Shown: piece by piece, positions 1 through 64,000 of the stretch
Layout of the letters: each line of letters opens with the position of its first letter
How positions within the stretch are numbered: the first letter of the stretch is position 1
DNA from: Clostridia bacterium
GTDB taxonomy: Bacteria; Bacillota; Clostridia; UBA1381
Length of the DNA: 64,000 nucleotides
Assembly (NCBI GenBank): GCA_017551095.1
Contig: JAFZMQ010000007.1
Location: 1 to 64,000 of the forward strand
Direction: 5' to 3'
Translations under genes and position numbers: made by a program
The notes under the pieces: model-generated
Database searches by the model: none
Seen by the model: the letters and a program-made list of their open reading frames with translations, nothing else
What the model was told of the DNA's origin: nothing

Positions 1-20
1 CCCCTCAGCTTTTTAATACT

Positions 21-1148
21 TTACTTCTGAAGTAACAATCTTGCTCTTCCTTCAACAAGCTTTTCGAGTTCATATAACCGTTTTTTATTCCAATTATACC
101 GCGAATGCTTTTCAAATTTAAAACCAATGATTTTCTTGATTTTTGTTTTTTGTTTTTCACCAATGTACGGTTTTACAAATTCGATAAAATCATTATATGT
201 TGCGGGAGTTCTTGTATTTGCATAAGCTTCTATGTTTTCAAAATCATCATCCATAGCAAAACAACAAAGCGAAAGTCCATTGTCAAAAATCGGCGCGGCA
301 TCAATTATCTTATTGGAATGATTATCGACAAGAAAACCAAAATTACCGAAATGCCTGTCCGTATTGCAAACAATCGCATCAAAAACAAGCATGTCTATAA
401 GCTTTGAAAAACATTTTTCGCCCAGATTTTTGTAGTATTCCATTACAGTGCTGATGCCGCCTTCCTTAACTATTCTTGAAACCGGCACAAAAGAAATATC
501 CTTACTTGTAAACAGCTCACAGGTGGAACAAAGCCTGCCGTCGTATTTACTAAGATTATACGGCACAGCACTTATTCCCATCCTTTTTGCAACCTGATAC
601 GCATAAAATTCTGAATACGGCTCATTACCGGAATTTGCAAATCCCTCAGTTCCCGATTTATACAAAAGGATTCTCCCGTTTACCCGTTTCCAGCATTTTG
701 CAAGCATACCGTTCGTTGTAAACTCGGGCGATGAACGAAATGTTGACTTTATTGAGCTTCCATAGCCTGTAAAAGCGATATATGAGAGCGTTCTGCTAAA
801 ATGATTGTCATATAGGTTGAAGTCGCTGAATTTTCCTTTAAAGCTTTCATCTACTATCCAGTAGCAATCATTTAACGATAATCCTTTACAAATGTCAATG
901 ATCCCTTTGGTATCTTTTTCATTAAGCCCCAGCTTTGCCAAAAAGTTCTGAACATACGCTCTGTTTGAGGGGATCGTTCTTGACTTGATCCACCTTTTCA
1001 GTGACTCATTCTCCCCTTTCATACCAAGCGGCAAAAGGGTTTCTTTTTTCTTGTTTATCCAAAGGATATTTGTTTTTATGGAATCTACCGTATTTTCAAA
1101 ATCAAATTTTAAAAGCTCATCGTCATATAATTTCAGAAAATAACTCAA
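21..1148 (-). CDS. HipA-like serine/threonine kinase, orphan
   Basis: This protein of about 375 residues resembles the HipA C-terminal kinase fold. The central part has a Lys-containing strand (ILLYKSGTEG), a catalytic-loop motif NTDRHFGNFGF and a metal-binding motif APIFDNGLSL. HipA kinases phosphorylate proteins such as glutamyl-tRNA synthetase; the target here is unknown. No HipB-like antitoxin lies next to it. The reading frame opens at a GTG at 1166, but AAGGAGG at 1157-1163 is a ribosome site located inside that extension, so I chose the TTG at 1148, eight bases after it. The N-terminal third has no motif I recognise. Family assignment is fairly sure, toxin function is not. Confidence 0.75.
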   Translation of the reverse strand: MSYFLKLYDDELLKFDFENTVDSIKTNILWINKKKETLLPLGMKGENESLKRWIKSRTIPSNRAYVQNFLAKLGLNEKDTKGIIDICKGLSLNDCYWIVDESFKGKFSDFNLYDNHFSRTLSYIAFTGYGSSIKSTFRSSPEFTTNGMLAKCWKRVNGRILLYKSGTEGFANSGNEPYSEFYAYQVAKRMGISAVPYNLSKYDGRLCSTCELFTSKDISFVPVSRIVKEGGISTVMEYYKNLGEKCFSKLIDMLVFDAIVCNTDRHFGNFGFLVDNHSNKIIDAAPIFDNGLSLCCFAMDDDFENIEAYANTRTPATYNDFIEFVKPYIGEKQKTKIKKIIGFKFEKHSRYNWNKKRLYELEKLVEGRARLLLQK

Positions 1149-1178
1149 AAAAAACACCTCCTTCACCGCTTCTTTATT

Positions 1179-1207
1179 AGTATAACATAAAAATCCAAAA
1201 AATACAA
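1179..1207 (-). promoter_or_regulatory. Sigma-A type promoter of the HipA-like gene
   Basis: Read on the minus strand, TTGTAT and TATACT are separated by 17 bases. The ribosome site of the HipA-like gene begins about 16 bases downstream of the -10 box. Confidence 0.55.
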
Positions 1208-1394
1208 TATTAAATTAACACCCTGTTGTTTTCTTTCATATAAGTTTCGCCTTTTGATCTGACAAATCCCCAAAACCCTTGATTTTACTTGCTTTGGCGG
1301 TATTTGTTTGAATCAGTAACTTCGGTGAAGCGCTTGACAGATTGCAAAATTTGAAGGACAAAAAGATTTATCCTGCAAGTATGACAAAACAGTA
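1208..1394. other. Gene-free stretch with a possible coding remnant and a diverged repeat
   Basis: No intact gene is visible here. On the plus strand a short open frame at about 1315-1395 would encode the tail of a protein ending in KDKKIYPASMTKQ and a stop, with a stop codon just upstream, so it may be the end of a lost gene. Bases 1273-1333 resemble 22481-22538 (see findings). Confidence 0.3.
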
Positions 1395-1452
1395 AAAAAT
1401 ATAGAGCTTGAAACCCGAACACACATTGTTCGCATTTCAGGCTCTATTTAAA
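1395..1452 (-). terminator. Terminator of the sugar-acid operon
   Basis: A long nested hairpin. Read on the minus strand, ATAGAGC, TGAAA and CGAACA pair with TGTTCG, TTTCA and GCTCTAT, followed by a T-rich tract. It lies about 60 bases after the ASRT gene, the last gene of the operon. Confidence 0.7.
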
Positions 1453-1507
1453 TTGTTAGCAAAAAAGATACTACATTCATGTAAATGTCATTTTCAATGC
1501 TATAATT

Positions 1508-1864
1508 TCAGTACGCAATCGTTGTCATCAGTGTCATATTCGGCTGAGTCACATCCATTCTGCTGTGCTGCACTACAACCGGAATGTCACTCTTCACATA
1601 TATCGCATACGGAACTTCATGAGGGATTTCATTTCCGTCAGCATTTTTTATCTTATCAAGTCTGATGTGGTTACATCTCTTGCCCTCACAAATTGCCGAA
1701 AATCCCAAAAGCGGTTCTCTATCCTCAAAGTATATTTCTAATTCGACCCTTGCAGGCTGCTCATTTAGATTAAGAACACAAACCGCCTCGTGAGATACAT
1801 AAGTTTCACTTTTAGTGTCACTCATAAACCCATCAGGTATTATCCACTCCGTTTTTCCTTTCAT
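1508..1864 (-). CDS. ASRT-family protein (sensory rhodopsin transducer-like)
   Basis: This 118-residue protein matches the Anabaena sensory rhodopsin transducer family along its length: an early WIIPDGF segment, YVSHEAVCVLN, a core with the pattern LEIYFEDREP, then VPYAIYVKSDIPVVVQHSRMD and a C-terminal TTIAY. The family is a small beta-sandwich domain proposed to bind small molecules. No rhodopsin gene is nearby. Its position as last gene of a sugar-acid operon suggests a role with a sugar-derived ligand rather than light sensing, which is inference. GAGGA precedes the ATG at 1864. Confidence 0.85.
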   Translation of the reverse strand: MKGKTEWIIPDGFMSDTKSETYVSHEAVCVLNLNEQPARVELEIYFEDREPLLGFSAICEGKRCNHIRLDKIKNADGNEIPHEVPYAIYVKSDIPVVVQHSRMDVTQPNMTLMTTIAY

Positions 1865-1921
1865 TTTAAATCCTCATTTCCGATATTTATTTGTAAATTC
1901 AAAGCATTTTATCTGGAATAA

Positions 1922-2728
1922 TTAAAAAATGTCATAGTCAATTTGCATACCTTTTTCGGTTTTTTCGGGTATGCAGAATGTAACATCACTGTGATTTTTC
2001 AGAAGTGTTGCGGGTATCTGCGGTTGCGGTTTCTCGTTTAAAACGCGTTTTAATATTCCCGGATGCCAATAAGCACCCATAGACAGATAAATCCTCTTTG
2101 ATGCGAGTATTTGCTTCATTCCTATCGTGATACACCACTTCGGCATTGATTTAATGTCACCGTTTAAGTATGCAGCACCGTTAATTGCTATCGTTTCCCT
2201 TGTGATAGGCAAAATGCGTGTGCCAAGCCGGGCAAATTCCTCGCAAGTTATTGGATCATCCTCTTCTGCCGCTTCGTTAAACGCAATATGACCGTTTATG
2301 CCAAGTCCGCCATAGCACACATCGGCACCACCAAGCTCATCTAACAGCTCATCATATTCTTTTTCCTTGCCGGGCGTCGGGAAAAGCCTTTGCTCTTTCG
2401 GCATAATCAGGTTTTCATCTACCTTTGAATAGAACTCATCATTCATTCTTTTGCAAAAGCTCAAAAAATTATCGGGAGAGATGCGTTTATCCTGCGATAT
2501 AAGATATTCGTCCATATTAAAAAACCAAACATTTTTAAGAGAAATTTGGAATTTATTAACCATAGCGGCTAAAATCGGATATTGCCCCATAGGTCCTACC
2601 GGTACAATAAAGACTGTGCGTTTACCCTTTTCGTTATTCTCTTTTATTGTCGTCAGCATATCGAGTGCCATATCAAGATTAACCGCATTATCGTCACTTA
2701 GTACTCTTACTTTTATTCCATTGCTCAT
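1922..2728 (-). CDS. NagB/6-phosphogluconolactonase-family sugar-phosphate isomerase-like protein
   Basis: The 268-residue protein has the NagB-type motifs FNMDEYL and GLGINGHIAFNEA. NagB converts glucosamine 6-phosphate to fructose 6-phosphate plus ammonia. In Escherichia coli NagB the second motif has Asp141 before Gly-His; here that position is Asn (AAC), while the His and Glu are kept. A canonical deaminase reaction is therefore doubtful and another sugar-phosphate substrate is likely. The start is the ATG at 2728, seven bases after AAGGAG; an earlier in-frame ATG is too close to that site. It follows the aldolase remnant by 13 bases in the same operon. Confidence 0.8.
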   Translation of the reverse strand: MSNGIKVRVLSDDNAVNLDMALDMLTTIKENNEKGKRTVFIVPVGPMGQYPILAAMVNKFQISLKNVWFFNMDEYLISQDKRISPDNFLSFCKRMNDEFYSKVDENLIMPKEQRLFPTPGKEKEYDELLDELGGADVCYGGLGINGHIAFNEAAEEDDPITCEEFARLGTRILPITRETIAINGAAYLNGDIKSMPKWCITIGMKQILASKRIYLSMGAYWHPGILKRVLNEKPQPQIPATLLKNHSDVTFCIPEKTEKGMQIDYDIF

Positions 2729-2741
2729 AACCATTCTCCTT

Positions 2742-3180
2742 TTATATACTATCAAGCAGTTTTATCTTTTCAATTGCAAAAGCCTTTACATTTTCGCTTG
2801 TTTTAGCCATAATAATATCAAGCGGAGCAGAAGTTGGGTCAAGTGCTTTGTATCCGTCAATAAAGGCATAGCATAAATCGGTAGCAAAATTTATCTTTCT
2901 GATACCTGCATCTATCGCCGCTTTTATTTGGTCATCCGGAACACCCGAGCCGCCGTGGAGTACAAGGTGAGCATTTGTTTTTTTATGTATTTCCCCGATT
3001 CTTTCAATATTCAGCTTCGGTGCTTTTTTATATCTTCCGTGTGCCGTTCCGACCATTATAGCAAGAGAATCTACTCCTGTTTCTTCTACGAATCTTACCG
3101 CGTCATTGACATCGGTATACGGATCCCAATCTGTATCATTTACCGAGCCGATATGCCCAAGCTCACCCTCTGTGCCGATA
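2742..3180 (-). pseudogene. C-terminal remnant of a class II (KbaY/GatY/Fba-type) aldolase
   Basis: About 145 codons encode the C-terminal half of a class II aldolase: EGELGHIG, a zinc-site segment VGTAHGRY, LHGGSGVP and the phosphate-binding GIRKINFATD, ending in LLDSI. The N-terminal half, including the catalytic Asp and the first zinc histidines, is absent. Going upstream, the aldolase frame runs without a start codon straight into the truncated aldo-keto reductase at about 3180, in a different frame. A single deletion that joined two genes explains this. No start with a ribosome site is visible, so the product is probably not made. Confidence 0.85.
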
Positions 3181-3684
3181 CCTAATTGGCTTTATTCTTG
3201 CCGTTTTCATAAGCGTATCAATATGATGAGGCATAAAATTGCTTACGCCTATCGCCTTGATTCTGCCCTTTTCATATAAATCCTCAAACGCTCTCCATGT
3301 TTCCGCCATTGCAAATTCCCATGTCGTTCTGAATTGAACGGGATTGGGCCAGTGAATGAGATATAAGTCAAGATATTCAAGTCCGAGCTTTTTTAGTGTC
3401 AGCTCGAAAGCGTCAAGCGTAGCTTTATAGCCGTGGTCGGCATTTCTCAATTTACTTGTTACAAAAATTTCGCTTCTTGAAAGTCCACTTGCGGCAATTC
3501 CTGCACCTACGCCTTTTTCGTTTCCGTAAGCCGCCGCCGTGTCAATAAGTCTGTAACCTGATGCCAATGCCGACAATACCGCATTTTTAGCAACATCATC
3601 AGGTGATTGCCATGTACCAAGCCCCATGCACGGGATTTCTTTTCCATTTGAAATTTTGAAAGTATCCTTTACACTACTAAACAT
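3163..3684 (-). pseudogene. N-terminal remnant of an aldo-keto reductase, joined to the aldolase remnant
   Basis: Aldo-keto reductases are usually about 270-320 residues. This one has a good ribosome site (GGAGG), a proper N-terminus with GLGTW, the catalytic Asp and Tyr (DTAAAYGNE), the Lys motif TSKLR, LIHWP and GVSNF, but loses homology after ARIKP at about residue 167. It then reads a few codons out of frame into aldolase sequence and stops at 3163. The last third, which holds the NADPH-binding residues, is gone, so it is very likely inactive. It was probably part of the sugar-acid pathway. Confidence 0.85.
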
Positions 3685-3696
3685 ATATTACCTCCA

Positions 3697-4473
3697 TTAT
3701 AAACAGGTGTAACCGCCGTCGATTGCCATACATGCACCTGTTGTATAGCTTGACATATCACTTGCATAGTAAAGCACCAAACCTACCATTTCTTCCGGAA
3801 CTGCAACACGGTTCATAGGCGTTCCGCCGATCCATTTTTTAACGGCAGGGTCATCAGGCGTTGCAAGTCTTTTTTCGGTAAGCGGAGTTTTGGTAAATCC
3901 GGGTGCTATCGCATTTACTCTTACGCCCCTTTGTGCCCATTCGTTTGCAAGTACCTTGGTAAGCATAATAACCCCTGCTTTTGAGCTGTTATACGCACAC
4001 TGCGTCTGCGGAAGCGGGTTTACTACAAGCCCCGACATTGACGCAACATTTACAATATTGCCCTTTCCCCTCTCAAGCATGACCTTGCCTACCTCACGGC
4101 ACATCAGAAATGTTCCTGTAAGGTTTACATTAAATATCATCTGCCATACATCAAGCGGCATTTCCTCGGCAGGATACTGTCTGTTTATTCCCGCGTTATT
4201 TACAAGAATATCTATGTGTGAAAATTTCTCCAAAACCGTCTTTACCAGGGCTTTTACATCATCTTCTTTTGAAACATCGGTATGTACGCAAAGACACTCT
4301 GCACCTTCTGCTTTTATCTGTTTTTCAGCATTCGGAAATTCCTCGTCCATTATCCCTGCTACAACTATATTTGCACCGAATTTTGCAAAGCCTTTTGCAA
4401 TTTCAAGACCGATACCGCGTTCCGCACCGGTTATAATTACCGTTTTATCTTTAAAATTAAAGCTGTAATCCAT
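3697..4473 (-). CDS. SDR-family oxidoreductase, gluconate/deoxygluconate dehydrogenase-like
   Basis: A 258-residue classical short-chain dehydrogenase. The nucleotide-binding TGAERGIG is near residue 15, NNAG near 90, the catalytic Ser in VNVASMSG, and YNSSK gives the catalytic Tyr and Lys. The length, the MCREVGKVM segment and the C-terminal CMAIDGGYT resemble KduD/IdnO-type enzymes that oxidise or reduce keto sugar acids with NAD(P). In an operon with a KDPG-type aldolase this fits interconversion of a hexuronate or ketogluconate. The exact substrate cannot be read from sequence. Confidence 0.85.
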   Translation of the reverse strand: MDYSFNFKDKTVIITGAERGIGLEIAKGFAKFGANIVVAGIMDEEFPNAEKQIKAEGAECLCVHTDVSKEDDVKALVKTVLEKFSHIDILVNNAGINRQYPAEEMPLDVWQMIFNVNLTGTFLMCREVGKVMLERGKGNIVNVASMSGLVVNPLPQTQCAYNSSKAGVIMLTKVLANEWAQRGVRVNAIAPGFTKTPLTEKRLATPDDPAVKKWIGGTPMNRVAVPEEMVGLVLYYASDMSSYTTGACMAIDGGYTCL

Positions 4474-4511
4474 TATTTATAAATTTCCTTTCTTTCCCAA
4501 AATCCAAGTAC

Positions 4512-4606
4512 GGAAGAAAATTGTCCAGATTGCCACTTTGAAGCGAGTAGTGCTGTACGACGGTACCGCCCCGAGCAAAAAATGGTGATATGGGCAATTT
4601 TATTCG
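4512..4606 (+). repeat. Structured intergenic repeat, copy 1
   Basis: One of three related copies (others at 55476-55580 and 56144-56246). The ends are inverted repeats (AAAATTGTCC against GGGCAATTTT), and an inner stem joins GTGCTGTAC to GTACCGCCCC. The conserved core TACCGCCCCGAGCA is shared by copies 1 and 2 and nearly so by copy 3. This copy sits between the aldolase and SDR genes inside one operon. Confidence 0.8.
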
Positions 4607-4613
4607 TACTTGT

Positions 4614-5264
4614 TTACCTTCTTGCGTCAAGGGAATCTTTGATTGTTTTTCTTGTGTTCAATACGATTTGTTCATAGTTCTTATCGTTTATTGCATTATT
4701 TTCGGCAAACATCCAGTCGCCACCTGCTGCCAAAACGCTATTGAATTTTACAAGCGGCAGGAAATTTTGTCCGTTCAGTCCGCCCGTTACTACCCATTCA
4801 ACCTTGCCAAAAGGTCCGTAATAGTATTGTGTCAATATGTCTACTCCGCCAAGCTGATATATCGGGAAGAATTTCAGCACATTAAGCCCGTAATTTAAGC
4901 CCATTGAGATTTCGGAGGCCGTTACACAACCGGGCAGAACGGATAAACCGTTCTTTAAGCAAAATTCTACCACTTCCGGCACAAATCCCGGTGCAACGCA
5001 GAATTTTGCACCTGCATCAAGTGCTTCTTCGGCATCGCGAAGCGAGATAACTGAACCTGCACCAACAATTACTTCGGGTGCGTCCTTTGCGATTTTTTTG
5101 ATTCTGTTTAATGAATTTTCATCCCTATGAAGCAAAACCTCGCAAACGGGAAGTCCGCCCTCAACCAACGCTTTTGCTGCCTCTGCCGCAAAATCCACAT
5201 CCGGATTTACCATTATCGGACAAATCCCTGTTGTTTTCAAAATTCCGTACATTGTTTTTTCCAT
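4614..5264 (-). CDS. eda: 2-keto-3-deoxy-6-phosphogluconate / 4-hydroxy-2-oxoglutarate aldolase
   Basis: The 216-residue protein is a class I aldolase of the Eda family, which cleaves KDPG or KHG to pyruvate plus an aldehyde. Visible motifs are CEVLLHR with the catalytic Glu, VGAGSV, APGFVPEV, PGCVTASEI and LKFFP with the Schiff-base Lys; GGDWMF lies near the end. AAGGGG precedes the ATG. It follows the Ldh_2 gene by 16 bases. No KDG kinase is present in the window, so the substrate may be phosphorylated elsewhere or be a non-phosphorylated keto acid. Confidence 0.88.
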   Translation of the reverse strand: MEKTMYGILKTTGICPIMVNPDVDFAAEAAKALVEGGLPVCEVLLHRDENSLNRIKKIAKDAPEVIVGAGSVISLRDAEEALDAGAKFCVAPGFVPEVVEFCLKNGLSVLPGCVTASEISMGLNYGLNVLKFFPIYQLGGVDILTQYYYGPFGKVEWVVTGGLNGQNFLPLVKFNSVLAAGGDWMFAENNAINDKNYEQIVLNTRKTIKDSLDARR

Positions 5265-5280
5265 TGTTTTATATCCCCTT

Positions 5281-6333
5281 TTAATAAATATTTATTTCAA
5301 TACCCGTTTTATCTGCGAGTTTTAAAAGACTGTTTGCCATAGCATCGGTCAGTTCAAGTTCTCCGCTTTCCTCTGCCTTATCGTACTTATTCCACTCCAT
5401 TTCACCCGGAAGGAAAATTGTGTCTTTACCCTTTTCCTTTGGGGCATTTTTAAGCTCGTTTATAACTTGGCTTATTCTCTTATTAAACTCGTCAGTGTCC
5501 ATAATCTGTGCAATATCTATTGCAATGAAGGCATGACCGGCATTGTTTGTTGATGACATATCCAGATTCCAACTTGCAACCTCGCTAAGCATTCCTGCTC
5601 CTGTCATTACTGCGGACAATATTTCCACTAATACGCAGAGTCCGTAGCCCTTGTGTGCCGCCATCGGCTGCAAACTTGCATTTTGCGGAAATAGTGAGGC
5701 GTCTGTTGTCGGCTTTCCGTCCTCATCTACAAGCCATGTATCCGGTATTGCCATACCCTTTTCCTGTGCCATAATGACTTTTAATGCCGCTACATTACTG
5801 AGTGCAATATCAAGAAAAACACTCTTTCCGTCGCCCGTCGGTGCGGCAAATGAAAACGGATTTGTACCGATTGCCTTTTTAGCACCGTTTGGGACGGCAA
5901 TAACGGGGTCTGTGTTGCTCATAGAAATCCCCAAAAGTCCTTCCTTTGCCGCAAGATTTGCGTAATATCCCGCCGCACCGAAATGACAGCTATTTTTAAC
6001 TCCTACATAGGCAATACCAACTTTTTTTGCCTTTTCGATTGCAATTCGCATCGCCTTTGATGCCGTAACCATTCCCAAAGCCTTGTTTCCGTTAATGATT
6101 GCAAATGCAGGACCTTCCCTCATTACCGTCGGCTCTGCCTTAGCATCAAGACCGCCTGCCTCAATCTTTTCTATGTACTGCCCCAAATTCTTCGTTCCGT
6201 GTGTCACTACGCCAAACATATCGGTTGAAACTAATGTTTTTGCCGTAATTTCAGCATTTTCCTCTGAAACTCCGATTTTTGTCAGAGCTTTTACTGAAAA
6301 GCTATACAAATCGACTATTTTAATTTTACTCAC
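5281..6333 (-). CDS. Malate/L-lactate (Ldh_2) family NAD(P)-dependent dehydrogenase
   Basis: A 350-residue protein of the Ldh_2/YlbC family, which includes sulfolactate, ureidoglycolate and 2,3-diketo-L-gulonate reductases acting on 2-hydroxy or 2-keto acids. The THGTKNLGQY segment, SCHFGAAGYYA, IGTNPFSFAAP and AAHKGYGL are family hallmarks. It is the first gene of the sugar-acid operon, with a GTG start preceded by AGGTG. The likely reaction is reduction or oxidation of a keto sugar acid; the substrate is not determined. Confidence 0.85.
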   Translation of the reverse strand: MSKIKIVDLYSFSVKALTKIGVSEENAEITAKTLVSTDMFGVVTHGTKNLGQYIEKIEAGGLDAKAEPTVMREGPAFAIINGNKALGMVTASKAMRIAIEKAKKVGIAYVGVKNSCHFGAAGYYANLAAKEGLLGISMSNTDPVIAVPNGAKKAIGTNPFSFAAPTGDGKSVFLDIALSNVAALKVIMAQEKGMAIPDTWLVDEDGKPTTDASLFPQNASLQPMAAHKGYGLCVLVEILSAVMTGAGMLSEVASWNLDMSSTNNAGHAFIAIDIAQIMDTDEFNKRISQVINELKNAPKEKGKDTIFLPGEMEWNKYDKAEESGELELTDAMANSLLKLADKTGIEINIY

Positions 6334-6364
6334 ATTTACACCTACTTTTCCTTATTATGTATAC

Positions 6365-6394
6365 ATTATAATCCGTTGTAAAACTATATGTAAA
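6365..6394 (-). promoter_or_regulatory. Promoter of the sugar-acid operon
   Basis: On the minus strand TTTACA and TATAAT are 18 bases apart, ending about 30 bases before the GTG of the Ldh_2 gene. It faces the araC-type promoter, leaving a short shared control region. Confidence 0.6.
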
Positions 6395-6432
6395 TATACA
6401 TTTCGACATATTTTACTATACTTTTCGCACAC

Positions 6433-6461
6433 TTGACAAGGAAAAATTGTAGTGCTATAAT
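6433..6461 (+). promoter_or_regulatory. Promoter of the AraC-family regulator
   Basis: A consensus TTGACA and TATAAT with 17-base spacing, 26 bases before the ATG at 6488. Confidence 0.8.
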
Positions 6462-6487
6462 TCATACACGGCAAAGGCGGTGAATTT

Positions 6488-7318
6488 ATGGGGAATCTGA
6501 AATTTGTTTCTTTTGAGGAACTGTATCCAATGGATGTCGAAATCACGGATATACGTGCAGAACGGCAGAAATGGATTAAAGGAGTTTTATATAACAGGGG
6601 TGCACCAAGAAAAAGTAACGCCATTATTCTTCTTAGCGGCTGTAATGGTATTTATACCGATCTGACAGAAGGCGGCACTTCATTTTTCGCACCGCAAGGT
6701 AGCATTGTATGCCTTCCCGAAGGCAGTAATTACAGTGTACTTAATAATGACTGTGACCTTTCAAATCAAGACGCTTATATGATAGAATTTCATATAAAAA
6801 AAGACGACGAAGCTTTGTCCTTTGCTCCGTCGCCATTTATGATAAACTCTATGTTTTCAACCCGATTATCACACGCAATTAAAGAAGTTGTAAGAGCTTA
6901 CGAAGAGCCTATAAAATCCCCTATAAGCATATTGTCTTGCGTATGTGAAGTGCTTTCAATATTGGGTAAAGAAAATTCGAGCACACAGTCAAAAGATTAC
7001 TCAGCTGTAGCTCAGGGGCTTAAACTGCTTGAAAAAGACCCATTCAACGATATTTCAATTGAGGAAATTGCGTCTATTTGCAATATTTCAAGCGGCAGTT
7101 TCAGACGGAATTTTCGGAAGTATTTAGGCAAAAGCCCTATACAGTACAGAACCGATTTGAGAATAAAAACCATACAGTTTATGCTTGAAAACAGTGATGT
7201 GACAATAGAAAACATGTCCGAACTTTTGGGGATAAACAACGCCCCTTATATCTACAAAATGTTCAAGAAAAATGTAGGACTTTCTCCGGGGGAGTACAGG
7301 AGCAAATATAAAGGATAG
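6488..7318 (+). CDS. AraC-family transcriptional regulator
   Basis: The 276-residue protein has an N-terminal cupin-like ligand domain (about 1-150) and a C-terminal pair of helix-turn-helix motifs (about 175-275), seen in ISIEEIASICNISSGSFRRNF and the closing LGINNAPYIYKMFKKNVGLSPGEYR. It is divergent from the sugar-acid operon and shares its 150-base control region, so it most likely activates that operon in response to the sugar acid. Its own promoter is near consensus. Confidence 0.85.
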   Translation: MGNLKFVSFEELYPMDVEITDIRAERQKWIKGVLYNRGAPRKSNAIILLSGCNGIYTDLTEGGTSFFAPQGSIVCLPEGSNYSVLNNDCDLSNQDAYMIEFHIKKDDEALSFAPSPFMINSMFSTRLSHAIKEVVRAYEEPIKSPISILSCVCEVLSILGKENSSTQSKDYSAVAQGLKLLEKDPFNDISIEEIASICNISSGSFRRNFRKYLGKSPIQYRTDLRIKTIQFMLENSDVTIENMSELLGINNAPYIYKMFKKNVGLSPGEYRSKYKG

Positions 7319-7324
7319 CCTGAC

Positions 7325-7595
7325 AAGCTCCCGAATATTCTTTTCCTTGCTTATTCAGGAAACGGATACAATTACTTTCGTGCTATCATCTATTCCAAGA
7401 GATTGCCGTAATGAACGCTTTTCCGATTCAGAAAGAGTTTTCTGTTATTTTTCTAATTCTATCCCATTTGGTATGACGGTCAGGCGTTCCCGGAAAGAGC
7501 TCAAAACGCAAAATTCCTTGCTTTTTGCGACGGTGCAATCAGAATTTTCATATATTAAAATATCCACTCGATAACAGTATCTGAGAACAATTATA
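7325..7595 (-). pseudogene. Decayed fragment of a GT4-family glycosyltransferase
   Basis: Translating the minus strand gives a continuous family signature broken by stops: DCTVAKSKEF, then RLTVIPNGIELEK followed by TAA, then LRQSLGIDDSTKVIVSVS, TGA, and SKEKNIRELV. The order (serine or cysteine loop, VIPNGI, linker helix, start of the second Rossmann domain, KNI) is that of group 1 glycosyltransferases. The fragment ends where the AraC gene stops. Both ends are missing, so it cannot encode an enzyme. Confidence 0.75.
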
Positions 7596-7618
7596 AATGA
7601 TAATGCACATAATTGCGA

Positions 7619-7641
7619 CAGGGGACTTTAAAAGTCCCCTG
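7619..7641. terminator. Perfect hairpin, possible terminator
   Basis: An inverted repeat CAGGGGACTTT / AAAGTCCCCTG with almost no loop, followed on the plus strand by a weak T-rich stretch. It lies between the glycosyltransferase remnant and another fragment. Confidence 0.45.
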
Positions 7642-7654
7642 TTTGATATTTGTC

Positions 7655-7795
7655 CTATTCTGTTTTTATAAATGAGTTTTCTTCTTCCCAGCCGTCAATT
7701 TTCCAAGTAATCTTGCCATTATCTATTGATATGACGCCACCCTCGTCTGTGGTCTCGGAAATCACAGTAGCGTTAACATGTTTATAATTACAAGT
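7655..7795 (-). pseudogene. C-terminal fragment of an unrecognised protein
   Basis: A minus-strand frame of about 45 codons with no start codon encodes a plausible beta-rich tail containing VISETTDEGGVISID and WKIDGWEEEN and then a stop. I do not recognise the family. It lies in the same debris region as the glycosyltransferase remnant. Confidence 0.3.
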
Positions 7796-7800
7796 TAGTA

Positions 7801-7829
7801 TTGCATTTTACCAAAAAATTTGATATAAT
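7801..7829 (+). promoter_or_regulatory. Promoter of the lipoprotein nucleosidase
   Basis: TTGCAT and TATAAT, 17 bases apart, about 48 bases before the ATG at 7878. Confidence 0.6.
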
Positions 7830-7877
7830 TGGTTGGAGATTTTAAAATAAGCAAAATTATTTGAGGTGAAAAGAGAC

Positions 7878-8675
7878 ATGAAACACATAATAGTTAGTTT
7901 AATCGTTTTAATACTTATTCTTCCGGCTGCCCTGCTGTCCGGATGTGCGAAAAACAAGCCGTCAGATAGAGCAAAAGGCGATAAAATCGGCATTATTGGG
8001 GCTATGGATGTCGAGGTGGATGCCCTAAAAGAAGCGGCTGATATTAAAGTCGTAACAAAAATTGCCGATATGGAATTTTGCGACGGAACGCTTGGAGAAC
8101 AAAATGTAGTCATAGTTAAATGCGGAATGGGCAAGGTTAACGCAGGAATATGTGCAAATATCCTGATAAACGATTTTAATTGCACTAAAATCATCAATAC
8201 AGGCGTTGCGGGTTCCCTTGATGATAGGATTGATATTGGTGATTTTGTTGTTTCAACTGATGCCGTTCAACACGACTTTAATGTGACAGCAATCGGTTTT
8301 GAAAAAGGTGAAATCCCATACACAGGACTGTATGCATTTCCTGCGGACGAGTCGCTGCACAACACAGCAGTAAATGCGATAAAAGAATCTGCTCCCGATG
8401 TTAATGTTTTTGAAGGAAGAGTTTGTTCCGGAGATCAGTTTATTTCCACAAAAGAGCAAAAGGATAAAATAATTTCCGATTTCGGAGGATTGTGCTGCGA
8501 GATGGAGGGTGCTGCGATTGCACAGGTTTGCTTCCTTAATAACACGCCTTTTGTAGTTATCCGTGCAATTTCAGATAAACCGAATGAAACAGAATTTGTT
8601 GATTATAAGGTTTTTGAGGCACAGGCTGCGGCAAGGTGTGCACAAATCGTTCAATATATGATTGAAAATATGTGA
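7878..8675 (+). CDS. Lipoprotein 5'-methylthioadenosine/S-adenosylhomocysteine nucleosidase
   Basis: The C-terminal 230 residues are a clear MTA/SAH nucleosidase: IGIIGAMDVEVDAL, GMGKVNA, NTGVAGSL, VQHDFNVTAIGF, CEMEGAAIAQVC and RAISDK. The two catalytic Glu and the Asp are kept. The enzyme cleaves adenine from methylthioadenosine and S-adenosylhomocysteine. Unusually, it begins with a hydrophobic signal segment ending in LLSGC, a lipobox, so the mature enzyme should be lipid-anchored outside the membrane, whereas the usual MTAN is cytoplasmic. I chose the ATG at 7878, ten bases after GAGGTG, over an upstream GTG inside that site. It is 74 bases before the STAS gene on the same strand. Confidence 0.85.
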   Translation: MKHIIVSLIVLILILPAALLSGCAKNKPSDRAKGDKIGIIGAMDVEVDALKEAADIKVVTKIADMEFCDGTLGEQNVVIVKCGMGKVNAGICANILINDFNCTKIINTGVAGSLDDRIDIGDFVVSTDAVQHDFNVTAIGFEKGEIPYTGLYAFPADESLHNTAVNAIKESAPDVNVFEGRVCSGDQFISTKEQKDKIISDFGGLCCEMEGAAIAQVCFLNNTPFVVIRAISDKPNETEFVDYKVFEAQAAARCAQIVQYMIENM

Positions 8676-8749
8676 CTGCATAAGCTTTTTTGAAAAATAT
8701 CCCGATTTTCCGGCTTATAAAGCACTAATTTTGAATAAGGAGATAGAAA

Positions 8750-9049
8750 ATGGAAATTTTAAAAAACAAAACAGGTAGCAATCTTGTTATATATCTTTCG
8801 GGCAGACTTGACACGGTATCCGCTCCGCAGCTTGAAGAAGAATTGAAAGCATCAATCGGTGATGTGACAGAGCTTATTTTAGACATTTCAAATTTGGAGT
8901 ATATGTCATCGGCAGGACTTAGGATTCTTTTATCTGCACAAAAGACAATGAATGCGAAGGGCAAAATGATTGTAAAAAATGTTAACGATACAATTATGGA
9001 AATCTTTGAGGTTACCGGCTTTATCGACATTCTTACAATAGAAAACTAA
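8750..9049 (+). CDS. STAS-domain anti-sigma factor antagonist
   Basis: A 99-residue single STAS domain like SpoIIAA/RsbV. The segment EYMSSAGLRILL holds the conserved serine that is phosphorylated by the partner kinase and dephosphorylated by a PP2C-type phosphatase. AAGGAG precedes the ATG. It is the first gene of a tight operon whose next genes encode the matching phosphatase (11 bases downstream) and the kinase. Its serine region is nearly identical to that of the second STAS domain at 11670. Confidence 0.9.
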   Translation: MEILKNKTGSNLVIYLSGRLDTVSAPQLEEELKASIGDVTELILDISNLEYMSSAGLRILLSAQKTMNAKGKMIVKNVNDTIMEIFEVTGFIDILTIEN

Positions 9050-9059
9050 GGAGCGTACA

Positions 9060-10679
9060 ATGAATAAAAATATAAAATACGGGCTGTCATTCAATATAAT
9101 AAGCTTTGTTGTTTTTTTGCTGCTTGTATTCAGTATTACCGTAGGCATTGCGGGATATATGCAGTTTACGCAGTCACTTGCAACAGAATATAACGACTCA
9201 GCTTTTCGTACAGCTGAAACCGCTGCTACGCTCATAAACGCAGACAGAATAGATGAATATCTCGAAAACGGCGGAGAAGATAATGAATACAAGTTAAGCC
9301 TTTCGAGGCTTGACACTCTTTGTGAAAAGCAGAATGTGTCGGTCATTTATACCATCATTCCCGATGCGGATTACAGTCATTACACATCAATATTTAACTC
9401 GGTAAATGCAAACACGGGTTATGACCGCTGGAATATCGGCTATGTCCGGGAAACAACAAATGATGAATACAAAAAAATATATAAAGAAATGTACGAAAAC
9501 GGACTTGAGAGAGGTACGGTTATTCGGGACAAGAATTTGAACGGCGGACTGCCTCACATTACATCACTAATTCCGCTAAAAGGCTCTGACGGCATGGTTA
9601 AAGCCATACTTTGCGTACAGCGTCCTATGGAGCAGCTTTTAATCGGCAGACGAGGATACTTGAAGCATGTGTCCCTGATAATGATTATTATTGCAATACT
9701 GGCGTCTTTAATTGCAGGTTTTGGAATAAGAAAATACTTCATCAGTCCGGTCAAAAAAATATCGGAAGAGGCGGAGCGTTTTGCTGCGGAAAATCGCATA
9801 GCTGACAAAAATGTGCTTAAAAATTTGAGTAAATTAAATGAAATGCGTGCCTTGGCATCATCTGTTGAAAAGATGGAACTGGACACAGTAAGCTATATTG
9901 AAAATATAACATCAATAACGGCTGACAAAGAGAGAATGGGTACGGAGCTTAATATTGCAAGTCAGATTCAGGAAGGTTCTATTCCCACAATTTTCCCGCC
10001 GTATCCTGACAGAAAGGAATTTGACATATATGCGTCAATGACTCCTGCAAAGGAAGTCGGCGGTGATTTTTATGACTTTTTCCTTATTGATGATGACCAT
10101 CTGGGCTTAGTCATGGCGGATGTATCAGGCAAAGGCGTACCTGCCGCACTCTTTATGATGGTTACAAAAATCCTTGTCAGTGAAATAGCAAAAACAGGCA
10201 TTTCGACAGATGAGATCCTCTCTACTGTAAACAACAGAATATGTGCTCATAACAAAGCAGGAATGTTTGTAACGGTATGGCTCGGTATTTTGGAAATTTC
10301 CACAGGTATTTTAAGAGCGTCAAATGCAGGTCACGAATACCCTGCAATAAAACGTGCAAACGGCAAATTTGAACTATTTAAGGATAAGCACGGTTTTGTC
10401 GTTGGCGGCATGGATGACATAAAATACAATGAATATGAGATAAAGTTATCAAAAGGCGATACTATATTCCTTTATACAGACGGCGTTACAGAAGCCACAA
10501 ACGCAAATAACGAGTTGTTTGGAAATGACCGGCTTGTATCCGCACTTAATATAAAAAGCGAATTTTCCACCGCAGAACTTTTGGAGTGTGTAAAATCGGA
10601 AATTGATAAATTTGTCGGGAAGGCACCGCAATTTGACGATATTACAATGATGGCGGTTAGATATTTTGGAGGGAAATAA
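9060..10679 (+). CDS. Membrane-bound SpoIIE/RsbU-type serine phosphatase
   Basis: This 539-residue protein has a membrane segment near 12-32, an extracytoplasmic sensor region to about 205, a second membrane segment, a HAMP-like linker (about 225-280) and a PP2C SpoIIE domain (about 300-538). EVGGDFYDFF, MADVSGKGVPAALFM and TDGVTEA carry the metal-binding aspartates. It should sense an external or envelope signal and dephosphorylate one or both STAS proteins of the operon, freeing them to bind the RsbW-like kinase. No other input domain is visible in the sensor region. Confidence 0.88.
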   Translation: MNKNIKYGLSFNIISFVVFLLLVFSITVGIAGYMQFTQSLATEYNDSAFRTAETAATLINADRIDEYLENGGEDNEYKLSLSRLDTLCEKQNVSVIYTIIPDADYSHYTSIFNSVNANTGYDRWNIGYVRETTNDEYKKIYKEMYENGLERGTVIRDKNLNGGLPHITSLIPLKGSDGMVKAILCVQRPMEQLLIGRRGYLKHVSLIMIIIAILASLIAGFGIRKYFISPVKKISEEAERFAAENRIADKNVLKNLSKLNEMRALASSVEKMELDTVSYIENITSITADKERMGTELNIASQIQEGSIPTIFPPYPDRKEFDIYASMTPAKEVGGDFYDFFLIDDDHLGLVMADVSGKGVPAALFMMVTKILVSEIAKTGISTDEILSTVNNRICAHNKAGMFVTVWLGILEISTGILRASNAGHEYPAIKRANGKFELFKDKHGFVVGGMDDIKYNEYEIKLSKGDTIFLYTDGVTEATNANNELFGNDRLVSALNIKSEFSTAELLECVKSEIDKFVGKAPQFDDITMMAVRYFGGK

Positions 10680-10680
10680 A

Positions 10681-11088
10681 GTGAAAGAACTTACGATTGA
10701 TGCGACAGTTGAAAATATCAATAAGGTTACTGAATTCATAAATGAGCAGCTTGAAACCTGCGGCTGTCCGATAAAGGCACAAATGCAGATAGATGTTGCC
10801 ATTGACGAATTATTCAGCAATATCGCACACTACGCCTACAATCCCGATGTCGGTCCTGCAACAGTACGGGTTGAGGCACGGGAAAATCCTTTATCTGTAA
10901 TAATAACCTTTATTGATAATGGAAAACCGTATGATCCGCTTAAAAAAACCGATCCTGATATAACTCTTTCGGCAGAGGACCGCGAGATCGGCGGACTTGG
11001 CATATTCCTTGTTAAAAAGACAATGGACGATGTTAGCTATGAATACAAGGACGGACAAAACATTTTAACAATAAAGAAAAACATTTAG
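10681..11088 (+). CDS. RsbW/SpoIIAB-like ATP-binding anti-sigma kinase
   Basis: A GHKL-type ATPase of 136 residues. AIDELFSNIAHYA is the N box, FIDNGKPYDP the G1 box and GGLGIFL the G2 box. Such kinases bind a sigma factor or other target and phosphorylate the STAS antagonist. No sigma factor gene lies nearby, so the controlled target is unknown. The GTG at 10681 follows GGAGGG by seven bases and lies one base after the phosphatase stop, which implies translational coupling. Confidence 0.87.
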   Translation: MKELTIDATVENINKVTEFINEQLETCGCPIKAQMQIDVAIDELFSNIAHYAYNPDVGPATVRVEARENPLSVIITFIDNGKPYDPLKKTDPDITLSAEDREIGGLGIFLVKKTMDDVSYEYKDGQNILTIKKNI

Positions 11089-11099
11089 CGAGGCAAAAT

Positions 11100-11666
11100 A
11101 TGAATATTTTTGATAAAGCAATAATTTTTGCGACAGAAGCACATAGCGGAATGTATCGCAAAAAGAGCAAAACGCCATATATATTGCATCCTATGGAAGC
11201 GGCGGCAATAGCAGGTACTATGACGGACGATATTGAGATAATCACAGCGGCACTGCTTCACGATACGGTTGAGGATACAGCCGTTACCATTGAAGAAATA
11301 AAGGATAGATTCGGCAGCCGTGTTGCCGATTTGGTAAAAAGCGAAACTGAGGATAAGCGTGAAGAGTTACCTCCTGATGCGACATGGCAGATTCGCAAAG
11401 AAGAATCCCTTGAAGTGCTAAAAAACACCGATGATTTGGGCGTAAAAATACTGTGGCTTTCCGATAAACTTTCCAATATGCGTTCTTTTTACCGCAAATA
11501 CAAAAAATGCGGCAACGCTCTGTGGCAGGATTTTCATCAGAAAGACCCCGACAAGCAGTTCTGGTATTATGATACGATTGCGAACCTCTTATCCGACTTG
11601 CAAGAATTTGAGGCTTGGCAGGAATATAAATATTTGATAAATAAAGTTTTTAATAAAGGAGAATAA
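11100..11666 (+). CDS. RelA/SpoT-like HD-domain phosphohydrolase (small alarmone hydrolase-like)
   Basis: The 188-residue protein matches the (p)ppGpp hydrolase half of RelA/SpoT and the MESH1-type small hydrolases. His30 in YILHPMEAA, His54-Asp55 in LLHDTVEDT and Asp122 in LSDKLSNM form the metal site, and Glu58-Asp59 supply the hydrolysis motif. There is no synthetase domain. It probably removes pyrophosphate from (p)ppGpp or a related nucleotide. It starts 11 bases after the RsbW-like gene, linking this activity to the partner-switching module. Confidence 0.82.
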   Translation: MNIFDKAIIFATEAHSGMYRKKSKTPYILHPMEAAAIAGTMTDDIEIITAALLHDTVEDTAVTIEEIKDRFGSRVADLVKSETEDKREELPPDATWQIRKEESLEVLKNTDDLGVKILWLSDKLSNMRSFYRKYKKCGNALWQDFHQKDPDKQFWYYDTIANLLSDLQEFEAWQEYKYLINKVFNKGE

Positions 11667-11669
11667 AAA

Positions 11670-12851
11670 ATGGCAGAAGTGAAATTTAACATGGAAAACA
11701 ATGTACTTACCGTATTTTTATGCGGTCATATCGATTCGGCAAATGCGGCTGAAATCGAAGCGAAAATAACCGCAGAGCGTGAAAAAACACCGTCCGAGAA
11801 TATCATAATTGATGCGGAAAAGCTCGAATACATTTCAAGTGCCGGACTTAGAATACTTTTGCGTATCAGAAAAGATATGCCCGAAATGAAAATAATAAAT
11901 GTTTCCCCCGAAGTATATGAGATTCTGGATATGACCGGCTTTACCGAAATGATAACTGTCGAAAAGGCATACAGAGTTATTTCGGTTGACGGCTGTGAGG
12001 TTATCGGGCAAGGCGCAAACGGCAAAGTCTACCGCATAGACCGCGACACTATTGTAAAAGTGTACTTAAATCCCGATTCACTTCCCGATATACACCGTGA
12101 GCGTGAACTTGCAAGAAAGGCGTTTGTTTTGGGAATCCCGACAGCAATACCCTATGATGTTGTACGCGTCGGGGACGGATATGGCTCGGTATTTGAGCTT
12201 TTGAATGCAAAATCCTTTGCTAAAATCATTATAGAATACCCTGATAAACTTGATGAAGTAATCAAGATGTCGGTTGATTTGCTGAAAAAGATTCACGGAA
12301 CTGTTGTGAAAAAAGGCGATATGCCCGATATGAAGGAGGTTGTGCTTGGCTGGGCAGAATTTTTGAAGGACTACCTGCCCGAAGAGCAATACAATAAGTT
12401 ACATTCACTGGTTGAGGCAGTTCCCGAAGATAATCACATGATGCACGGCGATTATCATTTGAAAAATGTAATGCTCCAAGACGGAGAAGTTCTGCTTATC
12501 GATATGGATACTCTTTGTATGGGACACCCGATTTTTGAGTTGGCATCGGTATTTAATGCATATGTCGGATTCAGTGAGCTTGACCATTCGGTATCAATGT
12601 CCTTCCTCGGAATACCGCATGAAACAGCAGAGAAAATATGGGAACAAACTCTGCACCTCTACCTCGGTACAGATGATGAAAAGATAATTGAGGCGGTTAA
12701 AGAAAAGGCAATGATTGTAGGCTATACCCGTATTATGAGACGTACCATACGCAGAAACGGTCTTAATACACCCGACGGTCAAAAGCAGATTGAAGTATGC
12801 AAAAATCATTTAGCGGACCTTTTAAGTCGTGTTGATTCTTTGGTATTTTAA
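11670..12851 (+). CDS. STAS domain fused to an aminoglycoside-phosphotransferase-like kinase
   Basis: Residues 1-100 form a STAS domain with EYISSAGLRILL, almost the same target-serine segment as the gene at 8750. Residues 110-393 are an APH/choline-kinase-type phosphotransferase: glycine-rich GQGANGKVYR, KVYLN with the ATP-binding Lys, the catalytic MMHGDYHLKNVML and the metal-binding LIDMDTL. AAAGGAG precedes the ATG, three bases after the previous stop. The fusion suggests that STAS phosphorylation controls, or is controlled by, the phosphotransferase. Its substrate is unknown, and antibiotic resistance is not implied. Confidence 0.85.
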   Translation: MAEVKFNMENNVLTVFLCGHIDSANAAEIEAKITAEREKTPSENIIIDAEKLEYISSAGLRILLRIRKDMPEMKIINVSPEVYEILDMTGFTEMITVEKAYRVISVDGCEVIGQGANGKVYRIDRDTIVKVYLNPDSLPDIHRERELARKAFVLGIPTAIPYDVVRVGDGYGSVFELLNAKSFAKIIIEYPDKLDEVIKMSVDLLKKIHGTVVKKGDMPDMKEVVLGWAEFLKDYLPEEQYNKLHSLVEAVPEDNHMMHGDYHLKNVMLQDGEVLLIDMDTLCMGHPIFELASVFNAYVGFSELDHSVSMSFLGIPHETAEKIWEQTLHLYLGTDDEKIIEAVKEKAMIVGYTRIMRRTIRRNGLNTPDGQKQIEVCKNHLADLLSRVDSLVF

Positions 12852-12876
12852 CAGATAAAACAGTATGAGGTAAAGT

Positions 12877-13425
12877 ATGATTTTACTGATAAATGCATGT
12901 GTCCGAAAAGCGTCAAGAACTAAACGCTTAGCAGATCGGTTTCTTTCTGAAAAAAAGCAATCCGTAACGGAAATTAATCTTGCCGATATTGAATATCCCA
13001 AGGTTGATGAGGAATTTCTCATAAAAAGAGACTCACTGATAGCCAAAGGCGATTTTGATAACCCTATGTTTGAAATTGCAAAACAGTTTGCAAATGCTGA
13101 TGAAATCGTGATAGCGGCACCGTTTTGGGACTTATCCTTTCCGTCAAGCCTTAAACAGTATTTTGAGCAAATAAATGTTCTCGGTATAACCTTCCGCTAC
13201 ACACCGGAAGGGATACCGCAGGGGTTATGCAAGGCGACAAAACTTACATATATCACAACTTCGGGCGGAGATTTTTTCCCTGAGGAATTCGGGTTCGGAT
13301 ATGTAAAAGCATTGGCGGAAAACTTCTACGGCATACACGATGTCAGGCTCATAAAAGCCACAGGACTTGATGTTGACGGTGCAAATGTGGAAAAAATACT
13401 TGATTCTGTTTTTAAAGAATATTAA
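12877..13425 (+). CDS. Flavodoxin-fold NAD(P)H oxidoreductase
   Basis: A 182-residue protein of the flavodoxin-like/AzoR-NQO family. NACVRKASRTKRLA at the N-terminus binds the FMN phosphate, and AAPFWDLSFPSSLKQYFEQIN and TTSGGDFF are typical of these reductases. It probably transfers electrons from NAD(P)H to quinones or similar acceptors. It is the last gene of the partner-switching operon, 25 bases after the STAS-kinase gene and directly before a terminator. Confidence 0.8.
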   Translation: MILLINACVRKASRTKRLADRFLSEKKQSVTEINLADIEYPKVDEEFLIKRDSLIAKGDFDNPMFEIAKQFANADEIVIAAPFWDLSFPSSLKQYFEQINVLGITFRYTPEGIPQGLCKATKLTYITTSGGDFFPEEFGFGYVKALAENFYGIHDVRLIKATGLDVDGANVEKILDSVFKEY

Positions 13426-13451
13426 AAAAGGAGCAAATTTGCTCCTTTTTT
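13424..13451 (+). terminator. Terminator of the partner-switching operon
   Basis: AAAAAGGAGCAAA pairs perfectly with TTTGCTCCTTTTT. The T tract starts immediately after the stem, and the hairpin also lies at the 3' end of the convergent PPC gene. Confidence 0.85.
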
Positions 13452-13454
13452 TAT

Positions 13455-13896
13455 TCAATCGCTTAGTTTCCAAAACCCTGTACCCGTTTCGGAATCATAC
13501 ATACGGCCTATTACGCCGCCTATTACCGGTCTTATTTCTATTTCTGCTGTGTAAAGCACCGTTACAGACTTTAAATGTCCCCCTACGATACGATGCTCTC
13601 CTTTGTCCTTATAGGAAAAAAACAGCGTGTGTATGATGATAACGGTTTCCCTCATCATCCGTCGTAATATTTCCGGTTAAGGATACAAGCTCAAGCATAC
13701 CTGTAAGAGTCTGTGTTTCAAAAGAACTTTTTTCAGGAATGAATGTCTGAATTTCAGCCTCTGAGCATCCTCCGATACCGCTGAAAGTTGCGGATTTAAT
13801 TCCCTCTTTTGCACATATTTCAAGCAATCGGGATATAATTTCGTCACCCCTGTCCATACGGGCATATCCGACTTTGTCAAAAAACTTGTAATCCAT
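13455..13896 (-). pseudogene. PPC/DUF296-domain protein with a frameshift
   Basis: The first 93 residues follow the PPC (DUF296) family: MDRGDEIISRLLE, SATFSGIGG, LVSLTGNI and the metal-type HHTHAVF. The frame then ends at once, but continues in another frame as YKDKGEHRIVGGHLKS and EIRPVIGG to a stop at 13455. The slip is at a run of seven A (13616-13622); one base fewer restores a protein of about 147 residues. It may be a real frameshift, a slippage site or a sequencing error. The family has a ferredoxin-like trimer fold; its bacterial role is poorly known. Confidence 0.8.
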
Positions 13897-13997
13897 TTCT
13901 GTCTCCTTTTAAAATTAAACCTTTAACTATATTGTACCACGAATTCAGTTGAAAAACAATCATTTCCTCACTTTATCTTCATTTTTCGCCTAGTATA

Positions 13998-14026
13998 TTG
14001 ATTTTAATTGAATTTTGTTATATAAT
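13998..14026 (+). promoter_or_regulatory. Promoter of cstA
   Basis: TTGATT and TATAAT separated by 17 bases, about 36 bases before the ATG at 14062. Confidence 0.6.
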
Positions 14027-14061
14027 CCATTAGTTATTTAATCTTTAAAGGGAGCGAAAAT

Positions 14062-15498
14062 ATGATTTCACTATTTATTTCTTTTGCAGTATTATTTATT
14101 GGCTATATCCTTTACGGAAAAGCGGCAGAAAAAGTTTTTTCGCCTGATGACAGAGCCACTCCTGCCGTTACGGTAAATGACGGCGTTGATTTCGTACCTA
14201 TGAAGACATGGAAGGCATTTTTGGTGCAATTACTGAATATTGCAGGTACGGGCCCGATATTCGGAGCTCTTATGGGTGCGGTTTTCGGTCCGGTTGTATT
14301 TTTATGGATAGTGTTCGGCTCTATTTTGGGCGGCGCAGTTCATGATTATATGAGTGGGATGATAAGCTCACGCCATGAGGGTGCATCGATTGCCGAGCTG
14401 TCAGGCACTTATCTCGGAAAGACCGCAAAAGTGCTTATGCGTATCTTTTCGGTAGTGCTGCTGGTACTGTGCGGAACGGTTTTTGTCACAAGTCCCGCAG
14501 GGCTTTTGGACAAGCTGACACCAGCCTTTATGAACGGAACATTTTGGACTGTTATAATTCTTGCATATTATCTGCTTGCAACACTCCTACCGATAGACAA
14601 GTTAATAGGAAAGCTCTATCCCATATTCGGCATATTGCTTATAACTATGGCAGTAGCGGTTATAGGCGGCATCTTGTTTTCGGGCGGCAAATACATAATC
14701 CCCGAAATCTCGCTGCAAAACCTGCACCCCAGCGGCACTCCCATATGGCCGTATATGTTCATTACTGTTGCCTGCGGTGCGGTTTCGGGCTTTCATGCAA
14801 CACAATCGCCAATGATTGCCAAGTGTATAAAATCCGAAAAGGAAGGCAAAAAAATCTTTTACGGTGCTATGATAAGCGAGTCTGTTATAGCTCTTGTCTG
14901 GGCTGCTGCAGGAGTAGCCTTTTACGGCAGCACACAGCTTTTAAGCGAGGCACTCTCCGGCGGTGCTTCAAATGTTGTATATGAAATATCAACAGGCGTA
15001 CTCGGCATATTCGGCGGCATACTTGCTGTTGCAGGCGTAATTGTCTGCCCCATAACTTCCGGCGACACAGCCTTTCGCAGTGCAAGACTTATTTTAGCCG
15101 AGAGCTTTTCGCTTAATCAAAAGTCTATCAAAAACCGTCTGCTGATTACAATTCCGCTCCTTTTAACAGGCGGATTGCTCACATGGTTTGCGACCACAAA
15201 CGATAACGGTTTTCAGATAATATGGCGGTACTTCTCGTGGAGTAATCAGACTTTGGCAATGATTGCGCTGTGGGTATCAACCGCATACCTTATGAAAAAG
15301 GGAAAATGCCGTTTTGGTTCTTTGATTACCGCTTTTCCCGCAGCGTTTATGACAGCCGTAAGCATTACATATATTCTTATGTCAAAGGAAGGCTTCCGCA
15401 TCAATCAAACGATCTCCTACATTGTAGGAATTGCAATAGCTGTAATACTGTTTGGAATCTACTTATTTTCGCTTTTGAAGAATTCAAAAAAAGCATAA
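14062..15498 (+). CDS. cstA: CstA-family peptide/pyruvate transporter
   Basis: The 478-residue protein is made of many hydrophobic segments and matches the carbon starvation protein family: LLNIAGTGPIFGALMGA, GSILGGAVHDYMSGM, GFHATQSPMI and CPITSGDTAFRSARL. Members import peptides or pyruvate at low nutrient supply. At this length it is the short clostridial form. It is a single-gene unit between its own promoter and a strong terminator. Confidence 0.88.
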   Translation: MISLFISFAVLFIGYILYGKAAEKVFSPDDRATPAVTVNDGVDFVPMKTWKAFLVQLLNIAGTGPIFGALMGAVFGPVVFLWIVFGSILGGAVHDYMSGMISSRHEGASIAELSGTYLGKTAKVLMRIFSVVLLVLCGTVFVTSPAGLLDKLTPAFMNGTFWTVIILAYYLLATLLPIDKLIGKLYPIFGILLITMAVAVIGGILFSGGKYIIPEISLQNLHPSGTPIWPYMFITVACGAVSGFHATQSPMIAKCIKSEKEGKKIFYGAMISESVIALVWAAAGVAFYGSTQLLSEALSGGASNVVYEISTGVLGIFGGILAVAGVIVCPITSGDTAFRSARLILAESFSLNQKSIKNRLLITIPLLLTGGLLTWFATTNDNGFQIIWRYFSWSNQTLAMIALWVSTAYLMKKGKCRFGSLITAFPAAFMTAVSITYILMSKEGFRINQTISYIVGIAIAVILFGIYLFSLLKNSKKA

Positions 15499-15532
15499 AC
15501 TAAAAAAGGCTGATAACAGCCTTTTTTAGTTT
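15497..15532. terminator. Bidirectional terminator between cstA and the SLH gene
   Basis: A perfect 16-bp stem with loop ATAA; the A and T tracts are part of the stem, so it can end transcription from both convergent genes. Confidence 0.85.
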
Positions 15533-15539
15533 ACAAATA

Positions 15540-17108
15540 TTACTTTTTCCCTGCTTTTTCAGCAAGTGCATAATACCATTCCTGAATAATGTCTGTATTG
15601 TTTATGCCGCCTTCCGAATTATTAAATCCACGTTTATATATCGTTTCACTCTCTCCGTGTACTTCACGCACAAGATTTTTGTTTGCAATAAAGAAATCAA
15701 ATCTGACTTCATCCTTCGGGAAATTCAGCGTAATATACTCGCCTTCGGGTGCTCCAATATCTTCAAGCTCTACGAAAGTACCTCCCAAAAGCCTTTCAAC
15801 ATATGGCTTTGTATCGACATTCCCTGGGTTTAGCTCCCCGAATTCTGCCGAACTTATTGTATAATCGGTATATTTATCGTAAGCAATACGTGCAAGATAC
15901 ATATCAAGCTCGGTATTTGTAAAGTTTACCGGTATAAGCTCACTACTATTACTCAAAATCTCATTACAAAGTTCGCCTCGTGCCCATTCATTCAGTTCTG
16001 ACCACTGCTCCATAGCGTCGCTTAGTTCTTCATTTGTTTGACGCACAATTCGCACATCTGTCGGTGTGCAGAAAAGATAATATTTTCCGTACGTATCTTT
16101 TGCAAATACTTTTATTCCCGACATATCACCTGACAGCAAACTGTGAAGCTTGTCTTCGGTTACACGGACAATTCTGCATAGTTCTCCTGCACCCTCTGTG
16201 TCTTCATCCATAGCTTCTGCCGCATCCTGAGATGCTTTTTCATATACAACAATTACATTTTCTTCTTCAAAGTCTTCGTCAAGATATTCCTCGTCAGTTA
16301 CACCATAAACATAGAATGATATCAGTTCCTCGTCGTAATATTTCTTTGGAATAGGAAGTACAACAGGTCCCGATTCATAAGTTATCGGTGCATTTTTAGC
16401 ATCTTCTAAAAGCTTTGTCTGATACAGGAAAGAAATCATCTCCCCGCGAACGCAAGGGTCTGCCGAGCGGAAAAGCATATTTTCTGCTGTTATGCCGGAA
16501 TTTGCCTCTGTAATAATCCCATTCATAAGTCCCCAGAATACAGGATATTCAAAGTATGATTCTTCAGGGACATCGGAGAACAGTCCTTGTTCACGAATTC
16601 CTTTAACCATTTCCTTTATCAAATAAAAGCCGAAATCTTCCATTGTGGAATTCTCGTCTAATTCCACATCAGCCGTAAGGTCCATCCCGTCAAACGGACA
16701 GCCCATAAGTCTGTATAAAAGAGTTATGCACATTGCTCTGTCGCAGATCACATCAGGGCTGAACATATTATCACCCGTACCCTCTGTAATTTCATTTTCA
16801 ACAGCCCATTTAACAGCGGTTTCATACCAGCTTCCTGCCTCAACATCACTAAATGTTTCGGTAGCGGCAGGTTCAGGCTGACCTGCCATACTCCACAAAA
16901 ATGTAACTACTTGTGCACGGGTAACCTCGCCCTCAGGGTCAAAGTGTTCTTCATCCACACCGTAGGTAATACCTGCTTCTGCACCCCACTGTACCGCGGG
17001 ATAGAAGTAATCGCTTTCCGCAACATCCGTAAATTCTGCCGCCGCAAATGTTATTCCTCCCATTAAAATGGAAACGGCAAGAAGTAAACTTAAAATTTGT
17101 TTTTTCAT
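15540..17108 (-). CDS. SLH-domain cell-surface protein
   Basis: A 522-residue secreted protein with a signal peptide ending around AAAEF. S-layer homology repeats fill about residues 25-230 (FTDVAESDYFYPAVQWG, FSDVEAGSWYETAVKWA and a weaker third), and anchor it to pyruvylated wall polymers. The remaining 290 residues have no motif I recognise and are acidic in the middle. It is divergent from another SLH protein, each with its own promoter. Confidence 0.8.
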   Translation of the reverse strand: MKKQILSLLLAVSILMGGITFAAAEFTDVAESDYFYPAVQWGAEAGITYGVDEEHFDPEGEVTRAQVVTFLWSMAGQPEPAATETFSDVEAGSWYETAVKWAVENEITEGTGDNMFSPDVICDRAMCITLLYRLMGCPFDGMDLTADVELDENSTMEDFGFYLIKEMVKGIREQGLFSDVPEESYFEYPVFWGLMNGIITEANSGITAENMLFRSADPCVRGEMISFLYQTKLLEDAKNAPITYESGPVVLPIPKKYYDEELISFYVYGVTDEEYLDEDFEEENVIVVYEKASQDAAEAMDEDTEGAGELCRIVRVTEDKLHSLLSGDMSGIKVFAKDTYGKYYLFCTPTDVRIVRQTNEELSDAMEQWSELNEWARGELCNEILSNSSELIPVNFTNTELDMYLARIAYDKYTDYTISSAEFGELNPGNVDTKPYVERLLGGTFVELEDIGAPEGEYITLNFPKDEVRFDFFIANKNLVREVHGESETIYKRGFNNSEGGINNTDIIQEWYYALAEKAGKK

Positions 17109-17178
17109 TTTTTTCGCTCCTCGTTTAATAGTTTTTACAATTGCAAAATGCCCCTCACATTCAATATTTAATAAGAAA

Positions 17179-17207
17179 ATTATATAACAAAATCATGTGT
17201 TTGACAA
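17179..17207 (-). promoter_or_regulatory. Promoter of the minus-strand SLH gene
   Basis: On the minus strand TTGTCA and TATAAT are 17 bases apart, about 70 bases before the start codon. Confidence 0.65.
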
Positions 17208-17254
17208 GACTTTGAGATAAATTTTGTTATTGTAAAAAACATTCGGGACTTATA

Positions 17255-17283
17255 TTTACATTTAGGCTGCTATATGATAAAAT
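17255..17283 (+). promoter_or_regulatory. Promoter of the SLH-NlpC/P60 gene
   Basis: TTTACA and TAAAAT with 17-base spacing, 40 bases before the ATG at 17324. Confidence 0.55.
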
Positions 17284-17323
17284 GCATTTAAGATTTTTTA
17301 GGCGAATAGGAGATGTAACAAGA

Positions 17324-19459
17324 ATGAGAAAAACATCAAGATTTATTTCAATACTATTGGTAACAGCAACAATTATGAATATTTCGTTTGTCGCAGTTGC
17401 CGCAGATGACATTTATGAGGGTGGTGGCGGAGCTGCCAAGACTTTTCACTATCAACATGACCCCCGCCTTAACAGTAAGGCTTTGGAGGATATTATTATT
17501 GATCCTGATGCTGTTTACGGTTTTTCACCAAGCCCGACAGGAAGTCTTGCGGCATACGCCGAGTATGATTGGACCGATGCCGAGGCGGTAGAAGCTTACC
17601 GTCAAAACCGTATTGAATATTTACAAAGCTACTCCAAGATGTACGATATTTTGGACGAAATGACTGCCGAGGGTAAATCCATAGAAGAAATTGCACGTGC
17701 GGTAAGTGCAAAACGCAACGAACTGCGACTTGCGGCATATGAAGGAAATCCTGATGGATTAGCAACGGTTAAGGCACATAATCTTGAAAACTACGGGCAC
17801 GAAGACGGTCCAACAGCAGACGAAATGTTTGAAAAATACGGTTCTTGGGAGCGTGTTATTGAAAAAGCTTTCAGTCACAATCCCGGTATGGATGCGTGTG
17901 TAGGTCTATATGACGACAACTATAAATATTATATAGCATTTGGTTACATAGAGGATGAAAGCATGACTGCGGCGTCACGGGAATATGCAGTTGCCGCTTT
18001 TATAGATGTAGTCGGTTTAAATGGACTTTCGGACACTAATGTGCTTTTTGCTTTTTCCGATGCAGGTGATGTCAGCGACATCTACGCCGCAGAATTAGCA
18101 CATGCTGCCAAGAATGGCATTATCAAAGGCTATGAGGACGGCAGTTTGCGACCAAAGGCAACAATTTGCCGTGTTGAAGCTCTTGCAATTCTTGACCGTA
18201 TGCTTCCCGAAAACGCGGCAGTAAGGGAAGCAATTACATTTTCCGATGTGCCGGATTGGGCAAAGGATTCTATCGACAGGCTCAGCTCCGCAGGTATTGT
18301 TGAGGGCTACGGCGACGACATTTTAGGTGCTTATGACCTATTGACAATCGAGCAGGTTATGCTTTTGACAGAAAGGATAGCAAATCAAGTGACAGCTACA
18401 TATTTAGGCATTGAGAATTACGGTGAACCGGAAACAAATAAGGACAATAAAAATAATTTCCGTTACAGATTTCTTATTGACGGCAAAGAAACAACCCTTT
18501 CCGTTGATAACGGCAAAGAGAATGCTGACGGAAAATATGATTATCCTATACAAAACATATTAAAAGAAGGTTATTCTTACAAGCTGAAAATTTCCGATAA
18601 TACTGTAATTTCAGCAAAAGAAATTGTAGATAAAACAGAAGCATTTACGCCTGTCGTATCCGGCATCCCGGGCGAAAAAACACTTCTTAATTTTCTGAAA
18701 ACTGCAATGGAGCCTGTCGGAACAGCACTTTATATCTACGGTGGCGGCTGGGATTGGCAGGATGTCGGAAGCAGTGTAGAGACAAGGACAATCGGTGTTT
18801 CGCCAGACTGGGTACGCTTCTTTAACGAACAGGACGAGAATTATACATACAAGGAAAAGGACGGAGATAAGGAAAAGGCAGACCCAAAAACGAGCTATTA
18901 TCCTTACGGCGAATATAACGAATACTACTATGCAGGTCTTGACTGCTCAGGATATGTCGGCTGGGTTTTATATAATACATTTGAAACAGAAGACCTGAAA
19001 GACGGCTATGTTATGGGCTCAACAGGTACAGCAAAAAAATTGGCGGCAAGAGGCTTTGGCGAGTGGACGCAGGATATAACCGAAATGAAGCCCGGTGAAA
19101 TGATGAGTATGAACGGTCATATCTGGATTTCTCTCGGCACTTGCTCTGACGGAAGTACGCTTATACTGCACTCCACACCAAGTAGAAGCAGAACAAATCA
19201 GCCGGGCGGCGGTGTTCAGATAAGTGCTATCGGAAAATCCACCGATTGTGAGGCATATAAACTGTCAGATGAGTATATGTCAAAATACTACCCAAATTGG
19301 TATAGCCGTTATCCTATTTATCTGTGCGACCCCGATGTATATTTCACGTTTACCGGCGAAAATGCAGGAAAATTTACATGGTCAGATGATGTTTTGGCGG
19401 ACAGCGAAAATGTCAAAAATATGACTCCAAAAGAAGTTTTGGAAATATTATTCAAATAA
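17324..19459 (+). CDS. Secreted SLH protein with an NlpC/P60-like cysteine hydrolase domain
   Basis: The 711-residue protein has a signal peptide (MRKTSRFISILLVTATIM, cleavage near AVAADD), an N-terminal region with helical segments, two SLH repeats (about 245-370) and a C-terminal NlpC/P60-like domain. Cys541 in GLDCSGYVGW and His599 in NGHIWISLG are the expected catalytic residues. Such domains cut peptide stems of peptidoglycan, so this is probably a wall-anchored murein hydrolase. AGGAGATG precedes the ATG at 17324; an earlier ATG at 17282 lies inside the promoter and was rejected. Confidence 0.82.
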   Translation: MRKTSRFISILLVTATIMNISFVAVAADDIYEGGGGAAKTFHYQHDPRLNSKALEDIIIDPDAVYGFSPSPTGSLAAYAEYDWTDAEAVEAYRQNRIEYLQSYSKMYDILDEMTAEGKSIEEIARAVSAKRNELRLAAYEGNPDGLATVKAHNLENYGHEDGPTADEMFEKYGSWERVIEKAFSHNPGMDACVGLYDDNYKYYIAFGYIEDESMTAASREYAVAAFIDVVGLNGLSDTNVLFAFSDAGDVSDIYAAELAHAAKNGIIKGYEDGSLRPKATICRVEALAILDRMLPENAAVREAITFSDVPDWAKDSIDRLSSAGIVEGYGDDILGAYDLLTIEQVMLLTERIANQVTATYLGIENYGEPETNKDNKNNFRYRFLIDGKETTLSVDNGKENADGKYDYPIQNILKEGYSYKLKISDNTVISAKEIVDKTEAFTPVVSGIPGEKTLLNFLKTAMEPVGTALYIYGGGWDWQDVGSSVETRTIGVSPDWVRFFNEQDENYTYKEKDGDKEKADPKTSYYPYGEYNEYYYAGLDCSGYVGWVLYNTFETEDLKDGYVMGSTGTAKKLAARGFGEWTQDITEMKPGEMMSMNGHIWISLGTCSDGSTLILHSTPSRSRTNQPGGGVQISAIGKSTDCEAYKLSDEYMSKYYPNWYSRYPIYLCDPDVYFTFTGENAGKFTWSDDVLADSENVKNMTPKEVLEILFK

Positions 19460-19471
19460 ATAAAAGATTCA

Positions 19472-19505
19472 AAAAGACTTCAAGCAAATGCTTGAAGTCT
19501 TTTTC
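19472..19505. terminator. Terminator after the SLH-NlpC/P60 gene
   Basis: AAAAGACTTCAAGCA pairs with TGCTTGAAGTCTTTT, followed by T. It serves both convergent genes. Confidence 0.85.
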
Positions 19506-19558
19506 TATATATTCCATAGACACACAAACCAATAGGTATTCAGACAAATTGATAGCAA

Positions 19559-20122
19559 TTATTCCTTTTCTACAATAAGCTTCTCCATATCCTTGGCATT
19601 CTTCTTTACCATAATCATATCTACAATGTTTATTACAGCATGTATGATCAGTACAACTCCGAGTCCGACTGTTAAAGAAATTGAGGAAAGAATCGGAGAG
19701 TAGATAACCAAGCAACCAATGATAATATCGATGATATTCATGATAATCATCAAAACCCATGGTGCAGATGTTCCTCTAAGTGCAGATGCGAGTTTGATTC
19801 CGTCAAAGCTGGATAGGATAATCCAAAATCCTACAAAAGTACCTATGTATACTGTAATGGTTTCGGGATACATAGCAAGTAAAATACCCATAAGCACACA
19901 TAAAATACCTTGCAGAAGACCGTTAAACGGTATGTATAACCGCCATGCTTTAATGTCAAGAATGATTAGTGTTATTCCGTTAACCAGAAGATATGATGCA
20001 ACTATAAGACCAAATGCAATAAGTGAAATCCCCGGATACACAATCATTACAACTCCAAGCAAAATAGCCAGAATTGACAGCACGATTACAGAATTTGTAA
20101 AGTTTTTAAAAATGTTTTTCAT
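19559..20122 (-). CDS. HdeD/DUF308-family membrane protein
   Basis: The 187-residue protein has about six hydrophobic segments with the family patterns LGVVMIVYPGISLIAFG, LLQGILCVLMGILLAMYPE and FDGIKLASALRG, and a charged C-terminal tail. DUF308 proteins include HdeD, linked to acid resistance in enterobacteria; the function in clostridia is unknown. It is a single gene. Confidence 0.75.
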   Translation of the reverse strand: MKNIFKNFTNSVIVLSILAILLGVVMIVYPGISLIAFGLIVASYLLVNGITLIILDIKAWRLYIPFNGLLQGILCVLMGILLAMYPETITVYIGTFVGFWIILSSFDGIKLASALRGTSAPWVLMIIMNIIDIIIGCLVIYSPILSSISLTVGLGVVLIIHAVINIVDMIMVKKNAKDMEKLIVEKE

Positions 20123-20214
20123 AAGAGTTTACTCCTTTTTATAAATATTTTATATAATTTGTAAAAAATTATATACGAAGTTTTTGTTGAGCAAAATTGT
20201 ATCTGCCTACATAA

Positions 20215-21087
20215 TCACCGTTTAATAATCTGAATTATTTTATCCACAGCAGGTTTTGCCTCCGGAATGGGAAATAGTGGATAAACATGATTCATATTTT
20301 CCGCAACAATCAGTTCGTTTGACGGGTCATCTTCAATCATTCGGAAAAACTTTGTAATATCAGGATAGAGTATTTCATCAGTTCCTAAAAATACAGTAGT
20401 ATTGCGAATTCCTTTCAGATCTCCGTAAATCGGACTGACATGCCAGTCATGCGTATCAAGATTACCGCTCCATCTCTTTCCGCATGTAAGAAGAGATTTA
20501 AGTGACAGGAACGGATCCTTATCTGCATATTCATTAATCTGCTCATTATCCATTGAGATGTCAACCCATGGAGACAGCAGAATCAATTCATCAGGCATAC
20601 GCATCCCGTCCAGCTTGAACTGCTCCGTAAGAGCAACCGAAAGGCCTCCTCCTGCGGAATCTCCCATTAAGATAATCTTTTGGTCAGGGTGAGCTTCACA
20701 GTACTCCCTATAAATCGGAACGATAAGCTCAAAAGCTTCTTTCCATGTTGCAAACGGCAATAGCCTATATGCAGGTGCAATCACTTGTGCGTCCGCTTCC
20801 CTTATAAGTGTGTCTATTAATTTCCAGTGACTTCGGGTGAAGTCCATAAAATATGCACCGCCGTGAAGATAAAATACCGTAATTTTGGACTTACTATCTT
20901 CATTAGCATAAAATATGCGACCATTTTGATAATCTTCAAACCTTGTTTTTGGAATTATCGGCGACGGAGTAGACTTTTCACCCCTATGCAAAGCGTCTTC
21001 GATCATTTTTTCACCGTTTTTCTCTGTATATAGAGAAAACAGTTCAAGCACCTCGGACATTAACTTTGCACTGATACTTTTACTCAT
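20215..21087 (-). CDS. Alpha/beta-hydrolase esterase of the hormone-sensitive lipase group
   Basis: A 290-residue hydrolase. YLHGGAYFM is the oxyanion-hole HGG motif, GDSAGGGLS contains the nucleophilic Ser, a late Asp is in FLGTDEI and the His in MNHVYPLFP. These enzymes hydrolyse short-chain esters. The ATG at 21087 follows GGGGGTG; an earlier in-frame ATG at 21117 lacks a ribosome site. Confidence 0.83.
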   Translation of the reverse strand: MSKSISAKLMSEVLELFSLYTEKNGEKMIEDALHRGEKSTPSPIIPKTRFEDYQNGRIFYANEDSKSKITVFYLHGGAYFMDFTRSHWKLIDTLIREADAQVIAPAYRLLPFATWKEAFELIVPIYREYCEAHPDQKIILMGDSAGGGLSVALTEQFKLDGMRMPDELILLSPWVDISMDNEQINEYADKDPFLSLKSLLTCGKRWSGNLDTHDWHVSPIYGDLKGIRNTTVFLGTDEILYPDITKFFRMIEDDPSNELIVAENMNHVYPLFPIPEAKPAVDKIIQIIKR

Positions 21088-21265
21088 TTTACACCCCCCA
21101 TTGTAATTTTTGTTCACTTATGTATTTTGGTCTTCACCTTGTAGCTAATAGCACTGTGGCAAACTCCTTCTGTCTCTTCAAAATGCAAATGTTGATACCT
21201 TGCCACAACGGCATTCCATACAGCTTTATATTGTATGTATCGTGCTCTTCCCCGGCATTTTAATT

Positions 21266-22393
21266 CTATACATCAATATCAGCAATTATATGTAATGAAT
21301 AATCAGGATATAGATCTTGAACTTCTTTTTTCAAAATCTGTAATGCCTCGGTACTATCTATATCAAAACTTATTATCGCATCAAATCTCATTGTTTTGTT
21401 CTCGGTATCAACAAAAAAGCCATGCATTTGAAGCACCCATTCATGTGACAAAACAGTTTCCTCAATTATCCGGCGAATTTTTGCAGCCTCATTATCGGAG
21501 GTGTTATAGGAGTAAACGCCAACACCTGTAAGAATAACGCCTGTTTCCTTATAGATTTTTGCTTCAACTCTCCTTGTAAGTTTATCAATATCGTCTGCTG
21601 TCATTGTATCGGGTAATTCAATATGAATACTTGCATAATTTTTATTCGGTCCGTAATTGAACATTATCAAGTCATAAGCTCCGCGTACTTCGGGTTCCTC
21701 ACAAATAAGACTTTTTATATGTCCAGCCTCCTCTTTATCGGTACGCTTTCCTAAAATGTCATTTACCGTGTCTATCATCATTTCAATACCCGCTTTTATA
21801 ATGAGTACAGAAATTATAACACCGACATATGTCTCCAATGAAATGCCCCATATTAAATAAATAATTGCAGAAGCAAGTACAGAAGCAGAAACTATTGCAT
21901 CAAACAAAGCATCAGAGCCTGATGCAACAAGTGCACCCGAATTATGCTTTTTACCTTGCTTTTTAACATACTGTCCAAGTATAAGCTTAACAATAATCGC
22001 TACGGAAATTATAATAAGTGAGATCGCACTATAATCCGCTGTCTCAGGGAAAAACATCTTCTTGACCGATTCTACCATAGATGTGATACCTGCGTAAAGT
22101 ACGATTGCTGCAACAATCATGGAACTTAAATACTCAATTCTACCGTAACCAAGTGGGTGTTTTTTGTTGGGTTTTTTTGAACCGAGTTTCGCACCGATAA
22201 TCGTCACAACCGATGAAAGTGCATCGGAGAGATTGTTTACTGCGTCAAGTGTTACTGCTATGGAATTTGATACAATGCCAATCACAGCCTTAAAGGCTGC
22301 AAGAAACACATTGGTTACTATTCCTATAATGCTCGTTTTAACTATTGCCTTTTTTCTGTATGCCGCAATTTCTTCTATGCCTTTATTCTCCAT
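21266..22393 (-). CDS. Cation diffusion facilitator (CDF) metal transporter
   Basis: The 375-residue protein has six hydrophobic segments followed by a cytoplasmic domain (about 210-300) and an extended tail with IISFDID. The intramembrane metal site is visible as VNNLSDAL in helix 2 and GSDALFDAI in helix 5. An N-x3-D plus D-x3-D set resembles manganese or iron exporters more than zinc exporters, which use His; that is inference. It would export divalent metal using the proton gradient. Confidence 0.85.
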   Translation of the reverse strand: MENKGIEEIAAYRKKAIVKTSIIGIVTNVFLAAFKAVIGIVSNSIAVTLDAVNNLSDALSSVVTIIGAKLGSKKPNKKHPLGYGRIEYLSSMIVAAIVLYAGITSMVESVKKMFFPETADYSAISLIIISVAIIVKLILGQYVKKQGKKHNSGALVASGSDALFDAIVSASVLASAIIYLIWGISLETYVGVIISVLIIKAGIEMMIDTVNDILGKRTDKEEAGHIKSLICEEPEVRGAYDLIMFNYGPNKNYASIHIELPDTMTADDIDKLTRRVEAKIYKETGVILTGVGVYSYNTSDNEAAKIRRIIEETVLSHEWVLQMHGFFVDTENKTMRFDAIISFDIDSTEALQILKKEVQDLYPDYSLHIIADIDV

Positions 22394-22599
22394 ATTTACT
22401 CACCCACGATCAAATCCTAATCTTTATTCGTTACGATTATATCTCTGTTTCATCAAAATGTCAAGTGCACTTCAAAACACAAAGCCCTTGATTTACTAAC
22501 ATTATCGGCATTTGTTTGAATTATTAACTTATGAAGCGTCAACTCGCAAATAGCCGAAATGTACTATATCATACAAATCTCGGTTAAATAGCAATTATT

Positions 22600-23955
22600 T
22601 TAATTATTCAACACTATTTTAAATACAGTGCCCTCTCCCAATCTGCTTTCTACGCTAATTGTTCCGCCGTGGAGCTCAATAATGCTTTTTACCATAGAAA
22701 GTCCCAATCCGCAGCTTCCATATTCGTCATTTCTTACATCATCAATCCTGTAAAATCTATCCCATATTTTATCAATATGGTCTTTATCTATTCCGATACC
22801 GTTATCCTCTACGGTTATCTCTGTTTTATCACCGATTTGGGATGCTGAAACTAAAACTTCCCCCGATTCTTTGCCATACTTGATACCGTTACTGATAAGA
22901 TTTGTTATTGCACTTAAAAGCAGCGATTCGTCTGCCTCTGCAAAAGTGTCCTCTTTAACATTTGCAACAAGCGAAATGTTTTTCTTTGCAGCAAAGTCTT
23001 TCATACTGTCGACTGCTATATCGGAAAGTACGCTGATATCAACCTTTTCTTTGTTGAATTTCTGCCTGTTCTGGTCAATTCTTGCAAGAAGCAAAAGCCT
23101 TGAAACAAGCTGTGATACTTGATTTGCCTTATCCACAATACTTTGAGCAAGTTCTTTTTCCTTTTCATCCTTTGCAATATCCACAAGATACTCACCCTGT
23201 GCAAGAATAACGGAAATCGGCGTTCGGAGCTCGTGGGATGCGTCCGATGTAAACTGCTTTTCCTGCTTGATAAGGTTTTCGATTTTATCAAGCATTCTGT
23301 TAAGCGTAACGGACAGGTGTTGAAGCTCGTCCTCTCTTGCGTCGGGAGCAATTTCAATTCTCCTGCTGATATCCCTCTGTGCTGAAATATCATTTGCGGT
23401 TTGTATGATAGTATTTACAGGTCTGAATGCCTTTTTGGTAATATAATACCCTCCGAGTGCCGTTACAAGCAAAATAAGAGGAATTAAAATAAGCACAATT
23501 ATAATCGCGGACTTTCCTAAAAGTATTGTGGAGTTGACAGATTCCAGACCTCTTATCCAAAAACCGCCGTGCTTATCGGGAGGACTCGGCATTCTTGCAT
23601 CATAAACGATATATTCCTTGCCGTCAATGCTCTCCTTCCTTGGAACACCTTCTTTAAACGGAATATTTGTAGCGTCATAAATGTACTTTCCCACAATATA
23701 TTTCCCGTCAGCGTCATATATAGATACATTTTTAAATTCTTCTTCGTTTTCAACTATTTCAAATACACCCGGTTGTCTTTTAGACAGTTTTTCAGAAACT
23801 TGTGTAACACCCAAAATAACATTTTTTTCAATACTGTCCGTTGAAAGCTGATAAGAAAGTCCGCCAACCAAAGCGAGTACAACAACTATCAAAACAAACA
23901 TAAGTGTAGTATACCATATAGTTATTCTTGTTTTTATTGATGTGAACTTTTTCAT
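22600..23955 (-). CDS. Sensor histidine kinase with HAMP domain
   Basis: A 451-residue kinase. Membrane segments lie near 12-35 and 145-170, with an extracytoplasmic sensor between them; then HAMP, the dimerisation helix with DASHELRTPI (phosphorylated His), the N box TNLISNGIKYG and G boxes VEDNGIGI and GSCGLGLSM. It should sense an envelope signal and phosphorylate the response regulator encoded one base upstream. The pair follows the secreted CBM-like gene and lies downstream of the VTC/DUF4956 genes. Confidence 0.9.
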   Translation of the reverse strand: MKKFTSIKTRITIWYTTLMFVLIVVVLALVGGLSYQLSTDSIEKNVILGVTQVSEKLSKRQPGVFEIVENEEEFKNVSIYDADGKYIVGKYIYDATNIPFKEGVPRKESIDGKEYIVYDARMPSPPDKHGGFWIRGLESVNSTILLGKSAIIIVLILIPLILLVTALGGYYITKKAFRPVNTIIQTANDISAQRDISRRIEIAPDAREDELQHLSVTLNRMLDKIENLIKQEKQFTSDASHELRTPISVILAQGEYLVDIAKDEKEKELAQSIVDKANQVSQLVSRLLLLARIDQNRQKFNKEKVDISVLSDIAVDSMKDFAAKKNISLVANVKEDTFAEADESLLLSAITNLISNGIKYGKESGEVLVSASQIGDKTEITVEDNGIGIDKDHIDKIWDRFYRIDDVRNDEYGSCGLGLSMVKSIIELHGGTISVESRLGEGTVFKIVLNN

Positions 23956-23956
23956 T

Positions 23957-24628
23957 TTAATCTTCCTTTATGACATAACCGACATTCTTCACGGTATGTA
24001 ATAGTTTTTTTTCGTAGCCATCGTCTATTTTTTTACGCAAATGATGTATATAAACCTTTATTACATCGCTTGTACCCTCGTAATCGTAATTCCAGATATT
24101 TTCCTCGATTTTTTCCTTTGAAACGACAATTCCCTTGTTTCTCATAAGATATTCCAGAATCGAATATTCCTTTGATGACAGTTCTATCGCCAAATCTCCG
24201 CGTTTTACAACTCTTGTTGTTGTATCTACGCTTAAATCCGCAATTTCAAGCACACTTCCCGTTACATTTTCTTTTACACGAAGCATTGCCCTTATTCTTG
24301 CACAAAGAATCTCAAAGGAAAACGGTTTTGTAAGATAATCATTAGCCCCCGTATCAAGTCCCATAATAACATCTTCGTCAGCGTCCTTTGCTGTAAGCAT
24401 CAAAACGGGGGTGAGGATTTTTTTACTACGCATAATGCGTAGCACTTCAAATCCGTTTATCTTCGGCATCATAACATCAAGTATTATGCCGTCATAGGTT
24501 GTGTTTTCAATATAATACAGAGCATCCTCGCCGTCAAAACAGCTGTCAACCGTATAGCCTTGTTTTGAAAGTCTTTCTGTAATTGTTTTATTAAGATGTT
24601 TTTCGTCTTCAACAACTAAAAGCCGCAT
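23957..24628 (-). CDS. OmpR-family response regulator
   Basis: The 223-residue protein has a receiver domain with VVEDE, the phosphorylated Asp in ILDVMMP and Lys in LTKPFS, and a C-terminal winged helix (about 125-222) including IELSSKEYSILEYL and VIKVYIHHLRKKI. It starts at the ATG at 24628 after GGTGG. It is a good candidate for binding the twin TTAAC boxes upstream of the VTC gene and of the MBL lipoprotein gene. Confidence 0.9.
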   Translation of the reverse strand: MRLLVVEDEKHLNKTITERLSKQGYTVDSCFDGEDALYYIENTTYDGIILDVMMPKINGFEVLRIMRSKKILTPVLMLTAKDADEDVIMGLDTGANDYLTKPFSFEILCARIRAMLRVKENVTGSVLEIADLSVDTTTRVVKRGDLAIELSSKEYSILEYLMRNKGIVVSKEKIEENIWNYDYEGTSDVIKVYIHHLRKKIDDGYEKKLLHTVKNVGYVIKED

Positions 24629-24648
24629 AAAATCACCACCCTGCATAT

Positions 24649-24677
24649 ATTATACAACATTTTTTCTAAAAAGTAAA
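24649..24677 (-). promoter_or_regulatory. Promoter of the two-component genes
   Basis: On the minus strand TTTACT and TATAAT are 17 bases apart, 20 bases before the regulator ATG. The two-component genes can thus be transcribed apart from the upstream genes. Confidence 0.6.
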
Positions 24678-24714
24678 CTGTGACGGCTTCACAAATAGTG
24701 AAGCCGCCAGATAA

Positions 24715-26994
24715 TTACTGAATTTGTCTTCTTCCAAAGCCCATACCTTCGCTACTTTGCGTTCCTATAATGGTACTTTGCTCTGTTATCTCTGTTTCAT
24801 ATGTTTCATTTCCGATTATTACAGAATATTTTTCACCGGTTTTAATACTCTTTGAAGCAATCAAAACCGCTTTATAACTTCCATTCGGAGTATATTCATA
24901 TACTACATTTCCTTTTGAGTCGGAAACTATAATCTTATCGCCTGATGTGTGTGTTTTTTCGCAGTATACCGTAACAGTATTCTGTGTAAGCCCGAGATTT
25001 GTCCCGCTCCCGTTTCCTGCGGCAAATATAAGATTTGCATTTTCGCTTATTTTTGCCGTTCCGTCAGGATCTACAATTGCAAATGCACCGGAAAATGTGC
25101 CGTTTGGATTAGTTGCTTTTATTGTTCCGCCGTTTATTTCCAGGCTTCCGTTTGCATCTAAGCAGTCATTAACTGCACAAAGTTCCAAATTACCGCCGTT
25201 TATTACAAGGCAAGTTTTCATATTGCCTCTGTTACTTCCTGTAACGCCTTCGGGCATTACACCTTCTTCCATTCTTTCAGGCGGTGTAAATTCGCCGTTT
25301 TGTGACATTTGGGGCGGTGTAAAATCGCCATTTTGGTGCATTTCGGGAGGAGCAAAATTGCCATTTTGGTGCATTTCGGGAGGAGCAAATTCTCCATCAG
25401 GCATCTGGGGCGGTTGCATGCCTGCCTGTCTTCCGTCTGTGCCTCTTTGCATTTTTTCGTCTTGTTTTCTCATTCCCCTGCCGTTTTCCTGCATTTGTCT
25501 GTCATTAGGAACGCCATTTCCTCCTTCAAATCCTTCGGGCATTGTGCGGTTTCCGTTTTCGCCTTTTGCACCAAAATCCCCGCCCGGCATTTTATTGCCA
25601 CTGTTTCCGCCCGTTGCATTTAAAGCGTCGTCAGATGAGATAACCTTTATATCACCGTTATTTATTGTTAAGACATTCTTGCTCTCGATACCTTCGGTGG
25701 ATTTTGTTATGTCAATAATGGTATCTTCACCATTTACAGTAAGGTTTCCGTGAGCTGATATCCCTTTTTCATATTTGGAGCTGATAGTGAATTTACCGCC
25801 ATTGATTTCAATTTCATCCTCACAATGAATTGCGTGGGAAGCGGAATTTATATTTATTTCGCCGCCTGAAATAGTCATAAGCCATTCAGCATTTATACCC
25901 TTTGTTGATTTTTCAAATTCCACATCAGTTGATCCTGCCGTTTCAATCGGCTTACCGTTAGTTTCTATGTTGACCGTTCCGTCCTCTATATTAACAATGG
26001 ATTCGCAGTCAATTCCGTCGCCTACGGCAGTTATGTTAACTGTTCCGCCTGTCATTTTTAAAGTGTCGTTTACATGAATACCGTCAGATTCAGCGTCTAT
26101 CGTAATCGTGCCGTTTTCAATATTCAAATTATCCGATGCCTTTATTCCGTGTCCTGCCTTTGAGTCTATGACAAGTTCACCTTCGCCTTTGATTTCAAGG
26201 TTATCCTTTGAGTAGATAGCACCGTCTTCCGAATTTTCGGCAACAAGATAATTTTTTGTACCCTTAGTGAGCGTTATATATGCTTTATCTGCGTTTTCAA
26301 CATAAATACAAGGGTTTTCACTTGAAGTGATTTTTGCCCCGCTTAAACGGAGTTTCACTTTTTCGTCTGCGGATATTATGATATTTCCGTCTGTAAGCGT
26401 TCCTGTTACGGTAAAATCTCCGCCTTTTGTAATTTTAATCTGGTTATCGCTAATTTCAACGCCTTCGCCTTCATAAGTCATATTTGTCAGGTTTATTGAG
26501 CCGACATTTTTTTTCCACGAATCATCTTCGCTACTATCTGAGGTAATAATAACTTTTTGATTATCTGCATCCCAGTCCACATTAAGTCCGAAGCTTTCAG
26601 AAATTGCACGGGCAGGGACTAATGTTCTGCCTGACACAATTTGTGCAGGAACTTCCAATGTAACGGTTTCTATGACCGAATTACCTTCATCATCTGTTTT
26701 ACCCTTATCAATCTGCAAATCGGCAGAATTGATTGAAAGCGTCACCGTTTTTGAATTTTTCCGCGCTGATACTGTTTGCGTATCAGAGTTCCACTTTACC
26801 GACGCACCCAGTTCTTCAAAAATTTTTCGTAATGGTACCATAGTTCGTCCGTCAATAATTTCAGGATTAACATCAAATTCTATTTTCTTTCCGTCAATTT
26901 CGACCGTAATTTCGTCAGCAGATACAGATTGTGTACCGATAATCAAGGTTAATACAAGACCTAAACACAAAATTATAGATAATAATTTTTTCAT
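24715..26994 (-). CDS. Secreted Cthe_2159-like beta-helix protein with copper-amine-oxidase-like N-terminal domain
   Basis: The protein has a signal peptide ending near VSADE, then a copper amine oxidase N-terminal-like wall domain (about 30-160; DGRTMVPLRKIFEELG and SGRTLVPARAISESFG). A long right-handed beta-helix follows, like the carbohydrate-binding protein Cthe_2159 (DUF4353), seen as repeated GxxNI and INGGxI turns (about 170-450 and 610-690). A low-complexity Met/Pro/Gly/Gln region, with an 11-residue repeat related to FAPPEMHQNG, interrupts it. Cthe_2159 binds acidic polysaccharides. The start could be 26994 or 27006; 26994 gives the cleanest signal peptide. Confidence 0.78.
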   Translation of the reverse strand: MKKLLSIILCLGLVLTLIIGTQSVSADEITVEIDGKKIEFDVNPEIIDGRTMVPLRKIFEELGASVKWNSDTQTVSARKNSKTVTLSINSADLQIDKGKTDDEGNSVIETVTLEVPAQIVSGRTLVPARAISESFGLNVDWDADNQKVIITSDSSEDDSWKKNVGSINLTNMTYEGEGVEISDNQIKITKGGDFTVTGTLTDGNIIISADEKVKLRLSGAKITSSENPCIYVENADKAYITLTKGTKNYLVAENSEDGAIYSKDNLEIKGEGELVIDSKAGHGIKASDNLNIENGTITIDAESDGIHVNDTLKMTGGTVNITAVGDGIDCESIVNIEDGTVNIETNGKPIETAGSTDVEFEKSTKGINAEWLMTISGGEININSASHAIHCEDEIEINGGKFTISSKYEKGISAHGNLTVNGEDTIIDITKSTEGIESKNVLTINNGDIKVISSDDALNATGGNSGNKMPGGDFGAKGENGNRTMPEGFEGGNGVPNDRQMQENGRGMRKQDEKMQRGTDGRQAGMQPPQMPDGEFAPPEMHQNGNFAPPEMHQNGDFTPPQMSQNGEFTPPERMEEGVMPEGVTGSNRGNMKTCLVINGGNLELCAVNDCLDANGSLEINGGTIKATNPNGTFSGAFAIVDPDGTAKISENANLIFAAGNGSGTNLGLTQNTVTVYCEKTHTSGDKIIVSDSKGNVVYEYTPNGSYKAVLIASKSIKTGEKYSVIIGNETYETEITEQSTIIGTQSSEGMGFGRRQIQ
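25284..25390 (-). repeat. 33-bp tandem repeat within the beta-helix protein gene
   Basis: About three and a half in-frame copies of a 33-bp unit encode the 11-residue repeat FAPPEMHQNGD and variants. The middle copies are almost identical, so copy number may vary. Confidence 0.8.
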
Positions 26995-27046
26995 ATCAAT
27001 TTCCATAGCCTTTCTGCCCACAAAAAGTAATTAAAAACGATGTTCT

Positions 27047-27159
27047 GCCTTATCTGTGGGCTGATAAGGCGTATAATGGAATTATGCACATCGCCGTTTT
27101 GCCAAAGGCAAAATATCGGCAGTGCATTTAATATAATTAACGTGATTTTTCACGTTAAT
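27047..27159. other. Three consecutive hairpins between the DUF4956 and beta-helix genes
   Basis: The gap holds three inverted repeats: GCCTTATC/GATAAGGC (27047-27070), a 42-base imperfect stem bounded by TGCAC and GTGCA (27085-27126) and ATTAACGTG/CACGTTAAT (27136-27159). None has a clear T tract. They could attenuate or process the operon transcript, or be a mobile repeat. Confidence 0.6.
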
Positions 27160-27167
27160 CCTCCTTT

Positions 27168-27845
27168 TCATTTTGGTGCTGATACGGCAAGGATAATATT
27201 AAGGTTTCCATTTCTGCACCGCAGTTCATTTATAAATTCCTGCTCGTTCTCATCGTTTTGCATAACTACATTATAGCAAAGCTCAAAGAGTGAACCTAAA
27301 TCAGTTGTTTTAATTTTTGTAAGTTTGTAGCTTTTCGTATACTTTTTAAGTATTTCATCAAAAGCACCCTCAAAATTAAGGTTTTCGGGAATTGTGATTT
27401 TCAGTGTTTTTTGAATATCCTTTTTCTCAAAAAATTTGTATTTTTCCGAAATAAGCATTATTACGCATAGCAAAATTACAAAAACCGCACCGTATCCGTA
27501 AAGTCCTACACCGCAGGCAAGTCCTGCTGCAATATCAAAGAAGATAAATCCAATGTCTTTGGGGTCTCCCGGTGCACTTCTGAAACGGATAATGGATAGT
27601 GTCCCCGCTAAACTGAACGCTCTTGCAATATTACTTCCGACAAACAGAATTATTACCGAAAGTATTACAGGCAGCATCATAAGCGTAACAGCCATATTTC
27701 TTTGATAGTTTTCCTCTTGTGTTTTATAATAGGTGAAGCCTATTATTATACCGAAAATTACCGCAATAATCATTGTGATGATTGCTGAACCGATTGTCAT
27801 ATCCTGCGATACATTTGTCAAAATATTGTTAAATAAATTATCCAT
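27168..27845 (-). CDS. DUF4956 membrane protein
   Basis: A 225-residue protein with four hydrophobic segments in the first 145 residues and the family signature SLIR-like block GTLSIIRFRSAPGDPKDIGFIF, given here in part as RFRSAPGDPKDIGF, then a soluble C-terminal domain. DUF4956 proteins are frequently encoded next to VTC-domain proteins, as here (one base apart). Their function is not established; a role in the membrane complex with the VTC protein is inference. Confidence 0.82.
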   Translation of the reverse strand: MDNLFNNILTNVSQDMTIGSAIITMIIAVIFGIIIGFTYYKTQEENYQRNMAVTLMMLPVILSVIILFVGSNIARAFSLAGTLSIIRFRSAPGDPKDIGFIFFDIAAGLACGVGLYGYGAVFVILLCVIMLISEKYKFFEKKDIQKTLKITIPENLNFEGAFDEILKKYTKSYKLTKIKTTDLGSLFELCYNVVMQNDENEQEFINELRCRNGNLNIILAVSAPK

Positions 27846-27846
27846 A

Positions 27847-28575
27847 TCAAACTACCTCTTTATATTCATAATTTACCGTTTGTTTAAACTCGGTACCGTA
27901 TTTGGAAAAAGTCACTCTTTTTATGTCAAGCTCTGTAAGCATTTTGGTAAGCCATAGCGGTTTTGCGAGTGATGTTTTGATTTCCATAAGATAAACGCCG
28001 TGAGGCAAAAGCTTTTCCCCATAGTCGCCGTGCTCCAAAGCCAAATCATATCTTCTTGAACGGATATTCATATCAAATGAGATTCTTAAATCCGCATTGT
28101 CCTTTTCAAAGTATGCAATTCTGTCGTATGCCAAATAAAGTTTCGGCGACAAATCATAAACTTTTAAAAAATATTCGAGCTCGGAGAGTACCTGTTTGTT
28201 CATATACTCCTTAAACTCCGGCGATTTTCCCGTTTCGGCAAAATCATATGCCTCAGATAGAGTAAGTGCTGTTCTGCGTTTATTTACAATACCCTTAAAT
28301 TTTTTCTTGATTTCAAGGAATACCTTTGAATTTGCATTTGGAACTCCGTATGAGCGAAGTCTTAGCTTCTCTTTATATTCCGGTTTTGTAAGCGATGTTC
28401 TTATAAGATAATCATCAGGTGTGTCAAAATATATATTTGAAATCGTATACGGAGTGTGGTTTAAATTATGTGAATCGATTACCATATGCTCATCCATAAC
28501 CTTTATTACACGCTCAAATGTTTTCTTGTCAAGCAAATATTTGTGCTCATATCTGTTAAAAACTTCTATTGCCAT
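27847..28575 (-). CDS. VTC-domain protein, polyphosphate polymerase-like
   Basis: The 242-residue protein is a VTC tunnel domain of the CYTH/TTM superfamily. NRYEHKYLL carries the first basic and acidic tunnel residues, YFDTPDD, EKLRLRSYG, EIKKKFKG and the final LMEIK follow the family order. In yeast, Vtc4 makes polyphosphate from ATP; bacterial members are annotated as polyphosphate polymerase-like, unproven here. It is the first gene of the operon that continues with DUF4956 and the beta-helix protein. Confidence 0.85.
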   Translation of the reverse strand: MAIEVFNRYEHKYLLDKKTFERVIKVMDEHMVIDSHNLNHTPYTISNIYFDTPDDYLIRTSLTKPEYKEKLRLRSYGVPNANSKVFLEIKKKFKGIVNKRRTALTLSEAYDFAETGKSPEFKEYMNKQVLSELEYFLKVYDLSPKLYLAYDRIAYFEKDNADLRISFDMNIRSRRYDLALEHGDYGEKLLPHGVYLMEIKTSLAKPLWLTKMLTELDIKRVTFSKYGTEFKQTVNYEYKEVV

Positions 28576-28603
28576 TTTGTTCGCCTCCCTGTCTTATGAT
28601 GCC

Positions 28604-28635
28604 ATTTTAATGCCGCAAAGTTAAAAGAAGGTTAA
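28604..28635 (-). promoter_or_regulatory. Twin TTAAC box and -10 element upstream of the VTC gene
   Basis: On the minus strand TTAACCTTCTTTTAACTTT (direct repeat, 11-bp period) is followed after ten bases by TAAAAT, with no -35 box at the usual place. The same layout occurs before the MBL lipoprotein gene at 29574-29605. Such helical-phase repeats are typical binding sites of OmpR-family regulators. Confidence 0.65.
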
Positions 28636-28649
28636 TTTTAGAAAAAAAA

Positions 28650-29519
28650 TTATTGATTTATTAAAATTTTTTTACCGTCGGATAAAACCGATACATTACC
28701 GTCCTTTGTGCTGTAAATTTCGGATTTTTGCATTTTTAAAACCGATATGGTTTTATCGGAAGCAGGATTTTTTTCGCTGTCGGTAATAACTGCATACTTG
28801 GGTTTTACCGCACTAATAAATTCTTCTGTTTTTCCGTTATATCTTCCGTGATGCGGAACCTTTAAAAAGTCAAACTGCCTATCAAATTCCGATAAAACTT
28901 CGGATAATCTTTCTTTTTCGGCATCACCTGCGAATAAAAATGTGTTTTCTCCGTGCGTTACCGAAATAACAAGCGAATAATCGTTATCGCCCTCTTTATA
29001 AATCTGCTTTTTGGGAGCAGAAACCTCAAACAAAACATCATCAAGAACAAAAGATATGTCCTCTGTAAGTCTTGTAACGGTCAGGTTTTTCTCGTCAACG
29101 GTTTTTATAAATTCTTTGTATTCATCACTTATACCTTCATAATCAGGGACGACAATGTTTTTTGCCGTTATATTTTCCATAACCTCCGGAAATCCGCCTA
29201 CATGGTCTTTATCATAATGAGTTATGAAAATATAATCTACATCTGTAATATTGTTTTCCTCCAAAAATTCCGATATTTCATCACCATCGTCCTTTTCGCC
29301 CAAATCAATTATGACGTTATGGTTTTGCGTCTTTGCTATAATCGCGTCTGCTTGACCTGCTTTCATAACGGTAAAAGCGAACTGCCCTGTAACTTCCGGC
29401 AAAGATGTGTTTGTTCCACTATTTTGACATCCGCACAATAAAGAAAGTATCAAAATCAGAGCATATGCAATAGTTTTTTTAAATAGTTTCACGATTCTAT
29501 CAACTATAAGAACTCTCAT
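28650..29519 (-). CDS. ComEC-like metallo-beta-lactamase-fold lipoprotein
   Basis: The 289-residue protein has a signal segment ending LLCGC, a lipobox, and then an MBL domain related to the ComEC/Rec2 C-terminal domain. THYDKDHVGG is the metal motif, HGENTFLFAGDAE supplies a further ligand and VPHHGRY the late His pair. Stand-alone members are secreted hydrolases, possibly nucleases; the substrate is unknown. It is next to the VTC operon and shares its promoter motif, which suggests common control. Confidence 0.83.
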   Translation of the reverse strand: MRVLIVDRIVKLFKKTIAYALILILSLLCGCQNSGTNTSLPEVTGQFAFTVMKAGQADAIIAKTQNHNVIIDLGEKDDGDEISEFLEENNITDVDYIFITHYDKDHVGGFPEVMENITAKNIVVPDYEGISDEYKEFIKTVDEKNLTVTRLTEDISFVLDDVLFEVSAPKKQIYKEGDNDYSLVISVTHGENTFLFAGDAEKERLSEVLSEFDRQFDFLKVPHHGRYNGKTEEFISAVKPKYAVITDSEKNPASDKTISVLKMQKSEIYSTKDGNVSVLSDGKKILINQ

Positions 29520-29573
29520 TTTATCACCTTATTTCTCCTCCCACTTTTCTACTCTTTCTCTCAATTTAATCTG

Positions 29574-29605
29574 ATTATAAATACCGGAAGTTAAAATAAG
29601 GTTAA
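29574..29605 (-). promoter_or_regulatory. Twin TTAAC box and TATAAT upstream of the MBL lipoprotein gene
   Basis: On the minus strand TTAACCTTATTTTAACTT is followed after ten bases by TATAAT. Of these 18 bases, 17 match the VTC copy, and the spacing to the -10 box is the same. Confidence 0.7.
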
Positions 29606-29668
29606 AAAAACAAAAAAATATATAAAGCTGTTTTGTAATCAATTTCCATGCAGTAAATAAATAAACAA

Positions 29669-29705
29669 AAAAATGTAGTAACCTGTGAAAGTTGCTACAT
29701 TTTTT
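29669..29705. terminator. Hairpin terminator upstream of glnA
   Basis: AAAAATGTAG-T-AAC pairs with GTTGCTACATTTTT around the loop CTGTGAAA. It separates the divergent regions of the MBL gene and glnA; which transcript it ends is unclear. Confidence 0.55.
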
Positions 29706-29757
29706 ATATCATTTGCATACATAACCTATTTTTCAATTTCAAGCCAAAGAGTTTTTA

Positions 29758-29786
29758 TTGACTTTATTGCGGCGAGGTGGTAAAAT
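29758..29786 (+). promoter_or_regulatory. Promoter of glnA
   Basis: TTGACT and TAAAAT separated by 17 bases, 30 bases before the ATG at 29817. Confidence 0.65.
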
Positions 29787-29816
29787 TATTCAAAAAACAA
29801 AAGGGTGTGTGATTTT

Positions 29817-31028
29817 ATGTATAGTAAGGAAGATGTTTTAGAATATATAGAATCGGAAGATGTAAAGTTTATAAAACTTGCGTTTTGCGATGTTTTTGGC
29901 AGACAGAAAAATATATCTATTCTTTCAACAGAGCTTAACAGGGCATTTGAATACGGAATTTCCTTTGACGCATCTGCAATTAGTGGATTTAGTGATGAGG
30001 CAAAATCCGACCTGTTTCTTTTTCCCGACCCGTCAACAATTGAAGTGTTGCCGTGGCGACCTATGCAAGGGAAGGTTGTGAGAATGATATGCGACATAAA
30101 AAATCCAGACGGAACACCTTTTGAGGCAGATACAAGAAATATTTTGAAAAATGCCGTAAGCTTTGCAAAGAAAAACGGCATAGAGCTATCTATGGGCTCG
30201 GAATTTGAGTTCTATCTTTTCAAAACAGACGATGACGGAAACCCGACAGAAGAGCCCTTTGACAATGCAGGATACTTTGATATTGCACCCTTTGACCGCG
30301 GTGAGAATGTTCGCCGTGAGATTTGCCTTACCCTTGAAAATATGGACATATATCCCGAAAGCTCACACCATGAGGAAGGCCCGGGGCAAAATGAGATAGA
30401 TTTCAAGCACTCCGACCCGTTATCAAGTGCAGATAATGCCATTACATTCAAATCTGTTACACAGACAATAGCTGCAAAAAACGGGCTTTATGCAAGTTTT
30501 ATGCCAAAGCCTGTAAAAAATTCGAGCGGAAACGGTATGCATATAAATATTTCACTTACCGATAAGTCAAAGCAGGACAGCTTTATAGCAGGTATTTTGG
30601 AAAATATTGCAGGGATTACTGCATTTTTGAATCCGATAGAACAATCGTATGTGAGGCTTGGCGAGAAAAAAGCACCGTTTTACATAACATGGGCGGAGGG
30701 TAACCGCTCACAGCTTATAAGAATTCCTGCGGAAAGCGGAGAAAGAAGCCGTTTTGAGCTCCGCTCACCTGACCCTATGGCAAATCCCTATCTTGTATAT
30801 GCACTTTTAATATATGCAGGAGCAGAGGGCGTTATAAATAAAAGAGAACTCTGTGAACCTTGCAATATCAACCTTTATAGTGCAGATAAAGAGAAAACAG
30901 AAAATTTACCGTCCTTACCAAAAACATTTGATGAGGCTATTTCTCTTGCAAAAGATAGCGAGATAGTTAAAAAATATATGCCGGATAGCATTTTGGAGGC
31001 ATTTAAAAAGAATAATAAATCGGAGTGA
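29817..31028 (+). CDS. glnA: Type I glutamine synthetase
   Basis: GlnA makes glutamine from glutamate, ammonia and ATP. The 404-residue chain has the N-terminal beta-grasp part with CDVFGRQKNI, the metal-site SEFEFYLF, GPGQNEIDFKHSDPL, NGMHINISL with the metal His, and the ATP/phosphate segment NRSQLIRIPA. It is about 40 residues shorter than typical GlnA. The adenylylation tyrosine region is not clearly present. I chose the ATG at 29817, nine bases after AAGGGTG, over the GTG inside that site. It is followed by an ANTAR regulator that begins five bases after its stop. Confidence 0.88.
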   Translation: MYSKEDVLEYIESEDVKFIKLAFCDVFGRQKNISILSTELNRAFEYGISFDASAISGFSDEAKSDLFLFPDPSTIEVLPWRPMQGKVVRMICDIKNPDGTPFEADTRNILKNAVSFAKKNGIELSMGSEFEFYLFKTDDDGNPTEEPFDNAGYFDIAPFDRGENVRREICLTLENMDIYPESSHHEEGPGQNEIDFKHSDPLSSADNAITFKSVTQTIAAKNGLYASFMPKPVKNSSGNGMHINISLTDKSKQDSFIAGILENIAGITAFLNPIEQSYVRLGEKKAPFYITWAEGNRSQLIRIPAESGERSRFELRSPDPMANPYLVYALLIYAGAEGVINKRELCEPCNINLYSADKEKTENLPSLPKTFDEAISLAKDSEIVKKYMPDSILEAFKKNNKSE

Positions 31029-31033
31029 GAGTT

Positions 31034-31627
31034 ATGCTTTTTGACAGAGAAGAATTAAGCATACTCGTTGTTTCAGCGTCTGATAAGGTTTTTGAAATAC
31101 TTACCGATTTGACTAAGGACCGATTTCATTCCGATATACACCATGCGTCAAGCGTTAGCGAAGCAAAGCGAATGATGCTTTTGCGGGATTTCGATATTGT
31201 GGTCATAAACGCACCGCTGAAAGATGAATCTGGAATAGATTTTGCGGCAAATATATCAACTGACAATTCCGCGGGTGTGCTGATTCTTATAAACAATGAA
31301 TATTACGAACAGGTTTTGGACAAGGTTATGGAATACGGAGTTTTGACGGTGTCAAAGCCCCTTTCCCGTCAAGTCTTGTACGAATCCCTTAATTTGCTTG
31401 TCGCAACAAGTTCCCGCATTAAAAAGGTGGAAAAGAAAAACGAAAAGCTAACGGCAAAGATGGCTGAACTGCGAATCGTGAATCGTGCAAAATGGGTTTT
31501 GATAGAAAATCTTGGACTTTCGGAGGAGGAAGCACACAGGATTATCGAAAAACAGGCTATGGATGAGCGTCAGTCAAAGTGTGAGGTTTCGGAGACTATA
31601 ATCCGTACATATGGCACAGAAAAATGA
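31034..31627 (+). CDS. ANTAR-domain antitermination regulator with a degenerate receiver
   Basis: The 198-residue protein has a receiver-like domain (about 8-120), a short coiled coil with KKVEKKNEKL, and a C-terminal three-helix ANTAR domain (IVNRAKWVLIENLGLSEEEAHR). ANTAR proteins bind paired hairpins in leader RNA and prevent termination. The usual phosphorylated Asp is Asn59 (VVINAP), and the acidic N-terminal pair is missing, so it should not need phosphorylation, like AmiR. The best candidate target is the terminator before glnN, directly downstream. GGAG lies eight bases before the ATG. Confidence 0.85.
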   Translation: MLFDREELSILVVSASDKVFEILTDLTKDRFHSDIHHASSVSEAKRMMLLRDFDIVVINAPLKDESGIDFAANISTDNSAGVLILINNEYYEQVLDKVMEYGVLTVSKPLSRQVLYESLNLLVATSSRIKKVEKKNEKLTAKMAELRIVNRAKWVLIENLGLSEEEAHRIIEKQAMDERQSKCEVSETIIRTYGTEK

Positions 31628-31692
31628 GATTTTTTGTGCTATTTCGACAGAAAAAAATGTAAAATTATTTTCAATTTGTCATTTTTAACATA

Positions 31693-31721
31693 TTGACATT
31701 TGATTTTTTTGGTGATATCAT
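31693..31721 (+). promoter_or_regulatory. Promoter of glnN
   Basis: TTGACA and TATCAT with 17-base spacing. Transcription should start near 31728, just before the leader terminator. Confidence 0.7.
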
Positions 31722-31730
31722 ATGCGTGTA

Positions 31731-31777
31731 AGGCAATGAGGCCTCGAATGAAAATTCGGTCTCATTGTCTTTTTTTG
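31731..31777 (+). terminator. Leader terminator of glnN, candidate ANTAR target
   Basis: A strong hairpin, GGCAATGAG pairing with CTCATTGTC and an inner CGAAT-GAAA-ATTCG, followed by seven T. It lies between the promoter and the gene, 30 bases before the ATG, so it would stop glnN unless antitermination occurs. A pair of typical ANTAR hexaloop hairpins is not evident. Confidence 0.75.
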
Positions 31778-31806
31778 TTTTAATTCACAAAAAGGAGAGA
31801 TGATTT

Positions 31807-33897
31807 ATGAACAAAGTAACTGAAATGTTTGGGAGTAAGGTATTTAATAGTGCGACCATGAAAGAGCGTCTGCCGAAAGAGGCATATAAAGCCGTACAGA
31901 ATGCAATTAAAAACGGTAAAAGACTTGATATAACTGTTGCCGATGTTGTTGCAAATTCAATGAAGGATTGGGCAATAGAAAACGGTGCAACGCATTTTAC
32001 ACATTGGTTCCAGCCTATGACGGGCGTTACGGCTGAAAAGCATGACAGTTTTATCTCGCCTACCGATGACGGACATATCATAATGGAGTTTAAAGGAAAA
32101 GAGCTTGTTCAGGGCGAACCTGACGCGTCAAGTTTTCCATCCGGCGGACTTCGTGCAACATTTGAGGCAAGAGGCTATACCGCTTGGGACCCGACTTCAT
32201 TTGCATTTATAAAGGGAAACACACTTTGTATTCCGACAGCTTTCTGCTCATACGGCGGAGAAGCACTTGATAAAAAAACACCGCTTTTGAGGTCTATGGA
32301 GGCAATAAATAAACAGGCATTAAGAGTTTTAAAACTTTTCGGAAATGAAGCAACATCTGTTAAAACTACGGTTGGACCTGAGCAGGAATATTTCTTGGTA
32401 GATAAGGAAATGTACGATAAGCGCCCCGACCTTTTATATACGGGAAGAACATTGTTCGGCGCAAAATCACCGAAAGGTCAGGAGCTTGACGACCACTATT
32501 TCGGCACAATCAAGTCCAGAGTTGCAGCGTTTATGGAAGAACTGAACGAAGAGCTTTGGAAACTTGGAATACTTGCAAAAACCGAGCATAACGAGGTTGC
32601 ACCGGCTCAGCACGAACTTGCACCGATATTTACCACAACAAATATTGCAACCGACCATAACCAGATTACAATGGAGCTTATGCAAAGGATTGCGAAAAAG
32701 CACGGTATGGTTTGTCTGCTTCATGAAAAGCCCTTTGCTGGTGTAAACGGAAGCGGAAAACACAATAACTGGTCAATTTCAACGGCGGAGGGCGTAAACC
32801 TTTTAGAGCCGGGCGAAACACCGCACGAAAACGCACAGTTCTTGCTGTTCCTTTGCAGCGTTATAAAGGCTGTTGACGATTATCAGGATTTACTCCGAAT
32901 TTCCGTTGCATCGGCAGGAAATGACCATAGATTAGGTGCAAATGAAGCACCACCTGCTGTGGTTTCTATATTCTTAGGCGAGGAACTTACAGAAATTTTG
33001 GAGTCTATCGCGTCGGATTCATCATACGACTCAAAAGAAAGAGTACAAATGAAAATCGGCGTTCATGTTCTGCCGAGATTCCCGAAGGATACGACAGACA
33101 GAAACAGGACAAGCCCGTTTGCATTTACAGGAAATAAGTTTGAGTTTAGAATGCTTGGCTCATCTGCCTCCGTATCGGGTGCAAATATTGTTTTGAACAC
33201 GGCGGTTGCGGAGAGTTTAAAACAATTTGCTGACGAATTGGAAGGAAAAGAAAACTTTAACGACGCACTCCATGACCTTATTAAGCGTGTTATTAAAGAG
33301 CATAAGCGTATCATATTTAACGGTAACGGCTATGACGATGCGTGGATAGCTGAGGCGGAAAAGAGAGGACTTCTTAATCTTAAATCCACTCCCGATTGTC
33401 TGCCATACTATATTTCGGAAAAGAATGAAAAGCTGTTTTCAGAGCATAAAGTATTCTCACCTTCCGAGCTTAACGCAAGGTATGAGATAAAGCTTGAAAC
33501 ATACTCCAAAATTTTAAACATTGAGGCACTTACAATGGTGGATATGGTAAATAAGGATATTTTACCTGCCATTTCAGCATTTATTGGTAAGCTTTCAAAG
33601 GGAGTAAACGAGAAAAAGGCGGCTGTTGCAACAGCTGATTGCAAGTATGAGGAAAAGACAATTGCACGACTTTCAACTCTTGCGAGTGTAATTTACGACA
33701 GATGTGAGGCACTTGATAAGGCTTTAATCGGTGCTATGGACGAAGGAGATGCGTTAAAGACAGCAGCATATTATAAAGATGTAATATTTAAGGCGATGAA
33801 CGAACTAAGAATAAGCGTGGATGAGGCTGAGGTCATAACCGACAGGAAATACTGGCCTTACCCGTCATACGGTGACCTTTTGTTCAGCGTAAGATAA
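31807..33897 (+). CDS. glnN: Type III glutamine synthetase
   Basis: At 696 residues this is the large GlnN form common in clostridia and Bacteroides. Seen are [55 protein letters not shown] and [17 protein letters not shown], covering the metal and ATP sites. It makes glutamine from ammonia and glutamate and works beside GlnA. GGAG precedes the ATG. Expression is probably controlled by the leader terminator and the ANTAR protein. Confidence 0.92.
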
Positions 33898-33918
33898 TTT
33901 TAGGAAGGATTGACATAT

Positions 33919-35670
33919 ATGAAAAGCACAGAAATTTTTGATATTGTAAACAAAATAGTGTCCGAAGAGGTTTTTGCGGTATGGTTTTTAATCGGTGCAG
34001 CACTTGTATTCTTTATGCAGGCAGGCTTTGCGATGGTTGAAACAGGCTTTACCAGAGCGAAAAACGCAGGTAATATCATAATGAAAAACCTTATGGACTT
34101 TTGCATAGGCACGGTAATGTTCGTGTTTTTGGGATTTTCTTTAATGATGGCAGAAAATTACATTTTCGGATTTATCGGAGTTCCAAATTTACAGATTTTC
34201 ACAAACTTCGGCGAATTTATTAAGACTAATGCATCAAGTTTTGTTTTCAATCTGGTATTCTGTGCAACGGCTGCAACGATTGTCTCGGGAGCTATGGCGG
34301 AGAGGACAAAATTCATATCCTACTGCATATATTCGGGCGTAATTTCGCTTATAGTTTATCCCGTTGAGGCAGGTTGGGTATGGAATGAAGCAGGTTGGCT
34401 TGTAAATTTGGGATTCCACGATTACGCAGGCTCTGCGGCAATTCATACGGTTGGCGGTGTTGCGGCACTAATAGGTGCTACAATTTTAGGTCCTCGAATT
34501 GGCAAGTACAAAAAAGATGCTGCGGGAAAGGTTATAAAGGTAAATGCTATTCCAGGTCATGCAATCACGATCGGTGCACTCGGCTGTTTCATTCTCTGGT
34601 TCGGCTGGTACGGCTTTAACGGAGCGGCTGCAAAAAGTATTCCCGAATTAAGCTCGGTATTCTTAACAACAACAATAGCACCGTCTGTTGCGACTGTAAC
34701 CTGTATGATTTATACATGGGTTAAAAACGGCAAACCAGATGTTTCAATGTGCTTAAACGCTTCCCTTGCGGGACTTGTCGGAATTACGGCAGGTTGTGAC
34801 GCACTTGACGCTTTCGGCGCGATAGTGGTCGGCATAGTTTCGGGAATTTTGGTAGTTGTAGTTGTCGAATTTTTGGATTTAAAGCTTCATATAGACGATC
34901 CCGTTGGTGCCGTCGGTGTTCATATGGCAAACGGTATCTGGGGCACGATAGCTGTCGGACTTTTGGCAAACCCCGATGCTCCCGCAGGACTTTCCGGACT
35001 TTGCTATACGGGAGATGCAAGACTTTTAGGCGTTCAGCTTTTGGGAATTTTGTCAATCGTTTTATGGACAACAGTTACAATGCTCATAACCTTTAATGTG
35101 ATAAAGAAAACTGTCGGACTTCGGGCAAGTGCCGAGGAAGAAATTACGGGACTTGACCTTACAGAACACGGACTCCCGAATTGTTATGCGGATTTTGCGG
35201 CAGCAACGCATATTGAATATAACGAAGACGCACCGACAAAGGTACTCGGCGATGTTCCGGTATCCGAAGCGGTTGAAGTTCAGAAGATGCCGACCTTTAC
35301 AGAGGAAAAGACAAATAAATTTACAAAGATTGAAATTATTTGTAAAGAGCGTATGCTTGAAAGCCTCAAAAACAGCCTCATTGATATAGGCATTACAGGT
35401 ATGACGGTATCGCATGTTATGGGCTGCGGCATTCAAAAGGGTAAGCCCGAATATTACCGTGGCGTTGAGGTAGAGCCGAGTCTTATGCCGAAAATCCAGG
35501 TGGACATTGTCGTTGCCAAAGTGCCTGTAAGGCAGGTTATTGAAACGGCTAAAAAGGTGCTCTACACAGGTCATATCGGCGACGGTAAGATATTCGTTTA
35601 TAATGTTGAAAATGTTGTAAAGGTAAGGACAGGCGAAGAGGGTTATGACGCTCTTCAAGATGTTGAATGA
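33919..35670 (+). CDS. Ammonium transporter fused to a PII signalling domain
   Basis: The first 410 residues are an Amt channel with about eleven hydrophobic segments, EAGWVWNEAGWL, the HTVGGVAALIGA signature and DDPVGAVGVHMANG. After a linker, residues from about 465 form a complete PII/GlnK domain: KIEIICKERML, T-loop region KGKPEYYRG, GHIGDGKIFV and VRTGEEG. PII proteins bind ATP, ADP and 2-oxoglutarate and plug Amt when nitrogen is ample. Having both in one chain means the channel carries its own regulator. AGGAAGG lies ten bases before the ATG. Confidence 0.9.
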   Translation: MKSTEIFDIVNKIVSEEVFAVWFLIGAALVFFMQAGFAMVETGFTRAKNAGNIIMKNLMDFCIGTVMFVFLGFSLMMAENYIFGFIGVPNLQIFTNFGEFIKTNASSFVFNLVFCATAATIVSGAMAERTKFISYCIYSGVISLIVYPVEAGWVWNEAGWLVNLGFHDYAGSAAIHTVGGVAALIGATILGPRIGKYKKDAAGKVIKVNAIPGHAITIGALGCFILWFGWYGFNGAAAKSIPELSSVFLTTTIAPSVATVTCMIYTWVKNGKPDVSMCLNASLAGLVGITAGCDALDAFGAIVVGIVSGILVVVVVEFLDLKLHIDDPVGAVGVHMANGIWGTIAVGLLANPDAPAGLSGLCYTGDARLLGVQLLGILSIVLWTTVTMLITFNVIKKTVGLRASAEEEITGLDLTEHGLPNCYADFAAATHIEYNEDAPTKVLGDVPVSEAVEVQKMPTFTEEKTNKFTKIEIICKERMLESLKNSLIDIGITGMTVSHVMGCGIQKGKPEYYRGVEVEPSLMPKIQVDIVVAKVPVRQVIETAKKVLYTGHIGDGKIFVYNVENVVKVRTGEEGYDALQDVE

Positions 35671-35683
35671 TCAGGACAATAAC

Positions 35684-35782
35684 TGTAGGGGACGATGCCT
35701 ACATCGTCCCACCTGTATCAACATCATTTTGTAGCAAGACTACTTTTCAGGATGCGGGCGGATGAGGGCATCCGCCCCTACA
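35684..35782. repeat. 99-bp element with TGTAGGGG terminal inverted repeats
   Basis: Ends are TGTAGGGG and CCCCTACA. Inside, GGGACGATG-CCTA-CATCGTCCC and GGGCGGATG-AGGG-CATCCGCCC form two perfect 9-bp hairpins. No coding sequence. The form is that of a small non-autonomous element; it is more GC-rich than its surroundings. Confidence 0.75.
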
Positions 35783-35852
35783 TATTTTCTCTTCGGCAGT
35801 AAGTATGGGCTATAAATTTCGTAGCTCAAAGTAAATATAAGGAGATACAGCT

Positions 35853-37433
35853 ATGTGTTCAATTATGGGATACTGCGGAAAAGACGCAGATTTTGATATA
35901 TTTAAGGCAGGACTTTTGAAAACGCAATCTCGCGGTCCTGACGATATGAGAATTATAGATACGGGATGCGGTCTTTTAGGCTTTTTAAGGCTTTCCATTA
36001 TGGGACTTCATCCGCAAGGTATGCAGCCATTTGAGCTTGGCGGCAGTTTTGTTGTATGTAACGGTGAAATTTACGGCTATGAAAAAACAAAAGTTGAGCT
36101 TAAGAATAAAGGTTATAACTTTAAAAGCGATTCCGATTGTGAAATTCTGCTACCGCTTTATAAAGAATACGGCGTGGAAATGTTTAAGGACTTGGACGCG
36201 GAATTTGCACTCATTATCTATGACGGCGAAACAAAAGAATATATTGCCGCACGCGATCCTATCGGCATCCGTCCGCTTTTTTACGGTTATGATGAAAAAG
36301 ATACAATAGTTTTTGCAAGTGAGCCTAAAAACCTTATGGGCATTTGCGGAAAAATTATGCCGTTCCCGCCGGGACATTATTATAAAGGCGGTAAATTTAT
36401 ATGCTACCGTGATGTTACCGATGTAAAAAAATATGTAGATGATGATTTAAAGACAATCTGCGAAAATATACGAGAAAAACTCGTTTTGGGCATTAAAAAG
36501 AGGCTTGTCGCAGACGCAAAAGTCGGTTTTTTGCTAAGCGGCGGACTTGACAGTTCTTTGGTTTGTGCGGTTGCGGCAAAGGAAAGTAAAACGCCTATAA
36601 AAACCTTTGCGATAGGTATGAGCGAGGACGCGATCGACTTAAAATATGCAAAACAGGTAGCGGACTATATCGGAAGCGACCATAAGGAAATAATAATCAA
36701 TAAAGACATAGTTCTGGATCATTTGGAAAAGGTCATAGAGATACTTGCAACATACGATATTACCACGATAAGAGCAAGTATGGGAATGTACCTGATTTGC
36801 AAAGCGATCCACGAGCAGACCGATATAAGAGTTTTATTGACAGGCGAGATTTCGGATGAGCTTTTCGGATATAAATACACCGATTTTGCACCAAGTGCCG
36901 AGGAATTTCAAAAAGAGGCAGTAAAGAGGATAAAAGAGCTTTATGCCTATGATGTACTCCGTGCAGACAGGTGCATAAGCGTAAACTCATTAGAGGCAAG
37001 AGTGCCTTTTGGCGACCTCGATTTTGCGGAATATGTTATGAGCATAAACCCCGCTAAAAAGATGAACATTTACGGCAAAGGAAAGTATCTTTTAAGAAAA
37101 GCATTTGAGGGCGACTATCTGCCGTACGAAATATTATGGCGTGAAAAAGCGGCATTTTCCGACGCAGTAGGACATTCGATGGTCGATTACTTAAAGGAAT
37201 ACGCAAATGGACTCTATACCGACGCAGAATTTACCGAAAAATCGGCAAAATACGATTTTGCAAGACCGTTTACAAAGGAATCGCTTTTGTACCGTGAGAT
37301 TTTTGAAAAATATTATCCGAATCAGGCGGAAATGGTGCCTGATTTCTGGATGCCGAACAAAAGCTGGGAAGGCTGCGATGTGAACGATCCATCGGCAAGA
37401 GTGCTGTCAAACTACGGTGCAAGTGGCAAATAA
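35853..37433 (+). CDS. asnB: Glutamine-hydrolysing asparagine synthetase
   Basis: The 526-residue enzyme has an N-terminal glutaminase domain starting with the nucleophile Cys2 (MCSIMGYCG) and containing SRGPDD and CNGEIYGY, and a C-terminal synthetase domain with the ATP-pyrophosphatase loop LLSGGLDSSLV and TGEISDELFGY. It converts aspartate to asparagine using glutamine. AAGGAG precedes the ATG. It consumes glutamine made by the upstream synthetases. Confidence 0.9.
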   Translation: MCSIMGYCGKDADFDIFKAGLLKTQSRGPDDMRIIDTGCGLLGFLRLSIMGLHPQGMQPFELGGSFVVCNGEIYGYEKTKVELKNKGYNFKSDSDCEILLPLYKEYGVEMFKDLDAEFALIIYDGETKEYIAARDPIGIRPLFYGYDEKDTIVFASEPKNLMGICGKIMPFPPGHYYKGGKFICYRDVTDVKKYVDDDLKTICENIREKLVLGIKKRLVADAKVGFLLSGGLDSSLVCAVAAKESKTPIKTFAIGMSEDAIDLKYAKQVADYIGSDHKEIIINKDIVLDHLEKVIEILATYDITTIRASMGMYLICKAIHEQTDIRVLLTGEISDELFGYKYTDFAPSAEEFQKEAVKRIKELYAYDVLRADRCISVNSLEARVPFGDLDFAEYVMSINPAKKMNIYGKGKYLLRKAFEGDYLPYEILWREKAAFSDAVGHSMVDYLKEYANGLYTDAEFTEKSAKYDFARPFTKESLLYREIFEKYYPNQAEMVPDFWMPNKSWEGCDVNDPSARVLSNYGASGK

Positions 37434-37448
37434 ACGGAGGTAATAACT

Positions 37449-38978
37449 GTGCAGAAAATTCTCGTTTTGGACTTTGGAGGACAATATAATCAGCTTATTG
37501 CACGTCGTGTGCGTGAGAATAATGTTTATGCGGAGATCAAGCCGTATAATAAAATAACGCTTGAGGAAATTCGTAAAGAGGGATATAAAGGCGTTATTTT
37601 GACGGGCGGCCCGAACAGCGTATATGATAGCACATCGCCGCATTTTGATAAGGAGCTTTTAAATGTGGGCGTTCCTGTTTTGGGCATTTGTTACGGGTGT
37701 CAGCTTTTAGCATTTATGGCAGACGGAGAGGTCATAAGTGCCGAAGACAGCAGTGAGTACGGAAAAACTGACCTTGCAGTATTCGATAACATTTTATTTA
37801 AAGATGTTCCGGAAAAATCCGAATGCTTTATGAGCCATACCGACTATATAAAGGAAGCACCAAAAGGCTTTGCGGTAATTGCAACTACTTCCAAATGTCC
37901 CGTTGCTGCAATGTGTGACGAAAAAAGAAAAATATACGGTGTGCAGTTTCATCCCGAAGTTACGCACACAGCTTACGGCAAAGAGATTTTCCGTAATTTC
38001 CTTTTTAAAATCTGTAAATGCAAGGGCGACTGGATAATGGACAATTTCATAGAAAATTCCGTAGAAAAATACAAAAAAGAGCTATCGGGCAAAAAGGTCA
38101 TTTTGGCGTTATCTGGCGGCGTTGATTCGTCCGTTGCGGCAGTACTTCTCCATCGGGCTATCGGACAAAATCTTACATGCGTATTTGTTGACCACGGGCT
38201 TTTGAGAAAAAACGAGGGCGATTTTGTTGAAAAAACATTTCGCGGGAAGTTTGGAATAAATTTAATGAGAGTAAATGCAGAAAGCGAATTTTTAGATAAA
38301 TTATCTGGCGTTACTGAGCCTGAGCATAAGCGGAAAATTATCGGCGAAGAATTTATAAGAGTATTTGAGCGGGAAGCCAAGAAAATCGGAAAGGTTGATG
38401 TTCTGGCACAGGGAACGATCTACCCCGATGTGATAGAGAGCGGAAAGGGCGATTCCGCAGTTATAAAAAGCCACCATAATGTTGGCGGACTTCCCGATGT
38501 TATCGCTTTTGAAAAGATTGTTGAGCCGCTTCGGGACTTGTTCAAGGACGAGGTAAGAAGTGTCGGGTTAAAGCTCGGTATCCCGAAAGAGCTTGTATGG
38601 CGTCAGCCCTTCCCGGGACCGGGACTTGCCGTAAGAGTAATCGGTGAAATAACCAAAGAAAAACTTGATTTGTTAAGAGAAGCAGACTCGATTTTCCGGG
38701 AAGAAATTGAAAAAGCGGAAATAAAAAATGCAAATCAGTATTTTGCTGTTATCACAGATTTAAAGAGCGTCGGCGTCATGGGCGACGCGAGAACATACGG
38801 ATATACAATAGTGCTCCGCTCAGTCACTACCGATGATTTTATGACAGCGGAATGGACAAGACTTCCGTATGAAGTGCTTGGCAAAGCGTCTAATAGGATC
38901 ACAAACGAAATAAACGGAATTACAAGGGTTGTTTATGATATAACATCAAAGCCGCCCGCAACTGTGGAGTGGGAGTAA
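37449..38978 (+). CDS. guaA: GMP synthase (glutamine-hydrolysing)
   Basis: The 509-residue protein has a class I amidotransferase domain (Cys in [11 protein letters not shown], His in GVQFHPEV), an ATP-pyrophosphatase domain ([12 protein letters not shown]) and the dimerisation domain with [14 protein letters not shown]. It converts XMP to GMP with glutamine. The GTG start follows GGAGG, 15 bases after asnB, so the two are probably co-transcribed. Confidence 0.95.
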
Positions 38979-38996
38979 AAATGAGGTAGGTTAATT

Positions 38997-41900
38997 ATGA
39001 AAGGTTTATATGACGAAAGATTTGAACACGATGCCTGCGGTATCGGTGCTGTTATAAATATTAAGGGCAAAAAGGAGTATAAGGTCTTAAACGATGCTCT
39101 AAAAATCGTGGAAAAATTGGAGCATAGAGCTGGAAAGGATGCCACAGGCGAAGTTGGCGACGGCGTCGGTATAATGGTGCAGATTTCGCATGATTTCTTT
39201 GCAAAAAACAGTGGTTTTGAGCTTGGAGGTGAGCGTGATTACGGAGTTGGAATGTTCTTTTTCCCGCAGGATACGCTAAAACGCAGACAGGCCATGAAAA
39301 TGTTTGAGCTTATCTCCGAAAAAGAGGGCGTTTCGGTTATCGGTTGGCGTTCTGTTCCGATAAATTCCGAGATTTTGGGCAAAAAGGCAAAGGACAGTAT
39401 GCCGTATATTGTGCAGTGCTTTGTAAAAAGACCTGAAAATGTCGCAAAAGGCATAGATTTTGACAGGAAACTATATGTGATACGCAGAGTTTTTGAGCAT
39501 TCCGGCGAGGGCACGTATGTTGTTTCCCTATCGTCACGGACGATCGTATATAAGGGAATGTTTTTGGTAGGACAGCTCAGGAATTTCTATTTAGACCTGC
39601 AAAGCGAGGACTATAAATCGGCTATTGCGATGGTACATTCACGCTTTTCCACGAACACAAATCCAAGCTGGGAAAGAGCACATCCGAACAGATTCCTGCT
39701 CCATAACGGCGAGATAAATACAATAAGAGGTAATGTTGACAGAATGATCGCCCGTGAAGAAACGATGAAATCGTCGGTTTTGGCGGACGATATGGACAAA
39801 ATCCTCCCTGCGATAGATGCAAAAGGCTCGGATTCTGCCATGCTTGACAACACCGTTGAATTTATGGTAATGAACGGCATTGACCTGCCTCTTGCAATGA
39901 TGATCACGATCCCTGAGCCGTGGGATAAAATTGAGGATATGCCGCAGGAAAAACGGGATATGTATAAATACTACTCCACAATGATGGAGGCTTGGGACGG
40001 ACCTGCGTCAATTCTCTTTTCCGACGGCGATATTGTAGGTGCAACACTTGACCGAAACGGTTTAAGACCTTCCCGATACTATGTCACGAAGGATAATTAT
40101 CTTGTGCTTTCATCAGAGGTCGGCGTTTTGGACTTTGAGCCTCAAAATATTGCAAAAAAATCAAGGCTTATGCCGGGCAAAATGCTTTTGGTAGATACTG
40201 TAAAGGGCGAAATTATCGACGACAGTCACTTGAAAGACTATTATGCAAACAGATACCCCTACGGCGAATGGCTTGACAGGTATTTAAAAAAGCTGAAAGA
40301 CCTGCCAATCCCGAACGAGAAAATAGAAGTGTATGAACAGCCAGTAAGGGATAGGCTCTATAAGGCATTCGGCTACACCTACGAGGATATTAAAGACGCA
40401 ATTTTGCCTATGGCGAAAAATGGCATAGAGGCTACGGCATCAATGGGCATAGATGTGCCGTTGGCGGTTTTATCCCCTAATCATCAGCCGCTTTTCAACT
40501 ATTTTAAGCAGCTTTTCGCACAGGTAACAAATCCGCCGATTGACGCTATAAGAGAGGAAATTGTAACAAGCACTTCGGTTTATGTGGGAAGTGACGGGAA
40601 TTTGCTTTCCGATAAAGCGGAAAACTGCCGTGTTTTGCAGATAAATAACCCGATTCTGTCGGGCGTTGATTTGCTGAAAATTAAAGCATTGTCAGGTGAC
40701 GGTTTTAAGGTTGAAACGGTATCGCTTTTGTACTATAAAAACACATCTTTGGAAACTGCGGTCGACGACCTCTTTGTAAAGATTGACAAGGCCTATAAAA
40801 ACGGTGCAAATATCATAATTTTGTCCGATAGAGGCGTTGACGAAAACCATATCGCGATTCCGTCGCTTTTGGCGGTTTCATCTGTTGAGCAGTATTTAAT
40901 AAGAACTAAAAAGCGTACCAGCATTTCCATTATTTTGGAAAGTGCCGAGCCGCGTGATGTGCATCATTTTGCACTTCTTTTGGGATACGGTGCAAGAGCG
41001 GTAAACCCATACCTTGCGGACGAGGCGATTTATGAGCTTATCGAAACGGGTAAACTAAATAAGGATCTGCATGTTGCAATAGACGATTACAATAAAGCGA
41101 TTTTAAACGGAATAGTGAAGATTGCGTCTAAAATGGGAATTTCCACTATCCGCTCATATCAGTCCGCACAGATTTTTGAGGCAATCGGAATAAATAAAGC
41201 CACAATCGACAAGTATTTCACCAACACGGTAAGCCGTATCGAAGGCATCGGAATCAAGGAAATCGGTGAATCTGTTGAGTGGTTTCATTCTCACGCCTTT
41301 GACCAGCTTGGCTTGGGCGTTGATACAACGCTTGACAGTACGGGCGAACACAAATTGAGAAATGGTGCGGAAAAGTACGACCATATGTATAACCCGAAAA
41401 CGATAGTCGCACTTCAAAAAGCGACAAGGCTTGGCGATTATAATTTATTCAAAGAATATACAGCCATGGTTGATGACGAAACTAAGCCGCATACTCTCCG
41501 CGGTCTTTTGGAATTTGCTTTTGATAAGTCTAACCCGATTCCGATTGAAGAGGTAGAGCCTGCAAGTAGCATTGTAAAACGGTTTAAGACGGGAGCTATG
41601 TCCTACGGCTCAATATCGCAGGAGGCACACGAGTGCTTAGCAAAGGCGATGAATATGATAGGTGGAAAATCCAATTCGGGCGAAGGCGGCGAGCTTCCCG
41701 AAAGGCTTTATTCCGACCTTTCAAGTAGCATAAAGCAGGTAGCGTCAGGCAGATTTGGCGTAACGAGCGAGTACCTTATGAGTGCAAAGGAAATACAAAT
41801 AAAAATGGCACAGGGTGCAAAACCGGGCGAAGGCGGACATCTTCCCGGCAAAAAGGTATATCCTTGGATCGCAAAAACGAGATATTCAACTCCCGGCGTA

Positions 41901-43499
41901 TCACTTATTTCACCGCCACCGCATCACGATATTTATTCAATCGAGGATTTGGCACAGCTTATCTATGACCTGAAAAACGCAAACAGAAACGCAAGGATTT
42001 CGGTAAAGCTTGTGTCGGAGGCAGGAGTAGGCACGATTGCCGCAGGCGTTGCAAAAGCAGGAGCACAGGTAATTCTGATTTCGGGCTATGACGGCGGAAC
42101 AGGTGCAGCACCCAAAAGCTCAATTCATAATGCGGGACTTCCGTGGGAATTAGGACTTTCCGAAACGCATCAAACACTTCTCCAAAACGGACTTCGCTCA
42201 CGCGTCAGAATAGAAACTGACGGAAAACTGATGAGCGGCAGAGATGTTGCAATAGCTTGTCTTTTGGGAGCAGAGGAGTTTGGTTTTGCGACAGCTCCCT
42301 TAGTTACAATGGGCTGTGTGATGATGCGTGTCTGCAATCTTGACACATGCCCTATGGGAATTGCTACGCAAAATCCGGAATTAAGAAAGCGTTTTGCAGG
42401 AAATCCCGAATATATCGTGAATTTTATGTATTTTATCGCCGAAGAACTGCGTGAAATTATGGCAAAACTCGGCATAAGAACAGTGGACGAAATGGTAGGT
42501 CATACAGAGCTTTTGCAAGTTCGTGAAAACTGCACAGCGCCTATGGCAAAATTCGTTGATATGAGCAAAATTTTGTATAAGGGCGATTTTGACAGTAAAA
42601 CGCACTTTGATAAAGCAGATATTTACGACTTCAAACTGCAAAATACAGTTGATGAAAAGATACTTTTGAAGAAGTTCCAAAAATCCTTAAAAACGGGCGA
42701 AACAACGGAAACTGATTTGACGGTTACGAGCACGGACAGAGCTGTCGGCACGATTTTGGGCTCGGAAATCACAAAGAATTTTAAAAGCACTCTGCCTGAT
42801 GATACCTTTACCGTAAACTGCACAGGCGGCGGCGGTCAGTCCTTCGGGGCATTTATCCCGAAAGGGCTTACAATCAGGCTTTGCGGTGACTCAAACGACT
42901 ATTTCGGCAAGGGTTTGTCGGGTGGAAAACTTGTGGTTTATCCGCCTAAGGAAAGCACATTTAAGGCTGACGAAACCATTATTATCGGAAATGTCGCGCT
43001 TTACGGTGCAACAAGCGGCAAGGCATTTATAAACGGTGTGGCGGGTGAGCGTTTCTGCGTCAGAAATTCGGGTGCTGTTGCCGTATGCGAAGGCGTCGGC
43101 GACCACGGGCTTGAATATATGACGGGCGGAATGGCGTTAATTCTCGGCAAAACTGGCAAAAACTTTGCCGCAGGTATGAGCGGCGGTATTGCCTATGTCT
43201 ATGACCCGAAGCATAACCTTTATAAAAACATAAACAAATCTTTGGTTACGGTTGATGAGGTAACCGAGGATAGTGATAAAGAGCAAATTAAGGTCTTGCT
43301 TTCGGAATATTATGAGGCGACAAAATCCAAAAAAGCGAAAGAAATTCTTAACAATTTTGAGGTTGAGGCAGGAAACTTTAAGGTAGTAGTGCCGAGGGAT
43401 TATAAGAAAATCCTGACTGAAATCGCAAAAAACAAAGCGAAAGGCATGACAGATGATGACGCCGAAATCGAGGCTTTTTATGCCGTTACAAAGGGGTGA
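38997..43499 (+). CDS. gltB: Glutamate synthase large subunit
   Basis: A full-length 1500-residue subunit. A short propeptide precedes the nucleophile Cys in HDACGIGAV; the glutaminase domain spans about 1-420, a central domain follows, then the FMN-binding synthase domain with SGEGGELPER, GAKPGEGGHLPG and SGYDGGTGAAPKSS, an iron-sulfur motif with three Cys in CVMMRVCNLDTCPMG, and the C-terminal GXGXG beta-helix. It forms glutamate from glutamine and 2-oxoglutarate, closing the GS-GOGAT cycle. It is 18 bases after guaA. Confidence 0.95.
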   Translation: MKGLYDERFEHDACGIGAVINIKGKKEYKVLNDALKIVEKLEHRAGKDATGEVGDGVGIMVQISHDFFAKNSGFELGGERDYGVGMFFFPQDTLKRRQAMKMFELISEKEGVSVIGWRSVPINSEILGKKAKDSMPYIVQCFVKRPENVAKGIDFDRKLYVIRRVFEHSGEGTYVVSLSSRTIVYKGMFLVGQLRNFYLDLQSEDYKSAIAMVHSRFSTNTNPSWERAHPNRFLLHNGEINTIRGNVDRMIAREETMKSSVLADDMDKILPAIDAKGSDSAMLDNTVEFMVMNGIDLPLAMMITIPEPWDKIEDMPQEKRDMYKYYSTMMEAWDGPASILFSDGDIVGATLDRNGLRPSRYYVTKDNYLVLSSEVGVLDFEPQNIAKKSRLMPGKMLLVDTVKGEIIDDSHLKDYYANRYPYGEWLDRYLKKLKDLPIPNEKIEVYEQPVRDRLYKAFGYTYEDIKDAILPMAKNGIEATASMGIDVPLAVLSPNHQPLFNYFKQLFAQVTNPPIDAIREEIVTSTSVYVGSDGNLLSDKAENCRVLQINNPILSGVDLLKIKALSGDGFKVETVSLLYYKNTSLETAVDDLFVKIDKAYKNGANIIILSDRGVDENHIAIPSLLAVSSVEQYLIRTKKRTSISIILESAEPRDVHHFALLLGYGARAVNPYLADEAIYELIETGKLNKDLHVAIDDYNKAILNGIVKIASKMGISTIRSYQSAQIFEAIGINKATIDKYFTNTVSRIEGIGIKEIGESVEWFHSHAFDQLGLGVDTTLDSTGEHKLRNGAEKYDHMYNPKTIVALQKATRLGDYNLFKEYTAMVDDETKPHTLRGLLEFAFDKSNPIPIEEVEPASSIVKRFKTGAMSYGSISQEAHECLAKAMNMIGGKSNSGEGGELPERLYSDLSSSIKQVASGRFGVTSEYLMSAKEIQIKMAQGAKPGEGGHLPGKKVYPWIAKTRYSTPGVSLISPPPHHDIYSIEDLAQLIYDLKNANRNARISVKLVSEAGVGTIAAGVAKAGAQVILISGYDGGTGAAPKSSIHNAGLPWELGLSETHQTLLQNGLRSRVRIETDGKLMSGRDVAIACLLGAEEFGFATAPLVTMGCVMMRVCNLDTCPMGIATQNPELRKRFAGNPEYIVNFMYFIAEELREIMAKLGIRTVDEMVGHTELLQVRENCTAPMAKFVDMSKILYKGDFDSKTHFDKADIYDFKLQNTVDEKILLKKFQKSLKTGETTETDLTVTSTDRAVGTILGSEITKNFKSTLPDDTFTVNCTGGGGQSFGAFIPKGLTIRLCGDSNDYFGKGLSGGKLVVYPPKESTFKADETIIIGNVALYGATSGKAFINGVAGERFCVRNSGAVAVCEGVGDHGLEYMTGGMALILGKTGKNFAAGMSGGIAYVYDPKHNLYKNINKSLVTVDEVTEDSDKEQIKVLLSEYYEATKSKKAKEILNNFEVEAGNFKVVVPRDYKKILTEIAKNKAKGMTDDDAEIEAFYAVTKG

Positions 43500-43505
43500 T
43501 ATAAA

Positions 43506-44972
43506 ATGGGAAAAATTACGGGCTTTTTAGAATTTGAGCGAAACGAAAAAAAGCGTATTTCGCCACTTGACCGCATCAAAAATTTTGACGAATTTTATAT
43601 TCCCCTAAAAGACAATGAGAGAAAAGAACAGGCAGCAAGATGTATGAACTGCGGAGTGCCGTTTTGCCAGTCGGGTATGATGCTGGGCGGAATGATGACG
43701 GGGTGTCCTTTAAATAACCTTATCCCCGAATGGAACGACGCTATATATAAAGACAATCTTGAAGATGCACTTGCAAGACTTTTAAAAACAAACAATTTCC
43801 CTGAATTTACAGGCAGAGTTTGCCCTGCACTTTGTGAGGCGGCGTGTGTAAACGGCAAAGACGGCAAGAGCGTAACCTGCCACGATAACGAGCTTTATAT
43901 AATTGAAACGGCGTATGAAAAAGGTCTTATAAAGGCGAATCTGCCAAAGGTCAGAAGCGGCAAAAAGGTTGCCGTAATAGGCTCAGGCCCGTCAGGACTT
44001 GCAACTGCCGATTGCCTTAACAAAAGAGGACATCAAGTCACGGTATTTGAGAAAAATGACAGAATCGGCGGACTTTTGATGTACGGCATACCGAATATGA
44101 AACTTGATAAATCGGTTATCGAGCGGAAACTTGCCATAATGCGTGAAGAGGGCATAGAATTTAAGGTAAATTCCGATGTCGGAAACACGGTATCGGCAAA
44201 AGAAATTCTTGATGAGTTTGATGCGGTTGTCCTTTGTTGCGGTGCAAATGAACCAAGAGACATAAAGGTGTCAGGCCGCGAGAGCGAAGGTGTTTATTTT
44301 GCCGTTGACTTTTTGACTGCCAACACAAAAAGCCTTTTGAATTCGGGATTTGCCGATAAAAAATATATTGACACGAAGGATAAAAATGTTGTAATTGTCG
44401 GCGGAGGCGACACGGGTAATGACTGCGTTGGTACAGCAATACGGCATGGTGCAAAATCGGTAATTCAGCTTGAAATGATGCCAAAACCGCCTGAAAAAAG
44501 GAAGGAAAATAACCAATGGCCTGAATTTCCACGAATTTTAAAAACCGATTACGGACAGGAAGAGGCGATTGCAGTATTCGGCTCTGATCCAAGAATTTAC
44601 CAGACTACTGTAAAGGAAATTATTTCAGAAGACGGTAAAATGAGGGCAATAAAAACCGTCAAGGTCGAATTTAAGGACGGAAAACTTGCAGAAATCGAAA
44701 ATTCCGAAAAGGTCATTGACGCGGATATTTTGATTATTGCCGCAGGCTTTATAGGCACTAAAAAATATCTTCCCGAGGCTTTCGGCGTAGAACTTACGCA
44801 AAGAAATGCGGTAAAAACCGACGAAAACAAATTCGCGACAAATGTGCCGAAAGTTTTTGCGGCGGGAGATATGCATATAGGTCAATCCTTGGTTGTACGG
44901 GCAATAGCAGAGGGCAGGAAATGTGCAAAGGAAGTTGACAAATTTTTAATGGGTTATACAAATATGATTTAG
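43506..44972 (+). CDS. gltD: Glutamate synthase small subunit
   Basis: The 488-residue subunit has N-terminal iron-sulfur cysteines (CMNCGVPFCQSG, CPALCEAAC), an FAD-binding fold (VIGSGPSGLATADCL) and an NADPH-binding fold (VIVGGGDTGNDCVGTA). It passes electrons from NAD(P)H to GltB. It lies six bases after gltB. Confidence 0.95.
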   Translation: MGKITGFLEFERNEKKRISPLDRIKNFDEFYIPLKDNERKEQAARCMNCGVPFCQSGMMLGGMMTGCPLNNLIPEWNDAIYKDNLEDALARLLKTNNFPEFTGRVCPALCEAACVNGKDGKSVTCHDNELYIIETAYEKGLIKANLPKVRSGKKVAVIGSGPSGLATADCLNKRGHQVTVFEKNDRIGGLLMYGIPNMKLDKSVIERKLAIMREEGIEFKVNSDVGNTVSAKEILDEFDAVVLCCGANEPRDIKVSGRESEGVYFAVDFLTANTKSLLNSGFADKKYIDTKDKNVVIVGGGDTGNDCVGTAIRHGAKSVIQLEMMPKPPEKRKENNQWPEFPRILKTDYGQEEAIAVFGSDPRIYQTTVKEIISEDGKMRAIKTVKVEFKDGKLAEIENSEKVIDADILIIAAGFIGTKKYLPEAFGVELTQRNAVKTDENKFATNVPKVFAAGDMHIGQSLVVRAIAEGRKCAKEVDKFLMGYTNMI

Positions 44973-46595
<1,623 letters not shown>

Positions 46596-46710
46596 TTATA
46601 AACTTTTTGATAGAAGCTCCGTCTGCGGACGTGGGTACAAGGTAGCTGTTTTGTTATTTCGCCATTACAACAAAATGTTGTAATCTCCTACATAATAAAA
46701 AATAACCGCT

Positions 46711-46745
46711 AAAATACCCGTTACCTATTGGTAACGGGTATTTTT
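46711..46745 (+). terminator. Terminator after pyrG
   Basis: AATACCCGTTACC pairs with GGTAACGGGTATT, followed by TTTT; it also lies just after the stop of the convergent protease gene. Confidence 0.85.
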
Positions 46746-46754
46746 ATCCTATCA

Positions 46755-49700
46755 TTATTTTATTTCCGCTGTGCCGGTGTCCGAAATAAGTCCGGATGCA
46801 CAAAGCGTACCCCAGCTGAACACAGTAGAGAGTTGTCCGCCTCCACCTACCAAGTTCAGATCACCGCATACCCACGGGGCAGTAGTACCGTAATATCCGT
46901 ACTCGGATTTTACATCATGTCCTGCCATTTTTGCACCGTCGGCAATATTGTCAGGACCTGAAATCTCATCACGAAGCAGCCATGCAGCCTGATCTGACAA
47001 GAACCTTGCCGCAATTTCCTCGGTATAGCCCAAAGCGGTCAGCTCATTTATGCGGTCTTTGTCGCTTTTACCGCTTACGACGGTCTTTACCACCTTTTTA
47101 TACTGATCTACATCAAGAACACCCGTACGCACGGTAGCTGAGGTCTTTGGTACGCTACGCTGGGAATCGCTCGGGTAGCTACCGTCCTTGTTTTTACCGT
47201 AAGACATTGAGTAGCCTCCGTCACCGCCGTCACGGCTGACATCAAGTTTGCCGGAAAGCTCTTCAATACTTGCGATACTCTCTGCAAGGAAGCCGCCATA
47301 GACAGGCCATGCCAGATTAAAGTGCAGACCGTTGTTATCGTAAAGAACAATAGTCTCCTTTGCATTCTCGGGAGAAATCAGGTCGTATGCCGTAACAGGC
47401 CAATTCTCATCACTGTTTTTCACCAGCTCATAGATTTCTGTGCCGGTCATTTCGGCAAAGGTCTGCTTCTGCTGCTCATTATCCAGCTTCTTGAAGTCCT
47501 CATAGCTTAAAGAATTAACAGCAAAACGGCGGAACAGTGTCGCAATCTGGGCACGGGTTGCATTAGCACCAGGTGCCAAAGTGCCGTCTTCCATACCGCT
47601 TACGATGCCATTCATGGTCATCCAGCAAAGCGGCTCATACGCGTATTCAGAAACATCCGCCGCATCTTTAAAGTTTAGCGGGAACGCCCACGCCCCCGTA
47701 AAGCCTTTGCCTGCCTTTTGTGCGTACCTATACAAGATAGCAGATAGCTGCTCTCTTGTCACCGGAGTATCGGGCGAAAATGCGGTCTCGCTGATTCCGC
47801 TGACTATGCCTACGGAATTTGCCCATGCTACTGCATCCTCATACCAAGCGTCATCATCAACATCGGCGAAGTTTGATGCGACAGTAGCAGCAGGCTTTCC
47901 TGCAAACCGCCACAGCATTGTAACAATCATGGCACGTGTTGCAGAATTATCCGGAGCAAATTCATCATCACTTACTCCATACATCAATCCATTGTCCACT
48001 GCCCACTGAACCGCACCGGAATACCAACCGTTTTTGTTTACATCCGTAAATCTATCAAACGGTGTCATATCCTGCGTATCGTCAAGAATTACATATGCCT
48101 TTATGCTGAAATTATCGATAGTGTACTTTTCTTTGAACTTTTCTCTGAATTCATCATTATAGTAGTCAGTCCACTTTCCTTCGCCTGTTTTCTCATCAGT
48201 TTGGTAAAGAAAGCTCTCGCCCGGGTTTACAACAGCAACAGAGTAGGTCGGTTCTCCTTTTTCCTCTGCTACTTTCTTTGTGAAACCGGCATTATCAACA
48301 TATTCGTAGAGCAAACCGTCCTCTTCGTCAATTACCGTTTCCTCTGCTACAATGGCAAGTTTTTCGCCCGGTTTTATTGTGATCTCTCCGCTTAACGGCT
48401 CACGGTGGAAGCCCTTATATTCATAAAATGCCTCTTTGGTACCGAGAAGAGTGCCGTCCTCGGGGTTTTTTGCATCATCTCCCAATAGATACATAGAGTA
48501 TTTTACCGTTGCGTCAGGTTGGGCCGTTCTAACAGAAACAGCATACAAATGTGCATCAGCATCTTCGTTATTTTTAAAGACGTTTGCCGTCTTTATGAGA
48601 TTTTCATCCTGCACGGTTGTATCAATATCAACCTTGAGCAAGGGCGGCATATAATCATATGCCCAGACATCAAATATCCCTTCGATTTCGGACAGGTCGT
48701 TGTCAAAACTCATACTTGTAAATTCTTCAACGCTCTTGTCATAGTAAGAAAGCCAGAAATATCCGGTATGATTCCCGTTTTCGTCCAAAATACCCCAATC
48801 ACTTTTGCCTATTTGAGCATCCTCACCCAAATCAATGTAATCGGTCTCGGATCCCCACGAGTTTTTAACAAGCCAAGCACCGTCTCCGGGCGGCATATAC
48901 TCCGCATTGAAGTTTTCTTTGGAATAATTGTCGTCCCAGCCTATTATGCATACTGCATGGTTTGATTTTTCGTCCTTATGTGTATAATGTGCCCAGGTTT
49001 CAGTATTCAAATAGCTATTCTCGGTAATCGGATCACCTGGTAAAGCCTGATCAGACCGGAACCCGACAAGTATGCCACGACCCTTTGTAAGCTCGGATTT
49101 AACTGCTCTCATACCCTTAGGATTCAGCCCGGCCCAGCAGCCGCTCTCATCCTTAAAGAACATCTTGGGAAGCTCGTTGCCGTCCACCATCGTATATCCG
49201 CCGCTATAATTACGATTCGGGAACCCGTCTTCGCCCAATTCGGGTATTGTCCAATCGTCTTTGTCTGTGTAACACGTGTTATCCGTTAATGTAATATAAT
49301 AACGGTACATTGCGTCCTCAAAAAGATCTGCGGTAAGGGTATCGTCGGAACTCAAATAGCCTTCGGCACACAGCTTAGCTATCAATTTCTCAGCTATTTC
49401 ATTGTTGTGCGGATTTTGGACTGCCTCCTCCATAGTGATTTCCATCAAATTTTCGGCAGCTTCACGGGCAGCTTGTTTTCCTTCTTCTGTATGCTTTTCA
49501 ATGTATTGACGCTCTGTAAGCCCCTCTTTGCCACGATACGGAAAATCTTGTTCGCCTACCGGACCGATACCGGAAGAAAACAGAGAGGTTACAAAGAAAC
49601 CCATACCGCCGTTATTGTACGGTGCATGTGGATCATTTGTATCCTTTACCATATACATGCCCTCGCCCACTTGTCTCGGATTGACCGATTCAGTTATGGG

Positions 49701-50024
49701 GCTGGTGGCAAACCAAACCAGATGCTTTTCAGACAAGTTGAAGACCTTTTCGTTTACATCTACGCCCTTTTCACGTAACAGGGACAATATGCTGCTTTCT
49801 GCCGCGGCGATACCCGCAAAAGCCCAGCAGCTGCCCCATGGATTTTGAAGTTTGACCGGCGTAACAACGCCTTTATCACGAAGATCCAATGACGAGTCAA
49901 ACTCTCCTCCGAATGTGAAGTCAAAATCAGCGTTACCCTTTGAATTATCCGCCATTGCGGACGGCACTATACCGAGGCAAAGGGCAAGTGTAATGATGAT
50001 TGCAATTAGTTTTTTAGTTTTCAT
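46755..50024 (-). CDS. Secreted papain-like (C1) protease with SLH repeats
   Basis: The 1089-residue protein has a signal peptide ending at SAMA, then a C1 peptidase domain with Gln60 and the nucleophile Cys66 in LQNPWGSCWAFAG, the His in SNHAVCIIGWDD and the Asn in LVKNSWGSE. A beta-rich, lectin-like region follows (about 440-640), then three SLH repeats (about 660-840: FTDVNKNGWYSGAVQWA, FADVDDDAWYEDAVAWA, FKDAADVSEYAYEPLCWM). The C-terminal 240 residues are unrecognised. It should be a wall-anchored cysteine protease. It follows the phosphodiesterase gene by 39 bases. Confidence 0.85.
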   Translation of the reverse strand: MKTKKLIAIIITLALCLGIVPSAMADNSKGNADFDFTFGGEFDSSLDLRDKGVVTPVKLQNPWGSCWAFAGIAAAESSILSLLREKGVDVNEKVFNLSEKHLVWFATSPITESVNPRQVGEGMYMVKDTNDPHAPYNNGGMGFFVTSLFSSGIGPVGEQDFPYRGKEGLTERQYIEKHTEEGKQAAREAAENLMEITMEEAVQNPHNNEIAEKLIAKLCAEGYLSSDDTLTADLFEDAMYRYYITLTDNTCYTDKDDWTIPELGEDGFPNRNYSGGYTMVDGNELPKMFFKDESGCWAGLNPKGMRAVKSELTKGRGILVGFRSDQALPGDPITENSYLNTETWAHYTHKDEKSNHAVCIIGWDDNYSKENFNAEYMPPGDGAWLVKNSWGSETDYIDLGEDAQIGKSDWGILDENGNHTGYFWLSYYDKSVEEFTSMSFDNDLSEIEGIFDVWAYDYMPPLLKVDIDTTVQDENLIKTANVFKNNEDADAHLYAVSVRTAQPDATVKYSMYLLGDDAKNPEDGTLLGTKEAFYEYKGFHREPLSGEITIKPGEKLAIVAEETVIDEEDGLLYEYVDNAGFTKKVAEEKGEPTYSVAVVNPGESFLYQTDEKTGEGKWTDYYNDEFREKFKEKYTIDNFSIKAYVILDDTQDMTPFDRFTDVNKNGWYSGAVQWAVDNGLMYGVSDDEFAPDNSATRAMIVTMLWRFAGKPAATVASNFADVDDDAWYEDAVAWANSVGIVSGISETAFSPDTPVTREQLSAILYRYAQKAGKGFTGAWAFPLNFKDAADVSEYAYEPLCWMTMNGIVSGMEDGTLAPGANATRAQIATLFRRFAVNSLSYEDFKKLDNEQQKQTFAEMTGTEIYELVKNSDENWPVTAYDLISPENAKETIVLYDNNGLHFNLAWPVYGGFLAESIASIEELSGKLDVSRDGGDGGYSMSYGKNKDGSYPSDSQRSVPKTSATVRTGVLDVDQYKKVVKTVVSGKSDKDRINELTALGYTEEIAARFLSDQAAWLLRDEISGPDNIADGAKMAGHDVKSEYGYYGTTAPWVCGDLNLVGGGGQLSTVFSWGTLCASGLISDTGTAEIK

Positions 50025-50063
50025 TTGTTGCTCCCTTTCTTTTATTTACATTGTTTTTAAATA

Positions 50064-51935
50064 TCAGTCCCAACTATAATTCAACTTATCTTTAAGAAGC
50101 TGAATATCGGAACGGTTATCCAGTGCTTTTTGCACACTCTCGGCCATCTCGATTTGGTCGGTTATAATGCCGTCACATTCACTATCCAGGAATTTATACA
50201 TACCCTCCTCGGTATTGATAGTCCAGACATACACTTCTTTTCCGTGTGAGTGGATAGTAGATATGCGTGATTCTGTTGCCATCTCTTCCTCCAAAATCAA
50301 CAGATCACAGTTTATGCGTGACACATCCCCAATACCGCCAAACATCAGAACTCCTGTTTCAAATTCCGGATATGTAGTCTCTGCATAGTTTATAACATCG
50401 TATTTCAGTGAAATCAGCGTTACATCAGACACACAGTCTTTTTCACGAACCATTTTAACGACATCATCCACCATCTGCCTGTCAGCACTGACACCTTTTA
50501 ATTCTATAAAAAGCTTTACTCTTCCTTTTATAACATCCAACATTTCGTCAAGCCTTGGAACCGTTGTCTTTGCACCCGTGACAGGATCGGTAATGACAAG
50601 CTCACGGATTTCCGAAAGAGTCATATTTCCCGGTTTTCTCCCAACGCCCGTAAGCCGCTTAAAATCATCATCATGATTTATTATGTAATAGCCGTCCTTC
50701 GTACGCTGCGTGTCGGTTTCACAGGCATAGCAGCCATGCTCAATAGCTAACTCGATTCCCTCTAAGGAATTCTCCGGTGCCATAATGCCGCCTGTACGGT
50801 GTGCCACAATATTCACATTATCATCCTGCTCAAATACTACATTGAAGAACGCTCCTACTCCAAGTGACAGCAGAAATAGCAGCACCAATGTAAGAATTAG
50901 TGTTAATATTCGCATCGGATAGCCCTGTCTTTCAGACCGGGAAGGCCATTTTACGAACGATTCCCGTGTGTATTCCATATAGCAACGGGTAAAACGCAAA
51001 AGAACATATGAGCCGGATAGCATTAAACTGATGTAAATCAAATAACCGCCGCCCATAAGAACAAATGCACAGACAAATCGATATGCCATAATTAAATAGT
51101 CTGTTTCATTTAAGTTTCCACCCGTCAGCCTTTCCATGCTCAAATTATAGCCTGTTGGGAGCTGATGACCGTAAATGTCCAACTTAGACAACAGATAGCT
51201 CTGGAACAATACAAAAACCAAATTCAGCAACACTAATACTATTATAGTAAAAAGCATGACCGGAACTAAATTCTTCCAGTTTTTTCTGAGGATTCTAAAT
51301 GATGACTTATATGCCTCCAACGGCTTCATGTCATCAATCAGAACACCGTGTAACATAAACATACCGCAGAGTCCCAGTATAAACAATGCAATTATAATCA
51401 TCCAATACGGTACATAATATAGCGGATTGGCATATATTACCTCCATAATAAAGTTGGGAATATGAAAATCCTTTGTTAAAGTAATGGAAAAGCCCATTCC
51501 GCATAACGGTACTGCGATAAAAATGTATAACAGCACCAAGAGTCCCACAGGGCTTAAAAAGTGGCGTAAAGAACGGAAACCTTTGCCGACTTCACCAAAT
51601 ATGCTCACCTTACGTCCGTTTAATATGTCATCACACAGGTGAATATTAGCAAAAATTTCGAATACCGCGAATACCGCTACAAGAATTATTCCAAGTAGCA
51701 ATACCGCAAGACCACGCCAACTGAACAGTAGGTCTGAAAGATTTGCTGTTGTCAGAGCCGCACCGCCCGATTCAGCCACAACATCAATTAACTTTTTCGG
51801 TATAAACGCCAATATGCCCAGCATAATACTTATCGGCAGATGAAAGCTGAAAAGCTCCGGAATTGCCTCAAAAACAAGTCTGCCATAGCTGATTGGTCCT
51901 GATGCACTCGTGTTCTTAATATGCTTTTTCATCAT
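50064..51935 (-). CDS. Membrane-anchored glycerophosphodiester phosphodiesterase
   Basis: The first 350 residues hold about eight hydrophobic segments of the kind fused to GDPD domains in Firmicutes. The catalytic domain (about 375-600) has NIVAHRTGG, APENSLEG, ETDTQRTKDG and INHDDDF, the expected metal and acid-base residues. It likely hydrolyses glycerophosphodiesters or lipoteichoic-acid-type polymers at the cell surface. Its ATG overlaps the stop of the CPBP gene by four bases, showing translational coupling. Confidence 0.88.
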   Translation of the reverse strand: MMKKHIKNTSASGPISYGRLVFEAIPELFSFHLPISIMLGILAFIPKKLIDVVAESGGAALTTANLSDLLFSWRGLAVLLLGIILVAVFAVFEIFANIHLCDDILNGRKVSIFGEVGKGFRSLRHFLSPVGLLVLLYIFIAVPLCGMGFSITLTKDFHIPNFIMEVIYANPLYYVPYWMIIIALFILGLCGMFMLHGVLIDDMKPLEAYKSSFRILRKNWKNLVPVMLFTIIVLVLLNLVFVLFQSYLLSKLDIYGHQLPTGYNLSMERLTGGNLNETDYLIMAYRFVCAFVLMGGGYLIYISLMLSGSYVLLRFTRCYMEYTRESFVKWPSRSERQGYPMRILTLILTLVLLFLLSLGVGAFFNVVFEQDDNVNIVAHRTGGIMAPENSLEGIELAIEHGCYACETDTQRTKDGYYIINHDDDFKRLTGVGRKPGNMTLSEIRELVITDPVTGAKTTVPRLDEMLDVIKGRVKLFIELKGVSADRQMVDDVVKMVREKDCVSDVTLISLKYDVINYAETTYPEFETGVLMFGGIGDVSRINCDLLILEEEMATESRISTIHSHGKEVYVWTINTEEGMYKFLDSECDGIITDQIEMAESVQKALDNRSDIQLLKDKLNYSWD

Positions 51936-52813
51936 TCGTTCACACCTTTCTTGCTCCCGTCAGCATTAAACCGTTCTATGATTTCATCACATTTACTTTT
52001 CCTTAGCATAAATAATGTTATACATACAATGACCGCCCACAAAATCAGCCTTATAACCGTTTCAATAGGATCAATAGTTGTTTTGGTATGACTTGCAATG
52101 TACCCTACCGCGTCGGAAGCATATGTTTTTGTCAAAAGATTCTTTGAAGTAAGTCCCAAATCTATAAACCCGTGGATCAGCATCAAGCTCCAAAGATTGC
52201 CGCCACGCAGCAAGACTGCACCGAAAAGAGCTCCCAGGAAAAATGCATTGACCGTCTGCACAACACACTCCAAAAAAGATTGTCCTACAAATATATTGTT
52301 CATATGCATGATTCCGAAAAAGGCGGCTGAGGCAAAAGCTGTAATCAGGATTCCCCTTCTGTCTTTCAGGTACTTATCCGCAAAAATATGAAGCACAATT
52401 CCGCGATAGCAAGATTCTTCGCGGAATCCCACAAAAAACATCGTAACCGCCGCCCATATCATCATAAACGGAGTTTGCCACTCTACACCGGATTCTTTAA
52501 AAAGCGGAATTAAATTTGATACAAAACCGAAAAGAAGTCCATAAAGCAGCAGGGTTGTACCTAAAAATAGCGTACGGAAAAATCCTCCCCTTCGATATAC
52601 ATTTAGCCTTCCGAAAGCAACGACCATCAAAAATGGCCAGATGACATCTAAAACTTCGTGTATTACTGTAAATGCGAAGGTCTGAGGCAATGCATACAAA
52701 AATAAATAATACAAACCCTTTCGAAACGCAGTATACAGGATAACTACAACAAACCCTGCTAATATGGGATGCTCATTCATCCATTCGGCAAACTTATTCT
52801 TTTGTGATTTCAT
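51932..52813 (-). CDS. CPBP-family intramembrane metalloprotease
   Basis: A 293-residue membrane protein with about eight hydrophobic segments. The CPBP (Abi/Rce1) motifs are seen as REESCYRGIVL, FGIMHMNNIF and LIHGFIDLG, which provide the Glu and His residues of the active site. Related proteases work in envelope maturation or self-immunity. It is first in a three-gene envelope operon. Confidence 0.85.
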   Translation of the reverse strand: MKSQKNKFAEWMNEHPILAGFVVVILYTAFRKGLYYLFLYALPQTFAFTVIHEVLDVIWPFLMVVAFGRLNVYRRGGFFRTLFLGTTLLLYGLLFGFVSNLIPLFKESGVEWQTPFMMIWAAVTMFFVGFREESCYRGIVLHIFADKYLKDRRGILITAFASAAFFGIMHMNNIFVGQSFLECVVQTVNAFFLGALFGAVLLRGGNLWSLMLIHGFIDLGLTSKNLLTKTYASDAVGYIASHTKTTIDPIETVIRLILWAVIVCITLFMLRKSKCDEIIERFNADGSKKGVNE

Positions 52814-52883
52814 GCTTTTTCTCTCCCTTTTGTTATTTATTCTGTTATAACTACTTTATGCCGCATATATTTTCTACCTCATT

Positions 52884-52912
52884 ATTATATTAAACCTTGA
52901 AGACAATGTCAA
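52884..52912 (-). promoter_or_regulatory. Promoter of the CPBP-GDPD-protease operon
   Basis: On the minus strand a consensus TTGACA and TATAAT are separated by 17 bases, about 70 bases before the CPBP start. Confidence 0.75.
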
Positions 52913-53000
52913 TAAAACATTCATAATTCGCTTTTTTATTGTGCATTTAAGAATGTAAAGAAAACATATTCTGCAAATATCAAAAGTAATAAAAATAGTA

Positions 53001-53029
53001 TTGACTACCGCATTTCACTGCTGTATAAT
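53001..53029 (+). promoter_or_regulatory. Promoter of the polysaccharide deacetylase gene
   Basis: TTGACT and TATAAT with 17-base spacing, 32 bases before the TTG start. Confidence 0.7.
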
Positions 53030-53061
53030 ATATGTAGAATACTGTCAAATGGGGTGATTTT

Positions 53062-54045
53062 TTGCATTTTTTAAGTATATTTCTTGCAGCGATAATTTCA
53101 TGTTATGCACTTACGCCCGTTTTTGCAGAAAAATCGGTTACTATGTACGCCTCGGACGGCAGAACAATCTCGGTTTTGGAAAGCGAGGTCGGGCTTTACG
53201 GCAGTTTGGGCTGGTATGAGCATATTTATGATGTAACCGTTTCAATGCATAATCCAAACGGCGAGTTGGAAAGCGTTTATGTTGATGATGCACCCCAAAA
53301 ACTCAAAGAGGGATATACATATGCAAAAAGTGAAACTACACAGCTTATGTTTTCCGACGACGGCAGGGTGATATATGTACCTAATGTGCAAGTCCCCGCA
53401 TATATGAGTGTAAATTGGCATCGCTGCGGCGGAAAGCTTGATTTGTCACGCCCCATGGTCGCATTAACCTTTGATGACGGACCTGCAAAATACACCGATG
53501 CAATTTTAAGCTGCCTTGAAAAGTATAATGCCCGTGCAACCTTTTTCGTGCAGGGCAAAAACGCATCACGCTACCCCGAAACATTAAAACACGCCGTAAA
53601 TATAGGCTGCGAAATAGGAAATCACACATGGAGTCATGTTAATCTATCAAAATCCTCGGCAGAAGATATAAAAAGTCAAATTTCAAGCACAAATAATGCG
53701 ATTTATGAAATAACGGGCGTTTACCCCAAACTTTTCCGTCCCCCCGGCGGTGCTTATAACGGCTCAGTTCTCGAAAAGGCAAATATGCCCGCAATAATGT
53801 GGTCTGTCGACACTCTCGATTGGAAAACACGGGACACTCAAAAAACGATTTCAAGCGTCAAAAATTCGGTAAAAGACGGCTCAATCATCCTTATGCATGA
53901 TATTCATGCACCGACACAACCTGCTGCGGAACAGCTTATTCCCTATCTCTTAAAGCAGGGCTATCAGCTGGTTACAGTAAGTGAGCTTTTAGACGCCCGA
54001 AAAGGCGGTGCCCAAATCGGCAAAGCCTACGGAAACGGATATTGA
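53062..54045 (+). CDS. Secreted polysaccharide deacetylase (NodB family)
   Basis: The 327-residue protein has a signal peptide ending near VFAEK, a small N-terminal region (about 25-125) and a NodB deacetylase domain: VALTFDDGPAKYT with the catalytic and metal Asp, GNHTWSHVNL with the metal His pair, RPPGGAYN, DTLDW and ILMHDIH. It probably deacetylates peptidoglycan or a related polymer outside the cell. The start is a TTG after GGGGTGAT. Confidence 0.88.
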   Translation: MHFLSIFLAAIISCYALTPVFAEKSVTMYASDGRTISVLESEVGLYGSLGWYEHIYDVTVSMHNPNGELESVYVDDAPQKLKEGYTYAKSETTQLMFSDDGRVIYVPNVQVPAYMSVNWHRCGGKLDLSRPMVALTFDDGPAKYTDAILSCLEKYNARATFFVQGKNASRYPETLKHAVNIGCEIGNHTWSHVNLSKSSAEDIKSQISSTNNAIYEITGVYPKLFRPPGGAYNGSVLEKANMPAIMWSVDTLDWKTRDTQKTISSVKNSVKDGSIILMHDIHAPTQPAAEQLIPYLLKQGYQLVTVSELLDARKGGAQIGKAYGNGY

Positions 54046-54074
54046 TATAAATTTAAAGCGGTTGGATATTAACA

Positions 54075-54107
54075 TGCACCCAGAAAGTCAAACACTTTCT
54101 GGGTGCA
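54075..54107. terminator. Terminator after the deacetylase gene
   Basis: A perfect 13-bp stem, TGCACCCAGAAAG with CTTTCTGGGTGCA, followed by a T-rich tract. Confidence 0.8.
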
Positions 54108-54116
54108 TATTTTATT

Positions 54117-54533
54117 TCACGCTAACAACTTCAATGTTTTGTTAATGTAACGCCATAGTTTTCTGTGTATAAATTCCTGTTGTTTGTTTTCTGCAATAAC
54201 GCCATCATATGATTCATCAGGAAATATCATTTCCAAAACATCATCTAATGCCACGCAATTATTATAATTCGGATTTTCCATTACCTTGTCACAGCACCTA
54301 ATTACTTCTTCTAACCCCCCTTGACCTGAAACAATGTTTTTAAAATGACTTGCTTTTTTTATATAAGCATTTTTTTGTGAATTTATATGCAGTTGTAAAA
54401 ACGGTTTTTCCAAAACTTCTATAAAATCCGAACAGACTTCTATATCTTTTTCAACAGGAATATTTCTAAATGCTCCTATTTTAAGATAGTAAAGATAATC
54501 TTCTGCTATTCTTTTAACTGCTTCTTTTGTCAT
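54117..54533 (-). CDS. Hypothetical protein, paired with an Xre regulator
   Basis: A 138-residue, mostly helical soluble protein that I do not recognise. It contains a short Cys-Cys pair (IRCCDKVME) and acidic VALDDVLEMIFPDESYDG. GGAGGAG lies upstream of the ATG. It is divergent from a small Xre protein and shares an operator-like inverted repeat with it, which suggests the Xre protein controls it. A toxin or immunity role is possible but nothing in the sequence proves it. Confidence 0.6.
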   Translation of the reverse strand: MTKEAVKRIAEDYLYYLKIGAFRNIPVEKDIEVCSDFIEVLEKPFLQLHINSQKNAYIKKASHFKNIVSGQGGLEEVIRCCDKVMENPNYNNCVALDDVLEMIFPDESYDGVIAENKQQEFIHRKLWRYINKTLKLLA

Positions 54534-54568
54534 TACTCTTTGCTCTCCTCCTTTTTATATCACTATAT

Positions 54569-54612
54569 AAATATATACTTAATTATGATAATTGTCAAGT
54601 AAGTATATATTT
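54569..54612. promoter_or_regulatory. Operator-like inverted repeat in the Xre control region
   Basis: Perfect 12-bp arms, AATATATACTT extended by one base and its complement, flank a 20-base centre. The arms overlap the -10 or spacer regions of both divergent promoters, a usual site for autorepression. Confidence 0.6.
54570..54598 (-). promoter_or_regulatory. Promoter of the hypothetical gene
   Basis: On the minus strand TTGACA and TATATT are 17 bases apart. Its -35 box overlaps that of the opposite promoter. Confidence 0.7.
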
Positions 54613-54620
54613 TATAAAAT
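54592..54620 (+). promoter_or_regulatory. Promoter of the Xre regulator
   Basis: TTGTCA and TAAAAT are 17 bases apart, 24 bases before the TTG start. Confidence 0.7.
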
Positions 54621-54644
54621 TAGTATATAAGGTAGGTGGTAGTT

Positions 54645-54845
54645 TTGATAAGAATATCTTTGGATAAGGCTTTGGAAAATTATGGAATTACAAGATATGA
54701 ACTTGCAAAACGGACAGGAATACAATATCAAATAATTGATAACTATTATAAAAACAAGGTTAAGAGATATGACAGTTTTGTGCTTGACAGGATATGCTCG
54801 GCACTGGACTGCAATATTCAAGATATAATTACCTTCAAAAAGTGA
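54645..54845 (+). CDS. Small Xre/Cro-type DNA-binding regulator
   Basis: A 67-residue single helix-turn-helix protein: GITRYELAKRTGIQYQIIDNYYKNK is the HTH, shown here only as its type, and RICSALDCNIQDII closes the domain. The TTG at 54645 gives the usual N-terminus of the family and follows AGGTGG by five bases; the GTG at 54636 lies in that site. It probably represses its own and the divergent gene. Confidence 0.8.
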   Translation: MIRISLDKALENYGITRYELAKRTGIQYQIIDNYYKNKVKRYDSFVLDRICSALDCNIQDIITFKK

Positions 54846-54856
54846 TTTCATTATTT

Positions 54857-54888
54857 AAAGCGGTTGGAAATTCCAACCGCTTTTTTAT
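54857..54888. terminator. Terminator between the Xre gene and spoIIR
   Basis: AAAGCGGTTGGAA pairs with TTCCAACCGCTTT, followed by T; usable in both directions. Confidence 0.8.
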
Positions 54889-55448
54889 TCCAAAAATTTT
54901 ATGAGCTTTTGAAAATCTTCCACTATTTTAAACCTATATGTCATATTTTCGTTTTTTAGTATTACACTTAAACTCTCACTTGAAAGCCGTGATTTCAACT
55001 CCTTTTTTGCCTCCTCGCTCATTTCTCCCGAAAGTGCCTCGGTAAAGCATAGCGGAGGGTACGCGATACACCACCAATTTTTGCCGTTCCCATCGCCTAA
55101 AACTACATCAAGACAGGTATATCTCCCCTCAGGGAGTGCGATATTTTTATATGTTTTTTCGGGAACATACCTATCTCGGTAGCACACTTCTGCCCCGTAT
55201 CCCGTTTTTAAGTCTTTAAGTATACTATTTGCGGTTTCAGATAGCTTCTCCGCATCATATTCCCCCATTCTAAGTAGCTCATCTCTCACATTAAGTTTTA
55301 TTTTCTGGTCATAATCGCTATCACTGTTGGCTATTATATGAAGCCGTATTAGATTTTCCCGCAAGTTTTCCTGCACCTGTGCCGATTTTGTCATTCCCAA
55401 CCCGAAAAGGCAAAGGAAAAATATCCAAATTATACCTATTTTTTTCAT
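54885..55448 (-). CDS. spoIIR: Stage II sporulation protein R
   Basis: The 187-residue protein has an N-terminal membrane or export segment and the SpoIIR core: LIRLHIIANSDSDYDQKIKL in type, VRDELL, GRYTCLDVVLGDG and NWWCIAYPPLCF. SpoIIR is made in the forespore under sigma F and triggers SpoIIGA to activate sigma E in the mother cell. It is a single gene. Confidence 0.92.
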   Translation of the reverse strand: MKKIGIIWIFFLCLFGLGMTKSAQVQENLRENLIRLHIIANSDSDYDQKIKLNVRDELLRMGEYDAEKLSETANSILKDLKTGYGAEVCYRDRYVPEKTYKNIALPEGRYTCLDVVLGDGNGKNWWCIAYPPLCFTEALSGEMSEEAKKELKSRLSSESLSVILKNENMTYRFKIVEDFQKLIKFLE

Positions 55449-55475
55449 ATTTTTACTATTAACTCCTTTTACAAC

Positions 55476-55580
55476 GGTCTGATAGAAAATCGTTCAGATT
55501 GCCGCTTTGTAGCGAGCGGTGCTGTACAAATAGTACCGCCCCGAGCACAAAGCGGTAATATGGGCTATTTTATTCAGACC
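55476..55580 (+). repeat. Structured intergenic repeat, copy 2
   Basis: Outer arms GGTCTGA and TCAGACC enclose the inner stems of the family; GCCGCTTTGT pairs with ACAAAGCGGT and GTGCTGTAC with GTACCGCCC. It lies between the divergent spoIIR and sleB genes. Confidence 0.85.
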
Positions 55581-55679
55581 TTCACCTCGTATATGATTTT
55601 TGCCTTTGATTTCAAAACTTATACATAAAAGGGATTTTTTCGGTTATGCTAAAAGCAGATTTTTTTAAGAGGTGATTTT

Positions 55680-56144
55680 ATGAAAAAAATAAAAATCATT
55701 GTTGCGGTTTTGGCAGTTTTATCGGTGATTGCCTTTTCGGTATTTAAGCTTATGCCCACAAAAACCGTTGCCGAAACCCAGCGTTCCGCAAGTGATATTC
55801 AGCTTTTGGCCCGTTGCGTTAACGGCGAAGCACGAGGCGAAATTTACGAGGGGCAGGTTGCCGTTGCAGCGGTCATACTAAACCGCGTAAAGCACCCGTC
55901 TTTCCCTAACACGATTTCGGGCGTAATCTATCAGCCGGGGGCATTTACCGCCGTTGCCGACGGACAGATAAATGAGCCGATTGCCGAAAACTCCACAGTT
56001 TACAAGGCTTGTGAGGATGCAATGAACGGCTGGGACCCAAGCGGTGGTGCGATTTATTATTTTAACCCTGAAACCGCAACTAACAAATGGATTTGGTCAC
56101 GCCCTCTGATTATTCAGATAGGCAGACACCGTTTTTGCAAGTAG
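55680..56144 (+). CDS. sleB: Spore cortex-lytic hydrolase, SleB family
   Basis: The 154-residue protein has an N-terminal membrane or signal segment and a single SleB/CwlJ catalytic domain: LARCVNGEARGE with the catalytic Glu, VAVAAVILNRV, GAFTAVADG and ATNKWIWSRP. It lacks the N-terminal peptidoglycan-binding domain of Bacillus SleB. These lytic enzymes break the spore cortex at germination. The ypeB gene follows. Confidence 0.9.
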   Translation: MKKIKIIVAVLAVLSVIAFSVFKLMPTKTVAETQRSASDIQLLARCVNGEARGEIYEGQVAVAAVILNRVKHPSFPNTISGVIYQPGAFTAVADGQINEPIAENSTVYKACEDAMNGWDPSGGAIYYFNPETATNKWIWSRPLIIQIGRHRFCK

Positions 56145-56246
56145 GTCTTATCAAAATTGCCCACAGCACCTCTTTTGCTCGGGGCAGTACAGGAAGTACG
56201 GCACCGCTCACAAAAATCGGCACTGTGAACAATTTTTCTTAAAACC
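56144..56246 (-). repeat. Structured intergenic repeat, copy 3 (inverted)
   Basis: Same family in the opposite orientation: AAAATTG/CAATTTT ends, and CGGGGCAGTAC pairing with GTACGGCACCG. It fills almost the whole gap between sleB and ypeB, starting at the sleB stop codon. Confidence 0.8.
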
Positions 56247-56270
56247 CCATAATGAGAAAGGAAGTATTTT

Positions 56271-57602
56271 ATGAAAAAACGAAATCTATACTGGCTGTTT
56301 TCGGTTGCGATAACCGTTTTAGCCGTTTTCGGACTATACGAATTTTTTAACGCACGGGCGTACCGCCGCGGACTTGAAGATAGCTATAACCGTGCATTTT
56401 TCGAGCTTACCGATTATGTTGACGATATTGACACATTACTTGCAAAAAGTATGTTAGCCACCTCCGCAACCGAGATGGCAAGTCTGTCACAGGAGCTTTC
56501 CGTTCAGGCGACGGCAGCAAAATCGTGCCTTGCACAACTCCCTATTACCGAAGTCTCGCTTGACAAGACTGAAAAATTTTTGGCACAGGTTGGTGATTAT
56601 ACCTATACTCTAAGTCAGAACATCATAAATAAGAAATCAATTTCCGAGGACGAATATGAGAGTCTGTCCGCACTCGGTTCATATGCCGCAAGTCTTAACA
56701 ATGCCCTTTCCGACATCTCGCAAAAGGTGTATAAGGGAGAGCTGCACTTCGGCAGTAATTCCCGTGCAGGTCGGGACGGCGTTGTTTATGCCGCAGACGG
56801 CGACCCGTTCTCCGATATTGAAAAGAAGATTGGCGAGTATCCCTCGCTTATTTATGACGGACCCTTTTCCGAGCATATAGAAAACTTAAAGCCCAAACTT
56901 TTGGAAAACACAAGCGAGATTTCAAAAGATGTTGCTGCTAAAAAACTTGCGGAATTTTTGAATATGGATGCATCCACCCTTGAATTTATGGGGGAAACGC
57001 AAAATTCAAATCTTCCCGTTTACCGATTCCACGGAACACGCGGAAAAACTGAGATTTCCGCATCTGTCAGCAAACAAGGCGGATATGTTGTGTATTTCTT
57101 GGGCACAAGAAGAGTACGCAAGGAAACGCTTTCTGTTGATGACGCAATCGCAAAGGCGAAAGCCTTCCTTTCGGAAAAAGGCTTTGACAGTATGAAGGAG
57201 AGCTATTATGAGAAAAAGGACGGCGTGGCAACGGTAAACTTTGCATATCAGCAGAACAATGTCACCTGCTATTCCGACTTGATAAAGGTAAAGGTTGCTC
57301 TTGATGACGGCGAAATTATCGGTATGGAGGCATACGGATATGTTATGAACCACCACCGCCGTGACATCCGCACCCCTGCACTTTTGAAGCAGGACGCACG
57401 GGCAAAAGTAAGCAGTAAACTGTCCATTGACAGTGTGAATATCGCACTTATACCGAAAGACTCCAAAAGAGAAGTTTTGTGCTATGAATTTAAAGGCACA
57501 TTCGGTGATAAGAATTTTCTTATCTATATAAACGCCGAAACGGGCGTCGAGGAAGATATCCAAATCCTAATCGAGTCCCCCGACGGAATTTTAACGATAT
57601 AG
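56271..57602 (+). CDS. ypeB: Germination protein YpeB
   Basis: A 443-residue protein with an N-terminal membrane segment, a helical region (about 40-200) and C-terminal PepSY-type repeats (about 225-435: VYRFHGTRGKTEIS, LSVDDAIAKAKAFL, LCYEFKGTFG). YpeB is needed for assembly and stability of SleB in the spore coat layers. The sleB-ypeB order is the conserved one, here with a repeat element inserted between them. Confidence 0.92.
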   Translation: MKKRNLYWLFSVAITVLAVFGLYEFFNARAYRRGLEDSYNRAFFELTDYVDDIDTLLAKSMLATSATEMASLSQELSVQATAAKSCLAQLPITEVSLDKTEKFLAQVGDYTYTLSQNIINKKSISEDEYESLSALGSYAASLNNALSDISQKVYKGELHFGSNSRAGRDGVVYAADGDPFSDIEKKIGEYPSLIYDGPFSEHIENLKPKLLENTSEISKDVAAKKLAEFLNMDASTLEFMGETQNSNLPVYRFHGTRGKTEISASVSKQGGYVVYFLGTRRVRKETLSVDDAIAKAKAFLSEKGFDSMKESYYEKKDGVATVNFAYQQNNVTCYSDLIKVKVALDDGEIIGMEAYGYVMNHHRRDIRTPALLKQDARAKVSSKLSIDSVNIALIPKDSKREVLCYEFKGTFGDKNFLIYINAETGVEEDIQILIESPDGILTI

Positions 57603-57604
57603 CA

Positions 57605-57638
57605 AAAACAAGCATACTTTGGGTATGCTTGTTTTTTA
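57605..57638. terminator. Terminator after ypeB
   Basis: CAAGCATAC pairs with GTATGCTTG within longer A and T tracts; shared with the convergent recombinase gene. Confidence 0.85.
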
Positions 57639-58520
57639 TGCTCTTGGGTGGGATTTTTCGTAAACTTCTTTTATGCGTGTGTCCATAATTTTCGAGTAAA
57701 CCTGCGTTGAGGATATATCGGTATGCCCCAAAAGCTGTCTTATTGCTTCCAAATCAGCACCGTTTTGCAACAGATGCATAGCAAAGGAATGTCTTATTGT
57801 GTAGGGCGTAATGTCCTTTTTTATTCCTGCACTCTTTCCGTAGCCTTTTAGTATTTTCCAAAAACCCTGCCGTGACATTTTTGTGCCGTTTCTATTCAAA
57901 AACAGGTATTTCACGCTATCGTGCGTGACTAATTTCGGTCTTGCCTTATCCACATATGTACGCACCGCCGAAATTGCCTTTCTGCCGATTGGCACTACCC
58001 TTTCATGCGTTGCCGTCTGACACCGCAAAAAGCCTTGCTTTAAGTTTATGTCGTCGGTTGTCAGGTCGATTATCTCCGAAACTTTTATGCCTGTCGCATA
58101 CAAAAGCTCTAACATAGCCCTATCCCTTATGCCTTTTGTCTGTGCGGGATTGGGCTGATTTAAAAGCATTTCCGTTTCCGACGCCGTCAAAAATTCCGGT
58201 TGTTTTTTGTCGATAGGCGGAGGTGCGATACTTGCCGTCGGGTCCTTTATTTTCTCGCCGTTTGCAATCATATACCCGTAAAATGCCCGAATTGCAGCCA
58301 GGCTTCGAGATATTGTCGCAGGTGCTTTGCCGCTTTTTTTCATCTGCAAAAGGTATGTTACCACCGTCATTTTGTCTGCTTTTGCAGGAGTCTTTATTCC
58401 ATTGTCTTTTAAAAATTCCAAATATCTTGCTATATCATGTTTATATGACACTACCGTGTTATACGAGTGTTCCCGTATACTTGCCATATACATTGCAAAA
58501 GCTTCCAAATAATCTTCCAT
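57636..58520 (-). CDS. XerC/XerD-like tyrosine recombinase with altered catalytic residues
   Basis: The 294-residue protein has the SAM-like N-terminal core-binding domain and a catalytic domain of Xer type. Compared with XerD, the first catalytic Arg (in TGLRVSEL) is Lys146 here (TGIKVSEI), the first His of HxxR is Tyr240 (TPYTIR), and the usual beta-hairpin Lys is not seen (QTATHERV). Arg243, His266 and the nucleophile Tyr275 remain. In Bacillus, the xerD homologue ripX lies near spoIIM, as here, so it may be the chromosomal XerD, or a repurposed paralogue with weak activity. Confidence 0.85.
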   Translation of the reverse strand: MEDYLEAFAMYMASIREHSYNTVVSYKHDIARYLEFLKDNGIKTPAKADKMTVVTYLLQMKKSGKAPATISRSLAAIRAFYGYMIANGEKIKDPTASIAPPPIDKKQPEFLTASETEMLLNQPNPAQTKGIRDRAMLELLYATGIKVSEIIDLTTDDINLKQGFLRCQTATHERVVPIGRKAISAVRTYVDKARPKLVTHDSVKYLFLNRNGTKMSRQGFWKILKGYGKSAGIKKDITPYTIRHSFAMHLLQNGADLEAIRQLLGHTDISSTQVYSKIMDTRIKEVYEKSHPRA

Positions 58521-58592
58521 AACCGCTCCTATTACGCTTTTCCGTTTGTGGACTTAATTATACCACAAAAATCCTGTTTGTCCAGCACTTTT

Positions 58593-59153
58593 TTATGCAG
58601 CCTTAAACAGCTTAGACGCCCATTTTACAAATATTGGGGACGCCGCACCTTTAATGAGGGTGTCGGCACAAAATATGGCAAGAAGAAAAATCGTCGCCCA
58701 TAAAAACTTTTTATAAAAACCGCTTTTTTCATACCTATTTAAGAGTCCGCTCCCATTCAGTCCACCGTAATATATTGATGCCGGTATCAATACCATAGCC
58801 GAAAGAATATTAGGTACGCATAGCAAAATCCCCCGTATGCCGTAAAGCCTGAGTGCTGCCATAACCGAGAATCCCGTAAAATATCCCTTTATCAGCATAG
58901 CCACTGCCATAAGCCAGATAAACGGCTTAAAAAGGCTTCCAATTACAAGCATAGAAAAAGTTTTCAGGTTGTCCATAGCGGCGGTCTTAACTCCGCTTGT
59001 CGCGGCAGTATCATACTCCTCTATCCCTTTTTCCAGATATTCGTACATTTCCGACGCATTCGGCATTTTTACTTCCCTTACTGCCCCTGCCAAAACGCCA
59101 CCGGCATATATAAAAAACAATATAAAAATCAGTATATTCCGCAATTTTTTCAC
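58593..59153 (-). CDS. spoIIM: Stage II sporulation protein M-like membrane protein
   Basis: The 186-residue protein has four or five hydrophobic segments. KGYFTGFSVMAALRLYG and the following CVPNILSAMVLIPASIYYG match the SpoIIM core, where a similar proline-containing helix precedes the last membrane segments. SpoIIM works with SpoIID and SpoIIP in peptidoglycan removal during engulfment. Its position next to a Xer gene supports the call. The match is weaker than for the other sporulation genes. Confidence 0.72.
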   Translation of the reverse strand: MKKLRNILIFILFFIYAGGVLAGAVREVKMPNASEMYEYLEKGIEEYDTAATSGVKTAAMDNLKTFSMLVIGSLFKPFIWLMAVAMLIKGYFTGFSVMAALRLYGIRGILLCVPNILSAMVLIPASIYYGGLNGSGLLNRYEKSGFYKKFLWATIFLLAIFCADTLIKGAASPIFVKWASKLFKAA

Positions 59154-59216
59154 AAAAAAATCCCCTTTTGCAATTAGTAGTACATACTATTCGCAAAAAG
59201 GGGATAAAATTCCGTT

Positions 59217-60404
59217 TTATTTAAGTGACTTCAAAAAATTTCTGAGTCTTTCAACGCCCTTTTCAATGTTTTCCATATCCACGGCGTATGACCAACGCAC
59301 ATAGTTAGGTGCGTCAAAGCCCGTACCGGGCACAACCGCTACCTTTTCACTTTCAAGTAAAAGCCGTGCAAAATCATCTGCATTTTCTATTTTTTCGCCA
59401 TTATAGCTTTTTCCTAAAATACCGTCAAGCTTCATCATAATATAGAATGCACCGTGAGGTTTGCGACAGGAAACACCGTCGGTTGCATTTATTGCATCAA
59501 CAAAAAAGTCACGCCTTTTTTCAAATTCCTGACGCATCTTCTCAACTTCCGAAAGTCCGCCGCTAAGTGCCGCAACGGCTGCCGCCTGTGCGATAGAGTT
59601 CGGGTTTGATGCCCCGTGCGACTGAATACTTGCCATAGCCTTTGCGATTTTGCCGTTTGCGGCAGCAAAGCCTATACGCCAACCCGTCATAGCATATGTT
59701 TTGGAAACTCCGTTTATCGTTATTGTTCTTTCTTTTATTTCGTCACCAAGTGATGCAATACTTATGTGCTTTCCCTCATAGATAAGATGCTCATACACTT
59801 CGTCCGATATGACATATAAATCATTTTTCACTGCAAAATCTGCAATTTCGCGTATCTCGTCTTCGGTATAAACCATGCCGGTAGGGTTTGACGGGCTATT
59901 TAAGACAATCGCCTTTGTTTTTGATGTCAATGCTTTTTCAAAATCCGCAACCGTCGCTTTAAAATCATTTTCTTCGCTTGTTTTAACCGCCACCGGAACA
60001 CCGTCGGCAAGTTTTACCATTTCAGGATAGCTAACCCAATACGGCGACGGAATAAGCACCTCATCACCGGCGTTTAAAATTGCCAGAAATGCGTTCATAA
60101 GCGAATGCTTTGCTCCGTTTGAAACCACTATCTGTGTGGGCTCATATGAAATCCCGTTTTCACGCAACAGTTTTTCTGCAACCGCTTTCCTAAGCTCCAT
60201 AGTACCTGCCGCAGGAGTATATTTTGTTTTTCCCGCCAACATTGCGGCAATTGCCGCTTCCTTTATGTATAACGGCGTATCAAAATCGGGTTCGCCACAA
60301 CCAAAACCTACGGCGTCTTCCCCGTTTGCCTTCATTTCTTTATATTTTGAATCAATCGCAAGTGTAGGTGACGGAGTGATTCTTTTTGCCTTTTCTGAAA
60401 TCAT
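59217..60404 (-). CDS. Class I aspartate/aromatic aminotransferase
   Basis: A 395-residue PLP enzyme of the aspartate aminotransferase Ib type. Seen are the N-terminal AKRITPSPTLAI, NSPSNPTG with the substrate-pocket Asn, SDEVYEHL, the PLP-binding Lys in INGVSKTYAMTGWRIG and the late Arg in PNYVRWSYA. It probably exchanges amino groups between aspartate and 2-oxoglutarate. The ATG at 60404 follows AGGAGG; an upstream ATG at 60428 lies before that site. Confidence 0.9.
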   Translation of the reverse strand: MISEKAKRITPSPTLAIDSKYKEMKANGEDAVGFGCGEPDFDTPLYIKEAAIAAMLAGKTKYTPAAGTMELRKAVAEKLLRENGISYEPTQIVVSNGAKHSLMNAFLAILNAGDEVLIPSPYWVSYPEMVKLADGVPVAVKTSEENDFKATVADFEKALTSKTKAIVLNSPSNPTGMVYTEDEIREIADFAVKNDLYVISDEVYEHLIYEGKHISIASLGDEIKERTITINGVSKTYAMTGWRIGFAAANGKIAKAMASIQSHGASNPNSIAQAAAVAALSGGLSEVEKMRQEFEKRRDFFVDAINATDGVSCRKPHGAFYIMMKLDGILGKSYNGEKIENADDFARLLLESEKVAVVPGTGFDAPNYVRWSYAVDMENIEKGVERLRNFLKSLK

Positions 60405-60566
60405 TTTTCCTCCTATTTGAAATTTCAAAAAACAAAAATTTCATTTTTTACATAAAAACATATGTAATTATACTCTTTTTAAATAAAAATTGCAATATTT
60501 ATATACAAAAAATTTCAAAATTGATAACCAAAATTTTTGTACTTTTTTGGATTTTAATGTGCATTT

Positions 60567-61448
60567 TTAACAATTATATGCCTTTAACACTCTTAAAAAG
60601 TTGCTTTCTGTTATTTTTTGGCAAATTTCTTTACTGCATGGCATTTCCAGTTTTTCAATATCTTCAATTCCCTTTACGCCGACAGGCAGCCTATCCACGC
60701 CGTCAAAATCACAGCCTAAGCCGATATTATCCTCGCCGCCAAGCGACAAAAAATGGTCTATATGAGCTTTTACACTCTCCCCAAAAAAATCAGGATATAA
60801 GTTTATTCCCACTACACCGCCGCTTCTCTTTATTATCAAAAACTGCTCGTCTGTCAGGTTTCGCTTATGATTCACTATCGCTTTTGAATTTGAATGACTT
60901 GCGACAATGGGCTTTTTGAAAATTTTTACCGCATCAAAAAAGGATTTTTCGCTAAGATGCGATACATCTAAAATCATGCCCAGCCTATCCATTTCGCAAA
61001 TCACTTCCCTGCCAAACTCTGTCAGACCGGTATCTTCGTTTTCCATAACGCCACACGCTATTTTATTTTTAAAATTCCAAGTGGGAGCTATCATAAAAAC
61101 ACCGTTTTCTTTAAGTTCCCAAATATCCAAAATTTTTTCCACACATTCCGCTCCCTCAATGCTCAAAAAAGCGTTTTGTTTTGTTTTTGATTTGGCTAAA
61201 TCGGCATAATTTTTGCATACTGTAACGCCATTTTTTGCCATTTCATCATAAAAAAGAGCAGTAATCTCTTTTACATACTCTTTTGCATTATCTTTTCTTT
61301 CAGGAGGCGTAAATATCGCAAAAACCTGTGTGTACCTGTCATATTTTGACATTCTGTAAAGGTCTATATGCAGATTGTTTTTAGCAAAGCCTTGTTTTTT
61401 ATCGTACATCTCCGAAAGGGTGTCGCAATGTGCATCAAAAACCCGCAT
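60567..61448 (-). CDS. Membrane dipeptidase-family (M19) metallopeptidase
   Basis: The 293-residue protein belongs to the renal dipeptidase family. The metal ligands are visible in order: FDAHCDTL (HxD), IEGAECV (Glu), VASHSNSKAI and then NHKRNLTDEQ (His), and GLGCDFDGVDRLP (Asp). It hydrolyses dipeptides, possibly with D-amino acids. There is no signal peptide, so it is cytoplasmic. It is one base from the YraN gene. Confidence 0.9.
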   Translation of the reverse strand: MRVFDAHCDTLSEMYDKKQGFAKNNLHIDLYRMSKYDRYTQVFAIFTPPERKDNAKEYVKEITALFYDEMAKNGVTVCKNYADLAKSKTKQNAFLSIEGAECVEKILDIWELKENGVFMIAPTWNFKNKIACGVMENEDTGLTEFGREVICEMDRLGMILDVSHLSEKSFFDAVKIFKKPIVASHSNSKAIVNHKRNLTDEQFLIIKRSGGVVGINLYPDFFGESVKAHIDHFLSLGGEDNIGLGCDFDGVDRLPVGVKGIEDIEKLEMPCSKEICQKITESNFLRVLKAYNC

Positions 61449-61449
61449 A

Positions 61450-61812
61450 CTAAAATGCCTCCTTTATGTAGTTTATCTCTGTAACAAAAAGCTCATCACC
61501 CTTTTTTTTATACATAACCTCTATTACATCAAACCGCATATTCACATCATCTGTGCCAAGGTATCCGATTGCGGTTTTTAATATTTTTTCCTGCTTTTTA
61601 TAGTCCACGAACTCCGCAGGTGTGCCGTACTGCTTTGACACCCTCGTTTTCACCTCTGCAAAAACTATCGTATCCCCGTCTTTTGCGATTATATCTATTT
61701 CACCGCCACGCTCACGGTAGTTGCGTTTTAGAACCCGTATCCCTTGATTTTCCAAATATTTACAGGCTTCGGTTTCACCAAAATCGCCTATTTGCTTCGT
61801 TGTCATTGTCAT
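61450..61812 (-). CDS. YraN/UPF0102 family endonuclease-like protein
   Basis: A 120-residue protein with the restriction-endonuclease-like core of the family: GDFGETEACKYLENQG, GGEIDIIAKDGDTIVFAEVKTR and VNMRFDVIEVM. The D-ExK type motif is intact. Its biological role is unclear in bacteria. Its start overlaps the rnhB stop by four bases, and rnhB-yraN linkage is common. Confidence 0.9.
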   Translation of the reverse strand: MTMTTKQIGDFGETEACKYLENQGIRVLKRNYRERGGEIDIIAKDGDTIVFAEVKTRVSKQYGTPAEFVDYKKQEKILKTAIGYLGTDDVNMRFDVIEVMYKKKGDELFVTEINYIKEAF

Positions 61813-62456
61813 TGGTTCCTTTCCAAAATCTTAGTAAGAAAAGTCTTTCTGTGTATGGGTGATGCACCGTGTTTCAAAATCGCATCAATATGCTCTTTTG
61901 TGCCATATCCCTTATGCTTTTCAAAACTGTATTGGGGATAGATTTCCGCCATTTTTGTTATGTACCTGTCCCTTGACACCTTCGCCAGAATTGATGCTGC
62001 CGCAATCGAAATACTTTTTGCGTCACCCTTTACAACCGTTTCGTGTGGAATATCCATACCGCTTATGCTATTTCCGTCTATTATCACATAGTCGGGCTTT
62101 TCAGAAAGCGACGAAACCGCTCCGTTCATCGCCATATGCGTAGCCTTTAAAATGTTTATCTCATCAATTTTTTTCTCGTCAACCGAAAAAACTGCATAGG
62201 AAATAGCCTTTTCGGTAATTTCCTTAAAGAGTTCCTCACGTTTTTTTGGCGAAAGCTTTTTTGAGTCATTTATTCCGTCTAAGCGGACATCGGGCGGCAA
62301 AATTACCGCAGCCGCATATACAGGTCCGGCAAGTGGACCACGACCTGCCTCGTCAACTCCTGCAACATACCTATAACCCTCGGCATTCAGGCGTTTTTCT
62401 GTCTCTTTCATTCTTTCTTGTCTTTCGGTTTCCTGCTCATATGAAAGTCTTGGCAT
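61809..62456 (-). CDS. rnhB: Ribonuclease HII
   Basis: The 215-residue enzyme has VAGVDEAGRGPLAGPV with the first acidic pair, DYVIIDGNS-type centre, SIAAASILAKVSRD and the final HKGYGTKEH. It removes RNA from RNA-DNA hybrids and single ribonucleotides from DNA. GAG-type ribosome site lies before the ATG. Confidence 0.95.
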   Translation of the reverse strand: MPRLSYEQETERQERMKETEKRLNAEGYRYVAGVDEAGRGPLAGPVYAAAVILPPDVRLDGINDSKKLSPKKREELFKEITEKAISYAVFSVDEKKIDEINILKATHMAMNGAVSSLSEKPDYVIIDGNSISGMDIPHETVVKGDAKSISIAAASILAKVSRDRYITKMAEIYPQYSFEKHKGYGTKEHIDAILKHGASPIHRKTFLTKILERNQ

Positions 62457-62558
62457 AACTTCATCTCACTTTTTCTTTTGTTTTTTTTATTTTATTATAC
62501 CATTTTATGAAAATATATGCTATAATATTATTGAAAAAAATTTATGGAGGCAAAAAAT

Positions 62559-63101
62559 ATGTATCTGCGTGAAATTGATGACCCGATAACAATTCAATAT
62601 ATCATACTTTTTACCCTCGCAAAAGCGAACAGGCGAGTTACACATTCCCAGCTTACTTGCCTCACTCTTGACCGTTGCAACATCAACTTTACAAACTTTC
62701 AGATTGCACTCGACAATCTTGTAGGCATAGGCTATATTGACAGACTCCCGGGGGATTTGGACAAAAATATGCCTGTCTATTCCTTAACCGACAAGGGCGT
62801 TGAGGCAAATGCACTTTGGCAAAAGTCCATACCCGTATATGTCCGTGACCAGATTGAAGAACATATAACGCCGTTTTTTGAGGAGGAAAACCTTAAAAAG
62901 AGTGTAAAAGCAAAGCTTTCGCATCTTGGTGACAGGGAGTTTTGTGCCGAACTTGCCCTTTTTGATGTTAACTCCGCACTTTTGGAGATGACCGCATACG
63001 GCGGTGACAGAAAAACAACGGCTAAAATGGTCCGCAACTTCAAAAAGAATCACGAAAAAATCTATAATGAGATTATGAAACTGCTTTTGGAAGAGGAATA
63101 G
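62559..63101 (+). CDS. DUF4364 winged-helix regulator
   Basis: The 180-residue protein starts with the family motif DDPITIQYIILFTLAKA, then a winged-helix (about 15-85, FTNFQIALDNLVGIGYID and YSLTDKGVEA) and a helical C-terminal half. DUF4364 proteins are widespread in clostridia and uncharacterised; a DNA-binding role is inferred from the fold. The ATG at 62559 lies eight bases after GGAGG, which sits inside the longer frame that opens at 62544. Confidence 0.85.
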   Translation: MYLREIDDPITIQYIILFTLAKANRRVTHSQLTCLTLDRCNINFTNFQIALDNLVGIGYIDRLPGDLDKNMPVYSLTDKGVEANALWQKSIPVYVRDQIEEHITPFFEEENLKKSVKAKLSHLGDREFCAELALFDVNSALLEMTAYGGDRKTTAKMVRNFKKNHEKIYNEIMKLLLEEE

Positions 63102-63115
63102 TTATTCCTCTTTTT
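63089..63115. terminator. Convergent terminator over both stop codons
   Basis: AGAGGAAT and ATTCCTCT form a hairpin with loop AGTT that spans the stop of the DUF4364 gene and the end of spoIID, followed by T on the plus strand. Confidence 0.75.
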
Positions 63116-64000
63116 CTATTTCTACACCCGTGTAGTAGGTTTTTAGAATTTCCTTATAATCCTTTCCCTGTGACGCCAGATAATTCGCTCCGTATTGGCT
63201 CATTCCAACGCCGTGACCGAATCCTGTCACATCAAATCTGACCCTGTCTTTATCTACCGTTATTTCAACATTGGTAGAACGCAAATCGTAAATCTTCCGG
63301 AAAACTGTTCCTTTTACAGCCACTCCGCCGATTTCAACCGTTAAAATTCCCCCTGCCTCACTTCTTGCAATATCGCCCACTATTCCTTTTGAAAAATCCA
63401 CGCCCTCAATATTTTCCTTTGCGATTTTTTCAAATTCTTTAAGACTTATTTCCTTTTCCGACTTGTATTTCGGCGAAAGTGTGTCGCCGTAGCTTTCCAC
63501 ACTTACAAGATACGGTCTGTCACCTCCCCATACATCTTTTGAGCTTTCGGTTCTACCTGATGATGTGGAGTGAAACACCGCAGAAATCACCTCACCGTTA
63601 TAGGTTATAACCTCGCCTTTTGTTTCCTCAACTGCACGGGATATCTTGTCCCAATTCTTGTCGGCGTCATTTCCCCAGCTTTCACGCCGTTTTTCTTCCG
63701 AAATCCACGCCTTGCAGTGCGTAGGGTCGGTGCAGATATCTGCTCCCTTATGGTTTTCGGGGGTGCCTGAAATTTTGTAGGCGTTTTGTCTTGATACGAG
63801 ATAGCTCCTTGCCGCAACCGCCTGTGCCTTTAACGCCTCCATTTCAAAACTTGCGGGCATTTCCGCCGATACAACCTCTTTTAAGTACTGAGTTTTGTTC
63901 ATTTCTATAACCTTGTCCTCCTCCTTGACATAAACCGAAACAGTTTCTTCGTCTTCGGGCAGGGGTTTTTGATATTTCCCGTACTTTAAAAGCATCGCAA
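63102..64000 (-). CDS. spoIID: Stage II sporulation protein D (5' end beyond the window)
   Basis: The visible part has the SpoIID core: NKTQYLKEVVSAEMPASF with the catalytic Glu, LKAQAVAARSYLV, ITYNGEVISAVFHSTSSG, YLVSVESYGD and the C-terminal GFGHGVGMSQYGANYLA. SpoIID is a lytic transglycosylase that digests septal peptidoglycan during engulfment together with SpoIIM and SpoIIP. The frame stays open to the window edge; an ATG at 63995 is not a likely start because the usual membrane anchor is missing, so the gene is cut by the window end. Confidence 0.92.
   Translation of the reverse strand, partial: AMLLKYGKYQKPLPEDEETVSVYVKEEDKVIEMNKTQYLKEVVSAEMPASFEMEALKAQAVAARSYLVSRQNAYKISGTPENHKGADICTDPTHCKAWISEEKRRESWGNDADKNWDKISRAVEETKGEVITYNGEVISAVFHSTSSGRTESSKDVWGGDRPYLVSVESYGDTLSPKYKSEKEISLKEFEKIAKENIEGVDFSKGIVGDIARSEAGGILTVEIGGVAVKGTVFRKIYDLRSTNVEITVDKDRVRFDVTGFGHGVGMSQYGANYLASQGKDYKEILKTYYTGVEIEKEE

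Follow-up and report, generated by a model that had tools for sequence, protein, structure and literature searches.

The gene at positions 11670-12851 of the window, the 64,000-nucleotide stretch of contig analysed here, encodes a STAS domain fused to an APH-type phosphotransferase (STAS-APH) and lies in an operon with the genes of a partner-switching module. We consider it reasonably likely that this protein is an effector enzyme of the module, with phosphorylation of and docking on its STAS domain switching the attached kinase, and the output of the module is probably non-transcriptional. The host is a gut or rumen bacterium whose assembly (80.66% complete) comprises 1.37 Mb in 41 contigs, and nearly all of the relatives described below are also MAGs. 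L numbers designate loci, and C numbers contigs of the host genome.

Domains and motifs of the fusion protein

The STAS and APH matches both exceed their curated Pfam cut-offs (60.8 bits against 23.2 for PF01636), and TIGR00377 is likewise above cut-off for the STAS part, which bears out the earlier note's recognition of the two domains in one protein. The reading frame starts at an ATG with an AAGGAG-like site upstream, and the APH fold runs on past residue 298 to the C-terminus. That note had also listed a nucleotide-binding lysine and the HGDxxxxN and DMD motifs in the APH part. They are present as K130 (in VKVY), H259-G-D261-YHLK-N266 and D278-M-D280, and an alignment of 72 full-length STAS-APH sequences showed all of them to be conserved. 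The SSAGLR segment of the STAS domain (residues 56-61), K130, H259, D261, N266 and D278 occur in 72/72 sequences and D280 in 68/72; at the domain junction K99 and G108 are invariant and C109 is found in 70/72. The Pfam matches together with this conservation rule out a chance or frame artefact.

The Ser56-Ser57 pair was kept in every one of the 72 sequences. The candidate phospho-acceptor, judged from the alignment, is Ser57. This is the RsbV-type position, the RsbV acceptor being Ser56; SpoIIAA Ser58 aligns with Ala58 of STAS-APH.

Table 1. Coordinates of the STAS-APH protein, its parts and the other features of the operon
Feature	Position	Strand	Remarks
Solo STAS protein (RsbV/SpoIIAA-like)	8750-9049	+	99 aa, SSAGLR
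Membrane protein with C-terminal SpoIIE-type PP2C phosphatase	9060-10679	+	PP2C at residues 344-535
RsbW/SpoIIAB-like HATPase, predicted serine kinase	10681-11088	+	GTG start at 10681 preferred
RelA/Mesh1-type HD hydrolase (small alarmone hydrolase-like)	11100-11666	+	188 aa; Pfam HD_4
STAS-APH fusion protein	11670-12851	+	393 aa; the main finding
STAS domain, residues 10-99	11697-11966	+	Pfam PF01740, E 7.6e-16
Candidate phospho-acceptor Ser57, codon	11838-11840	+	acceptor position predicted
APH-type phosphotransferase core, residues 110-298	11997-12563	+	Pfam PF01636, E 2.2e-16
Flavodoxin-fold FMN/NAD(P)H reductase	12877-13425	+	last operon gene; begins 25 bases past STAS-APH
Terminator-like hairpin after last gene	13424-13451	.	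hairpin scan, minus-strand match

Genes of the operon

The genes follow in the order STAS, membrane PP2C, HATPase, HD hydrolase, STAS-APH and flavodoxin-like reductase, and up to STAS-APH only 1 to 11 bases separate one gene from the next. The PP2C motif residues are conserved in 37 sequences. The HATPase reading frame as listed opens at TTG 10666; its N, G1 and G2 box residues are intact in 14/14 distinct solo homologues, and key HATPase residues are equally intact in 34/34 PP2C-fused and 8/8 STAS-APH-fused copies. The HD hydrolase matches HD_4 (PF13328) with an E value of 2.1e-21 (76.7 bits) and resembles the structures 4yf1 and Mesh1 3nr1, and its residues R20, H30, H54, D55, E58, D59, D122 and N126 are found in 31/31 homologues. 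The only RelA_SpoT synthetase domain found in the genome belongs to a long RSH on contig C34, and a toxic alarmone synthetase as partner of the hydrolase was rejected on that ground.

The FMN reductase gene was near STAS-APH in 5/62 loci, and also in L130. The palindrome that follows it has a T run on the plus strand. At the other end of the operon, an MTA/SAH nucleosidase gene (7866-8675) was considered as a module member and rejected, a homologue being near STAS-APH in 0/62 anchored loci. This nucleosidase has an apparent lipoprotein signal sequence and is possibly extracytoplasmic. There is no sigma factor gene in the operon; the three Sigma70_r2 genes found in the genome are all on other contigs, and a SigBFG-type sigma factor (267.8 bits) is encoded on contig C24.

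Distribution and predicted structure

Scanning genome contigs once, we obtained 65 loci with relatives of STAS-APH. Most come from Clostridia of the rumen and gut; a few bear the labels Chloroflexota, Atopobiaceae or Erysipelotrichaceae, which are unsure since the genomes are MAGs. Counts here and below span related sequences, and a few contigs occur twice. A whole-genome search at 1e-30 found matches in 24/391 genomes of the class and 5/398 of the phylum, while at 1e-8 some match was present in 32/70 genomes of the family, many of these being to STAS alone or APH alone. Using tblastn (query P0001), we obtained one plasmid and one phage record. In each, the match was confined to the APH part (25-27% identity), and a mobile-element origin was rejected on this basis. 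No description of a STAS-APH fusion was found in the open-access full texts searched, among which PMC10727445 was the only one naming both an anti-sigma factor antagonist and an aminoglycoside phosphotransferase.

An AlphaFold2 model built with 58 sequences had a pLDDT of 93.3 and a pTM of 0.79. The STAS part superimposes on SpoIIAA bound to SpoIIAB (1th8_B; Z 16.1, rmsd 1.7 over 100), and SpoIIAA and RsbV structures are among its best fold matches. The APH part matches small-molecule kinases best, led by 3dxq (Z 17.0, rmsd 4.6 over 258), APH(3')-Ia (16.3), APH(4)-Ia (16.0), PsiK (15.9) and LicA (4r7b; 15.3), and Foldseek placed APH(3')-Ia first. In a profile search (A1) only STAS chains passed 1e-5, and none did so for the APH part. 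Choosing a substrate from the fold was rejected, as the choline, aminoglycoside and other small-molecule kinase matches tie.

Gene neighbourhood and the STAS-less copies

Within the 42 loci having at least 5 kb of upstream sequence, STAS-APH had a HATPase gene nearby in 31, a solo STAS in 33, a PP2C in 29, an HD hydrolase in 15, an FMN reductase in 4 and a nucleosidase in none. Since the host genome has just two HATPase_c_2 genes above cut-off in its 1.37 Mb, the proximity of HATPase and STAS-APH is far from what chance would give. Counting same-strand genes only, STAS-bearing copies had a HATPase nearby in 42/57 cases (including copies whose HATPase is fused to STAS-APH), a STAS in 43/57, a PP2C in 37/57 and an HD hydrolase in 19/57. 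Five copies of the kinase lack STAS (L091, L095, L122, L123 and L124), and none of these has same-strand switch genes nearby (0/5), although L095 has almost no downstream sequence and L123 is adjoined by a PP2C gene on the opposite strand. For the HATPase the contrast of 42/57 with 0/5 gives a Fisher p of 0.002, which is indicative only since the rows are related. None of the four switch genes was near 11/57 STAS-bearing copies, so the coupling of STAS-APH to the switch is not universal in gene neighbourhood. The isolate Eubacterium ruminantium FB3002 carries a family member with no switch genes close by.

Around the STAS-less gene of L123 (285-8529) there are genes for a MatE protein, a sugar-transfer ATP-grasp protein and a GH3-family enzyme beside the PP2C, with the APH gene convergent, and a GH3 gene is also present in the STAS-APH cluster of L037. 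In L037 and L049, STAS-APH is followed downstream by a cluster of C39-type ABC transporter genes (clustered with L039:6144-8318). An uncharacterised protein of about 320 amino acids (L066:1736-2695 and homologues, 16 loci) is encoded in many STAS-APH operons, upstream of their PP2C-HATPase gene, and had no Pfam match at 0.001.

Triple fusions and HD-APH fusions

Eight distinct proteins carry the switch kinase in the same chain, as STAS-APH-HATPase fusions (L002, L003, L100, L102 and L104-L107, identified with profiles built here); Pfam confirms the arrangement for L002, L003, L104 and L126, the last being the gene of L107. They form one clade in a quick tree (SH-aLRT 100). A separate solo STAS gene is near the triple fusion in 8/8 stretches. 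Apart from the fused HATPase, none in these stretches has an intact ATP site; where a second HATPase is present (3/8), it forms the tail of a MatE protein and its ATP site is degenerate. In L126 and L131 the whole set consists of STAS, PP2C and STAS-APH-HATPase, which leaves the fused HATPase as the only local candidate kinase for both STAS domains.

In two genomes of one family, a RelA-type HD hydrolase takes the place of STAS on the same APH family (L116:1444-2940 and L121:1495-2973, minus strand). In the tree these HD-APH fusions fall among the STAS-APH proteins, but their long branches leave the order of events uncertain. All eight of the HD catalytic residues checked are retained in L121, and L116 has Gly as the second ED residue; the catalytic role of these residues is that known from RSH enzymes.

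The serine segments of the STAS domains

From the near-equal serine segments of the fused and solo STAS domains, the earlier note had argued that the same kinase and phosphatase may act on both. The likeness is there, with 13/19 residues identical (0.68). As evidence for shared enzymes it does not discriminate, since solo and fused STAS domains from different loci were on average 0.627 alike (sd 0.058, n=5801) and 29% of those pairs were equally close; pairs from the same locus averaged 0.641 (n=58). The third STAS of the genome, encoded in a separate switch locus on contig C24, exceeds this likeness against the operon's solo STAS (0.74) and equals it against the fused domain (0.68), so the likeness says nothing about shared enzymes. 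The conclusion itself finds other support, namely the conservation of the operon, the eight triple fusions and the STAS-less control. At positions 21, 25, 66 and 83 there are systematic differences between the fused and the solo STAS domains, and because of this the two classes need not bind the same partner.

The C24 STAS belongs to a second partner-switch locus (L149, 390-7645) with its own PP2C and HATPase, adjoining two C39-peptidase-type ABC transporters. It has MASAGLR in place of SSAGLR and retains the serine equivalent to Ser57.

Other STAS- or HATPase-tagged proteins

STAS or HATPase domains were attached to several other proteins in these loci. In L052 a STAS-HAD (Hydrolase_3) fusion (5069-6193) shares an operon with STAS-APH, so that a tagged phosphatase accompanies a tagged kinase, and the triple-fusion cluster of L127 contains a standalone HAD (5486-6283) with 57% identity to the L052 fusion. 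A search with the junction region found no second STAS-HAD fusion in 391 genomes of the class, and the idea that this fusion is widespread was rejected.

MatE transporters with a C-terminal HATPase_c_2 are encoded beside STAS-APH in L037 (2535-4283), L042 (4079-5833), L125 (9095-10867), L127 (3705-5489), L128 (3584-5359) and L129 (6158-7915), the HATPase score of the L037 protein (26.9) being just below the cut-off of 27.4. The G1 or G2 box is degenerate in 6/6 aligned HATPases of this type (L040, L042, L106, L111, L127 and L128), all of which except L040 are Pfam-confirmed as MatE. On account of these degenerate boxes, the MatE-linked HATPase domains may be docking targets, not kinases.

Proteins of 350-470 amino acids with a C-terminal STAS were found at L049:6564-7916, L050:2177-3580, L141:858-2102 and L151-L160, the last group having been gathered by their STAS, with no STAS-APH near in the stretches read. 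The region before the STAS is weakly methyltransferase-like (Methyltransf_25 5e-4, LCM 0.006), and several of these proteins are without a match.

It is tempting to speculate, though we hold this as a doubtful possibility, that partner switching in these anaerobes is a general post-translational wiring in which STAS and degenerate HATPase domains serve as portable tags for enzymes and transporters, the output being a metabolite or nucleotide signal and not transcription. The tagged proteins would be the APH kinase, the HAD phosphatase, the methyltransferase-like proteins and the MatE transporters, and one sensor phosphatase and one kinase would govern kinase, phosphatase, alarmone hydrolase and exporter together.

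Proposed mechanism and alternative explanations

STAS is a small switch domain through which bacteria govern stress genes, and partner switching is best known for freeing sigma factors. The arrangement found here suggests that the switch controls an enzyme directly, besides gene expression. The membrane PP2C would sense a signal and dephosphorylate the STAS serines, which the RsbW-like HATPase would phosphorylate, its two substrates being the solo STAS, at Ser54, and the STAS domain of STAS-APH, at Ser57. The attached phosphotransferase would be switched by HATPase docking on the latter domain together with phosphorylation of that domain, and might then phosphorylate a small molecule or a protein. 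The HD partner suggests a nucleotide-linked pathway, and the hydrolase would work in it, probably on an alarmone- or NADPH-like nucleotide; XccSAH, a small alarmone hydrolase of Xanthomonas, hydrolyses alarmones and NADPH (PMC9765508). We would expect the unphosphorylated form of STAS-APH to be the active one, by analogy with SypA and SiaC: unphosphorylated SypA is the active protein (PMC8256260), and phosphorylation of SiaC abolishes binding and activation (PMC8457831). The earlier note's proposal of an effector under partner-switch control is partly supported: the sequences show the domain content, the operon, the invariant motifs, the fusions and a gene neighbourhood that depends on STAS, while we infer the phosphorylation of Ser57, the control of APH activity, its direction and the class of substrate. 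With a SigBFG-type sigma factor encoded elsewhere in the genome, a transcriptional output is also conceivable.

STAS-APH could alternatively be an input to the switch, ligand binding or phosphorylation by the APH part setting how its STAS competes for the HATPase and so acting on a sigma factor or another target. STAS proteins canonically serve as anti-anti-sigma factors (PMC8256260), the SigBFG-type factor would be at hand, and a triple fusion would also suit a self-sensing anti-sigma kinase. We nevertheless think this unlikely, the operon being without a sigma factor gene, the three Sigma70_r2 genes found lying on other contigs and the catalytic residues, for which a pure ligand sensor has no need, being invariant. 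The adjacency of the HD hydrolase gene and its fusion to APH in two relatives, as well as a weak profile similarity of APH to serine/threonine and Bud32 kinases, would fit a protein kinase acting on a module member (solo STAS, HD hydrolase or PP2C), that is, a second layer of phosphorylation with no metabolic output. The best fold matches are small-molecule kinases, however, and the HD gene is near just 19 of the 57 STAS-bearing copies, which makes such a role improbable.

We also weighed whether the two domains are independent, STAS providing only a scaffold or a means of oligomerisation while the kinase is constitutively active. Copies of the kinase without STAS exist, and 11 of the 57 with it are away from switch genes; but the SSAGLR segment is invariant, the switch kinase is fused in cis in eight relatives and no same-strand switch genes lie around the copies without STAS, and independence therefore appears very improbable. 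We accordingly prefer the effector reading, in which the switch acts on the enzyme that carries the STAS domain. Because in this conserved family the enzyme itself bears the STAS domain, and in some members the switch kinase as well, one purified protein would suffice to test whether the switch controls an enzyme directly. With the HD hydrolase linked to it, one may also ask if partner switching and alarmone signalling converge in a single operon of these uncultured Clostridia from gut and rumen.

Comparison with known systems

The protein carries the characters of two established classes. As in partner-switch components, there is an anti-anti-sigma-type STAS with a serine at the start of helix 2 and a co-encoded HATPase and PP2C; as in the APH/choline kinase superfamily, there are a PF01636 score above cut-off, the catalytic Lys, HxDxxxxN and DxD. 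The best NCBIfam match of the APH part (residues 105-301) is TIGR02172, the APH-like paralogues of Fibrobacter succinogenes, a name not found in the open-access literature searched; at 112.6 bits against a curated cut-off of 228.2, STAS-APH was not assigned to this family. An aminoglycoside resistance gene was also rejected, the scores for APH(3')-I (19.2 against 400), APH(6) (14 against 325) and APH(3') (14.6 against 205) all being below cut-off.

The HD hydrolase shares HD_4 and the full set of metal and ED residues with Mesh1, XccSAH and Lmo0812. Unlike those small alarmone hydrolases it is encoded in a partner-switch operon and is fused to an APH kinase in two relatives, and its activity is predicted.

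A close parallel in gene content is the RsbV/SpoIIAA-RsbW/SpoIIAB-SpoIIE/RsbU system of Bacillus, where a STAS protein, a HATPase serine kinase and a SpoIIE-type PP2C likewise occur together in one operon; here, in contrast, a kinase enzyme is fused to one STAS, an HD hydrolase is co-encoded and the operon is without a sigma factor. Control of an enzyme by a STAS-type protein has been described for SiaC-SiaD (PMC8457831) and HsbA-HsbD (PMC5085249), and in these Pseudomonas aeruginosa systems (SiaABCD and HsbA-HsbD) a phosphorylatable STAS or STAS-like protein controls the enzyme directly. The enzyme in those cases, SiaD or HsbD, is a diguanylate cyclase that binds a separate STAS protein, whereas in the STAS-APH family the enzyme itself carries the STAS domain, within the chain of an APH-fold kinase.

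Follow-up and report, generated by a model that had tools for sequence, protein, structure and literature searches.

In the window, i.e., the whole stretch of 64,000 nucleotides of Clostridia DNA that was analysed, the same twin TTAAC box stands at two promoters of a single gene cluster, and in about 50 related clusters the class of the box follows the recognition helix of the OmpR-family response regulator encoded nearby. We think it very probable that the cluster's own OmpR/PhoB-family two-component system uses the twin boxes as its operator and activates promoters devoid of a −35 box; this reading is built on comparison of sequences. To what a first-pass annotation had described, we add the conservation of the box across the family, three specificity classes and their link to the recognition helix.

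The boxed promoters and their gene cluster

The genes lie on one strand in the order MBL lipoprotein, VTC, DUF4956, Cthe_2159-type protein, OmpR-family response regulator and histidine kinase, and this order recurs in relatives with variations. The features are as follows:

29574-29606, minus strand: promoter P_MBL, with half-sites TTTAAC (29606-29601) and TTTAAC (29595-29590) and −10 hexamer TATAAT (29579-29574)
28650-29519, minus strand: MBL-fold (ComEC C-terminal-like) lipoprotein gene (Pfam Lactamase_B, 1.4e-18)
28604-28636, minus strand: promoter P_VTC, with half-sites ATTAAC (28636-28631) and TTTAAC (28625-28620) and −10 hexamer TAAAAT (28609-28604)
27847-28575, minus strand: VTC-domain (polyphosphate-polymerase-like) gene (Pfam VTC, 5.2e-49)
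27168-27845, minus strand: DUF4956 membrane protein gene (Pfam, 4.3e-20)
24715-27021, minus strand: gene of a Cthe_2159-type carbohydrate-binding exported protein with a Cu_amine_oxidN1 domain (Pfam, 3.4e-66 and 4.7e-35)
24649-24677, minus strand: candidate sigma-70-like promoter of the regulator and kinase genes, without a box, TTTACT-17-TATAAT (consensus match only)
23957-24646, minus strand: OmpR-family response regulator gene, the proposed activator (Pfam Response_reg, Trans_reg_C)
22600-23955, minus strand: gene of the sensor histidine kinase paired with the regulator (Pfam HisKA, HATPase_c, HAMP)

Read from 28636 to 28604, P_VTC is ATTAAC CTTCT TTTAAC TTTGCGGCAT TAAAAT, and P_MBL, from 29606 to 29574, is TTTAAC CTTAT TTTAAC TTCCGGTATT TATAAT, so that both follow the general form WTTAAC-N5-TTTAAC-N10-(−10 hexamer). 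At both promoters the half-sites repeat with a period of 11 bp, within the 10-11 bp expected for the tandem direct repeats of the OmpR/PhoB family, and the second half-site ends exactly 10 nt before the −10 hexamer, as in the CiaR-type layout (6-mer, N5, 6-mer, N10, −10 hexamer). The half-sites of the window end in C, and the CiaR half-site TTTAAG with its invariant G was found only in relatives with GG boxes. The first half-site covers the −35 position, and the hexamers found there with spacers of 17-18 nt (ACCTTC or AACCTT at P_VTC, ACCTTA at P_MBL) do not resemble TTGACA, which is consistent with activator-dependent promoters. An Rfam search of the window gave no match.

The pattern TTAAC-N6-TTAAC occurs twice in the window, against 0.29 expected, and only one of 100 shuffles reached two. 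These are also its only two matches in the whole genome (1.37 Mb, ~81% complete), where coupling to a −10 hexamer gave no further perfect match; with up to two mismatches, 50 coupled boxes were counted against 77 in the control, i.e., below it. In a congener (G067) there are exactly two −10-coupled matches, upstream of the VTC gene and upstream of the gene preceding MBL. Thus, the twin boxes that had been noticed at these two promoters stand, on the minus strand, together with the ten-base gap and the missing usual −35 box, and the genome-wide scan that had been proposed for random matches returned none. One correction applies: MBL, VTC and DUF4956 are consecutive on the same strand, so that in this genome the two boxes mark separate starts along a single string of genes rather than distant loci. 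In this genome the regulon is this locus only.

The lipoprotein carries a lipobox-like LSLLCGCQ, and its match to ComEC_Rec2 (3.9e-26) is under the NCBIfam cut-off. Receiver (2e-28) and winged-helix Trans_reg_C (5.1e-25) domains place the response regulator in the OmpR/PhoB family, and the adjoining sensor kinase has the HisKA, HATPase_c and HAMP domains that go with this assignment. The regulator does not reach the cut-off of the PhoB equivalog (180 against 296 bits), nor that of any named NCBIfam response-regulator family, the best being cztR_silR_copR with 224 against 279 bits. No box lies directly upstream of its gene. Since the promoter candidate there is box-less (a hairpin, 24709-24681, stands just before it), the regulator-kinase pair may be made constitutively, plus by read-through.

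Two other features of the window were observed. An element of ~145 nt occupies 27022-27160 (minus strand) between DUF4956 and Cthe_2159 and has seven copies in the genome; five copies were compared, and the others among these are 87-91% identical to this one. Its fold consists of three strong hairpins (−44.7 kcal/mol, z −7.0). Each of the five copies runs directly up to the start codon of its own, different gene (...GTGGGCAGAAAGGCTATGGAAATT), to which it adds an N-terminus MEI-x; for four of the five, a co-directional upstream gene ends within ~11 nt of the element start. In neither G067 nor L216 does the element stand at the DUF4956/Cthe_2159 junction, and Rfam gave no match for it. It resembles a mobile structured leader, inserting between adjacent same-strand genes. 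Elsewhere in the window, an ANTAR-domain response regulator gene (31025-31627) lies between two glutamine synthetase genes (29805-31028 and 31807-33897) and ahead of an ammonium-transporter-like gene, which looks like an antitermination-controlled nitrogen operon.

Conservation of the box and its pairing with the recognition helix

The box with exact N5/N10 spacing is present in 45 of the 52 distinct regions upstream of VTC orthologues (identity of at least 58%), against 0 of 52 reversed regions and 84 of 5000 random segments of 320 bp. Start codons were anchored in this final scan, and TCTAA variants also exist besides strict TTTAA. In L078 and L099 the box is upstream of the co-directional upstream MBL gene and not of VTC, and in G023 (L093) it lies farther upstream. 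Counting TTAAC pairs across the family had given 14 sites against ~13 in the control, with no enrichment outside the window's clade, and from there it emerged that base 6 of the half-site varies among lineages, being C, T or G. Both halves agree at this base in 42 of the 45 boxes (CC 8, TT 14, GG 20), and the other three are GT. By itself, the TTAAT pattern has little specificity when genomes are AT-rich (40 sites against 28 in the control), and thus it was used only together with gene context. Both window promoters do lie in AT-rich intergenic DNA, and one might see in the boxes just this context or a chance likeness of two related promoters. The score of 45/52 against 0/52 with exact spacing, the same base changes in both halves, and the fact that the only two genome-wide matches are both here refute this explanation, to which we give practically no credit.

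The linked regulators fall into three recognition-helix classes: SDVIKVYIHHLRKKI, which is that of the window and its clade, TNVVDVYIRYLRKKI and SNHVEVYISFLRKKL. In the window helix, Lys197 of the listed open reading frame aligns with Glu215 of Mycobacterium tuberculosis PhoP (MtbPhoP). When the boxes within 7 kb of a regulator (53 boxes, about 50 loci) were typed by the residue aligned to Glu215, K/R went with CC in 13 cases and with TT in one, D/S with TT in 30, and E with GG in nine. As the regulator classes are related proteins, these 53 boxes are not independent events, and the tree supports few switches. Helix residues 194, 197, 201 and 202 vary together.

In a test set of 20 loci, whose regions were chosen by regulator similarity alone, the predicted box was found, mostly in other families; four of the 20 were already known through VTC. 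The predicted box is found also at loci without VTC, at loci where the boxed gene encodes an unrelated exported protein, and at a non-orthologous VTC-DUF4956(-CotH) operon (L325, L326, L364, L365). In four genomes (G077, G087, G456 and G386) the regulator (79-89% identical) adjoins a different VTC-DUF4956 operon, whose VTC is ~30% identical to the window's and which includes CotH in three of the four; the box there is C/C. The K-class loci L199, L200, L361 and L363 gave no box, their contigs stopping before the VTC promoter. It is on this covariation that the proposed assignment of the boxes to the window regulator rests, and it supports the earlier suggestion of an OmpR-family activator encoded in the cluster.

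Could another OmpR-family regulator, global and PhoP- or WalR-like, bind the box, the linked one being incidental? The Bacillus subtilis PhoP half-site TTAACA shares the TTAAC core and the 11-bp period of the window boxes, and about a dozen response-regulator candidates are encoded in the genome. However, the boxes of B. subtilis PhoP form longer arrays in phosphate genes, and the window regulator is under every NCBIfam phosphate-regulator cut-off. A global regulator would also be expected to have more than two genomic sites, whereas the box tracks the helix of the linked regulator at about 50 loci and accompanies it in other families, even beside a non-orthologous operon. A further point in favour of a global regulator comes from G022, G027 and G042 (L003, L005 and L010), where the promoter of an unrelated OmpR-family regulator (28-29% identical, helix RAVDVYMTKLR with D) contains a TTTAAC-N5-TTTAAC-N10 box; this unrelated system would seem to be autoregulated. 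All considered, we find a global regulator quite improbable.

Because of this D-type regulator with a TTTAAC box, a universal residue-to-base code for the OmpR family was rejected. Two other helix positions were discarded as determinants: Asn or Asp at the Asn212 position, as Asn occurs together with K and CC boxes in L366, and the residue at the Ser219 position for T, as the T class has Arg, Leu, Ser or Thr. Whether this OmpR-type family switched its operator specificity largely through one helix position, with the regulator-box pair moving as a transplantable insulated unit to new targets, is in our opinion an evenly balanced question.

The regulon in relatives and the origin of the MBL promoter

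In 70 genomes of the family, the GG pattern gave 99 sites against 16 control matches, and about 1-7 sites are present in the genome of each relative whose box is of the G type. Among 30 GG sites examined, one per genome, 24 stand before VTC, Cthe_2159, regulator, MBL or DUF4956 genes, many of them unlinked. Boxes in autoregulatory position precede the regulator in L087, L095, L113, L204, L367, L376 and L379; an unlinked regulator in G039 has its own TT box, and in G054 and G055 TT boxes are found at unlinked Cthe_2159 genes. The same kind of box is found before MBL in L076, L078, L099, L218, L219 and L220. Other boxed genes encode exported proteins: nitroreductase-like lipoproteins, beta-helix proteins, and proteins with repeats that, on reading the sequence, resemble PepSY domains. 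The small regulon of cell-surface genes envisaged in the first-pass annotation is thus borne out in relatives, where VTC-DUF4956, beta-helix proteins of the Cthe_2159 type, MBL lipoproteins, the regulator and other exported proteins are boxed. As a separate observation, in L153 (G001) and L157 (G005), of one genus, a conserved TTAAGGTGGTATTAAG box stands 10 nt before the −10 hexamer of a gene that reads like ruvC, outside the cell-surface theme.

Comparison with G067 points to the origin of the MBL promoter, and adds one feature to the window:

29499-29519, minus strand: scar of seven codons (MRVLIVD) left by a deleted second response-regulator gene

In G067, an intact second response-regulator gene (RR', MKVLIVDDAVELNN...) lies between the same box and MBL, overlapping the start of MBL. 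In the window, the scar is the in-frame start of the MBL lipoprotein gene, and the box is now directly before MBL. The window MBL promoter is inherited from that of the lost gene. Because the effector domain of the G067 RR' protein is weak (31 bits), it may not bind DNA. Second regulators upstream of MBL, with a degenerate winged helix and their own box, were also seen at L075:4365-5030, L090:593-1261 and L107:1146-1814, and they could possibly serve as a phosphate sink or partner.

Proposed mechanism and comparison with known systems

In the mechanism that we propose, the phosphorylated regulator would bind the two 6-bp half-sites as a head-to-tail dimer, lie over the −35 position, leaving 10 nt to the −10 hexamer, and bring RNA polymerase to promoters without a −35 box, as CiaR does. 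The window regulon would comprise MBL, VTC and DUF4956, with Cthe_2159 reached by read-through; in relatives, VTC operons linked to CotH, the regulator gene and further exported proteins would join it. The regulator and both half-sites would have changed together (E-G, D-T, K/R-C).

The closest likeness is with CiaRH of streptococci and BAS0540-BAS0541 of Bacillus anthracis, which have tandem 6-mers with a 5-bp spacer 10 nt from the −10 hexamer, an OmpR-family regulator with a sensor kinase, and a small regulon (PMC3091779, PMC4938410). The CiaR site is NTTAAG-N5-TTTAAG, with the −10 placed ten nt downstream in promoter searches and a final G of TTTAAG that is extremely important (PMC3091779). 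The GG class shares with CiaRH the half-site TTTAAG and the helix E (PMC3091779, PMC4938410), as the CiaR helix VVEVYVSKVRKKL, by which alone the proteins were compared, has E at the position aligned to MtbPhoP Glu215 (PMC3091779). The systems differ in that the window class has TTAAC and other relatives TTAAT, and in their targets, htrA and csRNAs for CiaRH, and VTC, DUF4956, Cthe_2159, CotH and MBL here. A repressor that covers the promoter and blocks polymerase could also bind such a site, which overlaps the −35 position, but both the missing −35 hexamer and the strict 10-nt gap suit an activator, as in the promoters of CiaR, so we regard repression as unlikely.

MtbPhoP, PmrA and KdpE likewise place tandem DNA-binding domains on a direct repeat, of 11-bp period in MtbPhoP as in the window, with helix alpha8 in the major groove (PMC4832192, PMC4660055). 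Their half-site sequences differ from the window's, and the window helix has Asp, Lys, His and His at MtbPhoP Asn212, Glu215, Ser219 and Tyr220. In MtbPhoP, Glu215 makes contact with C19'/G18', which pair with the final two bases of the motif (PMC4832192), and when TCACAG is aligned with WTTAAN the covarying base falls under the Glu215-equivalent residue, which probably reads half-site base 6. Cytosine or adenine could donate a hydrogen bond to E or D, and guanine could accept one from K/R, which would suit G, T and C, respectively; we infer this with caution, as other helix residues change too and the unrelated regulator breaks the rule.

In Gram-positive Pel loci, the accessory genes cotH, polyphosphate polymerase and DUF4956 form the same VTC-DUF4956(-CotH) set, with no such regulator described in the passages on them (PMC7112168); unlike in those loci, no Pel genes were seen in the window cluster. 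The literature searched contains no account of VTC/DUF4956 genes regulated by such a system. The tandem-site architecture is known, and the specificities and the regulon are new.

For the widespread and little-studied VTC-DUF4956-CotH/Cthe_2159 set of gut Clostridia, these results name a regulator candidate and an operator that can be predicted. As the residue and both half-sites differ together in about 50 related clusters, the wiring would be predictable from sequence, and the series of joint changes makes sequence-to-specificity prediction testable for OmpR-family regulators. It also bears on how paralogous two-component systems stay insulated from one another. If the proposed switching of regulator and box is true, it would constitute a naturally occurring, readable set of regulators that are insulated from each other.
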